Shown: positions 1 through 64,000 of the stretch, piece after piece
How positions within the stretch are numbered: the first letter of the stretch is position 1
Layout of the letters: every line of letters begins with the position of its first letter
DNA from: Azotobacter beijerinckii
GTDB taxonomy: Bacteria > Pseudomonadota > Gammaproteobacteria > Pseudomonadales > Pseudomonadaceae
DNA: 64,000 nt
Assembly: GCF_900110885.1 (NCBI RefSeq)
Contig: NZ_FOFJ01000018.1
Location: 1-64,000, forward strand
Reading direction: 5' to 3'
The notes under the pieces: generated by a model
Databases searched by the model: none
What the model saw: the letters and a program-made list of their open reading frames with translations, nothing else
What the model was told of the DNA's origin: nothing
Translations under genes and position numbers: made by a program

Positions 1-418
1 GCTGGTGATCACCGGCAAGCAGGCCATCGACAGCGACAACAACCAGACCGGGCAGATGCTCGCCGCGCTGACCGGCTACGCCCAGGGCACCTTCGCCTCC
101 AAGGTGGAAGTCGCCGGCGACAAACTCAAGGTCGTCCGCGAGATCGACGGCGGCCTGCAGACCCTGGAGCTGGCCCTGCCGGCCATCGTCACCACCGACC
201 TGCGCCTCAACGAGCCGCGCTACGCCTCGTTGCCGAACATCATGAAGGCCAAGAAGAAGCCGCTGGAGACCGTCAAACCGGCGGATCTGGGCGTATCGGT
301 CGCCTCGACCCTGAAGGTGCTCAAGGTCGAGGCCCCGACCGAGCGCCAGGCGGGGATCAAGGTGGGCTCGGTGGCCGAGCTGGTGGAGAAGCTGAAGAAC
401 GAGGCGAAGGTGATCTGA
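1..418 (+). CDS. etfB: Electron transfer flavoprotein beta subunit, C-terminal part
   Basis: This is the last ~138 codons of EtfB, running in from the left edge of the window in the frame whose codons begin at base 2. EtfB binds AMP and, with EtfA, carries electrons from acyl-CoA and other dehydrogenases to ETF:quinone oxidoreductase. The visible part begins in the conserved [17 protein letters not shown] segment of beta-ETF. It continues through the [23 protein letters not shown] stretch that holds the dehydrogenase-recognition region. The TGA stop is one base before the ATG of etfA, so the pair is co-transcribed and probably translationally coupled. The start lies outside the window. The family assignment is secure. 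Confidence 0.95.
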
Positions 419-419
419 G

Positions 420-1361
420 ATGGCAATCCTGGTAATAGCCGAACACGACAACGCGGTCCTGGCGGCCGCGACCCTGAACACCGTCGCCGCGGCCCGGGCC
501 ATCGGCGGGGAGATCCATGTGCTGGTGGCCGGCAGCGGCTGCAGTGCCGTCGCCGAGAGCGCCGCGAAGATCGCCGGGGTGGCCAAGGTGCTGGTCGCCG
601 ACGACGCGGCCTATGCCCATCGGCTGGCCGAGAACGTCGCGCCGCTGATCGCCAACCTGGCCAAGGGCTACGGCCACGTACTGGCGCCGGCCTCGACCAA
701 CGGCAAGAACTACCTGCCGCGGGTCGCCGCGCTGCTCGATGTCGACCAGCTCTCCGAGATCGTCGCGGTGGAAAGCGCCGACACCTTCAAGCGGCCGATC
801 TACGCCGGCAACGCCATCGCCACCGTGCAGTCCACCGCGCCGATCAAGGTGATCAGCGTGCGCACCACCGCCTTCGACGCGGCGGCGGGCGAGGGCGGCA
901 GCGCGTCCATCGAGGCGGTGGCCGGCGCGGGCGAGGCGGGCACCTCGCGCTTCGTCGGCGAGGAGCTGGCCAAGTCCGACCGTCCGGAGCTGACCTCGGC
1001 GAAGGTGGTGATCTCCGGCGGGCGCGGCCTGCAGAGCGGGGAGAACTTCCAGCTGCTGTATGCCCTGGCGGACAAGCTGGGGGCGGCGGTGGGTGCCTCG
1101 CGCGCCGCGGTGGATGCGGGTTTTGCGCCCAACGACATGCAGGTCGGACAGACCGGCAAGATCGTCGCGCCGGACCTGTACATCGCGGTGGGGATTTCCG
1201 GGGCGATCCAGCACCTGGCGGGGATGAAGGACTCGAAGGTGATCGTGGCGATCAACAAGGACGCCGAGGCGCCGATCTTCCAGGTGGCCGACTACGGGCT
1301 GGTGGCGGATCTGCTGGAAGCGCTGCCCGAATTGGAGCGGGGGGTAGCTGTGGTTTCGTAG
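420..1361 (+). CDS. etfA: Electron transfer flavoprotein alpha subunit
   Basis: EtfA (313 aa, the usual length) is the FAD-carrying subunit of the housekeeping electron transfer flavoprotein that links beta-oxidation and amino-acid dehydrogenases to the quinone pool. The C-terminal FAD domain shows SGGRG (199-203), QVGQTGK (241-247), [10 protein letters not shown] (256-265), INKD (278-281) and ADYGLV (290-295), all typical FAD contacts. The ATG lies one base after the etfB stop. There is no extra ferredoxin-like N-terminus, so this reads as a canonical ETF rather than the nitrogen-fixation FixB form; that last distinction is inference. Downstream is a non-coding inverted-repeat element rather than another etf-related gene. 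Confidence 0.97.
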
Positions 1362-1394
1362 CGGGTGGCATGGCTGGTTATCGAGGGTTTCGAT

Positions 1395-1769
1395 ACTCCC
1401 TGTTTCGGCCCCCCGGCCGAGTCACTTTTTCTTGCGTGGCCAAGAAAAAAGTAACCAAAAAGAAGGCCACCCCCATCGTCAGGCCCTGCGCTTCGCTCCG
1501 GGTTCCCTCACTCCATCGCCGCTCCAGGGGCCCGGCCCGAAGGGCCATCCATGGCCTACGGGCCTTTCGCCGCATCCCTGCGGCTCAACCCCTTGCGCGG
1601 CGATTCCGTTCGGCCTGACGAAGGGGGAGTGGGTGCAGTCCTTACCTCCGTGAAAAGCAAAGCGAAGAGCGAGGGAGCCCCGGCACAGCCGGGGCCGGAT
1701 GAGCGGGCGCGCTTTCTCTTTGCGCGGGCAAAGAGAAAGTGACTCGGCCGGGGGGCCGAAACAGGGAGT
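1395..1769. repeat. Non-coding element bounded by 31-bp perfect inverted repeats
   Basis: Bases 1395-1425 are the exact reverse complement of 1739-1769 (31/31). Inside each arm lies a second, smaller imperfect palindrome: a T-rich block, GCG core and A-rich block at about 1426-1450, and the CTTTCTCTTTGCGCGGGCAAAGAG stretch at about 1712-1735. The interior of about 310 bp has no credible gene; the overlapping short frames are arginine/proline-rich and lack family features. The element fills most of the 1362-1838 gap between etfA and the converging baeR. It looks like a miniature inverted-repeat element or a large terminator-like intergenic repeat. I see no clear target-site duplication, though the flanks are loosely complementary (GGTTTCGAT left, CCCGAACC right). 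Confidence 0.75.
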
Positions 1770-1838
1770 CCCGAACCACTCGGCAAACAGCTCGGGCACG
1801 GAAACCGAAGACAACGCCGGCTCCATCGGCATCCTGCC

Positions 1839-2555
1839 CTATTCGCCATCCCCCGGATCGGCAGTCGGCGCCTTCCCGCGAGCTGTCGCCCGGCACTCCA
1901 GGCAATAGCCGACGCCATAGATGGAGCGGATCGGGTCGTGTCCGGGCACGGCCTGTTCCAGCTTGCGGCGCAGGTTCTTGACGTGGCTGTCGACGGTGCG
2001 GTCGGTCACGATGCGGTGATCCTCGTACAGGTGGTTCATCAGTTGCTCCCGGGTCAGCGCCCGTCCCGGCCGGGCCACCAGAGCGTCGAGCAGGCGGAAT
2101 TCCACCGGGGTCAGGTCCAGCGGAATGCCGTTGTAGTGCGCCTGGTACGTGGCCGGATCGGTGACCAGCCCCGGCAGCGGCGGCGGTTCGCCGACGCGCC
2201 GCAGCACGGCCTTGACCCGCGCCACCAGTTCGCGCGGGCTGAAGGGTTTGCAGAGATAGTCATCGGCGCCCGCTTCCAGGCCGAGCAACCGGTCGATCTC
2301 CTCGACCCGCGCGGTGACCATGATCACCGGCACCCGGCTGAAGCCGCGCAGTTCGCGGCAGATGTCCAGGCCGTCGCGGCCGGGTAGCATCAGGTCGAGG
2401 ATCAGCAGATCGTGGGGCTGGCGGCGCAGCAGCGGGATGACGCGCGATCCGTCGGCGAGCGTTTCGGCCTGGTAGCCGGCGGCGCGCAGGTAGTCGCCGA
2501 TCAGTGCTGCCAGCTTGGGTTCGTCCTCCACCACCAGGATGCGCCCCTGGCTCAT
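1839..2555 (-). CDS. baeR: OmpR-family response regulator (BaeR-like)
   Basis: This 238-aa response regulator has an N-terminal receiver domain with acidic pair E10/D11, phosphoacceptor D54 (LILDLMLPG), T81 and K103 (CKPF). An OmpR/PhoB winged helix follows ([12 protein letters not shown], then [14 protein letters not shown]). The start at 2555 ([12 protein letters not shown]) is chosen because its ATG overlaps the baeS stop as ATGA and the receiver begins at once; an upstream in-frame start would add 13 unlikely residues. In enterobacteria BaeSR activates mdtABC under envelope stress. Here the divergent mdtABC-type operon makes the same target likely, which is inference. The regulator reads intact although its partner kinase is broken. 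Confidence 0.9.
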
Positions 2556-3924
2556 GGCCGCGCCTCCCGTGCCGGCAGGCGGACGGTCAGCCACAGGCCG
2601 CCCAGCGTCGAGGCTTGGGCCGACAGGCTGCCGCCATGGGCTTCGGCGATGCCGCGGCAGATCGCCAGTCCCAGGCCGGCGCCGCCGCTGCTGCGACTGC
2701 GCGACCCCTCGACCCGGTAGAAGCGCTCGAACAGCCGGGCCCGGAGTCCTCGCAGTGGACCAGGATCGCCTCGCCGCCCTGGCGCTGTCCGCCCAGCCTG
2801 ACCCGGCCGCCGGGCTCGGTGTAGCGCAGGCTGTTTTCCAGGAGGTTGTGAAAAAGCTGGTTCAGGCGCATCTCGTCCCCCTCCACGGACAACGGGCCGT
2901 CCGGCAGTTGCAGTTCCAGGGCGAGCCCCCGTTCGGCGAAGCGGCTCCGGTAGCTGTCGGCCAGGCTTTCCAGCAGCAGGCGCAGGTCCAGCGGCTCGTG
3001 GCGATAGGTGGGGCCGCCGACATCGGCCAGGGACAGTTCGAACAGGTCGTCCACCAGCTTGCTCAGCGCGGCGACCTCGGCCTGCAGCGAGCGCAGCGCC
3101 GCCGGGTCGGTCGGGCGGATGCCGTCCTCCATGGCCTCCAGCTCGCCGCGCATCACCGCCAGCGGGGTGCGCAGCTCGTGGGAAATGTCGGTCATGAACT
3201 CGCGGCGCATGCGTTCGTTGGCGGCCAGCGTCCGGGCCATGCGGTTGAAGGCGCCGGCGAGCTGGCCGGCCTCGTCGTTGGAGCTCACCGGCACCTCGAT
3301 CGAGTAGTCGCCGGCGGCCAGTTGCCGGGTCGCGCGGGCCACCCGGCGGATTGGGCGCAGCAGCGAGCGGGCGATCCACCAGCCGATCACCGCCGATAGC
3401 AGCAGGCAGATGAGCGCGATCGCGATGCTCGACCGTATCTGCCCGGCCTGGAAGCGCTGGTCGCCGGCCGCGCTGACCGTCTCGAAGGGGGTCATGGCCA
3501 GCCAGCCGACCGTCTCGCCGTCCACCCGGACGGCGCGCAGCACCGGCTGGCTGGCGTACTGGCTGTAGCCGGCCACGTAGTCTTGCCCGGCATCGAGCAG
3601 GGTCAGGCGCAGGAAGGCGCCGGTCAGGTCGGAGATCGGCGGGGGCGGCAGTCCGCTGCTGGCGCCCTTGGGGCGGTCGTCCGGGCGGGTCAGGAAAAAC
3701 CATTCGTCCGGGTTGCCGTCGAGGAAACGCCAGTCGCCGTGCTCGGCATAGGCACGCTGGAAATTCGGCAGGATGCGTTCCAGGCGCTCGATGGCCTGCT
3801 CGTTGAGATAGCCGAGAAAGCCGTGGGCGAAACTCAGGTAGGCGGCCAGCGCCATGCCCAGCACGGCGAACGAACAGAGTGCCTGGACGGTGAGGAACAC
3901 TTTGGTGGAGAGGCTGATTTTCAT
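2552..3924 (-). pseudogene. baeS: Sensor histidine kinase BaeS, frameshifted in the ATPase domain
   Basis: The start at 3924 (MKISLSTKVF) leads into TM1 (residues ~10-30), a periplasmic sensor domain, TM2 (~166-187), HAMP, and the H-box DISHELRTP with H249. The N-box ([11 protein letters not shown]) and EDSGPG are present in this frame. The frame then breaks at about 2735-2745 and would read non-family sequence to 2587. The other frame immediately supplies [35 protein letters not shown] and a normal end at 2552, overlapping the baeR start as ATGA. The usual ~7 residues between GPG and the F box are missing as well. The lesion therefore resembles a ~25-bp deletion at a CCCGG microhomology, not a one-base error. 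Without it the gene would encode a ~465-aa kinase. Confidence 0.85.
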
Positions 3925-4006
3925 CGAGCGATACCTGGCTGGCCGGGCCGTTTCGTCGACAGACCCTAGCGCCGCCCGCCGGACCCCTTCAAGCCCGGCG
4001 CCGCAA

Positions 4007-4025
4007 TCTCCACACTCTCTCCACA
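4007..4025. promoter_or_regulatory. Candidate BaeR operator (11-bp-spaced direct repeat)
   Basis: TCTCCACA occurs at 4007-4014 and again at 4018-4025, an 11-bp period that places both on one face of the helix. OmpR-family regulators bind such direct repeats. The site lies in the 146-bp divergent region between baeS and mdtA, about 50 bp before the mdtA start. The assignment to BaeR is inference from position and spacing. Confidence 0.4.
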
Positions 4026-4070
4026 TTTGTCTGTTCCGATGGCGCCCGGTTTCAGTCGTCGGTCCGACTC

Positions 4071-5282
4071 ATGATTCAGCCTTCTTCCTCCCGTAATGCC
4101 CCACGCCCGTGGCACCGCTGGCTGGCGCTGCTCCTGCTGCTGTCGGCGGCGGCGGCCTGGTTCTTCCTGTCGCAGCGCCGGGGCGGCATGCCGCCGCCCA
4201 TGGCCGAGGCCACGCCGGTGCAGGCCGGCACGGCGACCGTGGCCAGCGTGCCGGTGCATCTGGACGCGCTGGGTACGGTCAGCGCCAACTACACGGTGAC
4301 GGTCACCAGCCGGATCGACGGCACCCTGCAGGCCGTCCACTTCACCGAGGGGCAGCGGGTGAAGCAGGGCCAGTTGCTGGCGGAGATCGACACCCGCACC
4401 TACCAGGCCACGCTGGCCCAGTACCGGGGCGAGCTGGCGGAAAACCAGGCGCAACTGGCCAACGCCCGGCTGACCCTGGCGCGTTACCGCCGCCTGTACG
4501 CCAGGGATTCCCTGGCTCGCCAGGACCTGGATACGCAGGTCGCCCTGGTCGACCAGTACGCCGGCGCGGTGAAGGCCAGCGAGGCGCAGATCCGCTCGGC
4601 GCAGGTGAACGTGGGCTACGGGCGGATCGTCGCGCCCATCGACGGCTACGTCGGCCTGCGCCAGGTGGACCCCGGCAACATGGTGCATGCCAGCGATACC
4701 GGCGGCATCGTCACCATCACCCAGACCCAGCCCATCGCGGCGAAGTTCAGCGTTCCCCAGGCCAACCTGCAGGAGGTGCTGCAGCCGCTGCGCCGCGGCG
4801 AGACCCTGGCGGTCGAGGCGCTGTCGCAGCAGGGCGACGAGGTGCTGGCCGAGGGCTCGGTGAAGTTCATCAGCAACGAGATCGACACCGCCACCGGCAG
4901 CGTGCAGCTCAAGGCGCTGTTCGACAACCCGGACGAGCGGCTCTATCCCAACCAGTTCGTCAACGTGCGGCTGCGCATCGGCACCCTGGAGAACGCCGTG
5001 CTGGTGCCGGCCGCGGCGGTGCAGCTCGGCGACGCCGGCAAGTTCGTCTACCTGATCGGCCGGGACGATACCGTCAAACGCCAGACCGTCACGGTCGGGC
5101 CGGGCGCCGAGGACGGCCGGGTGGCGATCCTCGCCGGCGTCAGTGCCGGCGACCGGGTCGTCACCCAGGGCATCGACCAGTTGGGCAACGGTTCCAAGGT
5201 CAGCGTGGTAGACGCGACCCAGGTGGACATCAGCGTCATCGAGACCGCCAAGCGTCCCGCTGGCATGCCGCCGGGGCCCTGA
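4071..5282 (+). CDS. mdtA: RND efflux periplasmic adaptor (MdtA/MuxA type)
   Basis: This 403-aa membrane-fusion protein joins the inner-membrane RND pump to the outer-membrane channel. An N-terminal membrane anchor (residues ~17-33) has no lipobox cysteine. It is followed by a barrel-sandwich segment ([30 protein letters not shown]), an alpha-hairpin rich in Q/A/L, the second lipoyl half ([22 protein letters not shown]) and beta-barrel and membrane-proximal domains. The ATG at 4071 follows the divergent promoter region shared with baeS. mdtB starts two bases after the stop, so the operon continues. The layout of one adaptor, two RND pumps and an outer-membrane factor equals E. coli mdtABC and P. 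aeruginosa muxABC-opmB. Confidence 0.93.
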
Positions 5283-5284
5283 AC

Positions 5285-8200
5285 ATGAATCCGTCGCGTC
5301 TTTTCATCCGCCGGCCGATCGCCACCCTGCTGGTCATGCTGGCGGTGCTGCTGAGCGGTCTGCTGGCCTATCGCATCCTGCCCATCGCGGCGCTGCCGCA
5401 GGTGGACTACCCGACGATCCAGGTGACCACCCTCTATCCCGGTGCCGGGCCGCAGGTGATGCTCACCGCCGTCACCGCGCCGCTGGAGCGGCAATTGGGG
5501 CAGATGTCCGGCCTGAGCCAGATGTACTCGACCAGTTCCGGTGGCGCCTCGGTCATCACCCTGAAGTTCAACCTCGACCTGTCGCTGGACGAGGCCGAGC
5601 AGGAGGTGCAGGCGGCGATCAACGCTGCCGACAGCCTGCTGCCCAGCGATCTGCCCAATCCGCCGACCTACAAGAAGGTGAACCCGGCCGACGCGGCGGT
5701 GCTGACCCTGGCGGCCAGTTCGGAAAGCCTGCCGCTGATCGAGGTGCAGGACCTGATCAACACGCGCATCGCCCTCAAGCTGTCCCAGGTGTCCGGGGTC
5801 GGCCTGGTCAGCCTGGCCGGCGGCCAGCAGTCGGCGATCCGCATCCGCGTCGATCCCGTCGCCCTGGCTGCCCACGGCCTGACGCCGGAGGACGTCTACG
5901 CGGTGGTCAACGGCGCCAACGTCAACGGCTCCAAGGGCGGCTTCGACGGCCCCGACCACTCGGTCACCATCGACGCCAACGACCAGTTGCGCAGCGCTGC
6001 GGAATACGCCGAGCTGGTGCTGACCTACGAGGACGGCAAGGCGTTGCGCCTGCGCGACGTGGCCAGCCTCGAAGAGGCGCCGGAGAGCCTCTACCAGCGC
6101 GCCTGGGCCGGTTCGAAGCAGGCCATCGTCATCAACATCCAGCGCCAGCCCGGTGCCAACGTGATCCAGGTGGTCGACAGCATCAAGGCGCTGCTGCCCG
6201 GCCTGCGCGACAGCCTGCCCGGCGCGGTGGAGCTGGAGGTGCTCGCCGACCGCACCCAGACCATCCGCGCCTCCATCGAGGACGTGCAGCTGGAGCTGGT
6301 CCTGTCGGTCGCCCTGGTGGTGCTGGTGTCGTTCGTCTTCCTGCGCAACCTGGCCGGTACCCTGATCCCCAGCGTGGCGGTGCCGCTGTCGCTGATCGGC
6401 ACCTTCGGGGTGATGTACCTGGCCGGCTTCTCGCTGAACAACCTGACGCTGATGGCCCTGACCATCGCCACCGGCTTCGTGATCGACGACGCCATCGTGG
6501 TGGTGGAGAACATCCAGCGCCATCTGGAGAACGGCGAGCCGCCGCTGCAGGCGGCGCTCAAGGGCTCGGCGGAGATCGTCTTCACCGTGGTCTCGCTGAC
6601 CCTCTCGCTGATCGCCGTGCTGATTCCGCTGCTGTTCATGGGCGACGTGGTGGGCCGGCTGTTCCGCGAGTTCTCCATCACCCTGGCGGTGTCGATCCTG
6701 GTGTCGATGTTCGTCTCGCTGACCCTCACGCCGATGCTCTGCGCCTACCTGCTGCGGCACATCCCGGCACAGGAGGAGAGCCGCTTCTCGCGCTGGGGCG
6801 GGCGGCAGTTCGAGCGCCTGGTGGCTCTCTACGACCGGGCGCTGCGCCGGGTGCTGGCGCACCAGGGCTTCACCCTGCTGGTGGCGCTGTCCACGCTGGC
6901 GCTGACGGCGGCGCTCTACCTGTACGTGCCCAAGGGCTTCTTCCCGATCCAGGACACCGGCCAATTGCAGGGCATCACCCAGGCGCCGCAGAACGTCTCG
7001 TTCGAGGAAATGAGCCGGCGCCAACAAGCGCTGGCCGAGGTGCTGCGCGCCGATCCGGCGGTCGCCTCGCTGTCCTCCACCGTCGGCGTGGACGGCAGCA
7101 ACGTCTCCCTCAACATGGGCCGCCTGCAGATCGAACTGAAGCCCTTCGCCGAGCGCGGCGAACGGGCCGACGCGGTGATCGAGCGGCTGCGCCGGGCCGC
7201 CGCCCGGGTGACCGGGATCGGCCTGTACCTGACCGCCAGCCAGGACCTGAGCGTCGACGACCAGGTCACCCCCAGCCGCTACCAGCTGACCCTGGACACG
7301 CCAGTGCTGGCCGACCTGGAAACCTGGGTGCCGCGCCTGCTGGAGCGGCTCAGGGCGCGCCCCGAACTGCAGGACGTGGTCAGCGGCCTGCAGAACGCCA
7401 GCCCGGTCGCCTACCTGCAGATCGACCGGGCGGCGGCGGCCCGCTACGGGATCAGCGCCGCCGACGTGGACACGGCGCTGTACAACGCCTTCGGCCAGCG
7501 GCTGATCTCGACCATCTTCACCCAGGCCAACCAGTACCGGGTGGTGCTGGAGGTGGCGCCGGCCTTCCGCCAAGGACCGGCCGACTTCGAGCGGGTCTAT
7601 CTGGCCGGCAGCGTTACGGGCGACTCCACCGGCGCTGCCTCGACCGGCACCGGCACTGCCATGGTGCGCCTGAGCAACATCGCCCGCATCGGCGAGCGGA
7701 CCGGCCATCAATCGCTGACCCGCCTGAACCAGACGCCCGCCGTGACCCTGTCGTTCAACCTGGCGCCGGGGCATTCGCTGGAACAGGCGCGCCGGGCGAT
7801 CGGCGAGGCCTGTGCCGCCATCGGCCTGCCGGAAACCGTCACCCTGCGCTACCAGGGAGCGGCCGACGCCTTCGCCACGGCCACCGGCAACACCCCCTGG
7901 CTGATCCTGGCGGCGCTGGTCACCATGTACATAGTGCTCGGCGTGCTCTACGAGAGCTGGATCCATCCGGTCACCATCCTCTCCACCCTGCCGTCGGCCG
8001 CCATCGGCGCGTTGCTGGCCCTGCTGGCCAGCGACAGCGAGTTCGGCCTGATCGCCCTGATCGGGGTGATCCTGCTGATCGGCATCGTCAAGAAGAACGC
8101 GATCATGCTGATCGACTTCGCCCTCGACCGGCAGCAGCGCGGGCTGGCCGCCGACGAGGCGATCCACCAGGCCTGCCTGCTGCGCTTTAGGCCGATCCTG

Positions 8201-8425
8201 ATGACCACCCTGGCCGCGCTGCTGGGTGCCCTGCCGCTGATGCTGGCCCAGGGCGCCGGAGCCGAACTGCGAAGGCCGCTGGGGCTGGTGATCGTCGGCG
8301 GGCTGCTGCTCAGCCAGTTGCTGACCCTGTTCACCACGCCGGTGATCTATCTGCTGTTCGAGCGCCTGGCGCAACGCCGCAGCCGCCGCAGCCGCCGCGA
8401 CGCGGCGGCCGGTGAGCCGGCATGA
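5285..8425 (+). CDS. mdtB: RND multidrug efflux pump subunit (MdtB/MuxB type)
   Basis: This 1046-aa inner-membrane proton/drug antiporter subunit has the standard HAE1-RND plan: TM1 ([27 protein letters not shown]), a large periplasmic loop, TM2-6 and a repeat of the same half. Proton-relay acids occur in [19 protein letters not shown], and the second half has [17 protein letters not shown]. The start at 5285 ([16 protein letters not shown]) is chosen because it precedes TM1 directly; the longer frame upstream is read out of frame with mdtA. The stop overlaps the mdtC start as ATGA. MdtB-type proteins function as heterotrimers with MdtC. Confidence 0.93.
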
Positions 8426-11400
8426 ACTTCTCCCGCCCCTTCATCCTCCGCCCGGTCGCCACGCTGCTGCTCAGCCTGGCGCTGGTGCTGGCCGGCGCAC
8501 TGGGCTACCGGCTGCTGCCGGTGGCGCCGCTGCCGCAGGTCGATTTCCCCACCATCATGGTCGAGGCCAGCCTGGCCGGCGCCAGCCCGGAAACCATGGC
8601 GGCGACCGTGGCGACGCCGCTGGAGCGGGCCATGGGGCAGATCGCCGGGATCACCGAGATGACCTCGACCAGCTCCCAGGGCTCGACCAACGTGATCGTC
8701 CAGTTCGACCTGGACCGCGACATCGACGGCGCGGCGCGGGACGTGCAGGGCGCGATCAATGCGGCGCGCAGCTTGCTGCCCAGCAGCATGAAATCGCTGC
8801 CCACCTACCGCAAGGCGAACCCCTCGGACGCGCCCATCCTGATGCTCGCGCTGACCTCGGACCACCTCAGCAGCGGTGAACTGTACGACCTGGCCTCCAG
8901 CAAGCTGCAGCAGAAGATCGCCCAGGTGAAGGGCGTCGGCGAAGTCTCCCTGCGTGGCAGCGCCCTGCCGGCGGTGCGCATCGACCTGCAGCCGCAGCAA
9001 CTGAGCCAGCACGGGATTTCCCTGGAGACGGTGCGCAGCCGCATCGCCGCGGCCACCAGCAACCTGCCCAAGGGTTCCCTGCAGGGCGAGCGGCAGCACT
9101 GGTGGATCGACGCCAACGCCCAGTTGAGTCGCGCCGCCGACTACCGCGAGCTGCTGGTCGCCTACCGCGACGGCAAGGCGCTGCGCCTGGGCGACGTGGC
9201 GAACGTCTACGACTCGGTGCAGGACCTCTACACCGCCGGCTTCTACGACAACCGCCCCTCGGTGACCATCGGCGTGACCCGCCAGGCCGGGGCGAACATG
9301 CTGGAAACCATCGACCGCATCAAGGCGCTGCTGCCGTTGCTGCGCGGCATGCTGGACGGGCAGGCCGAGCTGGAGGTGGCCATCGACCGTTCGCCGAACA
9401 TCCGCGCCTCGCTGGTGGATACCGAGGAAACCCTGCTGATCGCCATCCTGCTGGTGATCGCGGTGGTGTTCGTGTTCCTGCGCGACGGGCGCGCGCTGCT
9501 GATCCCGGCGGCGACCCTGCCGATCTCGCTGATCGGCACCTGCGCGGCGATGTACCTCTTGGACTACAGCCTGGACAACCTGTCGCTGATGGCGCTGATC
9601 ATCGCCACCGGCTTCGTGGTGGACGACGCCATCGTGGTGCTGGAGAACATCAGCCGCCACCTGGAGGCCGGGCTGTCGCCGCTGCGGGCGGCGCTGCGCG
9701 GCACCCGGGAGGTCGGCTTCACCGTGCTGGCGATGACCCTCTCGCTGATCGCCGTGTTCATCCCCCTCCTGCTGATGGGCGGCATCGTCGGCCGGCTGTT
9801 CCGCGAGTTCGCCGTCACCCTGTCGGTGGCCCTGCTGATTTCCATGCTGGTGTCGCTGACCCTGACGCCGATGCTCTGCTCCCGCCTGCTGAAGGCGCAT
9901 GCCGGGACCACGGACAACCCGCTGTATCGTTGGATCGAGCGCCTGCTGGACGCCCTGGCGGCGGCCTATGCGCACAGCCTGGCGTGGGTGATGCGCCACC
10001 GCCGGCTGGCGCTGGCGAGCCTGTTGTTGACGGTGGCCGTCAACCTCGGCCTGTTCGCGGTGGTGCAGAAGGGCTTCTTTCCCAACCAGGACACCGGCAT
10101 GCTGATCGGCCAGTTGCGGGCGGACCAGAACACCTCGTTCCAGTCCCTCGAACCCCGGCTGCTCGCCTTCAGCGAACTGATCCGCCAGGACCCGGACGTG
10201 CGGAGCGTGATGGCCTCGACCGGCAGCGGCGGCTTCGGCTCGCGCAACACCGGCACCTTCTTCGTGCGCCTCAAGGACAGCGACCGGCGCAGCGCCTCGG
10301 CCATGCAGATCGCCAACCGGCTGAGCGCCAGGACCCGTCACGAGGCCGGCGCCTCGCTGTTTCTGATGCCGGTCGAGGACCTGCGGATCGGCGGGCGCAG
10401 CGCCAACGCCCTGTACCAGTACAGCCTGCAGTCGGCAGACCTGGCGAGCCTGCGCGAATGGACGCCCAAGGTCTACGCCACGCTCAAGCGGCTGCCGCAG
10501 CTCAGCGGGGTGGACAGCGATTCCCAGACCGGTGGCCAGGAAGTGACGCTGGTCTTCGACCGCCAGCAGGCGATCCGGCACGGGCTGGACGTGGCGGATC
10601 TCGACGACTTCCTCAACAACGCCTTCAGCCAGCGGCAGGTGGCGACCCAGTACCGGGAGCTGAACCAGTATTACGCCATCATGGGGCTGGAGGCGGCCTA
10701 TACCCGCGATCCCGAGGTGCTGGACAGGCTCAAGGTGGTCAATGCCCAGGGCGAGTCCATCCCGCTGTCCCGGCTCGCGCACATTGAGAGCGCCAACGGC
10801 TCCCTCTCGGTGGCGCACCAGAACCAGGCGGCGACCAGCACCATCGCCTTCAACCTGGCCGACGGCGTTTCGCTGCAGGCGGCCAAGGCCGCCATCGACC
10901 AGGCGCTGGTCGGCATCGGCCTGCCAAGCTCGGTGCACGGCGGCCTGCAGGGCACCGCCCAGGCCTACGAAAGCCTCGCCGCGAGCATGCCCTGGCTGAT
11001 CCTGGCGGCCCTGGCCGCGGTCTACATCGTGCTGGGCATCCTCTACGAGAGCCTGATCCATCCGCTGACGATCCTTTCCACGCTGCCCTCGGCCGGGGTC
11101 GGCGCCCTGTTGCTGCTGATCGCCACCGACACGCCACTGACGGTGATCGCGCTGATCGGCATCCTGCTGCTGATCGGCATCGTCAAGAAGAACGCGATCA
11201 TGCTGATCGACTTCGCCCTGCTGGCCGAGCGCACCCAGGGCCTGGCGCCGCGGGAGGCGATACTGCTGGCCTGCCGGATGCGCTTTCGGCCGATCCTGAT
11301 GACCACCCTGGCGGCCTTCTTCGGTGCCCTGCCGATGGTGCTGGAGAGCGGCGGCGACGCCGACCTGCGGCGTCCGCTGGGGCTGACCATCTGCGGCGGG

Positions 11401-11523
11401 CTGGCGCTCAGCCAGTTGCTGACGCTCTACACCACGCCGCTGGTCTACCTCTACCTCGACCGTCTCGGCCATGCCGTCGCCCATTTCTGGCGCGTGCATG
11501 TCCGCCGTCTGCCTGCCTTGTGA
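8422..11523 (+). CDS. mdtC: RND multidrug efflux pump subunit (MdtC/MuxC type)
   Basis: This 1033-aa second RND subunit is paralogous to the preceding pump: TM1 [46 protein letters not shown] in TM4 and [17 protein letters not shown] in the second half. Its ATG overlaps the mdtB stop, indicating translational coupling and a fixed stoichiometry, as expected for a B2C heterotrimer. In E. coli, MdtBC exports bile salts, novobiocin and related compounds; the substrate here is not shown by the sequence. The stop at 11521-11523 overlaps a possible GTG start of the next gene. Confidence 0.93.
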
Positions 11524-11531
11524 GATTCGCC

Positions 11532-13028
11532 ATGGTTTTACCGTCCTTTCTTTCCCGTGTCCGGCCGCTGGCCCTGGCGCTGAGCCTTGGCGGCCTTGGC
11601 GGCTGCATGCTCGGGCCGGACTACCGGCGCCCGGCCGTATCCATGCCGGTCGAGTACAAGGAAGCCGCCGGCTGGAAGGCCGCCACACCGCACGACGGCA
11701 AGGCGCACGGCGACTGGTGGCAGGCCTTCGGCGATCCGCAGCTCGACGCGCTGCTGGTCCAGGTGGAGGTCTCCAACCCGAACGTGGCGCAGTACCTGGC
11801 CCAGTACGCCAAGGCGCGGGCTCTGACCGGGGAGGCGCGGGCGGACCTCTTTCCCTCCCTGAGCGGCAGCGCCGGCATGACCCGCAGCGGTTCGGGCGGC
11901 GGCTCCTACCTCACCTCCAGCACGGGCTCCTCCTCCTCCAGCAGCGGCACCCAGAGCAGCCGCAGCGTGTCGGGCATCAGTAACAACTATTCCACGCAGC
12001 TCAGCCTGAGCTGGGAGCCGGATCTGTGGGGCAAGCTGCGCCGCACCCTGGAGGAGAATCGCACCAGCGCCGAAGCCAGCGCCGCCGAGCTGGCCGACGC
12101 CACCCTGAGCGCGCAGTCCAGCCTGGCGCAGAATTACTTCCAGTTGCGGGTGCTGGACGAGCGCATCCGGCTCTACGACGTCAACATCCGCTCGTACCAG
12201 CGCTACCTGCAGGTGGTCCGCGACCAGTACGAAGAGGGCCAGACCTCGCGGGCCACGCTCGCCCAGGCCGAAACGCAACTGGAGTCGGCCCGCGCCTCGT
12301 CCCTGGACCTGCAATGGCAGCGGGCCCAGTACGAGCACGCCATCGCCATCCTGATCGGCAAGGCGCCGGCGGAATTCTCCCTGCCGGTGGCGGAACACTT
12401 CGACTACCGGATTCCGCAGACCTCGGCCGGCGTGGCGTCGAGCCTGCTGGAGCGGCGTCCGGACGTCGCCGCGGCCGAGCGCGAGGTGGCGGCGGCGAAT
12501 GCCGCCATCGGCGTCGCCCTGAGCGGCTATTTTCCCGACCTGACCCTGAGCGCCAGCGGCGGTTTCCAGAGCTCCAGCACCCAGAAGCTGTTCACCGTGG
12601 CGAACCGCTTCTGGTCCATCGGGCCCTCGTTCAGCCAGACGCTGTTCGACTTCGGCGCCACCGGTGCCCAGGTCGACCAGGCCCGCGCCGCTTACGACGC
12701 CACCGTGGCGAGCTACCGACAGACGGTGCTGGATGCCCTGGGCGAGGTGGAGGACTGCCTGGTCGAGCTGCGCACCCTGGAAACCGAACTGGCCGCCCGG
12801 CGCCGGGCGGCGGATGCGGCCAGGGAGTCCGAACGGGTCACCTACGACCAGTACCGGGAAGGGATGATCGACTATCTGGACGTGGCGACCACCCAGAACA
12901 CCAGCCTGAGCGAGCAACAGAGCGTGCTGCAACTGGTCGCCACGCAACTGGTGACCAGCGTGCAGCTGATCGTGGCGCTGGGCGGCGGCTGGCAGAGCGG
13001 AACGGAGGGGCTGGCCGAGGCGCGTTGA
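11532..13028 (+). CDS. Outer-membrane efflux lipoprotein (OprM/OpmB type)
   Basis: This 498-aa TolC/NodT-family outer-membrane factor completes the tripartite pump. It has an N-terminal signal (LALALSLGGLGGC) with a lipobox ending at C25, followed by MLGPDYRRPAVSMP, the usual OprM-like beginning after the lipidated cysteine. Two OEP repeats follow, with coiled-coil hairpins (SLLERRPDVAAAEREVAAANAAIGVA). A Ser/Gly-rich insert at residues ~115-152 is longer than I expect for the family. The start at ATG 11532 is preferred; GTG 11520 would overlap the mdtC stop and add four residues. It is the last gene of the efflux operon. Confidence 0.9.
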   Translation: MVLPSFLSRVRPLALALSLGGLGGCMLGPDYRRPAVSMPVEYKEAAGWKAATPHDGKAHGDWWQAFGDPQLDALLVQVEVSNPNVAQYLAQYAKARALTGEARADLFPSLSGSAGMTRSGSGGGSYLTSSTGSSSSSSGTQSSRSVSGISNNYSTQLSLSWEPDLWGKLRRTLEENRTSAEASAAELADATLSAQSSLAQNYFQLRVLDERIRLYDVNIRSYQRYLQVVRDQYEEGQTSRATLAQAETQLESARASSLDLQWQRAQYEHAIAILIGKAPAEFSLPVAEHFDYRIPQTSAGVASSLLERRPDVAAAEREVAAANAAIGVALSGYFPDLTLSASGGFQSSSTQKLFTVANRFWSIGPSFSQTLFDFGATGAQVDQARAAYDATVASYRQTVLDALGEVEDCLVELRTLETELAARRRAADAARESERVTYDQYREGMIDYLDVATTQNTSLSEQQSVLQLVATQLVTSVQLIVALGGGWQSGTEGLAEAR

Positions 13029-13241
13029 ACGTATCGCCGTGCGGTTCCGGTCGGCGGAACGGCCCCGTTGCCGATAATTTCGTCATGGCCCCATCGAATA
13101 TACTCCGATTGGACCAAGGGAGCGGGCAAGGGAAGCGGTCGGCGGATGGCGGCGGGAAAACGGGAATGGATTCGTTTGGTTTTTTATTGGGGAAGGCCCG
13201 GCCCGTGGCTGGCGGTGCTTCCTCCCGAGGTCGGACAATCC

Positions 13242-13715
13242 ATGACGGCGATGAATCCAAGGAATGCGTGGAACAGGCGGATGCTCTGCTGCGTCCTGGC
13301 CGGTCTGCTGGCCGCCTGCTCGTCGACGGAGCCGGAGCGGGCCCGCCAGGGCGAGCGCCCGAAACAGGTCCTCTCCCTGGCGCCCTGGGAGGCCAAGATG
13401 TTGCCGGTGGTTTCCCGGAGCCTGTCGCCCGGTCCGGTCGCGAGCCGCGCGATCGATATTCCCGGCCTGCGGCCAGTGTTCCTGATTGGCGACGACAGCC
13501 TCTCCAAGAGCTGGCTGAAGCTGTGGAAGGACAAATTGCGGCGGCTGAAGGCGCTCGGTCTGGTGGTGAACGTCGCTACGCCCGAGGGGCTCCTGGAGTT
13601 GCGCCAGCTGGCGGAGGGACTGCGGCTGATCCCGGTGACCGGCGACGATCTGGCGGGCCTGCTGGAGTTTTCCCACTACCCGGTGCTGGTCACCTCCACC
13701 TTCCTCGAACAATGA
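13242..13715 (+). CDS. Orphan ICE lipoprotein, PFL_4695 family
   Basis: This 157-aa predicted lipoprotein has a basic N-terminus, a hydrophobic stretch and the lipobox LLAAC (C26). The body carries DIPGLRPVFLIGDDSLS, ALGLVVNVATPEGL and an ending HYPVLVT..LEQ. I recognise this pattern from the integrating-conjugative-element PFL_4695 family (TIGR03765), normally part of ICE type-IV secretion clusters. Here it stands alone between the efflux operon and pobA, with no neighbouring conjugation gene, so it may be a relic or a domesticated gene. The ATG at 13242 is preferred because the signal peptide starts there; a longer in-frame start at 13068 would bury it. The 213 bp upstream hold no other gene. 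Confidence 0.7.
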   Translation: MTAMNPRNAWNRRMLCCVLAGLLAACSSTEPERARQGERPKQVLSLAPWEAKMLPVVSRSLSPGPVASRAIDIPGLRPVFLIGDDSLSKSWLKLWKDKLRRLKALGLVVNVATPEGLLELRQLAEGLRLIPVTGDDLAGLLEFSHYPVLVTSTFLEQ

Positions 13716-13745
13716 CCGTCGTCCTCGCCGGCTGAACGGCGAGGC

Positions 13746-13783
13746 GCCCCGCCTGGCAGGGGGCTTTCCCTGCCGGGCGGGGC
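13746..13783. terminator. Bidirectional hairpin between ICE lipoprotein gene and pobA
   Basis: A 16-bp stem with one mismatch (arms 13746-13761 and 13768-13783, loop GGCTTT) lies in the 89-bp gap between two convergent genes. It has no strong T-tract, so termination efficiency is uncertain. Confidence 0.6.
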
Positions 13784-13804
13784 CGCTTCTTCGCTGCGTC
13801 GGAC

Positions 13805-15061
<1,257 letters not shown>

Positions 15062-15153
15062 TCAATGGATTCGCCAAAATAAGGTGATTTAGGCAGTATT
15101 ATCGGTACTTTTAGATGATTCGTTCGGTTGTCGAACAAAAGGAGTTCGCGCCC

Positions 15154-16065
15154 ATGAAGTCGATCGCGCCCGATATCCCGGTGTTCAAGCTGTACGGCGA
15201 GTCGCTGGCCTGGCCGACGCCGGACCTGCTGCATTGCGAGTCGATTCCGCAGCGCAGCAGCCTGCACCACTGGGAGATCAAGCCGCACCGCCACGCCGAT
15301 CTGTTCCAGCTGCTCTATGTCCAAGAGGGCGAGGCGCTGGCCGCGGTGGAGAACCAGCGCCTGCGCCTGGCCGAGGCGGCGATCCAGGTGGTGCCGCCGC
15401 TCTGCGTGCACGGCTTCCAGTTTTCCGAGGACATCCAGGGCTACGTGCTGACCCTGGCCGCGCCCCTGGTGGCGCATCTGGAGGAGCTCTTGGGGCACAA
15501 CCTCGGCTTGCAGGGCGGCTTCGCCTGCTACCCGGTGGGGGCGGACCGCGCCTACCTGGATCTGCTGTTCGAGAGGCTCTTTCGCGAGTACCGGGGCCAC
15601 GAGCCGGCGCGCGAGCTGCAACTGCAGGCGCTGGTCAACCTGCTGATGGTCTGGCTGGGCCGCCACGAGCGCCGGCGCGCCACCCCGCTCGGCGCCAGCG
15701 AGCGCAATCGCCAGCACCTGACGCGCTTCATGCGGCTGGTCGAGCAGCATTACCGCGAGCACCTGTCGGTGGACGCGTTCGCGCATCGCGTCGGGCTCTC
15801 CGGCGTCCATCTGAACAGCCTGTGCCGCCAACTGGTCGGGCAGAGCGCCTTGCAGGTGATCCACCAGCGCCTGCTGCTGGAGGCCAAGCGCAACCTGATC
15901 TACACCGCGATGACCGTCAACGAGCTCTCCGATGCGCTCGGCTTCAGCGATCCGGCCTACTTTTCGCGGTTCTTCCGCCGTCTTGCGGGGCAGTCGCCGA
16001 AGGCCTTCCGCCAGAGCGCGGCGGCCGGGGGCGCGCCGACGCCGCATCGGGACGATGAGGGGTGA
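15154..16065 (+). CDS. pobR: AraC/XylS-type activator of pobA
   Basis: This 303-aa transcription activator has an N-terminal cupin-like effector domain (HHWEIKPHRHADLFQLLYVQEG) and a C-terminal double helix-turn-helix (LSVDAFAHRVGLSGVHLNSLCRQL, then ELSDALGFSDPAYFSRFFRRLAGQSPKAFR). AraC-type PobR proteins respond to 4-hydroxybenzoate and activate the divergent pobA. ATG 15154 is chosen because GGAG sits nine bases ahead; the in-frame ATG at 15115 has no ribosome site. A short inverted repeat, GTTCG-N5-CGAAC (15122-15136), lies just before the start and could serve in autoregulation; that is a guess. Confidence 0.9.
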   Translation: MKSIAPDIPVFKLYGESLAWPTPDLLHCESIPQRSSLHHWEIKPHRHADLFQLLYVQEGEALAAVENQRLRLAEAAIQVVPPLCVHGFQFSEDIQGYVLTLAAPLVAHLEELLGHNLGLQGGFACYPVGADRAYLDLLFERLFREYRGHEPARELQLQALVNLLMVWLGRHERRRATPLGASERNRQHLTRFMRLVEQHYREHLSVDAFAHRVGLSGVHLNSLCRQLVGQSALQVIHQRLLLEAKRNLIYTAMTVNELSDALGFSDPAYFSRFFRRLAGQSPKAFRQSAAAGGAPTPHRDDEG

Positions 16066-16142
16066 GGGGGCGTCACGACGGTTTGGAGACGGACGGGAGG
16101 AGGGAAAAGACCGTGGCCCGTTCCGCGCCGGGCCGGCTCGGC

Positions 16143-16628
16143 TTAGCGGTAGACCTTGTGCAGCAGCTCGATCAGCTGCTGGCGCTCCTCCGCGCTGAGC
16201 GCCGCGGTGGCCTCCAGGTCGCTCTGCGCGGCCACCTCCTTGAGCTGCCTGAGCAGCGTCTCGCCCGCCTTGCTGAGGAAGATCCCGTAGGAGCGCTTGT
16301 CCGGCTTGCAGCGCACCCGCACCGCCAGCCCGCGACTTTCCAGCTTGTTCAGCAGGACCACCGCCTGGGGCGGTTCGATGGCCAGGGCGCGGGCCAGGTC
16401 GGCCTGCATCAGGCCGGGGTTCTGTTCGATGATCGCCAGGGCGGTGAACTGCGCCGGACGCAGGTCGAAGGCGCCGAGGCGGCTGACCAGGTGCTGGAAG
16501 ACCTTGAGCTGGGCGCGGCGCAGGGCGTAGCCGATCAGCTCGTCGAGGGAGCTGTCCAGCGGGCTGTCGGCCGGCTGGGGGGCGGCCGGCGGAGCGGCGG
16601 CCGGGGTGGGGCTGGACTTGCTGGACAT
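16143..16628 (-). CDS. MarR-family transcriptional regulator
   Basis: This 161-aa winged-helix regulator has an Ala/Pro-rich N-terminal tail (residues ~8-22), then the MarR fold: QFTALAIIEQNPGLMQADLARALAIEPPQAVVLLNKLESRGLAVRVRCKPDKRSYGIFLS covers the recognition helix and the wing with its D-K-R-S. Ligand and targets cannot be read from sequence. Its neighbours are pobR and fadB, so aromatic-acid or fatty-acyl-CoA sensing are both plausible. It is divergent from fadB, with a 307-bp intergenic region containing a 12-bp palindrome next to its own start. Confidence 0.88.
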   Translation of the reverse strand: MSSKSSPTPAAAPPAAPQPADSPLDSSLDELIGYALRRAQLKVFQHLVSRLGAFDLRPAQFTALAIIEQNPGLMQADLARALAIEPPQAVVLLNKLESRGLAVRVRCKPDKRSYGIFLSKAGETLLRQLKEVAAQSDLEATAALSAEERQQLIELLHKVYR

Positions 16629-16645
16629 GGACGCGCTCGGTTCCC

Positions 16646-16657
16646 GATTAGTTAATC
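16646..16657. promoter_or_regulatory. Palindrome upstream of marR, possible operator
   Basis: GATTAGTTAATC has perfect 5-bp arms (GATTA/TAATC) and lies 18 bases upstream of the MarR start, where an autoregulatory operator would be expected. The rest of the 307-bp gap to fadB (16629-16935) shows no gene; an AT-rich patch at 16658-16673 probably holds promoter elements. Confidence 0.35.
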
Positions 16658-16935
16658 TGCATAAAAATTCTGCAATGCCCGCCGGAAACTATCCAGAGGC
16701 AATCTTTCGCGTGCGCCGCCTCTTGCCCAAAGGGACAGGCAGGTGCTGAATGCACCGATGTCCCGTCGCCGAGGGGGATTCCGCCGGAAAATGCGCCGAT
16801 GGCGCGGCCCCGGAGCCGCGCAACTATCCTGAAACCAGCGCTGGGCGAAGCGGTCCGCCAGGTTCCGGCGGCGCTTCGCAGGCTTCGTGGCCGGCCCGAC
16901 GCGGCCGGTTCAGCTTCTACTTGGAGAGTCAGTCG

Positions 16936-20277
<3,342 letters not shown>

Positions 20278-20285
20278 CGCTGTCC

Positions 20286-20312
20286 GCGACCGGGGACCCG
20301 TGCCTCGGTCGC
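20286..20312 (+). terminator. Hairpin after fadA
   Basis: A 10-bp GC-rich stem with one wobble (GCGACCGGGG / CCTCGGTCGC, 7-nt loop) starts nine bases after the fadA stop. It is followed by CTCTCTCC, not a clean T-tract. Confidence 0.45.
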
Positions 20313-20355
20313 CTCTCTCCGCGCCCCTTGGGCGCATTCGTCTCGCGAGGTCGCC

Positions 20356-20592
20356 ATGACTGTGCAACCCGGTCTCTACCGGCATTACAAGGGGGCCGAA
20401 TACCGCGTGCTCGGCATGGCCCGGCATTCCGAAACCGAGGAGGAGCTGGTGGTCTACCAGGCCCTGTACGGCGACTTCGGGCTGTGGGTCCGACCGCTGG
20501 CGATGTTCGCCGGAAGCGTCGAAGTTGACGGCCGCCAGATGCCGCGCTTTGCTTTGATTCGAGCGGAAACCCCGTCTTTTCCGGCCATCTGA
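20356..20592 (+). CDS. DUF1653 small protein
   Basis: This 78-aa cytoplasmic protein of the DUF1653 family has the typical core G-L-Y-R-H-Y-K-G-x-E-Y-R-V-L-G-x-A-x-H-S-E-T-E-E, then V-V-Y-Q-x-L-Y-G and W-V-R-P-L-x-M-F. The fold is thought to be a small beta-barrel of unknown function. It follows fadA by 78 bp beyond a hairpin, with its own ATG and a CGAGG ribosome site. The position between fadA and topA is the same as I recall from Pseudomonas. No function should be inferred. Confidence 0.85.
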
Positions 20593-20616
20593 GCCACAAG
20601 TACGGCCGTCCCGCCC

Positions 20617-20644
20617 TTGACCGCGTGTCGGCCACCACTATATA
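20617..20644 (+). promoter_or_regulatory. Candidate sigma-70 promoter of topA
   Basis: TTGACC (20617-20622) and TATATA (20639-20644) are separated by 16 bp; a shifted TATATA at 20641-20646 gives 18 bp. The predicted start is about 215 bases before the topA ATG. The rest of the 20593-20865 gap has no gene. Confidence 0.55.
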
Positions 20645-20865
20645 TAGCGCCGAGCTAGAGCCTTGCGGTCGGTTCGATGAGTCAATTTCGACGTCCGAGG
20701 CCCTGATACTGCGTTGCCGCTCCTCGCCATAGCCTGGCTATGACCCGTCACAGCGCCTTGTCTTGGAACCTCGTTCGGCCGAACTTGCGTTCTCGATCGC
20801 CGACCCGGCAGGCCGACAGAGGCTCCCCGCTTTCATCTTTTTTCGAATTAGGAATACTCCGATCC

Positions 20866-23478
20866 ATGGGTAAATCGCTGGTCATCGTGGAATCCCCGGC
20901 CAAGGCCAAGACCATCAACAAGTACCTGGGCAGCCAGTACGTGGTGAAGTCGAGCATCGGCCACATCCGTGACCTGCCCACCAGCGGCTCGGCCAGTACC
21001 GCCAAGGAGCCGGCCAAGCGCGGCAAGAGCGCGGCCGCGGCCGAGGCGCCGGCGCTGTCGCCCAAGGAGAAGGCCAAGCGCCAGCTGTTCGTGCGCATGG
21101 GCGTCGACCCCGAGCACGGCTGGAAGGCTCGCTACGAGATCCTGCCGGGCAAGGAAAAGGTGGTCGACGAGCTGCGCCGTCTGGCTCAGGAAGCCGACAC
21201 CATCTATCTCGCCACCGACTTGGACCGCGAGGGGGAGGCCATCGCCTGGCACCTGCGCGAATCCATCGGCGGCGACGACAGCCGCTACAAGCGCGTGGTG
21301 TTCAACGAGATCACCCAGAAGGCGATCCAGGAAGCCTTCGCCCAGCCCGGCGAGCTGGACATCAACCGGGTCAACGCGCAGCAGGCGCGGCGCTTCCTCG
21401 ACCGGGTGGTCGGCTACATGGTTTCGCCGCTGCTCTGGCAGAAGATCGCCCGCGGCTTGTCCGCCGGCCGCGTGCAGTCGGTGGCGGTGAAGCTGATCGC
21501 CGAGCGCGAGCGGGAAATCCGCGCCTTCATCCCGGAGGAGTTCTGGGAGATCCATGCCGACCTGGGCACCGCCAAGGGCGCCCAGGTGCGCTTCGAGGTG
21601 GCCAGGGAGAACGGCGAGGCCTTCCGCCCGCTCAACGAGGCCCAGGCGCTGGCCGCGCTGGAGAAGCTCAAAATCTCCGGCTACACGGTGCTCAAGCGCG
21701 AGGACAAGCCGACCCGCAGCAAGCCCTCGGCGCCCTTCATCACCTCGACCCTGCAGCAGGCGGCGAGCAATCGCCTGGGCTTCTCGGTGAAGAAGACCAT
21801 GATGATGGCCCAGCGCCTGTACGAGGCCGGCTACATCACCTACATGCGGACCGATTCGACCAACCTCTCGACCGATGCCCTGGAGATGGCCCGCGGTTTC
21901 ATCGAGAGCGAGTTCGGTGCGAAATACCTGCCGGCCACGGCGAACATCTACACCAGCAAGGAGGGCGCCCAGGAAGCCCACGAGGCGATCCGCCCCTCCG
22001 ACGTCAACCTCCGGCCGACCCAGCTGTCCGGCATGGAGCGCGACGCCGAGCGGCTCTACGAGCTGATCTGGCGCCAGTTCGTCGCCTGCCAGATGCCGCC
22101 GGCCGAATACCTGTCGACCAACGTCGGCGTCCAGGCCGGCGCCTTCGAACTGCGCGCCAAGGGCCGCATCCTCAAGTTCGACGGCTACACCCGCGTGCTG
22201 CCGCAGCTGGTCAAACCCGGCGAGGACGACGTGCTGCCGGAAATGGGCGAGGGCGAGCGCCTCGACCTGCTCAAGCTCGATCCCAGCCAGCACTTCACCA
22301 AGCCGCCGGCGCGCTACAGCGAGGCCAGCCTGGTCAAGGAGATGGAGAAGCGCGGGATCGGCCGGCCGTCGACCTATGCCGCGATCATCTCCACCATCCA
22401 GGAGCGCGGCTACGTGACCCTGCAGAACCGCCGCTTCCATTCGGAGAAGATGGGCGACATCGTCACCGAGCGACTCGCCGAAAGCTTCGCCAACCTGATG
22501 GACTACGGTTTCACCGCCAGCATGGAGGAGCATCTGGACGACGTCGCCCAAGGCGAGCGCGACTGGAAGCACCTGCTCGACGAGTTCTATGGCGATTTTC
22601 GCAAGAAACTCGAGGTCGCCGAGTCCAGCGAATCGGGCATGCGCGCCAACCAGCCGACCCTGACCGACATTCCCTGCCGCGAATGCGGCCGGCCGATGAT
22701 GATCCGCACCGCCTCGACCGGCGTTTTCCTCGGCTGCTCGGGCTACAGCCTGCCGCCCAAGGAGCGCTGCAAGTCGACCCTCAACCTGGTTCCCGGCGAC
22801 GAGATCGCTGCGGACGACGAGGGCGAGTCCGAGTCGCTGCTGCTGCGCAACAAGCACCGCTGCCCGAAGTGCGGCACCGCGATGGATGCCTATCTGCTCG
22901 ACGAGCAGCACAAGCTGCACATCTGCGGCAACAATCCGGACTGCTCCGGCTACGAGATCGAGAAAGGCCAGTACCGCATCAAGGGCTACGAGGGTCCGAG
23001 CCTGGAGTGCGACAAGTGCGGCAGCCAGATGCAGCTCAAGACCGGCCGCTTCGGCAAGTTCTTCGGCTGCACCAACGCCGCCTGCAAGAACACCCGCAAG
23101 CTGCTGAAGAGCGGCGAGGCGGCGCCGCCGAAGATGGATGCGGTGAAGATGCCGGAACTGCGCTGCGAGAAGGTCGACGACGTCTACGTGCTGCGCGACG
23201 GCGCCTCCGGCCTGTTCCTCGCCGCCAGCCAGTTCCCGAAGAACCGCGAAACCCGTGCGCCGCTGGTCCTGGAGCTGCTCCCGCACCGGGACGAGATCGA
23301 TCCGAAGTACCACTTCCTGCTGGAGGCGCCGGCCAAGGACCCGGAAGGCCGCCCGGCGGTGATCCGCTACAGCCGCAAGACCAAGGAGCAGTACGTGCAG
23401 AGCGAGGTCGAGGGCAAGCCCAGCGGTTGGCGCGCTTTCTACCAGGAAGGCCGCTGGCAGGTCGAGGACAAGCGCTGA
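20866..23478 (+). CDS. topA: DNA topoisomerase I
   Basis: This 870-aa type IA topoisomerase relaxes negative supercoils. The TOPRIM domain begins at once ([19 protein letters not shown]) and includes the acidic D-x-D-R-E-G-E-A motif. The active-site tyrosine is in [16 protein letters not shown]. Three C-terminal four-cysteine zinc-ribbon modules are visible: CRECGRP..C..C, CPKCGT..C..C and CDKCGS..C..C. The start at 20866 ([13 protein letters not shown]) follows AGGA; the frame to 20740 adds non-family residues. The length is close to E. coli TopA (865). Confidence 0.97.
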
Positions 23479-23510
23479 TCCTGGCCGTTCGCCTCATTTC
23501 CCGCCTGCAG

Positions 23511-23539
23511 GGCACCCGCCGTCGGGGACGACGGGTGCC
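23511..23539 (+). terminator. Hairpin after topA
   Basis: A 13-bp stem with one mismatch (GGCACCCGCCGTC / GACGACGGGTGCC) and a 3-nt loop lies 32 bases after the topA stop. No T-tract follows, so it may be a rho-dependent or mRNA-stabilising hairpin. Confidence 0.45.
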
Positions 23540-23611
23540 GTCCGCGCGGCGGGTCCATACTTGCACCCCGGCCCGGCATATAGTGGCTGTCTCGATCCGG
23601 AGGGCGCCGTC

Positions 23612-24136
23612 ATGGCCCACGAGTTGTATACCCGTACCAACCAGAAACTCTATTTTGCCGGCCTGGCGCTGGCATCCCTGCGCCAGGCGGAGGAAAGCCG
23701 GGCGCTGAATGCCCAGGCGCAGGCCTTGGCGGAGCGCGAGGCGGTGCTCTTCCACCTGTATGGCGGCCTGCTCGGGTTGTGCCATGAGATCGTCGGTTTC
23801 TATCGCCTGCCCGAGGCCGGAGCGCTGCAGGTCGAGCGCTTCCTGAATGCCGAACTGTTGAGCGCGGCCCCCAGTCCGGAATTGGCGGAGCTGGTGGAGC
23901 TGGCCGGCCAGTCGGAAACCTGGCTGGCGCAGCTGCTGGCCGAATACGCCCGGCTGTTCCTGCCGCCGCAGGCGCCCAAGAGGGCCAAGGCCGATCCTCG
24001 GCTGCCGCTGATCGAGGCGGTCAGCCTGGATGAGGAGGAAGAGGCACCGGCCCTGAGCGCCGCGCAGCTGGAGGCATGGCGCCAGCAGCTCAAGGAGCTG
24101 GCGCTGCGTTTTCGCGAGTCCCTGACCGAGTGCTGA
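23612..24136 (+). CDS. DUF6586-like conserved protein
   Basis: This 174-aa cytoplasmic, mostly helical protein begins MAHELYTRTNQKLYFAGLAL. The first half is rich in Ala/Leu/Glu and suits a helical bundle. Residues ~135-150 (SLDEEEEAPALSAAQLE) form an acidic linker before the final helix LEAWRQQLKELALRFRESL. I recognise it as the gene found between topA and lexA in pseudomonads; its function is unknown. The start at 23612 is supported by GGAGGG about seven bases upstream. The following small conserved gene may be co-transcribed. Confidence 0.75.
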   Translation: MAHELYTRTNQKLYFAGLALASLRQAEESRALNAQAQALAEREAVLFHLYGGLLGLCHEIVGFYRLPEAGALQVERFLNAELLSAAPSPELAELVELAGQSETWLAQLLAEYARLFLPPQAPKRAKADPRLPLIEAVSLDEEEEAPALSAAQLEAWRQQLKELALRFRESLTEC

Positions 24137-24252
24137 ACCCGGCGGGAAGCGCGCGAGGCGGGGCTGCCGAGAGGCGTCCGCAGGCGTGCCCAGGGATGCC
24201 CGGGGCCGACTGTTACATTACAATGCGCGGTCTTCCCCAAGAGCAGAGCCCA

Positions 24253-24486
24253 ATGCCTACGTCCTTTCTCGAAATTGTCGAACTGCCCGATGGGCGCATC
24301 GCTTTGCGTCGCGCCGATGACGAAGAAGAGCTGGTCGTCCTCGACTTTTCCGAAAGCGCGAAGACCTTCCTGCAGGGCCACCACATCGAGGTGGCCAAGG
24401 CCATGCTGAACGTGGGCGTGCAGATGGCCGGGCGCCTGGCCGAGGGCGACTTCGAGAGCGACGGGCAGCCGCGGATTCTGCACTGA
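24253..24486 (+). CDS. Conserved hypothetical protein (77 aa)
   Basis: This 77-aa acidic protein begins MPTSFLEIVELPDGRIALRRADDEEELV and ends with an amphipathic helix (FLQGHHIEVAKAMLNVGVQMAGRLAEG). It matches the small gene that, from memory, accompanies lexA in Pseudomonas; no function is known. The ATG at 24253 is used because the conserved sequence starts there; the longer frame to 24076 overlaps the end of the previous gene. It converges on lexA across a 46-bp gap that contains a hairpin. Confidence 0.75.
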   Translation: MPTSFLEIVELPDGRIALRRADDEEELVVLDFSESAKTFLQGHHIEVAKAMLNVGVQMAGRLAEGDFESDGQPRILH

Positions 24487-24503
24487 ATACGGGGGCACCC
24501 GCG

Positions 24504-24525
24504 GGCGGACGCCTGCCGGTCCGCC
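24504..24525 (+). terminator. Terminator between the 77-aa gene and lexA
   Basis: A 7-bp stem (GGCGGAC/GTCCGCC, 8-nt loop) is followed by GTTCTTCC, between convergent genes. Confidence 0.55.
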
Positions 24526-24532
24526 GTTCTTC

Positions 24533-25141
24533 CTAGCGGCGTATCACGCCGACACTCAATCCTTCGATGGTCAGGTCCTGCTCGTTCAGATCGATCTCGA
24601 GCGGAGCGAACTCGGGATTTTCGGCGATCAGCCAGACCTTGTCTCCTTCGCGCTTGAAGCGCTTCACCGTGACCTCGTCGTTGAGGCGCGCCACCACGAT
24701 CTGGCCGTTGTGTGCCTCGCGGCAGGTGTGCACGGCCAGCAGGTCGCCGTCGTAGATGCCGATGCCCTTCATGCTCATGCCGCGCACCCGCAGCAGGTAG
24801 TCGGCGCGAGGGTGGAAGAAGTCGGGACTGATCCTGCAGGTCTCCTCGATGTGCTGCTGGGCGAGGATCGGTGCGCCGGCCGCGACCCGGCCGACGATGG
24901 GTAGGCTGGCCGGTTCGCCGTCGGCTTCGCTGCCGGGGATGCGGATGCCGCGGGAGGCGCCCGGGGTCATTTCGATCGCGCCCTTGCGCGCCATCGCCTT
25001 GAGGTGCTCTTCTGCCGCATTGGGCGATTTGAAGCCGAGCTCCCTGGCGATCTCCGCCCGGGTCGGTGGGTAGCCGTTATCTTCCAGGCAGCGCTTGATG
25101 ACGGCGAGGATTTCGACTTGGCGAGGCGTCAGTTTGGACAT
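24533..25141 (-). CDS. lexA: LexA repressor
   Basis: LexA (202 aa) represses SOS genes and self-cleaves when RecA is activated. The N-terminal winged helix ([47 protein letters not shown]) is followed by the cleavage bond A88-G89 (VAAGAP) and the Ser-Lys dyad S123 (GMSMKGIGI) and K160 (VTVKRF), all intact. Two SOS boxes lie directly upstream, so the gene is autoregulated. In Pseudomonas a sulA-type division inhibitor normally follows lexA; here the next gene downstream points the opposite way and no sulA is present. Confidence 0.97.
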
Positions 25142-25151
25142 GGGGGCTGCT

Positions 25152-25167
25152 CTGTATTTTTATCCAG
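25152..25167. promoter_or_regulatory. SOS box 1 (LexA operator)
   Basis: CTGTATTTTTATCCAG fits CTG-N10-CAG and lies 10 bases upstream of the lexA start. Confidence 0.9.
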
Positions 25168-25170
25168 GTC

Positions 25171-25186
25171 CTGGGATTGTATACAG
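25171..25186. promoter_or_regulatory. SOS box 2 (LexA operator)
   Basis: CTGGGATTGTATACAG fits CTG-N10-CAG. It lies three bases beyond box 1, giving the tandem arrangement seen at the E. coli lexA promoter. Binding here would also sit about 120 bp upstream of the divergent psrA gene. Confidence 0.85.
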
Positions 25187-25304
25187 CAAGGCCCGGCTTG
25201 CAACCTCCCGGCGCGGCGACGGGGCGATCCCGCGCAGTCCGGCGTTCGAATTGCAATACAATGACGGGTAAAAAATGACAGGGTTGTCACCCGGCGGAGG
25301 ATGC

Positions 25305-26042
25305 ATGCCCCACTCGGAAACCGTCGAGCGCATCTTGGATGCAGCGGAGCAGCTGTTCGCGGAGCGGGGGTTCGCCGAAACCTCGTTGCGGCTGATCACC
25401 AGCAAGGCCGATGTCAATCTGGCGGCGGTGAACTATCACTTCGGCTCGAAGAGCGCGCTCATCGAGGCGGTCTTTTCCCGGGTGCTCGGCCCGTTCTGCG
25501 CCAGTCTGGAGCGCGAGCTGGACCGTCGCCAGGCCAGTCCGGAAGGCGGCATGGGCCTGGAGGAGCTGCTGGAGGTCACCATCGAGCAAGTGCAGTCGGC
25601 CCGTTTGTGCAGCGGTGGCGACCTGGCCACCTTCATGCGCCTGCTCGGCCTGGCCTTGAGCCAGGAGCACGGGCATCTGCGGCGTTACCTCGAGGATATG
25701 TACGGCAAGCTCTTCCGGCGCTACCTGCTCCTGCTGCAGGAGGCGGTGCCGCGGATTCCGCCGCTGGAGCTGTTCTGGCGCACCCATTTCATGCTCGGTG
25801 CGGCGATCTTCAGCCTGTCCGGGATCGATACGCTGCGTGCCTTCGCCGAGGAGCGCTTCGGCGTGCAGACCTCCAGCGAACAGGCGATGCGCCTGCTGGT
25901 GCCCTTTCTGGCCGCCGGCATGCGGGCGGAGAGCGCCCTGCGCGACCCGCAACTGGCCGTTGCCCAGCCCAGGCCGCGCGCCAAGGTGGCGGTATCCGCG
26001 GCCTGTGTGGCCCGTCCCGTCCTGCCCGATGCGGACGAATAG
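25305..26042 (+). CDS. psrA: TetR-family regulator PsrA
   Basis: This 245-aa TetR-type regulator has an N-terminal DNA-binding domain (SETVERILDAAEQLFAERGFAETSLRLITSKADVNLAAVNYHFGSKSALIEAVFSR), nearly the PsrA sequence I know from Pseudomonas. The helical ligand domain includes GHLRRYLEDMYGKLFRRYLLL and PPLELFWRTHFMLGAAIFSLSGI. PsrA senses long-chain fatty acids and controls rpoS and beta-oxidation genes in P. aeruginosa. The start at 25305 (MPHSETVER) is preferred; GGAGG ends four bases before it. It is divergent from lexA, as in Pseudomonas. Confidence 0.92.
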   Translation: MPHSETVERILDAAEQLFAERGFAETSLRLITSKADVNLAAVNYHFGSKSALIEAVFSRVLGPFCASLERELDRRQASPEGGMGLEELLEVTIEQVQSARLCSGGDLATFMRLLGLALSQEHGHLRRYLEDMYGKLFRRYLLLLQEAVPRIPPLELFWRTHFMLGAAIFSLSGIDTLRAFAEERFGVQTSSEQAMRLLVPFLAAGMRAESALRDPQLAVAQPRPRAKVAVSAACVARPVLPDADE

Positions 26043-26076
26043 GCGGCGTCGCCCCGATCGGCTAAGCTAGCCGCCC

Positions 26077-26601
26077 ATGCGACCTCTCGATTTTCTCCAT
26101 ATCTCCCTGGCGGACCAGGCGCTGTACGGCTTTGCCGACGGCCAACTGGTCCTGCGTCTGGCGGTTTCCACCGCCCTGAACGGCCCCGGCGAGCAGTCCG
26201 GCTCCGGCTGCACGCCGCGCGGGCTGCATCGGGTGCGGGCGAGGATCGGCGAGGGGTTGCCCGCAGGAGCGGTGCTGCGTGGGCGACGTTGGACCGGCGA
26301 GATCTGGACGCCGCAGCTGCACGAGGCCTTTCCCGGGCGCGACTGGATCCTCACCCGGATTCTCTGGCTGAGCGGTTGCGAAGTCGGGCGAAACCGGCTC
26401 GGCGCGGTCGACACCTTCCGCCGCTACATCTACCTCCATGGCACGCCCGACAGCGAGCCCATGGGAGTACCGCGTTCCCACGGCTGCGTGCGCCTGCGCA
26501 ACGCCGACCTGCTGGAGCTCTACCCGCGCGTGCCTCTGCACTGCCGCGTGCGGATCGAAGAAGCGCCGTGCCCCGGCTGGGCGATGGCCGATCTCACTTA
26601 A
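26077..26601 (+). CDS. YkuD-type L,D-transpeptidase without signal peptide
   Basis: This 174-aa YkuD-domain protein has catalytic H121 (YLHGT) and the S-H-G-C-V-R-L motif at 134-140 with nucleophile C137 and R139. Such enzymes cross-link peptidoglycan or attach lipoproteins. No signal peptide is visible: the N-terminus MRPLDFLHISLADQALYGFADGQ enters the fold directly. The protein may therefore be cytoplasmic, acting on recycled muropeptides, which the downstream nagZ would suit; this is inference. It starts 34 bases after psrA, and nagZ follows by nine bases, so the three are likely co-transcribed. Confidence 0.85.
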   Translation: MRPLDFLHISLADQALYGFADGQLVLRLAVSTALNGPGEQSGSGCTPRGLHRVRARIGEGLPAGAVLRGRRWTGEIWTPQLHEAFPGRDWILTRILWLSGCEVGRNRLGAVDTFRRYIYLHGTPDSEPMGVPRSHGCVRLRNADLLELYPRVPLHCRVRIEEAPCPGWAMADLT

Positions 26602-26610
26602 GGATTTTCC

Positions 26611-27609
26611 ATGCAAGGCTCTTTGATGCTGGACATCGCCGGCACCTGGCTGACCGCCGAGGATCGCCGCCTGCTGCGCCAGCCCGAGGTGGGCGGCCTG
26701 ATCCTGTTCGCCCGCAATATCGAGCACCCCGTCCAGGTTCGCGAACTCTGCGCGGCGATCCGTGCCGTGCGTCCCGATCTGCTGCTCGCCGTGGACCAAG
26801 AGGGCGGCCGCGTGCAGCGCCTGCGCCAGGGCTTCGTCCGTCTGCCGGCGATGGGCGCGCTGGCCGGCCACGACGAGGCCGAGCGGCTGGCCGAGGCGTG
26901 CGGCTGGCTGATGGCCAGCGAGGTGCTGGCGGCGGGGCTCGACTTCAGCTTCGCCCCGGTGCTGGACCTCGACCACGGGCGCAGCGCGGTGATCGGCTCG
27001 CGCGCCTTCGGCGGCGATCCGCTGACGGTCGTCCAACTGGCCGGGGCCTTCATCCGCGGCATGCATGCCGCCGGCATGGCCGCCACCGGCAAGCATTTCC
27101 CGGGACATGGCTGGGCGGAGGCGGACTCCCATGTGGCCATCCCCACCGACGAGCGCAGTCTCGAAGCGATCCGCGGCCAGGATCTGCTGCCCTTCCAGCG
27201 CCTTGGCGGGCAGCTGGACGCGCTGATGCCGGCGCACGTCATCTACCCGCAGGTGGATGCGCAGCCGGCCGGCTTTTCCCGCCGCTGGCTGCAGGACATC
27301 CTGCACGGCGAGCTGGGCTTCGACGGGGTGGTGTTCAGCGACGACCTGTCGATGGCCGGTGCCCAGGTGGCTGGCGATGCGGCGGCGCGGATCGAGGCGG
27401 CGCTCGCCGCCGGCTGCGACATGGGGCTGGTGTGCAACGACCGGGCGGCGGCCGAGCTGGCGCTGTCCGCCCTGCAGCGCCTCGGCGCGAAGCCGGCGCC
27501 CCGCCTGGCGCGGATGCGCCGGCGGGCCTTCCCGGGGCTCGACTACAAGCAAAACCCACGCTGGCTGTGCGCGCTCGAGAGTCTGCGCGAGGCCCGGCTG
27601 ATCGATTGA
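26611..27609 (+). CDS. nagZ: Beta-N-acetylglucosaminidase of murein recycling
   Basis: This 332-aa cytoplasmic GH3 hydrolase removes GlcNAc from GlcNAc-anhydroMurNAc-peptides. In many Gram-negatives this controls AmpC induction. Key motifs are VDQEGGRVQRLR (62-72), KHFPGHG (161-167), the flexible-loop histidine D-S-H (172-174) and the nucleophile D244 in FSDDLSMAG. The ATG follows an AAGGA ribosome site (AAGGATTTTCC) just downstream of the L,D-transpeptidase. The next gene begins nine bases after the stop. Confidence 0.96.
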   Translation: MQGSLMLDIAGTWLTAEDRRLLRQPEVGGLILFARNIEHPVQVRELCAAIRAVRPDLLLAVDQEGGRVQRLRQGFVRLPAMGALAGHDEAERLAEACGWLMASEVLAAGLDFSFAPVLDLDHGRSAVIGSRAFGGDPLTVVQLAGAFIRGMHAAGMAATGKHFPGHGWAEADSHVAIPTDERSLEAIRGQDLLPFQRLGGQLDALMPAHVIYPQVDAQPAGFSRRWLQDILHGELGFDGVVFSDDLSMAGAQVAGDAAARIEAALAAGCDMGLVCNDRAAAELALSALQRLGAKPAPRLARMRRRAFPGLDYKQNPRWLCALESLREARLID

Positions 27610-28356
<747 letters not shown>

Positions 28357-28376
28357 ATCGGCGCGGCGTGCAAATG

Positions 28377-28404
28377 AAAAGGACCGCCGCGGCGGTCCTT
28401 TTTC
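28377..28404. terminator. Strong bidirectional terminator
   Basis: AAAAGGACCGCC and GGCGGTCCTTTTT form a perfect hairpin with an A-tract before and a T-tract after. It serves both the phosphorylase gene (plus) and the csiV-like gene (minus). Confidence 0.93.
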
Positions 28405-28420
28405 GTTTGCGGGGGGATCG

Positions 28421-28945
28421 TCAGAGCGGGTTCACCCGGATCAGCAGGCCCAGGTTGCCGTGATCGAGAAAGGTCAGCTGTCCGGCGGACAGGCGGCTCG
28501 TCTGTTTCAGGCGCTCGCTGCCGGCGAGAAAGCCGGTGTTGTCGAAGCGATTGATCCAGAACTCCGCCGCGACATCCAGGTAGCGGCCCTGGGTCAGGCT
28601 CAGCGTGCCCTCGATGGGGAAGTGACCGTGACGCTCCTTGCCGACGCTCAGCGCCATCCGGTTCGGCGCAGCGCCCAGCTGTTGTTGCCAGGCCTGGTGC
28701 AGCAGCACCTGGTACCCCTCGGCAGCGGACAGCTTGGCCGCCTGCTCCTCCAGGGCCGGTGTCCGGCGGTTGGTGTCGTTGAGGGCCTGCGCCCCGGCCG
28801 CCCAGTTCTCCGCCGGCGGCTGGCCGGCCGGCAGCGGATCGCCGGGTTGGCGGAACAGGATCAGTTCGACCTGATAGAGCCCCTCGGCAAACGTGGACGA
28901 GGCGAGCAGGGCGAACAGTAGGGGAAGTAGGCGTAGCGCACGCAT
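28421..28945 (-). CDS. CsiV-like periplasmic protein
   Basis: This 174-aa exported protein has a signal peptide (MRALRLLPLLFALLASSTFA) and then EGLYQVELILFRQPGDP, the typical start of the CsiV family (PF10972). It ends with W-I-N-R-F-D-N-T and D-H-G-N-L-G-L-L-I-R-V-N-P. CsiV in Vibrio binds peptidoglycan and takes part in the D-amino-acid stress response; whether this protein does so is unknown. The start at 28945 is set by the signal peptide; the much longer overlapping frame is read out of frame with mfd. It follows mfd by 11 bases on the same strand. Confidence 0.8.
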   Translation of the reverse strand: MRALRLLPLLFALLASSTFAEGLYQVELILFRQPGDPLPAGQPPAENWAAGAQALNDTNRRTPALEEQAAKLSAAEGYQVLLHQAWQQQLGAAPNRMALSVGKERHGHFPIEGTLSLTQGRYLDVAAEFWINRFDNTGFLAGSERLKQTSRLSAGQLTFLDHGNLGLLIRVNPL

Positions 28946-28956
28946 GGAGTCTGTCC

Positions 28957-32403
<3,447 letters not shown>

Positions 32404-32561
32404 GGGGAGGCGTGGCTCCGGGGGAGAATTGATATCCGGTCGATTGTAACTATCCGCGCGCTTTGCTGTCAGTGTTTCGTCCGCTGCAGATTGCCGACCC
32501 GTGTTGGCGTCGTCATAATGTAGCCATTTTTGTCAGCCCCTACATGTGGAAGGTATCACCC

Positions 32562-34010
32562 GTGAGTCAGAAGCCCGACCAGTGTCTTGGTGAATGGATT
32601 GATCGTGAGGCTCTCGCTGAGGCGATGATCCCGCTGATTGGCCAGCTCTATCGCAACAGCAATGTGGTGACCTCGATCTTCGGCCGCAGCCTGATCAACC
32701 GATCCGTGATTGCGATCCTCAAGGCCCACCGTTTCGCCCGTCACCGCCAGAGCGACGAATGCGAGCTGTCGGTGCACGATACCTTCCCGATCCTCAAGGC
32801 CATGAGCGAGCTGAAGCTCGGTGCCGCCTCGGTCGATCTGGGCAAGATGGTCGGCAAGTACAAGGAGGGCGCCGCCGGTCGTTCCGTCGAGCAGTTCGTC
32901 CGCGACGAGCTGGCCGACGTGGTCGGCAAGCAGAGCACCCAGCAGCACAAGGGCGTCGACGTGGTGCTGTACGGCTTCGGCCGCATCGGTCGCCTGCTGG
33001 CGCGCATCCTGATCCAGAAGACCGGCGGCGGCGACGGCCTGCGCCTGCGTGCCATCGTCGTGCGCAAGGGCGCCGACAACGACCTGGCCAAGCGCGCCAG
33101 CCTGCTGCGTCGCGACTCGGTGCATGGCCCGTTCGACGGTACCATCACCATGGACGAGGAGAACAACACCATCCTCGCCAACGGCAACCTGATCCAGGTG
33201 ATCTACTCCAACGATCCGACCACCGTCGACTACACCCAGTACGGCATCCAGGATGCCATCGTGGTGGACAACACCGGCAAGTGGCGCGATGCCGAGGGGC
33301 TCGGCCAGCACCTGAAGTGCCCGGGTGCCGCCCGCGTGGTGCTGACCGCTCCGGGCAAGGGCGCGCTGAAGAACATCGTGCACGGTATCAACCATCGCGA
33401 GATCACCGACGAGGACAAGATCGTCTCCGCGGCGTCCTGCACCACCAACGCCATCGTGCCGGTGCTGAAGGCGGTGAACGACAAGTTCGGCATTGCCAAC
33501 GGTCACGTGGAGACCGTGCACTCTTACACCAACGACCAGAATCTGATCGACAACTTCCACAAGGGCAGCCGCCGTGGCCGCAGTGCCCCGCTGAACATGG
33601 TGATCACCGAGACCGGCGCGGCCATCGCGGCAGCCAAGGCTCTGCCGGAACTGAAAGGCAAACTGACCGGCAACGCGATCCGTGTGCCGACGCCGAACGT
33701 CTCCATGGCGATCCTCAATCTGAACCTGGAGAAGCCCACCACGCGCGACGAGATCAACGAGTATCTGCGCCAGGTGGCGATGTTCTCCGACCTGCACAAG
33801 CAGATCGACTTCGTCAACTCGTCCGAGGTGGTGTCCACCGACTTCGTCGGCTCCCGCCATGCTGGCGTGGTGGACGCCGAAGCAACCATCTGCACCGACA
33901 ATCGTGTCGTGCTCTACGTCTGGTACGACAACGAGTTCGGCTACAGCTGCCAGGTGGTACGCGTGCTGGAGGAGATGGCAGGAGTCAATCCGCTGGCCTT
34001 CCCGCGCTGA
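32562..34010 (+). CDS. Long-form glyceraldehyde-3-phosphate dehydrogenase-like protein
   Basis: This 482-aa protein has an N-terminal extension of ~130 residues (CLGEWIDREALAEAMIPLIGQLYRNSNVV) ahead of a full GAPDH fold. The Rossmann motif is VVLYGFGRIGRLLAR, the catalytic cysteine is in SAASCTTNAIVPVLK, and the end is WYDNEFGYSCQVVR. The pseudomonad orthologue stands alone next to mfd and is usually named GAPDH; whether it acts on G3P or another phosphosugar is not shown by sequence. GTG 32562 is chosen because GGAAGG lies eight bases upstream; ATG 32544 is the alternative. The extension is a hallmark of this subgroup rather than a fusion artefact. Confidence 0.88.
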   Translation: MSQKPDQCLGEWIDREALAEAMIPLIGQLYRNSNVVTSIFGRSLINRSVIAILKAHRFARHRQSDECELSVHDTFPILKAMSELKLGAASVDLGKMVGKYKEGAAGRSVEQFVRDELADVVGKQSTQQHKGVDVVLYGFGRIGRLLARILIQKTGGGDGLRLRAIVVRKGADNDLAKRASLLRRDSVHGPFDGTITMDEENNTILANGNLIQVIYSNDPTTVDYTQYGIQDAIVVDNTGKWRDAEGLGQHLKCPGAARVVLTAPGKGALKNIVHGINHREITDEDKIVSAASCTTNAIVPVLKAVNDKFGIANGHVETVHSYTNDQNLIDNFHKGSRRGRSAPLNMVITETGAAIAAAKALPELKGKLTGNAIRVPTPNVSMAILNLNLEKPTTRDEINEYLRQVAMFSDLHKQIDFVNSSEVVSTDFVGSRHAGVVDAEATICTDNRVVLYVWYDNEFGYSCQVVRVLEEMAGVNPLAFPR

Positions 34011-34027
34011 TCGTTGCACCGACCGCC

Positions 34028-34055
34028 AAAACGGGAGCCCCAGGGCTCCCGTTTT
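34028..34055 (+). terminator. Rho-independent terminator after the GAPDH-like gene
   Basis: A 13-bp stem (AAAACGGGAGCCC / GGGCTCCCGTTTT, loop CA) ends in a T-tract, 18 bases after the stop. Confidence 0.93.
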
Positions 34056-34155
34056 AGTTTTCTGTTCCAGATCTTCCGCGACCGCTTGCAGCGCTGTGCA
34101 GGGCATGGACGGGAGATTTCCTTTCAAGAAAACATAAAAAAAACAAGCCCTTGGG

Positions 34156-35656
<1,501 letters not shown>

Positions 35657-35659
35657 TTG

Positions 35660-36871
35660 ATGGGAATCCGAGCGTTTCTCGACAAGATCGAGCACAATTT
35701 CGAGAAGGGCGGCAGGTTCGAGAAGTGGTACGCCCTCTACGAGGCGGTCGACACCTTTCTCTACCGTCCGGCCAGCGTGACCAAGACCACCGCCCATGTG
35801 CGCGACGGCATCGATCTCAAGCGGATGATGATCCTGGTCTGGCTCTGCACCTTTCCGGCGATGTTCTTCGGTATGTGGAATACCGGCTACCAGGCCAACC
35901 TGATTTTTGCCAAGAGCCCCGAGCTGCTGGCGGCCCAGGACGGCTGGCGCTTCGCCCTGACCGGCGCCCTGGCCGGGTTCGACCCGAACCGCCTGTGGGA
36001 CTGCTTCGTCCAGGGGGCAGCCTACTTCCTGCCGATCTATGCGGTGACCTTCATCGTCGGCGGTTTCTGGGAAGTGCTGTTCGCCTCGGTGCGCAAGCAT
36101 GAGATCAACGAGGGCTTCTTCGTCACCTCCGTGCTGTTCGCCCTCATCCTGCCGCCGAGCATTCCGCTCTGGCAGGTGGCGCTGGGCATCAGCTTCGGCG
36201 TGGTGATCGGCAAGGAAGTGTTCGGCGGTACCGGCAAGAACTTCCTCAACCCGGCGCTGGTCGGCCGGGCCTTCCTGTTCTTCGCCTACCCGGCGCAGAT
36301 GTCCGGCGATGCGGTGTGGACCGCAGTCGACGGTTATGCCGGTGCTACCGCCCTGAGTCTGGCGGCTGCCGGCGGCATCGATAGCGTGGTGGCCACCGGT
36401 GCCGGTTGGATGGATGCCTTCCTGGGCACCGTGCACGGTTCCATCGGCGAAACCAGCACCCTGGCGATCTTCATCGGCGGAGCCGTGCTGCTGGCGACCA
36501 AGATCGCCGCCTGGCGCATCGTCGCCGGTGTGATGGCCGGCATGATTGCCCTGAGCACGTTGTTCAACCTGATCGGTTCCGACACCAATCCGATGTTCGC
36601 CATGCCCTGGTACTGGCACCTGGTGGTCGGCGGCTTCGCCTTCGGCATGCTGTTCATGGCCACCGACCCGGTCTCGGCGTCCATGACCAATACCGGCAAG
36701 TGGGTGTTCGGCATCCTCATCGGGGTGATGGTCGTAATGATCCGGGTGGTCAACCCGGCCTTCCCCGAAGGCATGATGCTGGCGATCCTGTTCGGCAACC
36801 TGTGTGCGCCGCTGATCGACCATTTCGTTGTTCAGGCCAACATCAAGCGGAGGCTGGCACGCAATGTCTAA
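35660..36871 (+). CDS. nqrB: Na+-NQR subunit B (covalent FMN, quinone/Na+ path)
   Basis: This 403-aa integral membrane subunit has about ten helices. The covalent FMN attachment threonine is T230 in [11 protein letters not shown], the motif flavinylated by ApbE encoded later in the operon. The N-terminal region [37 protein letters not shown] is characteristic. ATG 35660 is used in preference to the adjacent TTG. Its end overlaps nqrC by eight bases, indicating coupling. Confidence 0.96.
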
Positions 36872-37652
36872 TCAGAAAGAATCCACCGTCCGCACGCTGG
36901 CGGTGGCCCTGGTGGTCTGCCTAGTGTGCTCGGTGTTCGTCGCCGGCGCCGCCGTGGCGCTGAAGTCGACCCAGATCGAGAACAAGGAGCTGGACAAGCA
37001 GCGCAGCATCCTGGCCATCGCCGGGCTGGGCGATGCGGACCTGTCCGGCAAGCAGGTCAAGGCGCTGTACAAGGAACGCATCGTCGCCAAGGTGGTGGAC
37101 CTGGAGTCCGGCACCTTCAGCGATGCGCAGGACGTAAATACCTTCGATCCGCTCAAGGCGGCCAAGGACCCCAAACTGTCCGACGCCCTGCCGGGCGAGC
37201 AGGACATCGCCTCGATCAAGCGGCGCGAGCGTTTCACCACCGTTTATCTGGTGGAAAAGGATGGCCAGCTCGACACCCTGATCCTGCCGGTGCGCGGCTA
37301 CGGCCTGTGGTCGACCCTGTACGGCTTCATGGCGCTCAAGGGCGACCTGAATACCGTGGTCGGCATGGGCTTCTACCAGCACGCCGAGACCCCCGGTCTG
37401 GGCGGCGAAGTGGACAATCCGAAATGGAAAGCCCTGTGGCCGGGCAAGACCCTGTTCGACGAGGACGGCAAGCTGGCCGTGGATATCGTCAAGGGCAACG
37501 TCGATTCGCAAAGTCCGAAAGCAACCCATCAGGTCGATGGCCTGGCTGGCGCGACCCTGACCAGCAACGGCGTCGAGAACCTGCTGCGCTTCTGGCTCGG
37601 CCAGAAGGGCTTCGGTCCGTTTATCGCTAACCTGCGCAATGGGGGGGCCTGA
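36864..37652 (+). CDS. nqrC: Na+-NQR subunit C (covalent FMN)
   Basis: This 262-aa subunit has one N-terminal membrane anchor ([23 protein letters not shown], residues ~11-33) and a periplasmic flavin domain. The flavinylation site is T231 in [28 protein letters not shown] and [13 protein letters not shown] are further family marks. The start at 36864 ([11 protein letters not shown]) overlaps the nqrB stop. FMN is transferred by the ApbE of this operon, which is established for NQR in other bacteria. Confidence 0.95.
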
Positions 37653-37654
37653 GC

Positions 37655-38323
37655 ATGGCGCAACCGACCATCAAGGAAGTCCTGTTAAATCCGGTCTTCA
37701 ACAACAACCCCATCGGCCTGCAGATCCTCGGCATCTGTTCGGCGCTGGCGGTCACCTCGAACCTGAAGACCGCGCTGGTGATGGCCATCGGGCTGACCCT
37801 GGTGACGGCCTGTTCGAGCATGTTCATCTCGATGATCCGCAGCCAGATCCCCAGCTCGATCCGCATGATCGTGCAGATGGTGATCATCGCCTCGCTGGTG
37901 ATCGTGGTCGACCAGTTGCTCAAGGCCTTCGCCTACGGGCTGTCCAAGCAGCTCTCGGTGTTCGTCGGCCTGATCATCACCAACTGCATCGTGATGGGGC
38001 GTGCCGAGGCTTTCGCCATGCAGAACCCGCCGGCCCTGTCGTTCTACGACGGTATCGGCAATGGCCTGGGCTACAGCGTCATGCTGATCGTGCTGGGCGT
38101 TTTTCGTGAGCTGTTCGGCGCCGGCAAGCTGTTCGGCTTCACCATCATTCCGGTGGTCAACGACGGCGGCTGGTATCAGCCCAACGGGCTGCTGCTGCTG
38201 CCGCCCTCGGCCTTCTTCCTCATCGGCCTGATCGTCTGGGGGCTGCGCACCTGGCGGAAGGATCAGGCCGAGCAGCCGGCCTATCGCTTGGCCCCGCAGG
38301 TCTCGAACAAGGAGGCTTACTAA
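37655..38323 (+). CDS. nqrD: Na+-NQR subunit D
   Basis: This 222-aa integral membrane subunit (about six helices) is homologous to RnfE. Typical stretches are [27 protein letters not shown] and [19 protein letters not shown]; the cysteine in [12 protein letters not shown] belongs to the membrane iron site shared between NqrD and NqrE. It starts two bases after nqrC and ends directly against the nqrE ATG. Confidence 0.96.
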
Positions 38324-38932
38324 ATGGAGCACTACATCAGTCTGTTCGTGAAGTCCGTGTTCATCGAGAACATGGCTTTGGCGTTCTTCCTCGGCATGTG
38401 CACCTTCATTGCCATTTCCAAGAAGGTGGAGACCGCCATCGGTCTCGGCATCGCGGTCGTGGTGGTCCAGGCCATCACCGTGCCGGCCAACAACCTGCTC
38501 TATGCCTATCTGCTCAAGGAGGGGGCGCTGGCCTGGGCCGGCCTGCCCGATATCGATCTCAGCTTCCTCGGCTTTCTGAGCTACATCGGGGTGATCGCTG
38601 CCATCGTGCAGATCCTTGAGATGCTCCTGGACAAGTACGTACCCTCGCTCTACAACGCGCTGGGCGTGTACTTGCCGCTGATCACGGTGAACTGCGCCAT
38701 CATGGCCGGCTCGCTGTTCATGGTCGAGCGCGACTACAACTTCCCGGAAAGCGTGGTCTACGGCGTCGGCTCGGGTTTCTCCTGGGCGCTGGCCATCGCC
38801 TTGCTCGCCGGTATCCGCGAGAAGCTGAAGTACAGCGATGTGCCCGAAGGGCTGCAGGGACTGGGGATCACCTTCATCACCATTGGCCTGATGTCCCTGG
38901 GCTTCATGTCTTTCTCCGGCGTACAGCTGTAA
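38324..38932 (+). CDS. nqrE: Na+-NQR subunit E
   Basis: This 202-aa membrane subunit is homologous to RnfA and has inverted topology relative to Nqr[27 protein letters not shown] includes the first iron-site cysteine, and [14 protein letters not shown] the second. The ATG is immediately after the nqrD stop. Confidence 0.96.
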
Positions 38933-38947
38933 GGACGGGATGAGCAG

Positions 38948-40171
38948 ATGAGTTACGAAATATTCCTCGCCATCGGCATGTTCACCGCCATCGTGCTGGC
39001 GCTGGTGGTGATCATCCTCGCCGCCCGCGCCAAGCTGGTGTCCAGCGGCGACGTGAGCATCGAGATCAACGGCGAGCGCACCATTACCGTACCGGCCGGC
39101 GGCAAGCTGCTGCAGACCCTGGCGGCCAACAACATCTTCCTGTCCTCCGCCTGCGGCGGCGGCGGCACCTGCGCGCAGTGCAAGTGCGTCGTCGAGTCGG
39201 GCGGCGGCGAGATGCTGCCCACCGAGGAGTCGCACTTCACCCGTCGCCAGGCCAAGGAAGGCTGGCGCCTGTCCTGCCAGACCCCGGTCAAGCAGAACAT
39301 GCAGATCGAGGTGCCGGAAGAAGTCTTCGGCGTGAAGAAGTGGGAGTGCACCGTCGAGTCCAATCCCAACGTCGCCACCTTCATCAAGGAGCTGACCCTG
39401 CGCTTGCCGGAAGGCGAGAGCGTGGACTTCCGCGCCGGCGGCTACGTCCAGCTGGAGTGCCCGCCGCACGTGGTCAACTACAAGGACTTCGACATCCAGG
39501 AGGAGTACCGCGGCGACTGGGACAAGTTCAACATGTGGCGCTTCGTCTCCAAGGTGGACGAGACGACGGTCCGCGCCTATTCCATGGCGAACTACCCGGA
39601 AGAGAGGGGCCTCGTCAAGTTCAACATCCGCATCGCTTCGCCGCCGCCGAACCGCGACGACATCCCGCCGGGCAAGATGTCTTCGTACGTGTTCAACCTC
39701 AAGCCGGGCGACAAGATCACCGTGTACGGCCCCTTCGGCGAGTTCTTCGCCCGGGACACCGACAACGAGATGGTATTCATCGGCGGTGGTGCCGGCATGG
39801 CGCCGATGCGTTCGCATATCTTCGACCAGCTCAAGCGCCTGAAATCCACGCGCAAGATGAGCTTCTGGTACGGCGCGCGCTCGATGCGCGAGGCCTTCTA
39901 CGTCGAGGAGTACGACCAGCTGCAGGCGGAGAACCCGAACTTCCAGTGGCACCTGGCGCTGTCCGACCCGCAGCCCGAGGACAACTGGAGCGGGTTGACC
40001 GGCTTCATCCACAACGTGCTCTACGAGAACTACCTGAAGGACCATCCGGCGCCCGAGGACTGCGAGTTCTACATGTGCGGCCCGCCGATGATGAACGCGG
40101 CGGTGATCAAGATGCTGCTCGAGTTGGGCGTCGAGCGGGAGAACATCCTGCTCGACGACTTCGGCGGTTAG
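38948..40171 (+). CDS. nqrF: Na+-NQR subunit F (NADH dehydrogenase, 2Fe-2S, FAD)
   Basis: This 407-aa electron-input subunit has an N-terminal helix (residues ~5-28) that anchors it. The ferredoxin-like domain binds 2Fe-2S through C69, C75, C78 and C110 ([20 protein letters not shown]). The FAD-binding domain has RAYSMANYP, and the NADH module has [13 protein letters not shown] and the C-terminal [21 protein letters not shown] oxidation starts here and electrons pass 2Fe-2S to the NqrD/E iron, NqrC, NqrB and quinone. apbE follows after one base. Confidence 0.97.
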
Positions 40172-40172
40172 C

Positions 40173-41198
40173 GTGGTCTCCGCACTGCTGAAGTCCGCCA
40201 TCGTGGTCGCCCTGGCGGCCGCGATGGCGGGCTGCGGGGGCTCCGAGCAGGTGGAAAGCTTCGGCGGACCGACCATGGGCAGCACCTACTCGGTGAAGTT
40301 CGTGCAGCACCGGGGCACGCCCGCTCAGGACGCGCTGCAGCGGGAAACCGAGGCGATCCTGGCGGATCTCGACCGGCAGCTTTCCACTTACCGTGCCGAC
40401 TCGGATATCGAGCGCTTCAATGCCTTGCCGGCCGGTAGCTGTGCGCCGATGCCCGCCACCGTGCGCGAGCTGGTGGCGGCTGGCGAACAGCTTTCCGTGG
40501 AAAGCGAGGGGGCGCTGGACCTGACCGTCGGCCCCCTGCTCGATCTCTGGGGCTTCGGCCCGCACGGCCATGGCGAGCGGGTACCGGATGCCGGGGCGAT
40601 CGCCGAAGCCCGTCAGCGCGTGGGATACCGGCATCTGCGTATCGACGGCGAACAGCTGTGCAAGGACGCTCCGGTACAGGTGGATTTCAACAGCATTGCG
40701 GCCGGCTACGCGGTCGATCGGGTCGCCGCCCGCCTCGAGGCGCTGGGGGTCGACAGCTACCTGGTGGAAATCACCGGCGAACTCAAGGCCAAGGGGCACA
40801 AGCCCGACGGCACGTCCTGGCGGATCGCCATCGAGGCGCCCCACGACAACGAGCGGGTCGCGCAGAAAATCATCGCCCTCGACGGCTACGCGGTTTCCAC
40901 CTCGGGCGACTACCGCAACTTCTTCGAGCAGGGCGGCAGGCGTTACTCCCATACGGTGGACCCCCAGACCGGCGCACCGATCACCCATCGGTTGGCCGCG
41001 GCGACGGTCGTCGACCCTTCCGCCCTCCGGGCGGATGGTCTGTCCACCATACTGATGGTGCTCGGCGACGAGCGCGGCCTGGCCTTCGCGGAGCGGCAGG
41101 GGATTGCCGCCTTCCTGGTGATTCACGAGGGACAGGGATTCGTCACCAAGAGCACCACGGCCTTCGACCGGTTGTTCGGTGCAGGAGACAAGCAATGA
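40173..41198 (+). CDS. apbE: FAD:protein FMN transferase for NQR maturation
   Basis: This 341-aa ApbE-family lipoprotein starts at GTG 40173 with signal and lipobox (VALAAAMAGC, C21). FGGPTMGSTYSVKF, LDLTVGPLLDLWGFG and VDFNSIAAGYAVDRVA are catalytic-fold marks; the conserved D-x-x-x-T of the Mg/FAD site is in ALRADGLSTILMVLG. It transfers FMN to the threonines of NqrB and NqrC in the periplasm. It is placed directly after nqrF, and its stop overlaps the nqrM ATG (ATGA). Confidence 0.95.
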   Translation: MVSALLKSAIVVALAAAMAGCGGSEQVESFGGPTMGSTYSVKFVQHRGTPAQDALQRETEAILADLDRQLSTYRADSDIERFNALPAGSCAPMPATVRELVAAGEQLSVESEGALDLTVGPLLDLWGFGPHGHGERVPDAGAIAEARQRVGYRHLRIDGEQLCKDAPVQVDFNSIAAGYAVDRVAARLEALGVDSYLVEITGELKAKGHKPDGTSWRIAIEAPHDNERVAQKIIALDGYAVSTSGDYRNFFEQGGRRYSHTVDPQTGAPITHRLAAATVVDPSALRADGLSTILMVLGDERGLAFAERQGIAAFLVIHEGQGFVTKSTTAFDRLFGAGDKQ

Positions 41199-41428
41199 CC
41201 TGGCTACTGGTTTTTCTCGTCATGTTGCTGGTGGTGCTGGGTATGTCCATCGGCGTGATCATGGGGCGCAAGCCTATCGCCGGCTCCTGCGGCGGCATCG
41301 CCAACCTGGGGATCGAGAAGGATGACTGCCCCATCTGCGGCGGCGATCAGGACAAGTGCGAGGAAGCGAATGCCGGAGGTGACAAGGCGGCCAGGCCCGC
41401 TCTGGGTTACGACGCCAACAAGGATTAG
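41195..41428 (+). CDS. nqrM: Na+-NQR maturation protein NqrM
   Basis: This 77-aa DUF539 protein has one N-terminal transmembrane helix (WLLVFLVMLLVVLGMSIGVI). Four cysteines follow in the pattern GSCGG, DDCPICGG and DKCEE. NqrM is required to deliver or insert the iron at the NqrD/NqrE site, as shown in Vibrio. The ATG overlaps the apbE stop. A downstream gap of 129 bp precedes sthA. Confidence 0.93.
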   Translation: MTWLLVFLVMLLVVLGMSIGVIMGRKPIAGSCGGIANLGIEKDDCPICGGDQDKCEEANAGGDKAARPALGYDANKD

Positions 41429-41557
41429 CCGATCCGTGGCAAGGAGGGAATACCCAAAAGGCCTATAGCGGCAGTACTGGTGTTGGAGTATCCAGTCAGG
41501 CTCGAACGAATTCGTCAACCGCGCCGGGGGCGCCCCGCTGCGTTTTCAGGAGTAAGT

Positions 41558-42952
41558 ATGGCTGTATATAACTACGATGTGGTGGTAATCGGCACCGGCC
41601 CCGCTGGCGAAGGGGCGGCGATGAATGCGGTGAAAGCCGGGCGCAAGGTGGCGGTGGTGGATGAGCGCCCCCAGGTCGGCGGCAACTGCACCCACCTCGG
41701 AACCATTCCCTCCAAAGCGCTGCGCCACTCGGTGCGGCAGATCATGCAGTACAACAACAACCCGCTGTTCCGCCAGATCGGCGAGCCGCGCTGGTTCTCC
41801 TTCGCCGACGTCCTGAAGAGTGCCGAGCAGGTCATCAGCAAACAGGTTTCCTCGCGCACCGGCTACTACGCGCGCAACCGCATCGATACCTTCTTCGGTA
41901 CCGCGAGCTTCTGCGACGAGCACACCATCGAGGTCGTCCACCTCAACGGCATGACGGAGAAACTGGTGGCCAAGCAGTTCGTCATCGCCACCGGTTCGCG
42001 CCCCTACCGTCCGGCCGACGTCGACTTCACCCACCCGCGCATCTACGACAGCGACACCATCCTCAGCCTCGGCCACACCCCGCGCCGGCTGATCATCTAC
42101 GGGGCAGGGGTCATCGGCTGCGAGTACGCCTCGATCTTCAGTGGCCTGGGCGTGCTGGTCGACCTCATCGACAACCGCGACCAACTGCTCAGCTTCCTCG
42201 ACGACGAAATCTCCGACTCGCTCAGCTACCACCTGCGCAACAACAACGTGCTGATCCGCCACAACGAGGAGTACGAGCGCGTCGAGGGGCTGGACAACGG
42301 GGTGATCCTGCACCTCAAGTCCGGCAAGAAGATCAAGGCCGACGCCTTCCTGTGGAGCAACGGCCGTACCGGCAACACCGACAAGCTGGGTCTGGAGAAC
42401 ATCGGTCTCAAGGCCAACAGCCGCGGGCAGATCCAGGTCGACGAGCACTACCGTACGGACATCGGCAACATCTACGCGGCCGGCGACGTGATCGGCTGGC
42501 CGAGCCTGGCCAGCGCCGCCTACGACCAAGGCCGTTCGGCGGCGGGCAGCATCACGGAAAACGACAGCTGGCGCTTCGTCGACGACGTGCCGACCGGCAT
42601 CTACACCATTCCGGAGATCAGTTCGGTCGGCAAGACCGAGCGCGAGCTGACCCAGGCGAAGGTGCCCTACGAGGTCGGCAAGGCCTTCTTCAAGGGCATG
42701 GCCCGGGCGCAGATCGCCGTCGAGAAGGCGGGCATGCTGAAGATCCTCTTCCACCGCGAGACCCTGGAAATCCTCGGCGTGCACTGCTTCGGCTATCAGG
42801 CCTCGGAGATCGTCCACATCGGCCAGGCGATCATGAACCAGAAGGGCGAGGCGAACACCCTCAAGTACTTCATCAACACCACCTTCAACTACCCGACCAT
42901 GGCCGAGGCCTATCGGGTGGCGGCGTACGACGGCCTCAACCGGCTTTTTTGA
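41558..42952 (+). CDS. sthA: Soluble pyridine nucleotide transhydrogenase
   Basis: This 464-aa flavoprotein exchanges hydride between NADPH and NAD+. The N-terminal FAD motif is [14 protein letters not shown], followed by [19 protein letters not shown], in which only the first cysteine (C44) of the usual CxxxxC disulphide is present and the second is T49. That is the known signature separating STH from lipoamide dehydrogenase. The NAD motif is [15 protein letters not shown] and the second FAD motif [18 protein letters not shown]. The start at 41558 follows CAGGAG. Its length equals the characterised Azotobacter enzyme. It complements NQR by rebalancing NADPH and NADH. Confidence 0.97.
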
Positions 42953-42956
42953 GAGG

Positions 42957-42985
42957 CTCCGACCGGTGGCCTGAGCCGGTCGGAG
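42957..42985. terminator. Hairpin between sthA and the glycerophosphodiesterase gene
   Basis: A perfect 10-bp stem (CTCCGACCGG / CCGGTCGGAG, 9-nt loop) lies between convergent genes. No T-tract follows on the plus strand. Confidence 0.55.
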
Positions 42986-42994
42986 GGGGCGAGT

Positions 42995-43717
42995 TCAACC
43001 TTTCCCAAGGGTGGCAATGGCCAAACCGGGAAAGTCTGTAATCAGGCTGTCCACTCCGAAATCGGCGAGCCGGCGCATCAGCGCCGGTTCGTTCACCGTC
43101 CATACCGATACCTGCAGACCCATCTGCCGTGCTCTCTCCAGGCGTTCCGGGGTGCACAGCGTCCAGTTCAGGGCGAGCAGCTCGCAGCCGTGGTTGCGAG
43201 CGATCTTCAGCGGATCGAGCCAGGCATATTCGGCGACCAGGCCGCGCGACAGGCGAGGCGTCAGCCGCCGCAGGGCGCGCAGGACTTCCCGCGAACTCGA
43301 GGTCACGGTGACCCGCTCGAACAGGCCGTAGCGCTCCACCAGTTCCTGGATGGCCGTCACGGTGCGTGCCGCACGGACCCGCGAGGCGCTCTTCACTTCC
43401 AGCTGCCAGTGTTCGAAGTCGCACTTCTCGAAGAGTTCGGCGAGGCGCGGGATGGGGCAGGGCTGTATCCAGCCCGGGCCGCCCAGGCGGGCGTCGATGC
43501 TCGCCAGTTCGTCGGCATCCTGTTCGCTGACCTTGCCACGGCGGCCGGTGGTGCGCTTCAGGGTCGGGTCGTGGATGACCATCAGTTCGCCGTCGCGAGA
43601 CAGGTGCAGATCGAGTTCGCAGCGTCGCACGCCATGCTCGAGGCAGCGCTGGAAGCCGACCAGGGTGTTTTCCGGGGCTTCGCCCTTGGCGCCGCGATGG
43701 CCGTAGATGAGGGTCAC
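42995..43717 (-). CDS. Cytoplasmic glycerophosphodiester phosphodiesterase
   Basis: This 240-aa GDPD-family enzyme (UgpQ-like size) hydrolyses glycerophosphodiesters from phospholipid turnover to glycerol-3-phosphate. Catalytic motifs are YGHRGAKGEAPENT (general acid His and metal Glu), ELDLHLSRDGELMVIHD and the third-region E-V-K. No signal peptide is seen. GTG 43717 is chosen because AAGGAA lies six bases before it and the conserved TLIYGHRG begins there; the longer frame to 43783 adds 22 unrelated residues. It converges on sthA. Confidence 0.9.
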   Translation of the reverse strand: MTLIYGHRGAKGEAPENTLVGFQRCLEHGVRRCELDLHLSRDGELMVIHDPTLKRTTGRRGKVSEQDADELASIDARLGGPGWIQPCPIPRLAELFEKCDFEHWQLEVKSASRVRAARTVTAIQELVERYGLFERVTVTSSSREVLRALRRLTPRLSRGLVAEYAWLDPLKIARNHGCELLALNWTLCTPERLERARQMGLQVSVWTVNEPALMRRLADFGVDSLITDFPGLAIATLGKG

Positions 43718-43995
43718 GATTGTTCCTTCCGGAGCGATTTCGCTCTGCGTGGTTGAAGGGGGGCGAACGCCTGTCGGGAGCACGCCCGCAGGTCGTGCGC
43801 GAGGCCCCGCCGGCCTCGGCTCCTGGGGTAATTTCCGGTGCCATCCGTCGCCGCGATACGGTAGTATGCGCGGCGATTTCCTGTCGACATGGCGTCTCCC
43901 ATGGCCAACTGCCGGCCCTGAGTGTAACAGCTAGGATCGGCTCTCCGCCCCGCCAGGGGGCGCTTCTCTTCCGCCGGCGATAACGACTCTCCGCT

Positions 43996-45246
43996 ATGTT
44001 CAGACCGCTGTCCGTCTTCATCGGCATGCGTTACACGGGTGCCAAGCGTCGCAACCATTTCGTCTCCTTCATTTCGTTGACCTCGATGACCGGACTGGCA
44101 CTCGGCGTGCTGGTGATGATCCTGGTGCTGTCGGTGATGAACGGCTTCGATCACGAGATGCGCACCCGGGTGCTCGGCATGGTTCCCCACGCGACCGTCG
44201 AAAGTCCGGTGCCGATCGACGACTGGCGCAGTCTGGCGGCGCGGGCGCAGGTCCATCCCCAGGTCGTCGCGGTGGCGCCCTTCACCCAGATGCAGGGGCT
44301 TCTGACCCACAACGGTCAGGTGCAGAAGGTGCTGATCAACGCCATCGACCCCCTGCTCGAACCGCAGGTGTCGATCATCGGCGACTTCTTTCGCCAGGGT
44401 AGCCTGGCCGCGCTGCGGCCGGGCGAGTTCGACATCCTCATCGGCGACAGGGCGGCTGCCAAGCTGGGGGTCGGCATCGGCGACCGAGTCACCTTCGTCG
44501 CCCCCGAGGTGACGGTCACCCCGGCCGGGATGTTCCCGCGGATGAAGCGCTTCACCGTGCAGGGGATCTTCCATGTCGGTGCCGGCGAGCTGGATGGCTC
44601 CGTGGCCATGACCCATCTCGACGACCTGGCGCGCCTGCATCGCTGGAAGCCCGGTCAGGTCCAGGGGCTGCGGCTCAAGCTCGTCGACCTGTTCCAGGCG
44701 CCGCGCACCGCTTGGAGTATCGCCGCGCACCTGGGCGGCGAGGATTTTTACGCCCGCGACTGGACGCGCAGCCATGGCAACCTGTATCAGGCGATCCGCA
44801 TGGAAAAGACCATGATCGGCCTGCTGCTGCTGCTGATCGTCGCGGTGGCGGCGTTCAACATCATTTCCACGCTGGTCATGGTGGTCACCGACAAGAAGGG
44901 TGACATCGCGATTCTGCGTACCCTGGGCGCCACGCCGGGACAGATCATGGCGACCTTCATGGTCCAGGGGACGGTGATCGGCGTGATCGGCACCCTGATC
45001 GGCGGTGCCCTGGGCATTCTCGCCGCGCTCAATATCGGCAGCTGGATCGCGGCCCTCGAACAACTGCTGGGCCACAAGTTCCTCAGCGCGGACGTCTATT
45101 TCATCGACTACCTGCCTTCGCAGCTGATGGGCGAGGACGTGGCGCTGGTCTGCGGCGCAGCCCTGCTGCTGAGTTTCCTCGCCACCCTGTATCCGGCTTG
45201 GCGCGCCGCGCGCACCCAGCCTGCGGAGGCCTTGCGTTATGAGTGA
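43996..45246 (+). CDS. lolC: Lipoprotein-releasing ABC permease LolC
   Basis: This 416-aa inner-membrane permease of LolCDE extracts outer-membrane lipoproteins and hands them to LolA. There is one N-terminal helix ([22 protein letters not shown]), a large periplasmic domain, and three C-terminal helices ([25 protein letters not shown] and two more). FISLTSM and the coupling segment [16 protein letters not shown] are diagnostic. It is a close paralogue of lolE two genes downstream. The stop overlaps the lolD start. The 278-bp gap upstream (43718-43995) holds no gene. Confidence 0.94.
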
Positions 45247-45937
45247 CCCTGCCATGAAAGATCGAGCCGTTCTCAGTTGCCGCAACCTGGGCAAGCGCTA
45301 TGAGGAGGGTCCGCAGTCGGTGGTGGTGCTTTCCGGCCTGGGGCTGGAGTTGCATCCGGGCGAGCGGGTGGCCATCGTCGGCAGCTCGGGCTCCGGCAAG
45401 AGCACCCTGCTCAACCTGCTCGGCGGCCTGGACACGCCCAGCGAGGGCAGCGTCTGGCTGGCCGGCGAGGAGCTTTCGGCGCTCAACGAGAAGGAGCGGG
45501 GCTTGCTGCGCAACCGTGCGCTGGGCTTCGTCTACCAGTTCCATCATCTGCTGCCGGAGTTCACCGCCCTGGAGAACGTCTGCATGCCGCTCCTGATCGC
45601 CCGCGTGGCGATCCCCGAGGCGCGTCAGCGAGCCGCCACGCTGCTCGAGCGGGTCGGTCTGGGGCATCGCCTCAACCACAAGCCGGCGGAGCTTTCCGGC
45701 GGCGAGCGCCAGCGCGTGGCGATCGCCCGCGCCCTGGCCAATCGGCCGGGCCTGGTGCTGCTCGACGAGCCGACCGGCAACCTCGATCAGCACACCGCCC
45801 AGGGCATCCAGGAGCTGATGCTGGAGCTCAGTACCTCTCTGCGCACGGCCTTTCTGGTGGTGACCCACGATCTTCAGCTGGCCCGGCAGATGGACCGGGT
45901 GTTGCGTCTCGAAGACGGTCGACTGGTCGCGGAGTGA
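45239..45937 (+). CDS. lolD: Lipoprotein-releasing ABC ATPase LolD
   Basis: This 232-aa ATPase powers LolCDE. Walker A is GSSGSGKST (48-56), the Q-loop is [18 protein letters not shown], the signature [16 protein letters not shown] and Walker [13 protein letters not shown]. The Q-F-H-H-L-L-P-E-F sequence is characteristic of LolD. The ATG lies inside the last codons of lolC (8-bp overlap), and lolE starts two bases after the stop. Confidence 0.96.
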
Positions 45938-45939
45938 GC

Positions 45940-47184
45940 ATGTTTCGTCCCCTGGCGGTTTTCATCGGTGCCCGCTACACCCGGGCCAAGCGGCGCAACC
46001 ACTACATCTCCTTCATTTCGCTGACCTCGATGATCGGCCTCGCCCTCGGCGTGCTGGCGATGATCGTGGTGCTTTCGGTGATGAACGGTTTCCAGAAGGA
46101 GATGAGTTTGCGAATCCTCGGCATGGTGCCGCATGCCGCCATCGCGGGTGTGCAGCCGCTGGACGACTGGCGCGCCCTGGCCAGGACGGTGCAGGAGCAC
46201 CCGGAGGTGCGGGCTGCGGCGCCGCTCACCGAACTGGAGGGGATGCTCTCCTACAAAGGGGCGATGCAGCCGATCCAGATCCAGGGCGTCGACCCGCAGG
46301 AGGAGCCGAAGGTCTCCATCGTCGCCGCCCATCTGCAGGAGGGGCGTCTGGCCGACCTGGCGCCCGGCGAGTTCGGCGTGGTCATCGGCGAGATCACCGC
46401 GCGGCGCTTCGGCCTGCAGGTCGGCGACAAGCTGACCTTGATCATCCCCGAGCTGAACGACAGCTCGGGCAGCATCACCCCCCGCATGCAGCGTCTCAAC
46501 GTGGTCGGGGTGTTCAAGATCGGCGCCGAGCTGGACGGCTCGCTGGCGCTGATCCACGCCGCCGACGCGGCGCAGCTGATGCGCTGGCAGCCCGGACAGG
46601 TGCAGAGCGTACGCCTGGCGCTGAAGGATCTGTACCAAGCGCCGCAGGTGGCGGCGGGGATCGTTGGGGAGCTTGGTGCGGGCTATCGCGCCGTCGACTG
46701 GACCCAGACCCAAGGCAGCCTGTTCAGCGCCATGAAGATGGAGAAGACCATGATCGGCCTGCTGTTGCTGCTGATCGTCGCGGTGGCGGCGTTCAACATC
46801 GTCGCCACGCTGATCATGGTGGTTGCCGACAAGGGAGCAGATATCGCCATCTTGCGCACATTGGGCGCCACGCCGGGACAGATCATGGCGATCTTCATGG
46901 TCCAGGGCACGGTGATCGGGGCGCTCGGCACCTTGGCCGGGGCCGTGCTGGGGGTGATCGCGGCGTTGAACGTCAGCGCGCTGATCGCCTGGCTGGAGTC
47001 GGTCAGCGGCCGGCAGATCCTCAGTTCGGACATCTATTTCGTCAGTTACCTGCCGTCCGACCTGCAGGCGCTGGATGTGGCGCTGGTCTGCACGGCGGCC
47101 TTCGTGCTGAGCTTTCTCGCCACCCTCTATCCGTCCTGGCGGGCCGCCCGCACCCAGCCGGCCGAGGCCCTGCGCTACGAGTGA
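45940..47184 (+). CDS. lolE: Lipoprotein-releasing ABC permease LolE
   Basis: This 414-aa second permease of LolCDE has the same topology as Lol[28 protein letters not shown] near the start and three C-terminal helices with [23 protein letters not shown]. Assignment of C versus E among these paralogues rests on gene order. ATG 45940 is chosen over GTG 45934, which overlaps the lolD stop. Several stretches of 30 nt or more are identical with lolC at the DNA level, including wobble positions. Confidence 0.93.
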   Translation: MFRPLAVFIGARYTRAKRRNHYISFISLTSMIGLALGVLAMIVVLSVMNGFQKEMSLRILGMVPHAAIAGVQPLDDWRALARTVQEHPEVRAAAPLTELEGMLSYKGAMQPIQIQGVDPQEEPKVSIVAAHLQEGRLADLAPGEFGVVIGEITARRFGLQVGDKLTLIIPELNDSSGSITPRMQRLNVVGVFKIGAELDGSLALIHAADAAQLMRWQPGQVQSVRLALKDLYQAPQVAAGIVGELGAGYRAVDWTQTQGSLFSAMKMEKTMIGLLLLLIVAVAAFNIVATLIMVVADKGADIAILRTLGATPGQIMAIFMVQGTVIGALGTLAGAVLGVIAALNVSALIAWLESVSGRQILSSDIYFVSYLPSDLQALDVALVCTAAFVLSFLATLYPSWRAARTQPAEALRYE

Positions 47185-47193
47185 GCGGACCGT

Positions 47194-47218
47194 GCCGCGC
47201 AGGCTTGCGCCGCGCGGC
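47194..47218. terminator. Hairpin between lolE and the DUF2062 gene
   Basis: A 7-bp GC stem (GCCGCGC/GCGCGGC, 11-nt loop) lies in the 38-bp gap of convergent genes and is followed by TGTTTC. Confidence 0.4.
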
Positions 47219-47222
47219 TGTT

Positions 47223-47750
47223 TCAGAGTGCGGGTTTGCGTCGTCTTTCCTGGCGTTTCCGCCAGTTGTGGCGGACCCACCAGCGCCAGAACAGCATGGT
47301 CGCGAAGTAGCCGACGATGCCGAGCACGATTCCGGTGATGAACGAGCCGACCAGAATCGGCTCCCACAGGGTGACCAGCCGCTCGCTGATCCAGTCCATG
47401 GTCAGCTCGCTGGGTAGCGTCAGCGGCGGTATGTTCAGGGCCCAGCTGCCGACCTTGTAGGTGCAGTAGAACACCGGCGGCATGGTGAGGGGATTGGTCA
47501 GCCAGACCAGGCCGATGGAAATCGGCAGGTTGGCCCGCAGCGGGATGGCCAGGCTGGCAGCGAGGAGCATCTGCATCGGGAGCGGGATGAAGGCGCTGAA
47601 CAGGCCGGCGAGCATGGCCCGCGACACCGAGCGGCGGTTCAGATGCCAGAGGTTGGGGTCGTGGATCAAGCTTCCCAAAAAGCGCAGGGACTTGTGTTCC
47701 CTGATGCTATCCGGATGTGGCATGTAGCGCTTAAAGATGCGACGGGGCAT
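47223..47750 (-). CDS. DUF2062 membrane protein
   Basis: This 175-aa protein of the DUF2062 family starts MPRRIFKRYMPHPDSIREHKSLRFLGSLIHDPNLWHLNRRSV, typical of the group. The hydrophobic core includes A-M-L-A-G-L-F-S-A-F-I-P-L-P-M-Q-M, the conserved W-L-T-N-P-L-T-M-P-P segment and a C-terminal helix before a basic tail (RKRQERRRK). Its function is unknown. It is divergent from comEC and convergent with lolE, an arrangement I recall from Pseudomonas. Confidence 0.85.
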   Translation of the reverse strand: MPRRIFKRYMPHPDSIREHKSLRFLGSLIHDPNLWHLNRRSVSRAMLAGLFSAFIPLPMQMLLAASLAIPLRANLPISIGLVWLTNPLTMPPVFYCTYKVGSWALNIPPLTLPSELTMDWISERLVTLWEPILVGSFITGIVLGIVGYFATMLFWRWWVRHNWRKRQERRRKPAL

Positions 47751-47874
47751 GGCGACACTCGGCAGTTTGAAGCGCCAGTATTATCACATATTGATGATGG
47801 CCTGCTGCAGGTATCGCCTACCGGCAAGCCGCCGCTCGTCTCGATGGACTGCACGAATTACGGAGTCGTCTCGA

Positions 47875-50100
47875 ATGCTGCGCACAGGGATGTTGGCGCT
47901 CGCGGCAGGCCTGCTCGTCCTGCGTTTTCTTCCGGCCCTGCCGCCCTGGTGGCTGTGGTCGGTGTTGCTGCTGGGCGGACTGGCCTGCCTGTGGTTTCGC
48001 CGTTATCCGCCGGCGCTTTTCCTCCTCGGTCTGGGCTGGGCCTGCCTGTCGGCGCACTGGGCGCTGGAGGGACGCCTGCCTGCCGAACTCGACGGGCGCA
48101 CCCTGTGGCTGGAGGGGCAGGTAGTCGGCCTGCCGGAGAGGGCCGACGGCACGCTGCGCTTCCAGCTGGAAGAGGTGTGGTCCCGGCGGGCCGAGTTGCC
48201 CCGGCGGCTGCGTCTGGCCTGGCATGGGGGGCCGGAAATCCGCGCCGGCGAGCGGTGGCGCCTGGCCGTTGCCCTCAAGCGTCCGCGCGGTCTGGTCAAT
48301 CCCCAGGGATTCGATTACGAGGCCTGGCTGCTGGCGCAGCGTATCGGTGCCAGCGGTACGGTGAAGGCGGGGGAGCGCCTCGGTCCGCCGGGCGTTGCCG
48401 ACGGCTGGCGCGACGAACTGCGCCAGCGCCTGCGACAGGTCGATGCCTACGGCCGCGCGGGTGCTATCGCCGCACTGGTGGTGGGCGATGCCTCCGGGCT
48501 GAGCGCGGCGGACTGGCGCCTGCTGCAGGATACCGGCACCGTGCATCTGATGGTGATCTCCGGCCAGCATGTCGCCCTGCTCGCCGGCCTGGTCTATGGG
48601 TTGGTCGCTTGGCTGGCGCGTCACGGCCTGTGGCCGCGGCGTCTGCCCTGGCTGCCTTGGGCCTGTGGCCTGGCCTTCGCCGCGGCTTTGGGCTATGGCT
48701 GGCTGGCCGGTTTCGGGGTGCCGGTGCAGCGTGCCTGCGCGATGGTCGCGGTGGTGCTGCTCTGGCGCCTGCGCTTCCGCCATCTGGGGCTCTGGCTGCC
48801 CCTGCTGCTGGCGTTGGACGGGGTGCTGCTGCTCGAGCCGCTGGCCAGCCTGCAGCCTGGGTTCTGGCTGTCGTTCGCCGCAGTGGCGATCCTTGCCCTG
48901 GCGTTCGGCGGCCGCCTGGGGGCCTGGTCGTGGGCGCAGACCTGGTGGCGGGCCCAGTGGACCATCGCGCTGGGGCTGTTGCCGCTGCTGCTGGCCCTGG
49001 GGCTGCCGATCAGTCTCAGCGGTCCGCTGGCCAACTTGGTCGCGGGGCCCTGGGTCGGCCTTGCGGTGGTACCGCTGGCGTTGCTCGGAACCCTGCTGTT
49101 GCCCCTGCCGGTACTGGGCGAGGTCCTTCTCCAGATGGCCGGTGCCTTGTTGGCGGCACTTTTCTGGCTGCTCGGCGAGATGGCTGCCATCGTGCCGGCC
49201 TGGCTTCCCCAGACGGTGCCATTCTGGGCCTGGCTGCTGGCAGGGTTGGGGACCCTGCTGATTCTCCTGCCGGCCGGGGTGCCGCTGCGCGCCCTGGGGC
49301 TGGCGCTGCTGCTGCCCTTGGGCTTTCCGCCCGAGGAGCGGGTTCCGCCCGGTCGGGCCGATATCTGGCTGCTGGACGTCGGCCAGGGGCTGGCCGTGCT
49401 CCTGCGCACCCGCGAGCATGCCCTGCTCTACGACGCCGGGCCGCGCGTCGACGATTTCGACCTGGGCGAGCGGGTGGTGCTGCCTTCGCTGCGCAGTCTT
49501 GGCGTGACCCGCCTGGATGGCCTGCTGCTCAGCCATGCCGACGGCGACCATGCCGGCGGTGCCCTGGCTGTGCAGAATGGTCTGCCGCTGGGGGAGGTCG
49601 TCTCCGGCGAGGCACAGGCACTGCCGGCGGCGCTCGCCGCCCGCCCTTGTGCCAGCCGGGAGTGGCAATGGGACGGCGTGCGTTTCGCCACCTGGCGCTG
49701 GGGGGCTGCGCAGGACGGCAATCAGGCATCCTGCGTGCTGCTGGTGAAGGCCGGCGGCGAGCGCCTGCTGCTGACCGGCGATATCGACGTCGCGGCCGAG
49801 AGGGCGCTGCTCGACAGTCATCCCGAGTGGCGCGCCGACTGGCTGCTGGCACCGCACCACGGCAGCCGCGGCTCGTCTTCCCGGGCCCTGCTCGAAGCCT
49901 TGGCGCCGCGCGCGATGCTGATCTCACGCAGCTGGAACAATGCCTTCGGCCACCCGCACCCGGAGGTCGTGGCGCGCTACCGGGACCTGCCGGCAGCGAT
50001 CTACGACACCGCCCGTCAGGGCGCCCTGCAGTTCCGCCTGGGGGACTGGGGCCGGGCACGTGGGCTACGCGAAGAGCCCCGCTTCTGGCGGGAAAAATGA
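47875..50100 (+). CDS. comEC: DNA uptake channel ComEC/Rec2
   Basis: This 741-aa polytopic inner-membrane protein carries single-stranded DNA into the cytoplasm during natural transformation. The N-terminal helices and DUF4131 region are followed by the Competence domain (DTGTVHLMVISGQHVALLAGLVYG). The C-terminal metallo-beta-lactamase domain has LDVGQGLAVLL, LLSHADGDHAGG and LAPHHGSRGSS. All motifs look intact. The start at 47875 (MLRTGMLALAAGL) follows GGAG; the frame to 47737 overlaps the divergent gene. Azotobacter vinelandii is naturally competent, which fits. exbB follows 72 bp downstream. Confidence 0.92.
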   Translation: MLRTGMLALAAGLLVLRFLPALPPWWLWSVLLLGGLACLWFRRYPPALFLLGLGWACLSAHWALEGRLPAELDGRTLWLEGQVVGLPERADGTLRFQLEEVWSRRAELPRRLRLAWHGGPEIRAGERWRLAVALKRPRGLVNPQGFDYEAWLLAQRIGASGTVKAGERLGPPGVADGWRDELRQRLRQVDAYGRAGAIAALVVGDASGLSAADWRLLQDTGTVHLMVISGQHVALLAGLVYGLVAWLARHGLWPRRLPWLPWACGLAFAAALGYGWLAGFGVPVQRACAMVAVVLLWRLRFRHLGLWLPLLLALDGVLLLEPLASLQPGFWLSFAAVAILALAFGGRLGAWSWAQTWWRAQWTIALGLLPLLLALGLPISLSGPLANLVAGPWVGLAVVPLALLGTLLLPLPVLGEVLLQMAGALLAALFWLLGEMAAIVPAWLPQTVPFWAWLLAGLGTLLILLPAGVPLRALGLALLLPLGFPPEERVPPGRADIWLLDVGQGLAVLLRTREHALLYDAGPRVDDFDLGERVVLPSLRSLGVTRLDGLLLSHADGDHAGGALAVQNGLPLGEVVSGEAQALPAALAARPCASREWQWDGVRFATWRWGAAQDGNQASCVLLVKAGGERLLLTGDIDVAAERALLDSHPEWRADWLLAPHHGSRGSSSRALLEALAPRAMLISRSWNNAFGHPHPEVVARYRDLPAAIYDTARQGALQFRLGDWGRARGLREEPRFWREK

Positions 50101-50172
50101 GAACGGCGGCCGTCGGCGAGCGGGTACGCCTGTGCTAGAGTTGCGCCACTTTTTTCAAGGGGATTCGCCACC

Positions 50173-50805
50173 GTGTGGGAGCTTGTCAAAGCGGGCGGCT
50201 GGATAATGCTGCCGATCATTCTCTGCTCCATCGTTGCCCTCGCCATCATCGTCGAGCGCCTCTGGACCCTGCGGCCGAGCCGGATCACCCCGGCGCACCT
50301 GCTCGGACAGGTCTGGCGCTGGATCCAGGACAAGCAGCTGAACAGCGACAAGCTCAAGGAGTTGCGTGCGGATTCCCCGCTGGGGCAGATCCTCGCGGCG
50401 GGGCTGGCCAACTCCAAGCATGGCCGGGAGGTCATGAAGGAATGCATCGAGGAAGCGGCGGCCCGCGTCATTCACGACCTGGAGCGCTATCTCAATGCCC
50501 TCGGCACCATTGCCGGCATCGCGCCGCTGCTCGGCCTGCTCGGTACCGTGCTGGGCATGATCGAGATCTTCGGCAGCTTCATGGGCTCCGGCATGGCCAA
50601 TGCCTCGCAGCTCGCCGGCGGTATCGCCACGGCGTTGATCACCACCGCCGCCGGTCTGTTCGTGGCGATCCCCGCGCTGTTTTTCCACCGCTACCTGCAG
50701 CGTCGTGTCGACGAGCTGGTGGTCGGCATGGAGCAGGAGGCGATCAAGCTGGTGGAGGTGCTGCAGGGCGATCGCGAAGTCGACCTCAACGGGGGCAAGG
50801 TGTGA
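50173..50805 (+). CDS. exbB: ExbB/TolQ-type proton channel protein
   Basis: This 210-aa MotA/TolQ/ExbB-family protein has three helices: residues ~8-30 ([23 protein letters not shown]), ~108-130 ([19 protein letters not shown]) and ~145-170 ([23 protein letters not shown]). It forms a proton-driven motor with ExbD, encoded next. GTG 50173 follows AAGGGG. Usually such pairs energise TonB-dependent uptake, but no tonB is nearby. This copy sits ahead of lpxK, as in many gammaproteobacteria, so its partner system is open. Confidence 0.92.
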
Positions 50806-51230
50806 AGTTCCGGCGCAAACTGCGGGAGAATGTCGAGATCAATCTGGCTTCCCTGATCGATGTCGTGTTCATCCTGCTGCTGTTCTTCGTGGTCACCACG
50901 ACCTTCACCCGCGAAACCCAGCTCAAGGTCGATCTGCCGGAGGCCGTCAGCGGCACGCCGCCCGAGGGCGCCGAGCCGAAGCGGTTGGAGGTGCTGATCG
51001 ACGTCGACGGCAGCTACTCGCTGAACGGCCAGGCGCTGATCAGCAGCGACCTGGACAGCCTGATGCGGGCCCTGCAGAAGGAGTCGGGCGGCGACAACAG
51101 TCTGCCGCTGGTCATCAGTGCCGATGGCAAGACCCCCCATCAGGCGGTCATCACCGCCATGGATGCCGCCGGCAAGCTCGGTTTCTCCCGCCTGCGTATC
51201 ACCACGGCCGAGGCTCAGGCGGCGCCCTGA
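50802..51230 (+). CDS. exbD: ExbD/TolR-type protein
   Basis: This 142-aa partner of ExbB starts at GTG 50802, overlapping the exbB stop as GTGA. It has the short cytoplasmic stretch [35 protein letters not shown] with the essential membrane aspartate (D20), then a periplasmic domain. The stop overlaps the lpxK ATG (TGATG). Confidence 0.92.
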
Positions 51231-52231
51231 TGGTCTGCGCCGACCGTCTGCTCGACGCCTGGTACCGCGACCATCCCGCCCTGGTCTTGCTGCGCCCGCT
51301 GGAAGCGCTGTTCCGCCGCGTGGTGCGGCGGCGCTGGGAGCGCTTTCTGCGCGGCGAGGGCGATATCTACCGGGCGCCGGTGCCCATCGTGGTGGTCGGC
51401 AACATCACTGTCGGCGGCACCGGCAAGACCCCGCTGATTCTCTGGCTGATCGAGGCCTGCCGACGCCGTGGTCTGCGGGTCGGGGTGGTCAGTCGCGGCT
51501 ACGGCGCCAAGCCGCCGTACCTGCCCTGGCGGGTCGCCGCCGAGCAGTCGGCCGAGCAGGCCGGCGACGAGCCGCTGCTGATCGTCCAGCGCAGCGGCGT
51601 GCCGCTGGCGATCGACCCGGATCGTCCGCGGGCCGTGCGGGCGTTGCTCGAGGCCCAGGCCCTCGATCTCATCCTCTGCGACGACGGTCTGCAGCACTAC
51701 CGGCTGGCCCGCGACCTGGAACTGGTCTTGATCGACGCCTCGCGCGGTCTTGGCAATCGCCACTGCCTGCCGGCCGGCCCCCTGCGCGAGCCGGTCGAAC
51801 GGCTGGCCGGCGTGGACGCGGTGCTCCACAACGGCGCCGGCGAGGATCCGCCGGGCGGCTACGGCTTTACCCTCCAGCCCAGCGCCCTGGTTCATCTGGC
51901 CAGCGGCGAACGCCGGCCGCTGGACCACTTTCCGCCCGGTACGGCCCTGCATGCGCTGGCCGGCATCGGCAATCCCCGGCGTTTCTTCGCCACGCTCGAG
52001 GCGCTACACTGGCGGCCGATTCCGCACGCCTTCGCCGACCACGCCCGCTACCGCGCGGAGCAGCTGCGTTTCAGCCCTGCGCTGCCGGTGGTGATGACGG
52101 AAAAGGATGCGGTGAAATGCCGTGCCTTCGCTCCTGCCGATTGCTGGTATCTGGCTGTCGATGCCGTGCCTTCGCCAGCCTTCGCCGACTGGTTCGATGC
52201 GGCCCTAGACCGCCTGCTGGCGTCGCGCTGA
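51230..52231 (+). CDS. lpxK: Tetraacyldisaccharide 4'-kinase
   Basis: This 333-aa lipid A kinase phosphorylates the 4' position of the disaccharide at the cytoplasmic face of the inner membrane. The N-terminal membrane-associated segment is followed by P-loop [15 protein letters not shown] (GGTGKT 62-67), [17 protein letters not shown], and [19 protein letters not shown]. The ATG at 51230 shares a base with the exbD stop. ycaR and kdsB follow, so Kdo-lipid A steps are clustered. Confidence 0.95.
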
Positions 52232-52291
52232 GCGCCCGGCATCGGTCAGGCGCGTGCCGCCGGCTTTCCATTGCCCTCCCAGGATTTCACC

Positions 52292-52477
52292 ATGGACCCG
52301 AAACTACTCGACATTCTCGCCTGCCCGATCTGCAAGGGGCCGCTGAAGCTGGCCGACGACAAGTCCGAGCTGATCTGCAAAGCCGACGCCCTGGCCTTCC
52401 CGGTACGCGACGGCATCCCGGTGATGCTGGAAGGCGAGGCCCGTACCCTCAACGTCGACGAGCGTCTGGACAAATGA
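52292..52477 (+). CDS. Trm112/YcaR family small zinc-ribbon-like protein
   Basis: This 61-aa protein, [18 protein letters not shown]...[21 protein letters not shown], has two cysteines in the first knuckle (CPIC) and one in ELIC, the usual bacterial YcaR form with an incomplete zinc site. Homologues in other organisms (Trm112) activate methyltransferases; the bacterial role is not established. The start at 52292 follows AGGA; the kdsB ATG overlaps its stop. It lies between lpxK and kdsB, as in E. coli. Confidence 0.9.
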
Positions 52478-53238
52478 GCAACGCCTTCAGCGTGGTGATC
52501 CCGGCCCGCTATGCCTCCAGCCGGCTGCCGGGCAAGCCATTGCAGGACATTGCCGGCAAGCCGATGATCCGGCATGTCTGGGAGCAGGCTTGCCGGAGCG
52601 GGGCCGAGCGGGTGGTGGTGGCCACCGACGATGCGCGCATCGAGGCGGCCTGCCGGGGCTTCGGTGCCGAAGTGCTGCTGACCCGCATCGAGCACAATTC
52701 CGGGACCGACCGGCTGGCCGAGGTGGCCGACCGGCTCGGGCTGGCCGACGATGCCATCGTGGTCAACGTGCAGGGCGACGAGCCGCTGATTCCACCGGCA
52801 ATCATCGATCAGGTGGCGGAAAACCTGGCGGCCCACCCGGAGGCAGCCATCGCCACCCTGGCCGAGCCGATCGACAGCACCGAGGCCCTGTTCAATCCCA
52901 ACGTGGTGAAGGTCGCCAGCGACGTCCACGGCCTGGCCCTGACCTTCAGCCGCGCGCCGCTGCCCTGGGCACGGGACGCCTTCGCCGCCAGCCGCGAACA
53001 GCTGCCGGCCGGTGTGCCCTACCGCCGGCACATCGGCATCTATGCCTATCGTGCGGGCTTTCTCCGCGACTTCGTCGCCTGGGGCCCATGCTGGCTGGAA
53101 AACGTCGAAAGCCTGGAGCAGCTGCGTGCACTCTGGCATGGCGTACGCATCCATGTGGCCGACGCCCTGGAGGCGCCGCCGGCCGGTGTGGACACCCCGG
53201 AAGACCTGGAGCGCGTGCGGCGCCTGCTGGGGGCCTGA
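52474..53238 (+). CDS. kdsB: CMP-Kdo synthetase
   Basis: This 254-aa cytidylyltransferase activates Kdo for transfer to lipid A. Motifs are [17 protein letters not shown] (nucleotide loop), [31 protein letters not shown] and [12 protein letters not shown]. The ATG overlaps the ycaR stop (ATGA) and the TGA overlaps the next ATG. Its place after lpxK ties the two lipid A/Kdo steps together. Confidence 0.96.
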
Positions 53239-53702
53239 TGCGCATCCTGTTCGTCTGTCTCGGCAACATCTGCCGCTCGCCCACCGCCGAGGGAGTGTTC
53301 CGCCAGCGGGTGCGCGCGGCCGGGCTGGAGGAGCGCATTCACATCGACTCGGCCGGCACCGGCGACTGGCATGTCGGCAAGGCGCCGGATGTCCGTACCC
53401 GCCAGGCGGCCCGCCTGCGTGGCTACGATCTGGATGCCCTGCGCGCCCGCCAGGTCTGTCGGGAGGACTTCTCCCGCTTCGACCTGATTCTCGCCATGGA
53501 CCGCAGCAACCTGCGGGACCTGCAGGCCATGCGCCCGGGAAATTCCCAGGCGGAGCTGGACCTTTACCTGCGTCGCTACGCGCTGGAGGAGGATGAGGTC
53601 CCGGATCCCTATTACGGTGGCGAAGAGGGCTTCGAGCGGGTGCTCGATCTGCTCGAGCGCGCCAGTGACGAACTGCTCGCCGAGATCCGGAGGCATCTGT
53701 GA
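53238..53702 (+). CDS. Low-molecular-weight protein tyrosine phosphatase
   Basis: This 154-aa LMW-PTP has the P-loop CLGNICRS with nucleophile C7 and R13, and the general-acid loop V-P-D-P-Y-Y-G-G. DSAGTGDWHVG is the family's second conserved region. In some bacteria such phosphatases act on tyrosine kinases for exopolysaccharide, but no kinase is seen here. It is coupled by one-base (TGATG) and GTGA overlaps to kdsB and murB. Confidence 0.93.
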   Translation: MRILFVCLGNICRSPTAEGVFRQRVRAAGLEERIHIDSAGTGDWHVGKAPDVRTRQAARLRGYDLDALRARQVCREDFSRFDLILAMDRSNLRDLQAMRPGNSQAELDLYLRRYALEEDEVPDPYYGGEEGFERVLDLLERASDELLAEIRRHL

Positions 53703-54718
53703 GCCTGCAGCTACAGGAAGACATTTCCCTCAAGTCATTCAACACCTTCGCTCTCGAGGCGCGGGCCCGGCTGTTCGCTGAGGCCCATGATGAAGCCGAG
53801 GTGCGTGAGGCGCTGGCATTGGCCGCCGCGCGCGGCCTGCCGCTGCTGGTGCTGGGCGGCGGCAGCAACCTGCTGCTGACCCGCGATGTCGAGGCGCTGG
53901 TGCTGCGCATGGCCAGCCGTGGCGTGCGAGTGCTGGCCGATGATGGCGAGCGGGTGCTGATCGAGGCAGAGGCGGGCGAGCCCTGGCATCCCTTCGTGCT
54001 GCATACCCTGGAACTGGGGCTGGCGGGGCTGGAGAACCTCAGCCTGATTCCCGGCACCGTGGGGGCTGCGCCGATGCAGAACATCGGTGCCTATGGCGTG
54101 GAGATCAAGGACGTGTGTGCCGGTCTGGTCGCTCTCGACCGGCAGAGCGGCGAGCTGCGCGAGTTCGGCCGCGAGGAGTGCGCTTTCGGCTACCGCGACA
54201 GTGTGTTCAAGCGCCAGGCCGGGCGCTGGCTGATCCTGAGTGTGCGTTTCGCGCTGCAGCGTGCGCCGCAGTTGCATCTGGACTACGGTCCGGTGCGCCA
54301 GTGGCTGGCGGAACAGGGCGTGGTATCGCCGACGCCTCTGGACGTCAGCCGGGCGATCTGCGCCATCCGCCGGGAGAGGCTCCCCGACCCCGCCGTACTG
54401 GGCAATGCCGGCAGCTTCTTCAAGAATCCGCTGGTCTCCGCCGAACAGGCCGAGCGCCTGCGCGTCGAATATCCGGATCTGATTGCCTATCCGCAGGGCA
54501 ATGGCACGGTGAAGCTGGCAGCCGGCTGGCTGCTCGAGCGGGCCGGCTGGAAAGGGTATCGCGACGGCGATGCCGGCGTACATCGCTTGCAGGCGCTGGT
54601 GCTGGTCAACCATGGCCGGGCCAGCGGCAGGCAGCTGCTGGGACTGGCCGAACGCATCTGTGAAGACATCGAGAGGCGCTTCGGCGTGCATCTGGAGATC
54701 GAGCCCGGCGTGATTTGA
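53699..54718 (+). CDS. murB: UDP-N-acetylenolpyruvoylglucosamine reductase
   Basis: This 339-aa MurB (type I, E. coli-like length) reduces UDP-GlcNAc-enolpyruvate to UDP-MurNAc with NADPH and FAD. SFNTFALEARARLF begins the FAD domain, and VLGGGSNLLLTRDV and SLIPGTVGAAPMQNIGAYGVEIKD are FAD contacts. The catalytic serine is in GNAGSFFKNP. GTG 53699 overlaps the phosphatase stop. It closes the comEC/exbB-murB run before a strong terminator. Confidence 0.96.
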   Translation: MSLQLQEDISLKSFNTFALEARARLFAEAHDEAEVREALALAAARGLPLLVLGGGSNLLLTRDVEALVLRMASRGVRVLADDGERVLIEAEAGEPWHPFVLHTLELGLAGLENLSLIPGTVGAAPMQNIGAYGVEIKDVCAGLVALDRQSGELREFGREECAFGYRDSVFKRQAGRWLILSVRFALQRAPQLHLDYGPVRQWLAEQGVVSPTPLDVSRAICAIRRERLPDPAVLGNAGSFFKNPLVSAEQAERLRVEYPDLIAYPQGNGTVKLAAGWLLERAGWKGYRDGDAGVHRLQALVLVNHGRASGRQLLGLAERICEDIERRFGVHLEIEPGVI

Positions 54719-54756
54719 GCACGGGGCTCGGGTGGCGCTCGGCACCGCTCACGAAA

Positions 54757-54791
54757 ACGAAAAAGGGGATGCAGCGCATCCCCTTTTTCGT
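54757..54791. terminator. Bidirectional terminator between murB and rne
   Basis: A 16-bp perfect stem (ACGAAAAAGGGGATGC and its complement) with a 3-nt loop has an A-tract on one side and T-tract on the other, between convergent genes. Confidence 0.93.
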
Positions 54792-54829
54792 TGCGGACCG
54801 GCCCGAAAGCCGGTCCAAGGTTTTCGGCC

Positions 54830-57800
54830 TCAGTTGGCCGTCTGATCATCCTGCTTGTCGGCCGGCTTCGGCCTTCTGCTTTCGTCCTTGGCTTCGGCTT
54901 CCGAGGTCGCCTCACCAGCTTCCTCGCTCGGAGGCTCGGCCGCCGCCGCTTTGCTTTCCGCTTCGGGCGCGATTTCCGCCTCGATCGACTGCTCGGCTGT
55001 CGGCTGGAGGTCGAGCATTTGCTGCTCTTTCCGAACCTCGGAGTGTTCGTCCAGCAGTTGGGCCGGTTGTTCGAACGGAATGTCGACCGCTTCCTCTACG
55101 GCGACGGGCGCCTGGATTTCCGGCTGGGCCAGTTCGAACGGGGCCTCGACCGGCTCCGAAGTGGCGGCGGGAGGTGCAGGCTCGGGCTGAACCTGCTCGC
55201 TCGGCGCGTCGATCGGTTCTGCTGTCGCGGGGAGGGCTTCGTTTACAGCCGGGAACTGCTCAAGCGGGACCTCGATCCTTTCCGGCGCGGCTTCTGCCTG
55301 TGCAGCGGTTTCGGCGGCGGGTTCAGCTTCGGCCTGCATCTCGATGGCCGGCGCTTCCGTAGCGATGGGCGTTTCCAAGGCCAGTGTGGCTTCAGCCTGC
55401 CTGGCTTGCGCCTCGGCGGCCTCGCGTTGGCGACGACGGACCTCGCGCGGGTCGTTGGCGGCGCGGGCCGTGCTGCGTGGCGCTTCGGCCTGCGTCTCGG
55501 CGACCGGGGCGGACTCCGCGGCTGGCAGCGGGGATGCTTGCGGCGCTTCGCTCACGCTGGCTACCGGCTCCTCGACCTTGACGGGTTGCGGCTGCTCGAC
55601 CGGTAAAGCGACCGTCGGAGCCTCTGCTGGTCGGACCTCGACGTCGGGAGTGGCGGCAACGCTCTCGCTGGGCGCTTCGCTTTCCAGGGCGGCGGGCTGC
55701 TGGGTGGGCGGAGCGATGTTGGCGGGGACTTCCGTGGCGAGTCCCTCATCAGCCTGGCTCTGCGCAGCGATGGCAACGGCGGCCGTGGCGACGACTGCCG
55801 CAGCGGTTGCGGCTTCGCTTTCTTCGCCGCCCTCGATCTCGTTGCCCTGGCTGTCGCGCTGGCGCTCGCGACGATTGCTGCGGCGACGCTGGCCGCGGGA
55901 GCGGCGGCGGGGGCGCTCCTCGCCGCTGGTCTCCAGCTCTTCTTCCTGCTCCTGGACTTCCTCGCTGGGCAGAGCTTCTTCCTCGAGAGCCTTCAGCTCG
56001 ACCGGCGGGCGTTCTTCCCGCAGCTGACGCTCTTCCCGCTGGGGTTGCTCCTCACGCGGGGGGCGGGCAGGGCGCTCTTCCCGCAGCTGACGCTCTTCCC
56101 GTTGGGGCTGCTCCTCGCGCGGCGGACGGGCAGGACGCTCCTCCCGCGGGCTTTCCTGGACGTCGAGCGGTTCGCGCAGCTCGCGGCGGCGCTCCTCGCG
56201 GGGCGGACGCTCGCGACGGCCCTCCCGGGGCTCGCGCGGTTCACGTGACTCCCGCGGCTCGTGGGCTTCCACGGTTTCGGCGGGCTGGCGTTCCTCGCGC
56301 GGAGCGCGCTCTTCGCGGGGCGGACGCTCGCGACGGCCTTCTCGCAGCTCGCGCGGTTCCCGTGGCTCACGGGTTTCCACGATTTCGACGGGCTGGCGCT
56401 CTTCGCGCGCGGGGCGCTCCTCGCGGGGCAGGCGCGGTACGCGCTCTTCGCGAACTTGGCGTTCCTCGCGCGGCTTGCGCTCCTCGTCGCGGCCGTTGCG
56501 GCCCTCGCGGCGGCGGTTCTGCTGGCGGCTGCTGCGGCGTTCTTCGCTGCTGCGCGAGAGGCGTTCCTCGACCAGTTTTTCGGCCGCGACGGGTTTGACG
56601 GTCTCCTTGCCGGCGAACAGGCTGACCAGCGATTTCACCAGTCCTTTGAACAGATTGAGTTCCAAGGCCGGGTAAGGGGCTGCTACCGGCGCTGCCGGCA
56701 GCTCGGCCGGGACCGGCACCAGGGCATTGCGTTGCGGTGCGGTCTTGACCGCCGCCTCCTGGCGCACCAGGGTGCGGGTGGAGCTGACCAGTTGGACCTC
56801 TTCCACTTCCGCCGGGGTCATTTCATAGCTCGACTGAGCGCTTTGCACCTCGGGGCTGTCGTCGCGCAGGCGCTGCACTTCGAAGTGCGGCGTTTCCAAG
56901 TGATCGCTCGGCAGGATGACGATGCGCACGCGGCTACGCAGCTCGATCTTGGTGATGGAGTTGCGCTTCTCGTTGAGCAGGAAGGCGGCGACCGGGATCG
57001 GCACCTGGGCGCGGACCTCGGCGGTACGGTCCTTCAGGGCCTCTTCCTCGATCAGGCGCAGGATCGCCAGGGATAGCGACTCGACGTCGCGGATGATGCC
57101 CTGTCCGTTGCAGCGCGGGCAGACGATGCCGCTGGTTTCGCCGAGGGACGGACGCAGGCGCTGACGGGACATTTCCAGCAGGCCGAAGCGCGAGATGCGG
57201 CCGATCTGCACGCGCGCGCGGTCGGCTTCCAGGCACTCGCGCATGCGATCTTCCACGGCGCGCTGGTTCTTCGCGGGGGTCATGTCGATGAAGTCGATGA
57301 CGATCAGCCCGCCGATATCGCGCAGGCGCAGCTGGCGGGCGATCTCTTCCGCCGCCTCCAGGTTGGTCTGCAGCGCGGTTTCCTCGATATCGCCACCCTT
57401 GGTGGCACGCGCCGAGTTGATGTCGATGGACACCAAGGCTTCGGTCGGGTCGATGACGATCGAGCCGCCGGACGGCAGCTTCACTTCGCGCTGGAAGGCA
57501 GTTTCGATCTGGCTCTCGATCTGGAAGCGGTTGAACAGCGGTACGCTGTCTTCGTAGAGCTTGATCTTGCTCTGGTACTGTGGCATCACCTGACGGATGA
57601 AGCTCAGGGCCTCTTCCTGGGCCTCGATGCTGTCGACCAGCACCTCGCCGATGTCCTGGCGCAGATAGTCGCGGATCGCCCGGATGATGACGTTGGATTC
57701 CTGGTAGATCAGGAAGGGGGCCGAGCGGTCCAGCGAGGCTTCCTTGATCGCAGTCCACAGCTGGGCCAGGTAGTTGAGGTCCCACTGCAGCTCTTCGCTG

Positions 57801-58321
57801 GAGCGGCCGAGACCGGCAGTGCGCACGATCAGGCCCATGTCACCGGGCACGTCGAGGCCGTTCAGCGCTTCGCGCAGTTCGTTGCGCTCCTCGCCCTCGA
57901 TGCGCCGGGAGATGCCGCCGGCGCGCGGATTGTTCGGCATCAGCACCAGATAGCGACCGGCGAGGCTGATGAAGGTGGTCAGTGCGGCGCCCTTGTTGCC
58001 GCGCTCTTCCTTCTCGACCTGAACGATGACTTCTTGGCCTTCGGAGAGCACTTCCTTGATGTTGATGCGACCTTCAGGGGTCTTCTTGAAGTATTCGCGG
58101 GAAATTTCCTTGAGGGGGAGAAAGCCGTGGCGCTCGGCGCCAAAGTCGACGAATGCCGCCTCGAGGCTGGGCTCGACACGGGTGATGCGGCCTTTGTAGA
58201 TATTGGCCTTCTTCTGCTCACGGGCGCCCGACTCGATGTCCAGGTCGTAGAGACGTTGGCCGTCGACCAAGGCAACACGCAACTCCTCGGGTTGAGTTGC
58301 GTTAATCAGCATTCTTTTCAT
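54830..58321 (-). CDS. rne: Ribonuclease E
   Basis: This 1163-aa RNase E is the main endonuclease of mRNA decay and the degradosome scaffold. The start [31 protein letters not shown] is nearly identical to E. coli, fixing it at 58321. The S1 domain follows, then the 5' sensor, and the DNase I-like catalytic core with [17 protein letters not shown] and IVIDFIDM (metal aspartates). The Zn-link is CPRCNGQG. From residue ~600 the protein becomes a disordered scaffold rich in R/E (PREERQ-type repeats), then A/E/P-rich to the end. A 63-bp tandem duplication lies in the Arg-rich part. Confidence 0.96.
56011..56136 (-). repeat. 63-bp tandem duplication inside rne
   Basis: Two copies of a 63-bp unit (56011-56073, 56074-56136) encode [21 protein letters not shown] twice, followed by a partial third copy (LREERPP). 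Copies differ at only a few bases. It lies in the arginine-rich RNA-binding part of the RNase E scaffold. Confidence 0.85.
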
Positions 58322-58827
58322 GTAGTACCGTTTGGTTTCCGGGCTGCCGGAAACGGCGTTCGGCACACACGACTCTCGCGGTCGGTGACAGGGGCGTTTC
58401 AGGAAAGGTTGTCGTCCGTTCCCGTGTCGAGCAACGTTTGGCTGGTGGCCGGAGTTGCGACTACGTCTCCTGCTTACTGTTGTGGCAGAAAGCAATCAAT
58501 CAGGAGGAGGAATCAAGCATCGGCAGCGGACGTCATGCGCGTCTGTGATAAAAGCTTGCAGCTACGCAATCCGATGGTTGTGCATCTCCACCCTGCACGT
58601 GTCCTTTGAAAATCGGGTGCCGTTCGCAGAATCTGCAGCGAGTTGGCAATTATCGCGACCTCCCTTGGATGGAGGCACGCCATATAGCTAAGGCATTTGT
58701 TTCCGAGGCTTCGCGGTATTTGGGTGAAGTCCCGTCGGACGGCCTTACGTCCTGGATCGGGTAGCGTGCGGTTGGGATGACTGTTCGATTTTGCGCCCGT
58801 CCGCTGGCCTGGCCGTAAATGGCGGCA
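58322..58827 (-). promoter_or_regulatory. Long 5' leader of rne
   Basis: Between the predicted transcription start (~58827) and the rne ATG there are ~500 nt without a gene. In enterobacteria a ~360-nt rne leader mediates feedback control by RNase E; a similar role here is inference. I could not identify a homologous stem-loop by eye, and no good ribosome site is visible before the ATG. Confidence 0.5.
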
Positions 58828-58833
58828 TCTGCG

Positions 58834-58862
58834 ACTATAGCAGCTATTAATAAGTGCTTCAA
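58834..58862 (-). promoter_or_regulatory. Sigma-70 promoter of rne
   Basis: On the minus strand TTGAAG (58862-58857) and TATAGT (58839-58834) are separated by exactly 17 bp, a good match to the consensus. It is divergent from rluC, whose ATG is at 58890. Confidence 0.7.
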
Positions 58863-58889
58863 TTCCATGAAAATTGATATGATGCCGCA

Positions 58890-59843
58890 ATGATAAATCC
58901 CTCCCACGCAAGTTCTGGCGTCCAGATTCTGGAGGTCGGGCCGGAAACGGCCGGCCAGCGAATCGACAACTTCCTCCGCACCCAGCTCAAGGGCGCCCCC
59001 AAGACCCTGATCTACCGCATCCTGCGCAAGGGCGAGGTGCGGGTGAACAAGGGGCGGATCAAGCCCGAGTACAAGCTGCAGGCCGGCGATCTGGTGCGCG
59101 TGCCGCCGCTGCGCCTGGCCGAGCGCGACGAGCCGGTCCCGCTGGCCCAGGGGCTGCTCGAACGACTCGAGACGGCCATTCTTTACGAAGACAAGGCGCT
59201 GATCGTGCTGAACAAGCCGACCGGCATCGCCGTGCATGGTGGTAGCGGACTCAGTTATGGCGTGATCGAGGCATTGCGCCAGTTGCGTCCGGAGCTGAAG
59301 GATCTGGAGTTGGTTCATCGGCTCGACCGGGATACCTCGGGCCTGCTGATGGTCGCCAAGAAGCGCAGCATGTTGCGCCATCTGCACGAGGCGCTGCGTG
59401 GCGATGGGGTGGACAAGCGTTATCTGGCGCTGGTGCGCGGATCCTGGCCGAGTGCCCGGAAACAGGTCAGTGCCCCGTTGCAGAAGAACACCCTGCGCTC
59501 CGGCGAGCGGATGGTGGAGGTCGACGACGAGGGGCGGGAGGCGCTGACGCTGTTCCGTGTGTTGCGACGTTTCGGCGACTTCGCCACGCTGGTGGAGGCC
59601 AAGCCTGTCACCGGGCGGACCCATCAGATCCGGGTACATGCTCGACATGCCGGGCATCCGATTGCCGGCGATGCCAAGTATGGCGACGAGGATTTCACCC
59701 GCGAGATCCGCTCGCTCGGCGGCAAGCGCCTGTTCCTGCACGCCTACTCGCTGGCAGTGCCGTTGCCGGAGGGGGGCGAGCTGCGTCTGGAGGCGCCGGT
59801 GGATGAGATGTGGGGGCAGACCTTGGAGCGTTTGAGTGACTGA
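58890..59843 (+). CDS. rluC: 23S rRNA pseudouridine synthase RluC
   Basis: This 317-aa enzyme makes pseudouridines 955, 2504 and 2580 in 23S rRNA (E. coli numbering). The N-terminal S4 domain ([34 protein letters not shown]) precedes the catalytic domain with [11 protein letters not shown], whose aspartate is the catalytic residue. [22 protein letters not shown] is also diagnostic. No clear ribosome site precedes ATG 58890; a TATGAT sits only six bases ahead, so a leaderless or very short leader is possible. The divergent position next to rne is conserved in many gammaproteobacteria. Confidence 0.95.
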
Positions 59844-60519
59844 TTATCGGCTGTTGATCTTCGACTGGGATGGCACGCTGGTCGACTCCATCGGGCGCAT
59901 CGTCGAGTCCATTCGTGTCGCGGCGGCGGGCTGCGGCCTCGAGCCGCGCAGCGACGCGGCGATAAAGGGCATCATCGGGCTCGGCTTGCCCGAGGCGATC
60001 CGCACGCTCTATCCGGATTTGCGCGACGCCCGGCTACTGGAGCGTGCTGGCCGGCTCTACAGCGAGCATTATCTGGCCCTGGAGAGCGAGCCGTCGCCGC
60101 TCTACTCCGGTGTGGCCGAGGCGTTGGAGGCGTTTCGGGCTGCGGGCTACCGTCTGGCGGTGGCCACCGGCAAGACGCGTCGGGGGCTGGATCGAGTGTT
60201 GGCGGGGCGTGGCTGGCAGGCATATTTCGACGTCAGCCGTTGTGCGGACGAAACCGCCAGCAAGCCGGATCCGCGGATGCTGCACGAGATCCTCGCACAC
60301 TGCGGGGTATCGCCCGAGCAGGCTTTGATGGTGGGGGACTCCTCGTTCGATCTGCAGATGGCGCGGCAGGCCGGGGTGGGGGCGGTGGCGGTGACTTACG
60401 GGGCGCAGTCCGTCGAGGCGCTTCGCTTGCATGGGCCGCGTCTGGTTATCGATGACTTTGGCGAGTTGTGCGCCTGGCTGGATGTGCGGTCGGTGCAAGA
60501 TATCGCCGTTGAGGGGTAG
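59836..60519 (+). CDS. HAD-family phosphatase (phosphoglycolate phosphatase-like)
   Basis: This 227-aa HAD hydrolase has motif [11 protein letters not shown] (D10, D12), motif II AVATGKT, motif III lysine in SKPDP and motif [14 protein letters not shown]. The alpha-helical cap lies between motifs I and II (subclass IA). The substrate is not fixed by sequence; it is not necessarily Gph. GTG 59836 overlaps rluC by eight bases, and the S49 peptidase gene follows by two bases, giving an rluC-HAD-sppA operon. Confidence 0.9.
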
Positions 60520-60521
60520 GC

Positions 60522-61496
60522 ATGGCAGATGACTGGAAGGCGCCACCGGAAGGCGGCGACGAGAAGAGCTGGAAGCTGCTGGAAAAGACTTTGCTGGCCA
60601 CTGTGGAGGAACGGCGGCGGGCGCGACGCTGGGGAATCTTCTTCAAGTTGCTGGGGTTCGCCTATCTGTCGACCCTCCTGGTGATGTTTTCTCCGGCGCT
60701 GAGCCTGAAGGAGGCGGCGCGCACAGGGGATCACACCGCGCTGGTCGAGGTGCGTGGAGTAATCGCCGACAGCGAGTCGGCCAGCGCCGACAATATCGTC
60801 GGCAGTCTGCGGGCCGCCTTCAAGGACAAGCACACCAAGGGTGTGGTGCTGCGCATCAACAGTCCGGGCGGCAGTCCCGTGCAGTCCGGCTACATCTATG
60901 ACGAGATTCGCCGCCTGCGTGCCGCGCATCCCGACATCAAGCTCTATGCGGTCATCACCGATCTCGGAGCCTCCGGCGCCTACTATATCGCCAGCGCCGC
61001 CGATGCTGTCTATGCGGACAAGGCCAGTCTGGTCGGCTCGATCGGGGTGACGGCGGCAAGCTTCGGCTTCGTCGGGGCGATGGAGCGGCTTGGGGTTGAG
61101 CGCCGGGTCTACACGGCCGGCGAGCACAAGGCTTTCCTTGATCCGTTCCAGCCGCAGAAGGAAGGCGAAGTGCGCTTCTGGCGGGAGGTGCTGGATGTCA
61201 CCCACCGGCAGTTCATCGACAGCGTCAAGCAGGGGCGCGGCGAGCGGCTGAAGGACAAGGACCATCCCGAGTTGTTCTCCGGTCTGGTCTGGTCCGGCGA
61301 GCAGGCTTTGCAGTTGGGGTTGGTCGATGCGCTGGGCAGCGCCAGTCACGTGGCTCGCGAAGTGGTCGGCGCGGAGAGCTTGGTCGACTTCACGGTGCGG
61401 GAAACGCCGCTGGACCGCTTCGCCAAGAAGCTGGGAACCGGTGTGGCGGAGCGTCTGGAGATGTGGATGGGGCTGCAGGCTCCGGCCCTACACTGA
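60522..61496 (+). CDS. sppA: Signal peptide peptidase SppA, S49 family
   Basis: This 324-aa S49 peptidase is half the size of E. coli SppA. An N-terminal signal anchor (FFKLLGFAYLSTLLVMFSPAL, residues ~41-61) tethers it to the inner membrane. The region GVVLRINSPGGSPVQSG and the catalytic-serine motif DLGASGAYYIASAAD are intact, with K-A-S-L-V-G-S-I-G-V following. It degrades cleaved signal peptides. The start is two bases after the HAD stop, with GAGGGG upstream. Confidence 0.93.
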   Translation: MADDWKAPPEGGDEKSWKLLEKTLLATVEERRRARRWGIFFKLLGFAYLSTLLVMFSPALSLKEAARTGDHTALVEVRGVIADSESASADNIVGSLRAAFKDKHTKGVVLRINSPGGSPVQSGYIYDEIRRLRAAHPDIKLYAVITDLGASGAYYIASAADAVYADKASLVGSIGVTAASFGFVGAMERLGVERRVYTAGEHKAFLDPFQPQKEGEVRFWREVLDVTHRQFIDSVKQGRGERLKDKDHPELFSGLVWSGEQALQLGLVDALGSASHVAREVVGAESLVDFTVRETPLDRFAKKLGTGVAERLEMWMGLQAPALH

Positions 61497-61508
61497 TCAG
61501 GTATCCAG

Positions 61509-61534
61509 GGTCCGGCGTGGTGCCGGACCGCTTT
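61509..61534 (+). terminator. Terminator after sppA
   Basis: A perfect 8-bp stem (GGTCCGGC/GCCGGACC, loop GTGGT) is followed by GCTTTTCG, between convergent genes. Confidence 0.75.
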
Positions 61535-61545
61535 TCGATGGGGGC

Positions 61546-62124
61546 TCAGGGAATCTGTACGCCCTCGGCCAGCAGCATGTCGACCAGTCGGATCAGAGGC
61601 AGGCCGATCAGGCTGGTGGCGTCTTCGCCCTCGGTGGAGCGGAACAGGCTCACGCCGAGTCCTTCTGATTTGAAGCTCCCGGCGCAGTCGAAGGGTTGTT
61701 CGGCTGCCAGGTAGCGCTCGATGCAGGCTTCGTCCAGCTGGCGAAAGTGCACCCTGAAGGGAATGCAGTCGACCTGCAAAATCCCGCTGGATGTGTTGAG
61801 CAGAGCCAGTCCGGTCAAGAAGGTCACGCTGTTGCCGCTGGCGCTCTGCAGTTGCTCGCGGGCGCGTGGCAGGTCGTGGGGTTTGCCGAGGATCTGTCCA
61901 TTCAGCACGGCGACTTGGTCCGAGCCGATGATCAGGTGTTGCGGGTGTTCTTGGGTCAGGGCACCCGCCTTTTCGGTGGCCAGGCGCCTGACCAGGCTGT
62001 CGGCAGCCTCTCCGTGGCGGGGGGTCTCGTCGATGGACGGCGAGGCACAGGTGAAGGGCAGCCGCAGGCGGCTCAGCAGTTCGCGGCGATAGATGGAGCT
62101 GGAGGCGAGCACGAGAGGCAGCAT
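61546..62124 (-). CDS. Maf-like nucleoside triphosphate pyrophosphatase (YceF type)
   Basis: This 192-aa Maf protein has LASSSIYRRELLSRL (the SxxRxxLL motif), the S-P-S-I-D-E-T and IIGSDQVAVLNGQILGKP motifs, and SFKSEGLG. The YceF subgroup hydrolyses 7-methyl-GTP to the monophosphate. The position next to yceD-rpmF-plsX, as in E. coli, favours YceF over other Maf proteins. It is divergent from yceD. Confidence 0.93.
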   Translation of the reverse strand: MLPLVLASSSIYRRELLSRLRLPFTCASPSIDETPRHGEAADSLVRRLATEKAGALTQEHPQHLIIGSDQVAVLNGQILGKPHDLPRAREQLQSASGNSVTFLTGLALLNTSSGILQVDCIPFRVHFRQLDEACIERYLAAEQPFDCAGSFKSEGLGVSLFRSTEGEDATSLIGLPLIRLVDMLLAEGVQIP

Positions 62125-62231
62125 GGCATTCTCCTGGCGGGGGAGTGCGATTCTAGCGGCGCCTGCCGATTGGCGGACAGAGCGGAATTCCCTTTGACAC
62201 CGCTCCGACCCATCCCTAGAATGCCGCCCCT

Positions 62232-62759
62232 ATGTTGAATGGGCCGATTCCACCTCACGTTGATCCACGCAAGCTGGCTGATCGCAGTGCGACCCTCGAG
62301 GGCGATCTGCAGCTGGCGAGCTTGCCGCGTCTTTGCGATCCGCTTGCCGAAGGTTCGGGGGTGGTACACGCGAAACTCCATTTTGAGCGCGACGAGCGCA
62401 AGGCTGTGGTCATCCACAGCGAGCTCGATGTCGAGGTCAAGATGGTTTGCCAGCGTTGTCTGGAGCTGGTCGCCCTGCCGATCCACAGCGAATGCCATTA
62501 CGCGGTGGTAAAGGAAGGAGCGAACACTCAGTCGTTGCCCAAGGACTATGACGTGCTGGAAGTTGGGGAAGATCCTTTGGATCTGCTGGCGCTGGTCGAG
62601 GACGAGCTGTTGCTTGCCTTGCCCATCGTTCCGCTCCATGACCCTGATGTTTGCCAGCCGCCGGCCGGGCTCGAAGAGCCCGAACCGAGCGAGGACGAGG
62701 TATCGCGGTCCAACCCGTTCAGCGTACTGGCGCAGTTAAAGCGTGACCCAAACGTTTAG
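62232..62759 (+). CDS. yceD: YceD/DUF177 protein
   Basis: This 175-aa DUF177 protein has the typical C-x-x-C in VKMVCQRCLELVALP, VEDELLLALPIVPLHD and a C-terminal R-S-N-P-F-S-V-L-A-Q-L-K segment. Homologues are linked to 23S rRNA accumulation. rpmF follows by 13 bases, the usual arrangement. The ATG at 62232 begins MLNGPIPPHVDPRKLADR. Confidence 0.92.
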   Translation: MLNGPIPPHVDPRKLADRSATLEGDLQLASLPRLCDPLAEGSGVVHAKLHFERDERKAVVIHSELDVEVKMVCQRCLELVALPIHSECHYAVVKEGANTQSLPKDYDVLEVGEDPLDLLALVEDELLLALPIVPLHDPDVCQPPAGLEEPEPSEDEVSRSNPFSVLAQLKRDPNV

Positions 62760-62772
62760 GAGTTAATCAGTT

Positions 62773-62955
62773 ATGGCTGTTCAGCAGAACAAAAAGTCCC
62801 GTTCCGCACGCGATATGCGTCGCTCCCATGACGCGCTCGAGGCGAACGCCCTGTCCGTCGAGAAGAGCACCGGTGAAGTTCATCTGCGTCACCACGTGTC
62901 GCCGGACGGTTTCTACCGTGGCCGCAAAGTGATCGACAAGGGCTCCGACGAGTAA
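62773..62955 (+). CDS. rpmF: 50S ribosomal protein L32
   Basis: This 60-aa L32 starts [22 protein letters not shown] and ends [21 protein letters not shown]. It is the zinc-free, cysteine-lacking variant common in gammaproteobacteria. An AGGAG site precedes the ATG. plsX begins three bases after the stop. Confidence 0.97.
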
Positions 62956-62958
62956 CTC

Positions 62959-63975
62959 TTGTCCGCTTCGCTCATCGCTGTCGATGCAATGAGTGGGGAC
63001 TCCGGTCCCCGCTGTATTGTCCCTGCCTGTCTCGCCTGTCTGGCTGAGATGCCTTCGCTGCATCTGGTCCTCGTCGGCCAAGCCTCCCTTCTCGAAGAGT
63101 TGATTGCTCGTCATCCACGGGTCGATCGTGCTCGCCTGAGCGTCGTGCATGCGGGAGGCGTGATCGCCATGGGCGAGCGTCCTGCCCATGCGCTGCGCCG
63201 CAAGGCGGACTCCTCCATGCGCGTGGCCCTGGGTTTGCTGTGCGAGGGGCGGGTTCAGGCCTGCGTTAGCGCCGGTAACACGGGGGCTCTGATGGCGTTG
63301 TCCCGGCATATGCTGAAGACCCTGCCGGGCGTTGATCGGCCGGCGATGTTCGCTGCTCTCCCCACTCAGCGGGGCGTCTGCCATTTGCTCGATCTGGGCG
63401 CTAATGTGGATTGCAGTGCCGAGCATCTGTACCAGTTCGCCGTGATGGGCTCGGTCGCCGCGGAGGCCCTCGGCGTGGGACGTCCACGGGTAGCGCTGCT
63501 GAACGTCGGTACCGAGGAGGTCAAGGGCAATCAGCAGGTCAAGCAGGCCGCCGCCCTGCTGCAGCGGGCCAGGGGAATCCATTACGTAGGCTTCGTCGAG
63601 GGTGACGGTCTCTATCGTGGCGAGGCCGATGTGGTGGTCTGCGATGGTTTCGTCGGCAACATTCTACTGAAGGCCAGCGAAGGGCTCGCCGCGATGATCG
63701 CCGGAGAGGTCGAGGCGCAGTTCAGGCGCAGTCTTGCCTCGCGGCTGGTCGGTGCCCTGGCTTTGCCATTCCTGCGTCGGTTGCAGGCTCGCCTGGCGCC
63801 GGCACGACACAATGGAGCCAGTTTCCTGGGGTTGCAGGGGATCGTGGTGAAAAGCCATGGTGCGGCGGGCGCCGAGGAGTTTCGCAGCGCGATTCTCCGT
63901 GCGCAGGCGGAGATCCGCGAGAACTTGCCGCAACGTCTGCATGACCGGCTGGAAACGCTGCTGGCAGGGCACTGA
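62959..63975 (+). CDS. plsX: Phosphate acyltransferase PlsX
   Basis: This 338-aa peripheral enzyme makes acyl-phosphate from acyl-ACP for phospholipid synthesis. The opening is [14 protein letters not shown] (family consensus DAMGGDxGP), followed by [32 protein letters not shown] and [16 protein letters not shown]. The start appears to be TTG at 62959, with the next family residues S-A-S-L immediately after. No separate ribosome site fits in the three bases after rpmF, so translational coupling is likely. fabD probably follows. Confidence 0.94.
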
Positions 63976-63976
63976 T

Positions 63977-64000
63977 GTGACTGCATCCGATAGCCTGTCA
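63977..64000 (+). CDS. fabD: Probable start of fabD (malonyl-CoA:ACP transacylase), cut by window edge
   Basis: GTG at 63977, just after the plsX stop, opens MTASDSLS to the right edge. The only support is position: plsX is followed by fabD in Pseudomonas and E. coli lies close to that order. Eight residues cannot confirm the family. Confidence 0.4.

Follow-up and report, generated by a model that had tools for sequence, protein, structure and literature searches.

What is the large inverted repeat that lies between an etfA-type gene and a response-regulator gene in Azotobacter beijerinckii: a structure that serves its neighbors, or the remains of something that moved there? In the window (the whole 64,000-nucleotide stretch analyzed, positions 1 to 64,000 of contig NZ_FOFJ01000018.1), the original prediction described a 375-bp element at 1395–1769 with ends that are exact reverse complements over 31 bp. 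Positions 1395–1425 and 1739–1769 do match exactly, and the perfect repeat continues 3 bp further inward to give 34 bp (1395–1428/1736–1769); ungapped extension yields arms of 61 nt at 87% identity (1373–1433/1731–1791). Both small inner palindromes that had been described are present, at 1421–1455 and 1712–1739, the latter with a 12-bp perfect stem (1712–1723/1728–1739). No gene was seen in the interior, as had been stated; the open-reading-frame list shows only mechanical open reading frames of 63–120 aa overlapping it. Its placement where the accessory region meets the etf operon was also borne out: it follows the etfA stop codon (1359–1361) and precedes a convergent response-regulator ORF (stop at 1839). 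The predicted folds of both strands are much more stable than those of dinucleotide shuffles (z −13.4 and −11.2), and none of 100 shuffled sequences did as well.

The recognizable element is wider than 1395–1769, extending over about 1362–1820, and the features placed in and beside it are as follows.

1362–1820, no strand assigned: whole recognizable remnant, both outer termini missing (by-eye comparison with the fuller copy L058; same left junction in the Azotobacter genome G003)
1395–1428, plus strand: left perfect inverted repeat, 34 bp (sequence match)
1736–1769, minus strand: right perfect inverted repeat, 34 bp (sequence match)
1393–1638, minus strand: left arm, a near-complete structured unit (64 of 67 consensus pairs possible; minus strand favored as the single strand)
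1528–1591, minus strand: TwoAYGGAY-like core (36.2 bits, gathering score 43, E 4.7e-4)
1547–1552, minus strand: AUGGAU terminal loop, which fits AYGGAY
1421–1455, no strand assigned: left inner palindrome, the conserved outer hairpin of the left arm (GTCACTTTTTCTTG...CAAGAAAAAAGTAAC)
1667–1785, plus strand: right-arm remnant, the 3' part of a second inverted unit (query 288–406 aligns at 80% to C98:20628-20759)
1712–1739, no strand assigned: inner palindrome of the right arm (12-bp perfect stem)
420–1361, plus strand: putative etfA-type gene, convergent left neighbor (ORF list)
1839–2594, minus strand: putative response-regulator ORF (by inspection), convergent right neighbor (ORF list)

Computational searches placed this sequence in a dispersed family. 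The 182 contigs of its own genome (G000) contain five other clear matches (on C98, C108, C118 and C82, and a partial one at C112), giving six clear loci with the window copy, plus a weak 28-bp match at C76. Related DNA was found in all four Azotobacter genomes searched, and the family was detected at E ≤ 1e-10 in at least 161 of 298 sampled Pseudomonadaceae genomes and 13 of 19 genera, a lower bound because two candidates were scored per genome. An exact 28-base core pattern occurs in 46 stretches of GTDB genomes, mostly of Stutzerimonas and Pseudomonas; five are from Azotobacter vinelandii CA and one is on a contig titled Betaproteobacteria bacterium. Phage records gave no match to the element, and plasmid records gave one, in a 4.9-Mb Aeromonas caviae record. 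Several copies with conserved ends, which the original prediction had named as a mark of mobility, are thus dispersed through the genome of origin and its relatives, and the sequence is not unique. Nor does it lie in a transcript conserved among all relatives, as it is present at 2 of 30 etfA loci examined (the window and one G003 locus).

Fuller relatives define the anatomy from which the window copy has decayed. Most of the copies examined are inverted dimers of a unit of ~230–250 nt, with a single unit at some loci; the fuller ones measure about 620–960 bp overall and carry two divergent ~245-nt units between their ends. The six paired G003 copies without an inserted insertion sequence (IS) span 617–734 bp end to end. 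In G053, from another Pseudomonadaceae genus, fuller copies have 771–884 bp between inner repeats and roughly 850–960 bp to the outer ends, while deleted variants retain 233–626 bp between inner repeats. The outer ends read CAGGGCAATCGCATGAA in G003 and GGTTCWTCGC in the better-preserved G053 copies. About 33–39 bp inside them lies a related inner repeat, GGACTGG(C/A)AAG(T/A)TTGTGT, whose G053 form has 63 + 68 matches in that genome at two or fewer mismatches (reversed control, 0). The element has no transposase gene of its own; the gene-bearing copies examined contain an inserted IS481 or IS110, and additional DNA is present in L055 and L178. Set against these copies, the repeat at the ends of the 375-bp interval is real, but it is the inner arm repeat and not a transposition terminus, the true terminus having been lost here. 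The window copy has neither an outer terminus nor a target duplication, and the rest of its right arm is missing beyond about 1667–1785.

The family is itself a target of other elements. Seven G003 copies (L049, L050, L051, L052, L053, L054 and L055) carry an IS481-type element, profiled in L052 only, at an identical hairpin-loop point, in both orientations (4 and 3) and with the 6-bp loop TCTGGC repeated on either side; this is repeated, site-specific targeting of the repeat by an IS. IS110-family transposases lie inside copies L168 (G003) and L172 (G053), and one G053 copy (L178) has 2158 bp between its inner repeats.

Sequences flanking the outer ends carry the signature of transposition. 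Of 19 G003 loci examined, 12 had two usable ends and the 7 without two clean ends were left out; the 10-bp flanks of these 12 end pairs agree at 0.858, compared with 0.351 in shuffled pairings, and 0 of 2000 shuffles were as good. Six pairs are perfect and four more agree at 9 of 10 positions; L060 agrees at 6 of 10 and L050 at 1 of 10, the latter reaching 9 of 11 when the length is set to 11. Among 40 G053 loci, 35 had both inner repeats (the other 5 were left out), and 13 of the 35 had good termini, 22 end pairs with a poor terminus being left out. The 8-bp flanks of these 13 agree at 0.712 against 0.371 when shuffled (0 of 2000 as good), and 3 of 13 are perfect at the flush position. By eye, L152 and L154 show perfect duplications once their termini are moved by 2 bases and 1 base, respectively, and L191, which the terminus filter had removed, shows one at its other anchor.

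Empty sites, which the original prediction had also proposed to seek, were found in a computational search. The flanks of 8 of the 12 paired G003 sites (the 6 perfect duplications and 2 at 9 of 10) were joined and sought in the other three Azotobacter genomes (G000, G001 and G002). Homologous empty sites were recovered for L051, L059 and L062, and for L055 as multi-copy sequence. The L059 junction is spanned in all three genomes, with gaps of 5 to 7 columns in G002 and G001 and 21 in G000; that of L051 is also spanned in all three, at full length in G002 and for 55 bp past the junction in G000 and G001. L062 has a short spanning match in G002 with 9 gap columns, and L055 lies in multi-copy, IS-like sequence whose homologues are uninterrupted in G001 and G002. 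The remaining 4 of the 8 joined sites gave no spanning match in these three genomes. Transposition of the relatives is therefore well supported. At the etf loci of G001 and G002, homology to the window runs only through etfA, with no response-regulator neighbor in the stretch compared, so that they offer no clean empty site for the window copy. Since this copy has no outer terminus or target duplication, its own transposition is deduced from that of its relatives. The mobility originally proposed thus holds for the family, while the window copy itself, its outer termini lost, looks fixed and immobile.

The outer ends point to the enzymes that may have moved these elements. The Azotobacter element end agrees at 20 of 20 positions with an end (L206) near a G000 contig edge (0 of 20,000 shuffles as good), where an N-terminal match to the ISAs1 profile starts 179 bp further in, at 49.7 bits, below the cut-off of 70 and at the contig edge. 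It agrees at 18 of 20 positions with the end beside the ISAs1 transposase at L208 (NF033564, 232 bits; 0 of 20,000 shuffles). ISAs1 elements make target duplications of 8–10 bp. The flank CGGCTCAGGC is shared by the end at L206 and an ISAs1 end of contig C37, a single pair that fits a 10-bp duplication; because the tenth base on C37 is part of a second ISAs1 end lying 9 bp away, a duplication of 9 bp is equally possible.

A different end system was found in G053. Its A-end agrees at 21 of 25 positions with the left end of an intact ISL3 element in G172 (NF033550, 329 bits vs 180), and its B-end agrees with the ISL3 right end at 21 of 27 positions in G172 and at 24 of 27 in an Azotobacter ISL3 copy (0 of 20,000 shuffles for each comparison). 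These G053 consensuses were built from the 28 of 75 ends, and only those, that fell in two ISL3-like classes at tolerances and anchors chosen in the analysis. The flanks of the G172 ISL3 copy agree by eye at 6 of 8 bases, and the ISL3 element ISPpu12a is given with 8-bp repeats in the account of it in PMC4133298. Crossed comparisons of the ISAs1-like and ISL3-like end systems reach only 3 of 20 and 5 of 20. From the association of ISAs1-like ends with 10-bp duplications in one case and ISL3-like ends with 8-bp duplications in the other, a single core seems to make use of two transposase systems that are not related to each other.

Matching transposases are scarce where the elements abound. G003, which is rich in elements, gave no ISAs1 match at E ≤ 1e-10 in the profile search, and G053 gave no matching ISL3 transposase, its single ISL3-profile match looking like a desaturase; the matching partners in these element-rich genomes may have been lost since. 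Inspection by eye of nine further stretches around end-like patterns in G003 and G000 revealed no intact autonomous element with these ends, and only L208 has a clear transposase, an ISAs1 fragment. Of the four Azotobacter genomes, ISAs1 is present at E ≤ 1e-10 in G000 alone. Many of its 31 ISAs1 transposase matches lie at contig edges, and the three relatives have none at that threshold; this abundance is probably a lineage-specific expansion that fragmented the assembly. Weak ISL3-profile matches in G053, G301, G297 and G002, and one each in G172 and G003, resemble on inspection fatty-acid desaturases rather than transposases. Desaturase-like proteins at L195–L198, L200 and L201 ring the ISL3 Pfam model, and NCBIfam has a tail domain common to DesA and ISL3, a source of false ISL3 calls.

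The ends and duplications also bear on whether the element is a REPIN-like repeat, that is, paired inverted palindromes moved by a RAYT-type tyrosine transposase. The two resemble each other in having an inverted pair of hairpin-bearing units, dispersed and often between convergent genes, and in the pages on REPINs of Bertels and Rainey (2011, PMC3116915) the replicating unit is likewise an inverted pair of hairpin sequences. REPINs are linked there to RAYTs, however, whereas the relatives described here have DDE-type IS ends and 8- or 10-bp target duplications, from which we infer a different mechanism; moreover, the units are ~245 nt long and not short REPs. We consider a REPIN-like origin highly improbable. 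The dispersed copies, the two classes of terminal repeats, the 10- and 8-bp duplications and the empty sites instead bear out the original proposal of a non-autonomous mobile or intergenic repeat. The element at 1362–1820 is thus very probably what remains of a non-autonomous transposable element with twin structured units, presumably moved in trans; this copy is truncated and probably no longer mobile.

The structure of these units was examined in an alignment of 53, obtained from 107 matches of at least 180 nt (103 distinct) by dropping by hand 9 that were IS-interrupted or deleted and thinning the rest to no more than 90% identity. On the strand opposite the window plus strand, RNAalifold predicts 67 pairs, 45 of which have one or more double-sided standard changes; paired cells amount to 92.3%, compared with 80.8% (maximum 81.5%) in 200 column shuffles. 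These figures are not independent tests because the units share common descent and the alignment scored is also the one that yielded the structure. The left arm of the window copy retains 64 of the 67 pairs. On the plus strand the alignment folds into 38 pairs, 23 with double-sided changes, and structures predicted on either strand have 64 pairs in common.

Compensatory changes of this kind could also arise without any RNA function, as DNA-level correction of imperfect palindromes by template switching is known in general. This alternative, which bears on the RNA part only and is compatible with a mobile element, gains from the richness of the element DNA in palindromes. Such correction should be strand-neutral, however, and after removal of two fixed-wobble pairs one strand shows 140 G-U cells against 38 A-C cells; G-U outnumbers A-C in 39 sequences, is outnumbered in 8 and ties in 6; the two arm types agree (100:23 and 40:15). 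The lean is weaker by pair, 28 pairs having more G-U than A-C and 16 fewer, yet the structure optimized for the other strand leans the same way, with 61 G-U against 122 A-C cells when read there. Hairpin correction as the whole explanation of the changes is therefore rather unlikely, and the G-U lean speaks for RNA, or for a specific one of the two DNA strands in single-stranded form, rather than for a DNA cruciform.

Each arm appears to contain a motif already known from Rfam. At the gathering threshold, Rfam gave nothing at the element in a search of the window; in a relaxed search the window core matched TwoAYGGAY (RF01731) at 36.2 bits, below the gathering score of 43. A HOTTIP_3 match in the relaxed search was treated as chance. 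By eye, one of the window loops is AUGGAU and the second AGGGAU, and the right arm at L136 has both AYGGAY loops; L136 scores 45.6 and relatives up to 48.3. No TwoAYGGAY match in G000 passes the cut-off (best, 39.7 bits). Matches above it occur in 7 of 12 chosen genomes and in 0 of 14 control genomes. G053 has at least 107 matches at E ≤ 0.01, and several of those listed are arranged divergently in pairs, some 365 bp from each other. Under stricter filtering, a match at E ≤ 1e-4 is present in 15 of 274 genomes of a class-wide sample, many of them with multiple copies, G000 not being among them; some inspected examples from other families show, by eye, similarly arranged hairpins beside the TwoAYGGAY core. 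Elsewhere in the window, an rne-II RNA lies at 58332–58602 on the minus strand (Rfam, 237 bits).

The table row for TwoAYGGAY in Weinberg et al. (2010, PMC2864571) lists it as a probable RNA, probably not cis-regulatory and not a riboswitch. In agreement with this motif, each element arm holds the two-hairpin core on the expected strand, and relatives exceed the gathering score. Unlike TwoAYGGAY alone, the core is here one domain of a larger unit that often occurs twice per element, and the TwoAYGGAY passage of that paper makes no mention of a mobile element. In a partial literature search that covered no supplements, we found no recognized link of TwoAYGGAY to mobile repeats and no name for the family.

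We can now return to the etfA locus. The one G003 etfA copy with the element has the same left junction and outer hairpin, followed by an IS110-type insertion (NF033542), a ~60-bp remnant and the same following genes at 92%. The common junction and neighbors suggest an insertion older than the separation of the two species. The G003 arm beside etfA (L168) is of the other type, with 85% identity to the right arm of L058 and 76% to the left, and the G003 remnant matches window positions 1667–1720 in reverse (L168:1040-1190 and 2690-2760 compared with window 1362–1820). The presence of the opposite arm type beside etfA in G003 makes it seem that the interior was inverted in one of the lineages, an outcome expected of recombination between the arm repeats. 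Several etfA-like copies occur per Azotobacter genome (L112, L113, L114 and others). On contig C87 a close etfA copy occupies position 1000, the same place as in the contig of the window, and both contigs look as if they start within the same repeated etf DNA.

Could the structure nevertheless be kept for the genes beside it, as a long bidirectional terminator or an mRNA-stabilizing hairpin for etfA and the response-regulator gene? The two genes are convergent, the left arm can still form 64 of 67 pairs, a terminator-like hairpin starts 43 bp after the etfA stop, and 1300–1900 contains three terminator-like sites (a G+C-rich hairpin followed by a T run) compared with a mean of 0.9 in shuffles. 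Relatives also favor such positions: in 35 resolved contexts, 17 are tail-tail, 15 tandem and 3 head-head (rough ORF caller; 16 further contexts unresolved). A tail-tail bias is, however, also expected from selection against harmful insertions; the element is absent from the stretch compared at five other Azotobacter etfA loci; the G003 copy at the same junction is split by IS110; and a local role leaves the dispersed copies unexplained. We therefore hold dedicated local regulation to be improbable. Because the window copy has lost its two outer termini and most of its right arm, lies between convergent genes and has a G003 counterpart broken by IS110, it is most likely an immobile relic, perhaps a hairpin or terminator.

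These data have led us to propose a model for the family whereby ends like the inverted repeats of insertion sequences, of ISAs1 type in Azotobacter and ISL3 type in the other genus, would be recognized by such transposases in trans, with a 10- or 8-bp target duplication at each insertion. Each of the two divergent ~245-nt units inside has a predicted conserved multi-helix fold and a TwoAYGGAY-type core and would most likely act as RNA, read outward from the middle. The copies, ends, target duplications, empty sites, covariation and strand preference are computational results; mobilization in trans and transcription of the units are what we infer. At the etfA locus, decay would have left a stable hairpin between convergent genes, which might incidentally serve as a terminator or mRNA 3' end. 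A bolder version, to which we lend only modest credence, is that the paired divergent TwoAYGGAY-type RNA is the true replicating core of a gamma-proteobacterial mobile family, kept from genus to genus as its ends are exchanged between the unrelated ISAs1 and ISL3 families, with the RNA aiding its own spread or upkeep, for example via a transposase or host RNA processing.

Among the closest described systems are MITEs and other IS-derived non-autonomous elements, such as the TIMEs of Pseudomonas, as presented in the relevant part of PMC4133298: like them, the relatives have IS-matching terminal repeats, target duplications and no transposase. The relatives are also dispersed and have empty sites in related genomes. 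At roughly 620–960 bp, however, they fall outside the 30–300 bp given there for MITEs, and they differ from both MITEs and TIMEs as described in that part in having a conserved core of twin structured units and the same core with two IS end types. The R0, R2, R26 and R200 repeats of P. fluorescens, in the section on repeats of Silby et al. (2009, PMC2718517), are likewise intergenic, many of them hairpin-forming and with a tail-tail bias, and R0 and R2 were proposed there as MITEs of IS elements. Those repeats are listed at 50–352 bp; the comparison is by description, so that identity with R26 or R200 is possible.

Interest lies in the family rather than in the window copy. An orphan Rfam motif, TwoAYGGAY, is here connected to a concrete, countable mobile element, and the findings caution against treating the etfA-junction locus as a structure dedicated to etf regulation and against reliance on small ORFs inside such repeats. 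The family is a non-autonomous transposable element whose twin RNA-like core is unusual and whose IS ends seem exchangeable; if it is true that one core swaps its IS ends between genera, this would be an uncommon route by which such an element survives beyond its transposase.
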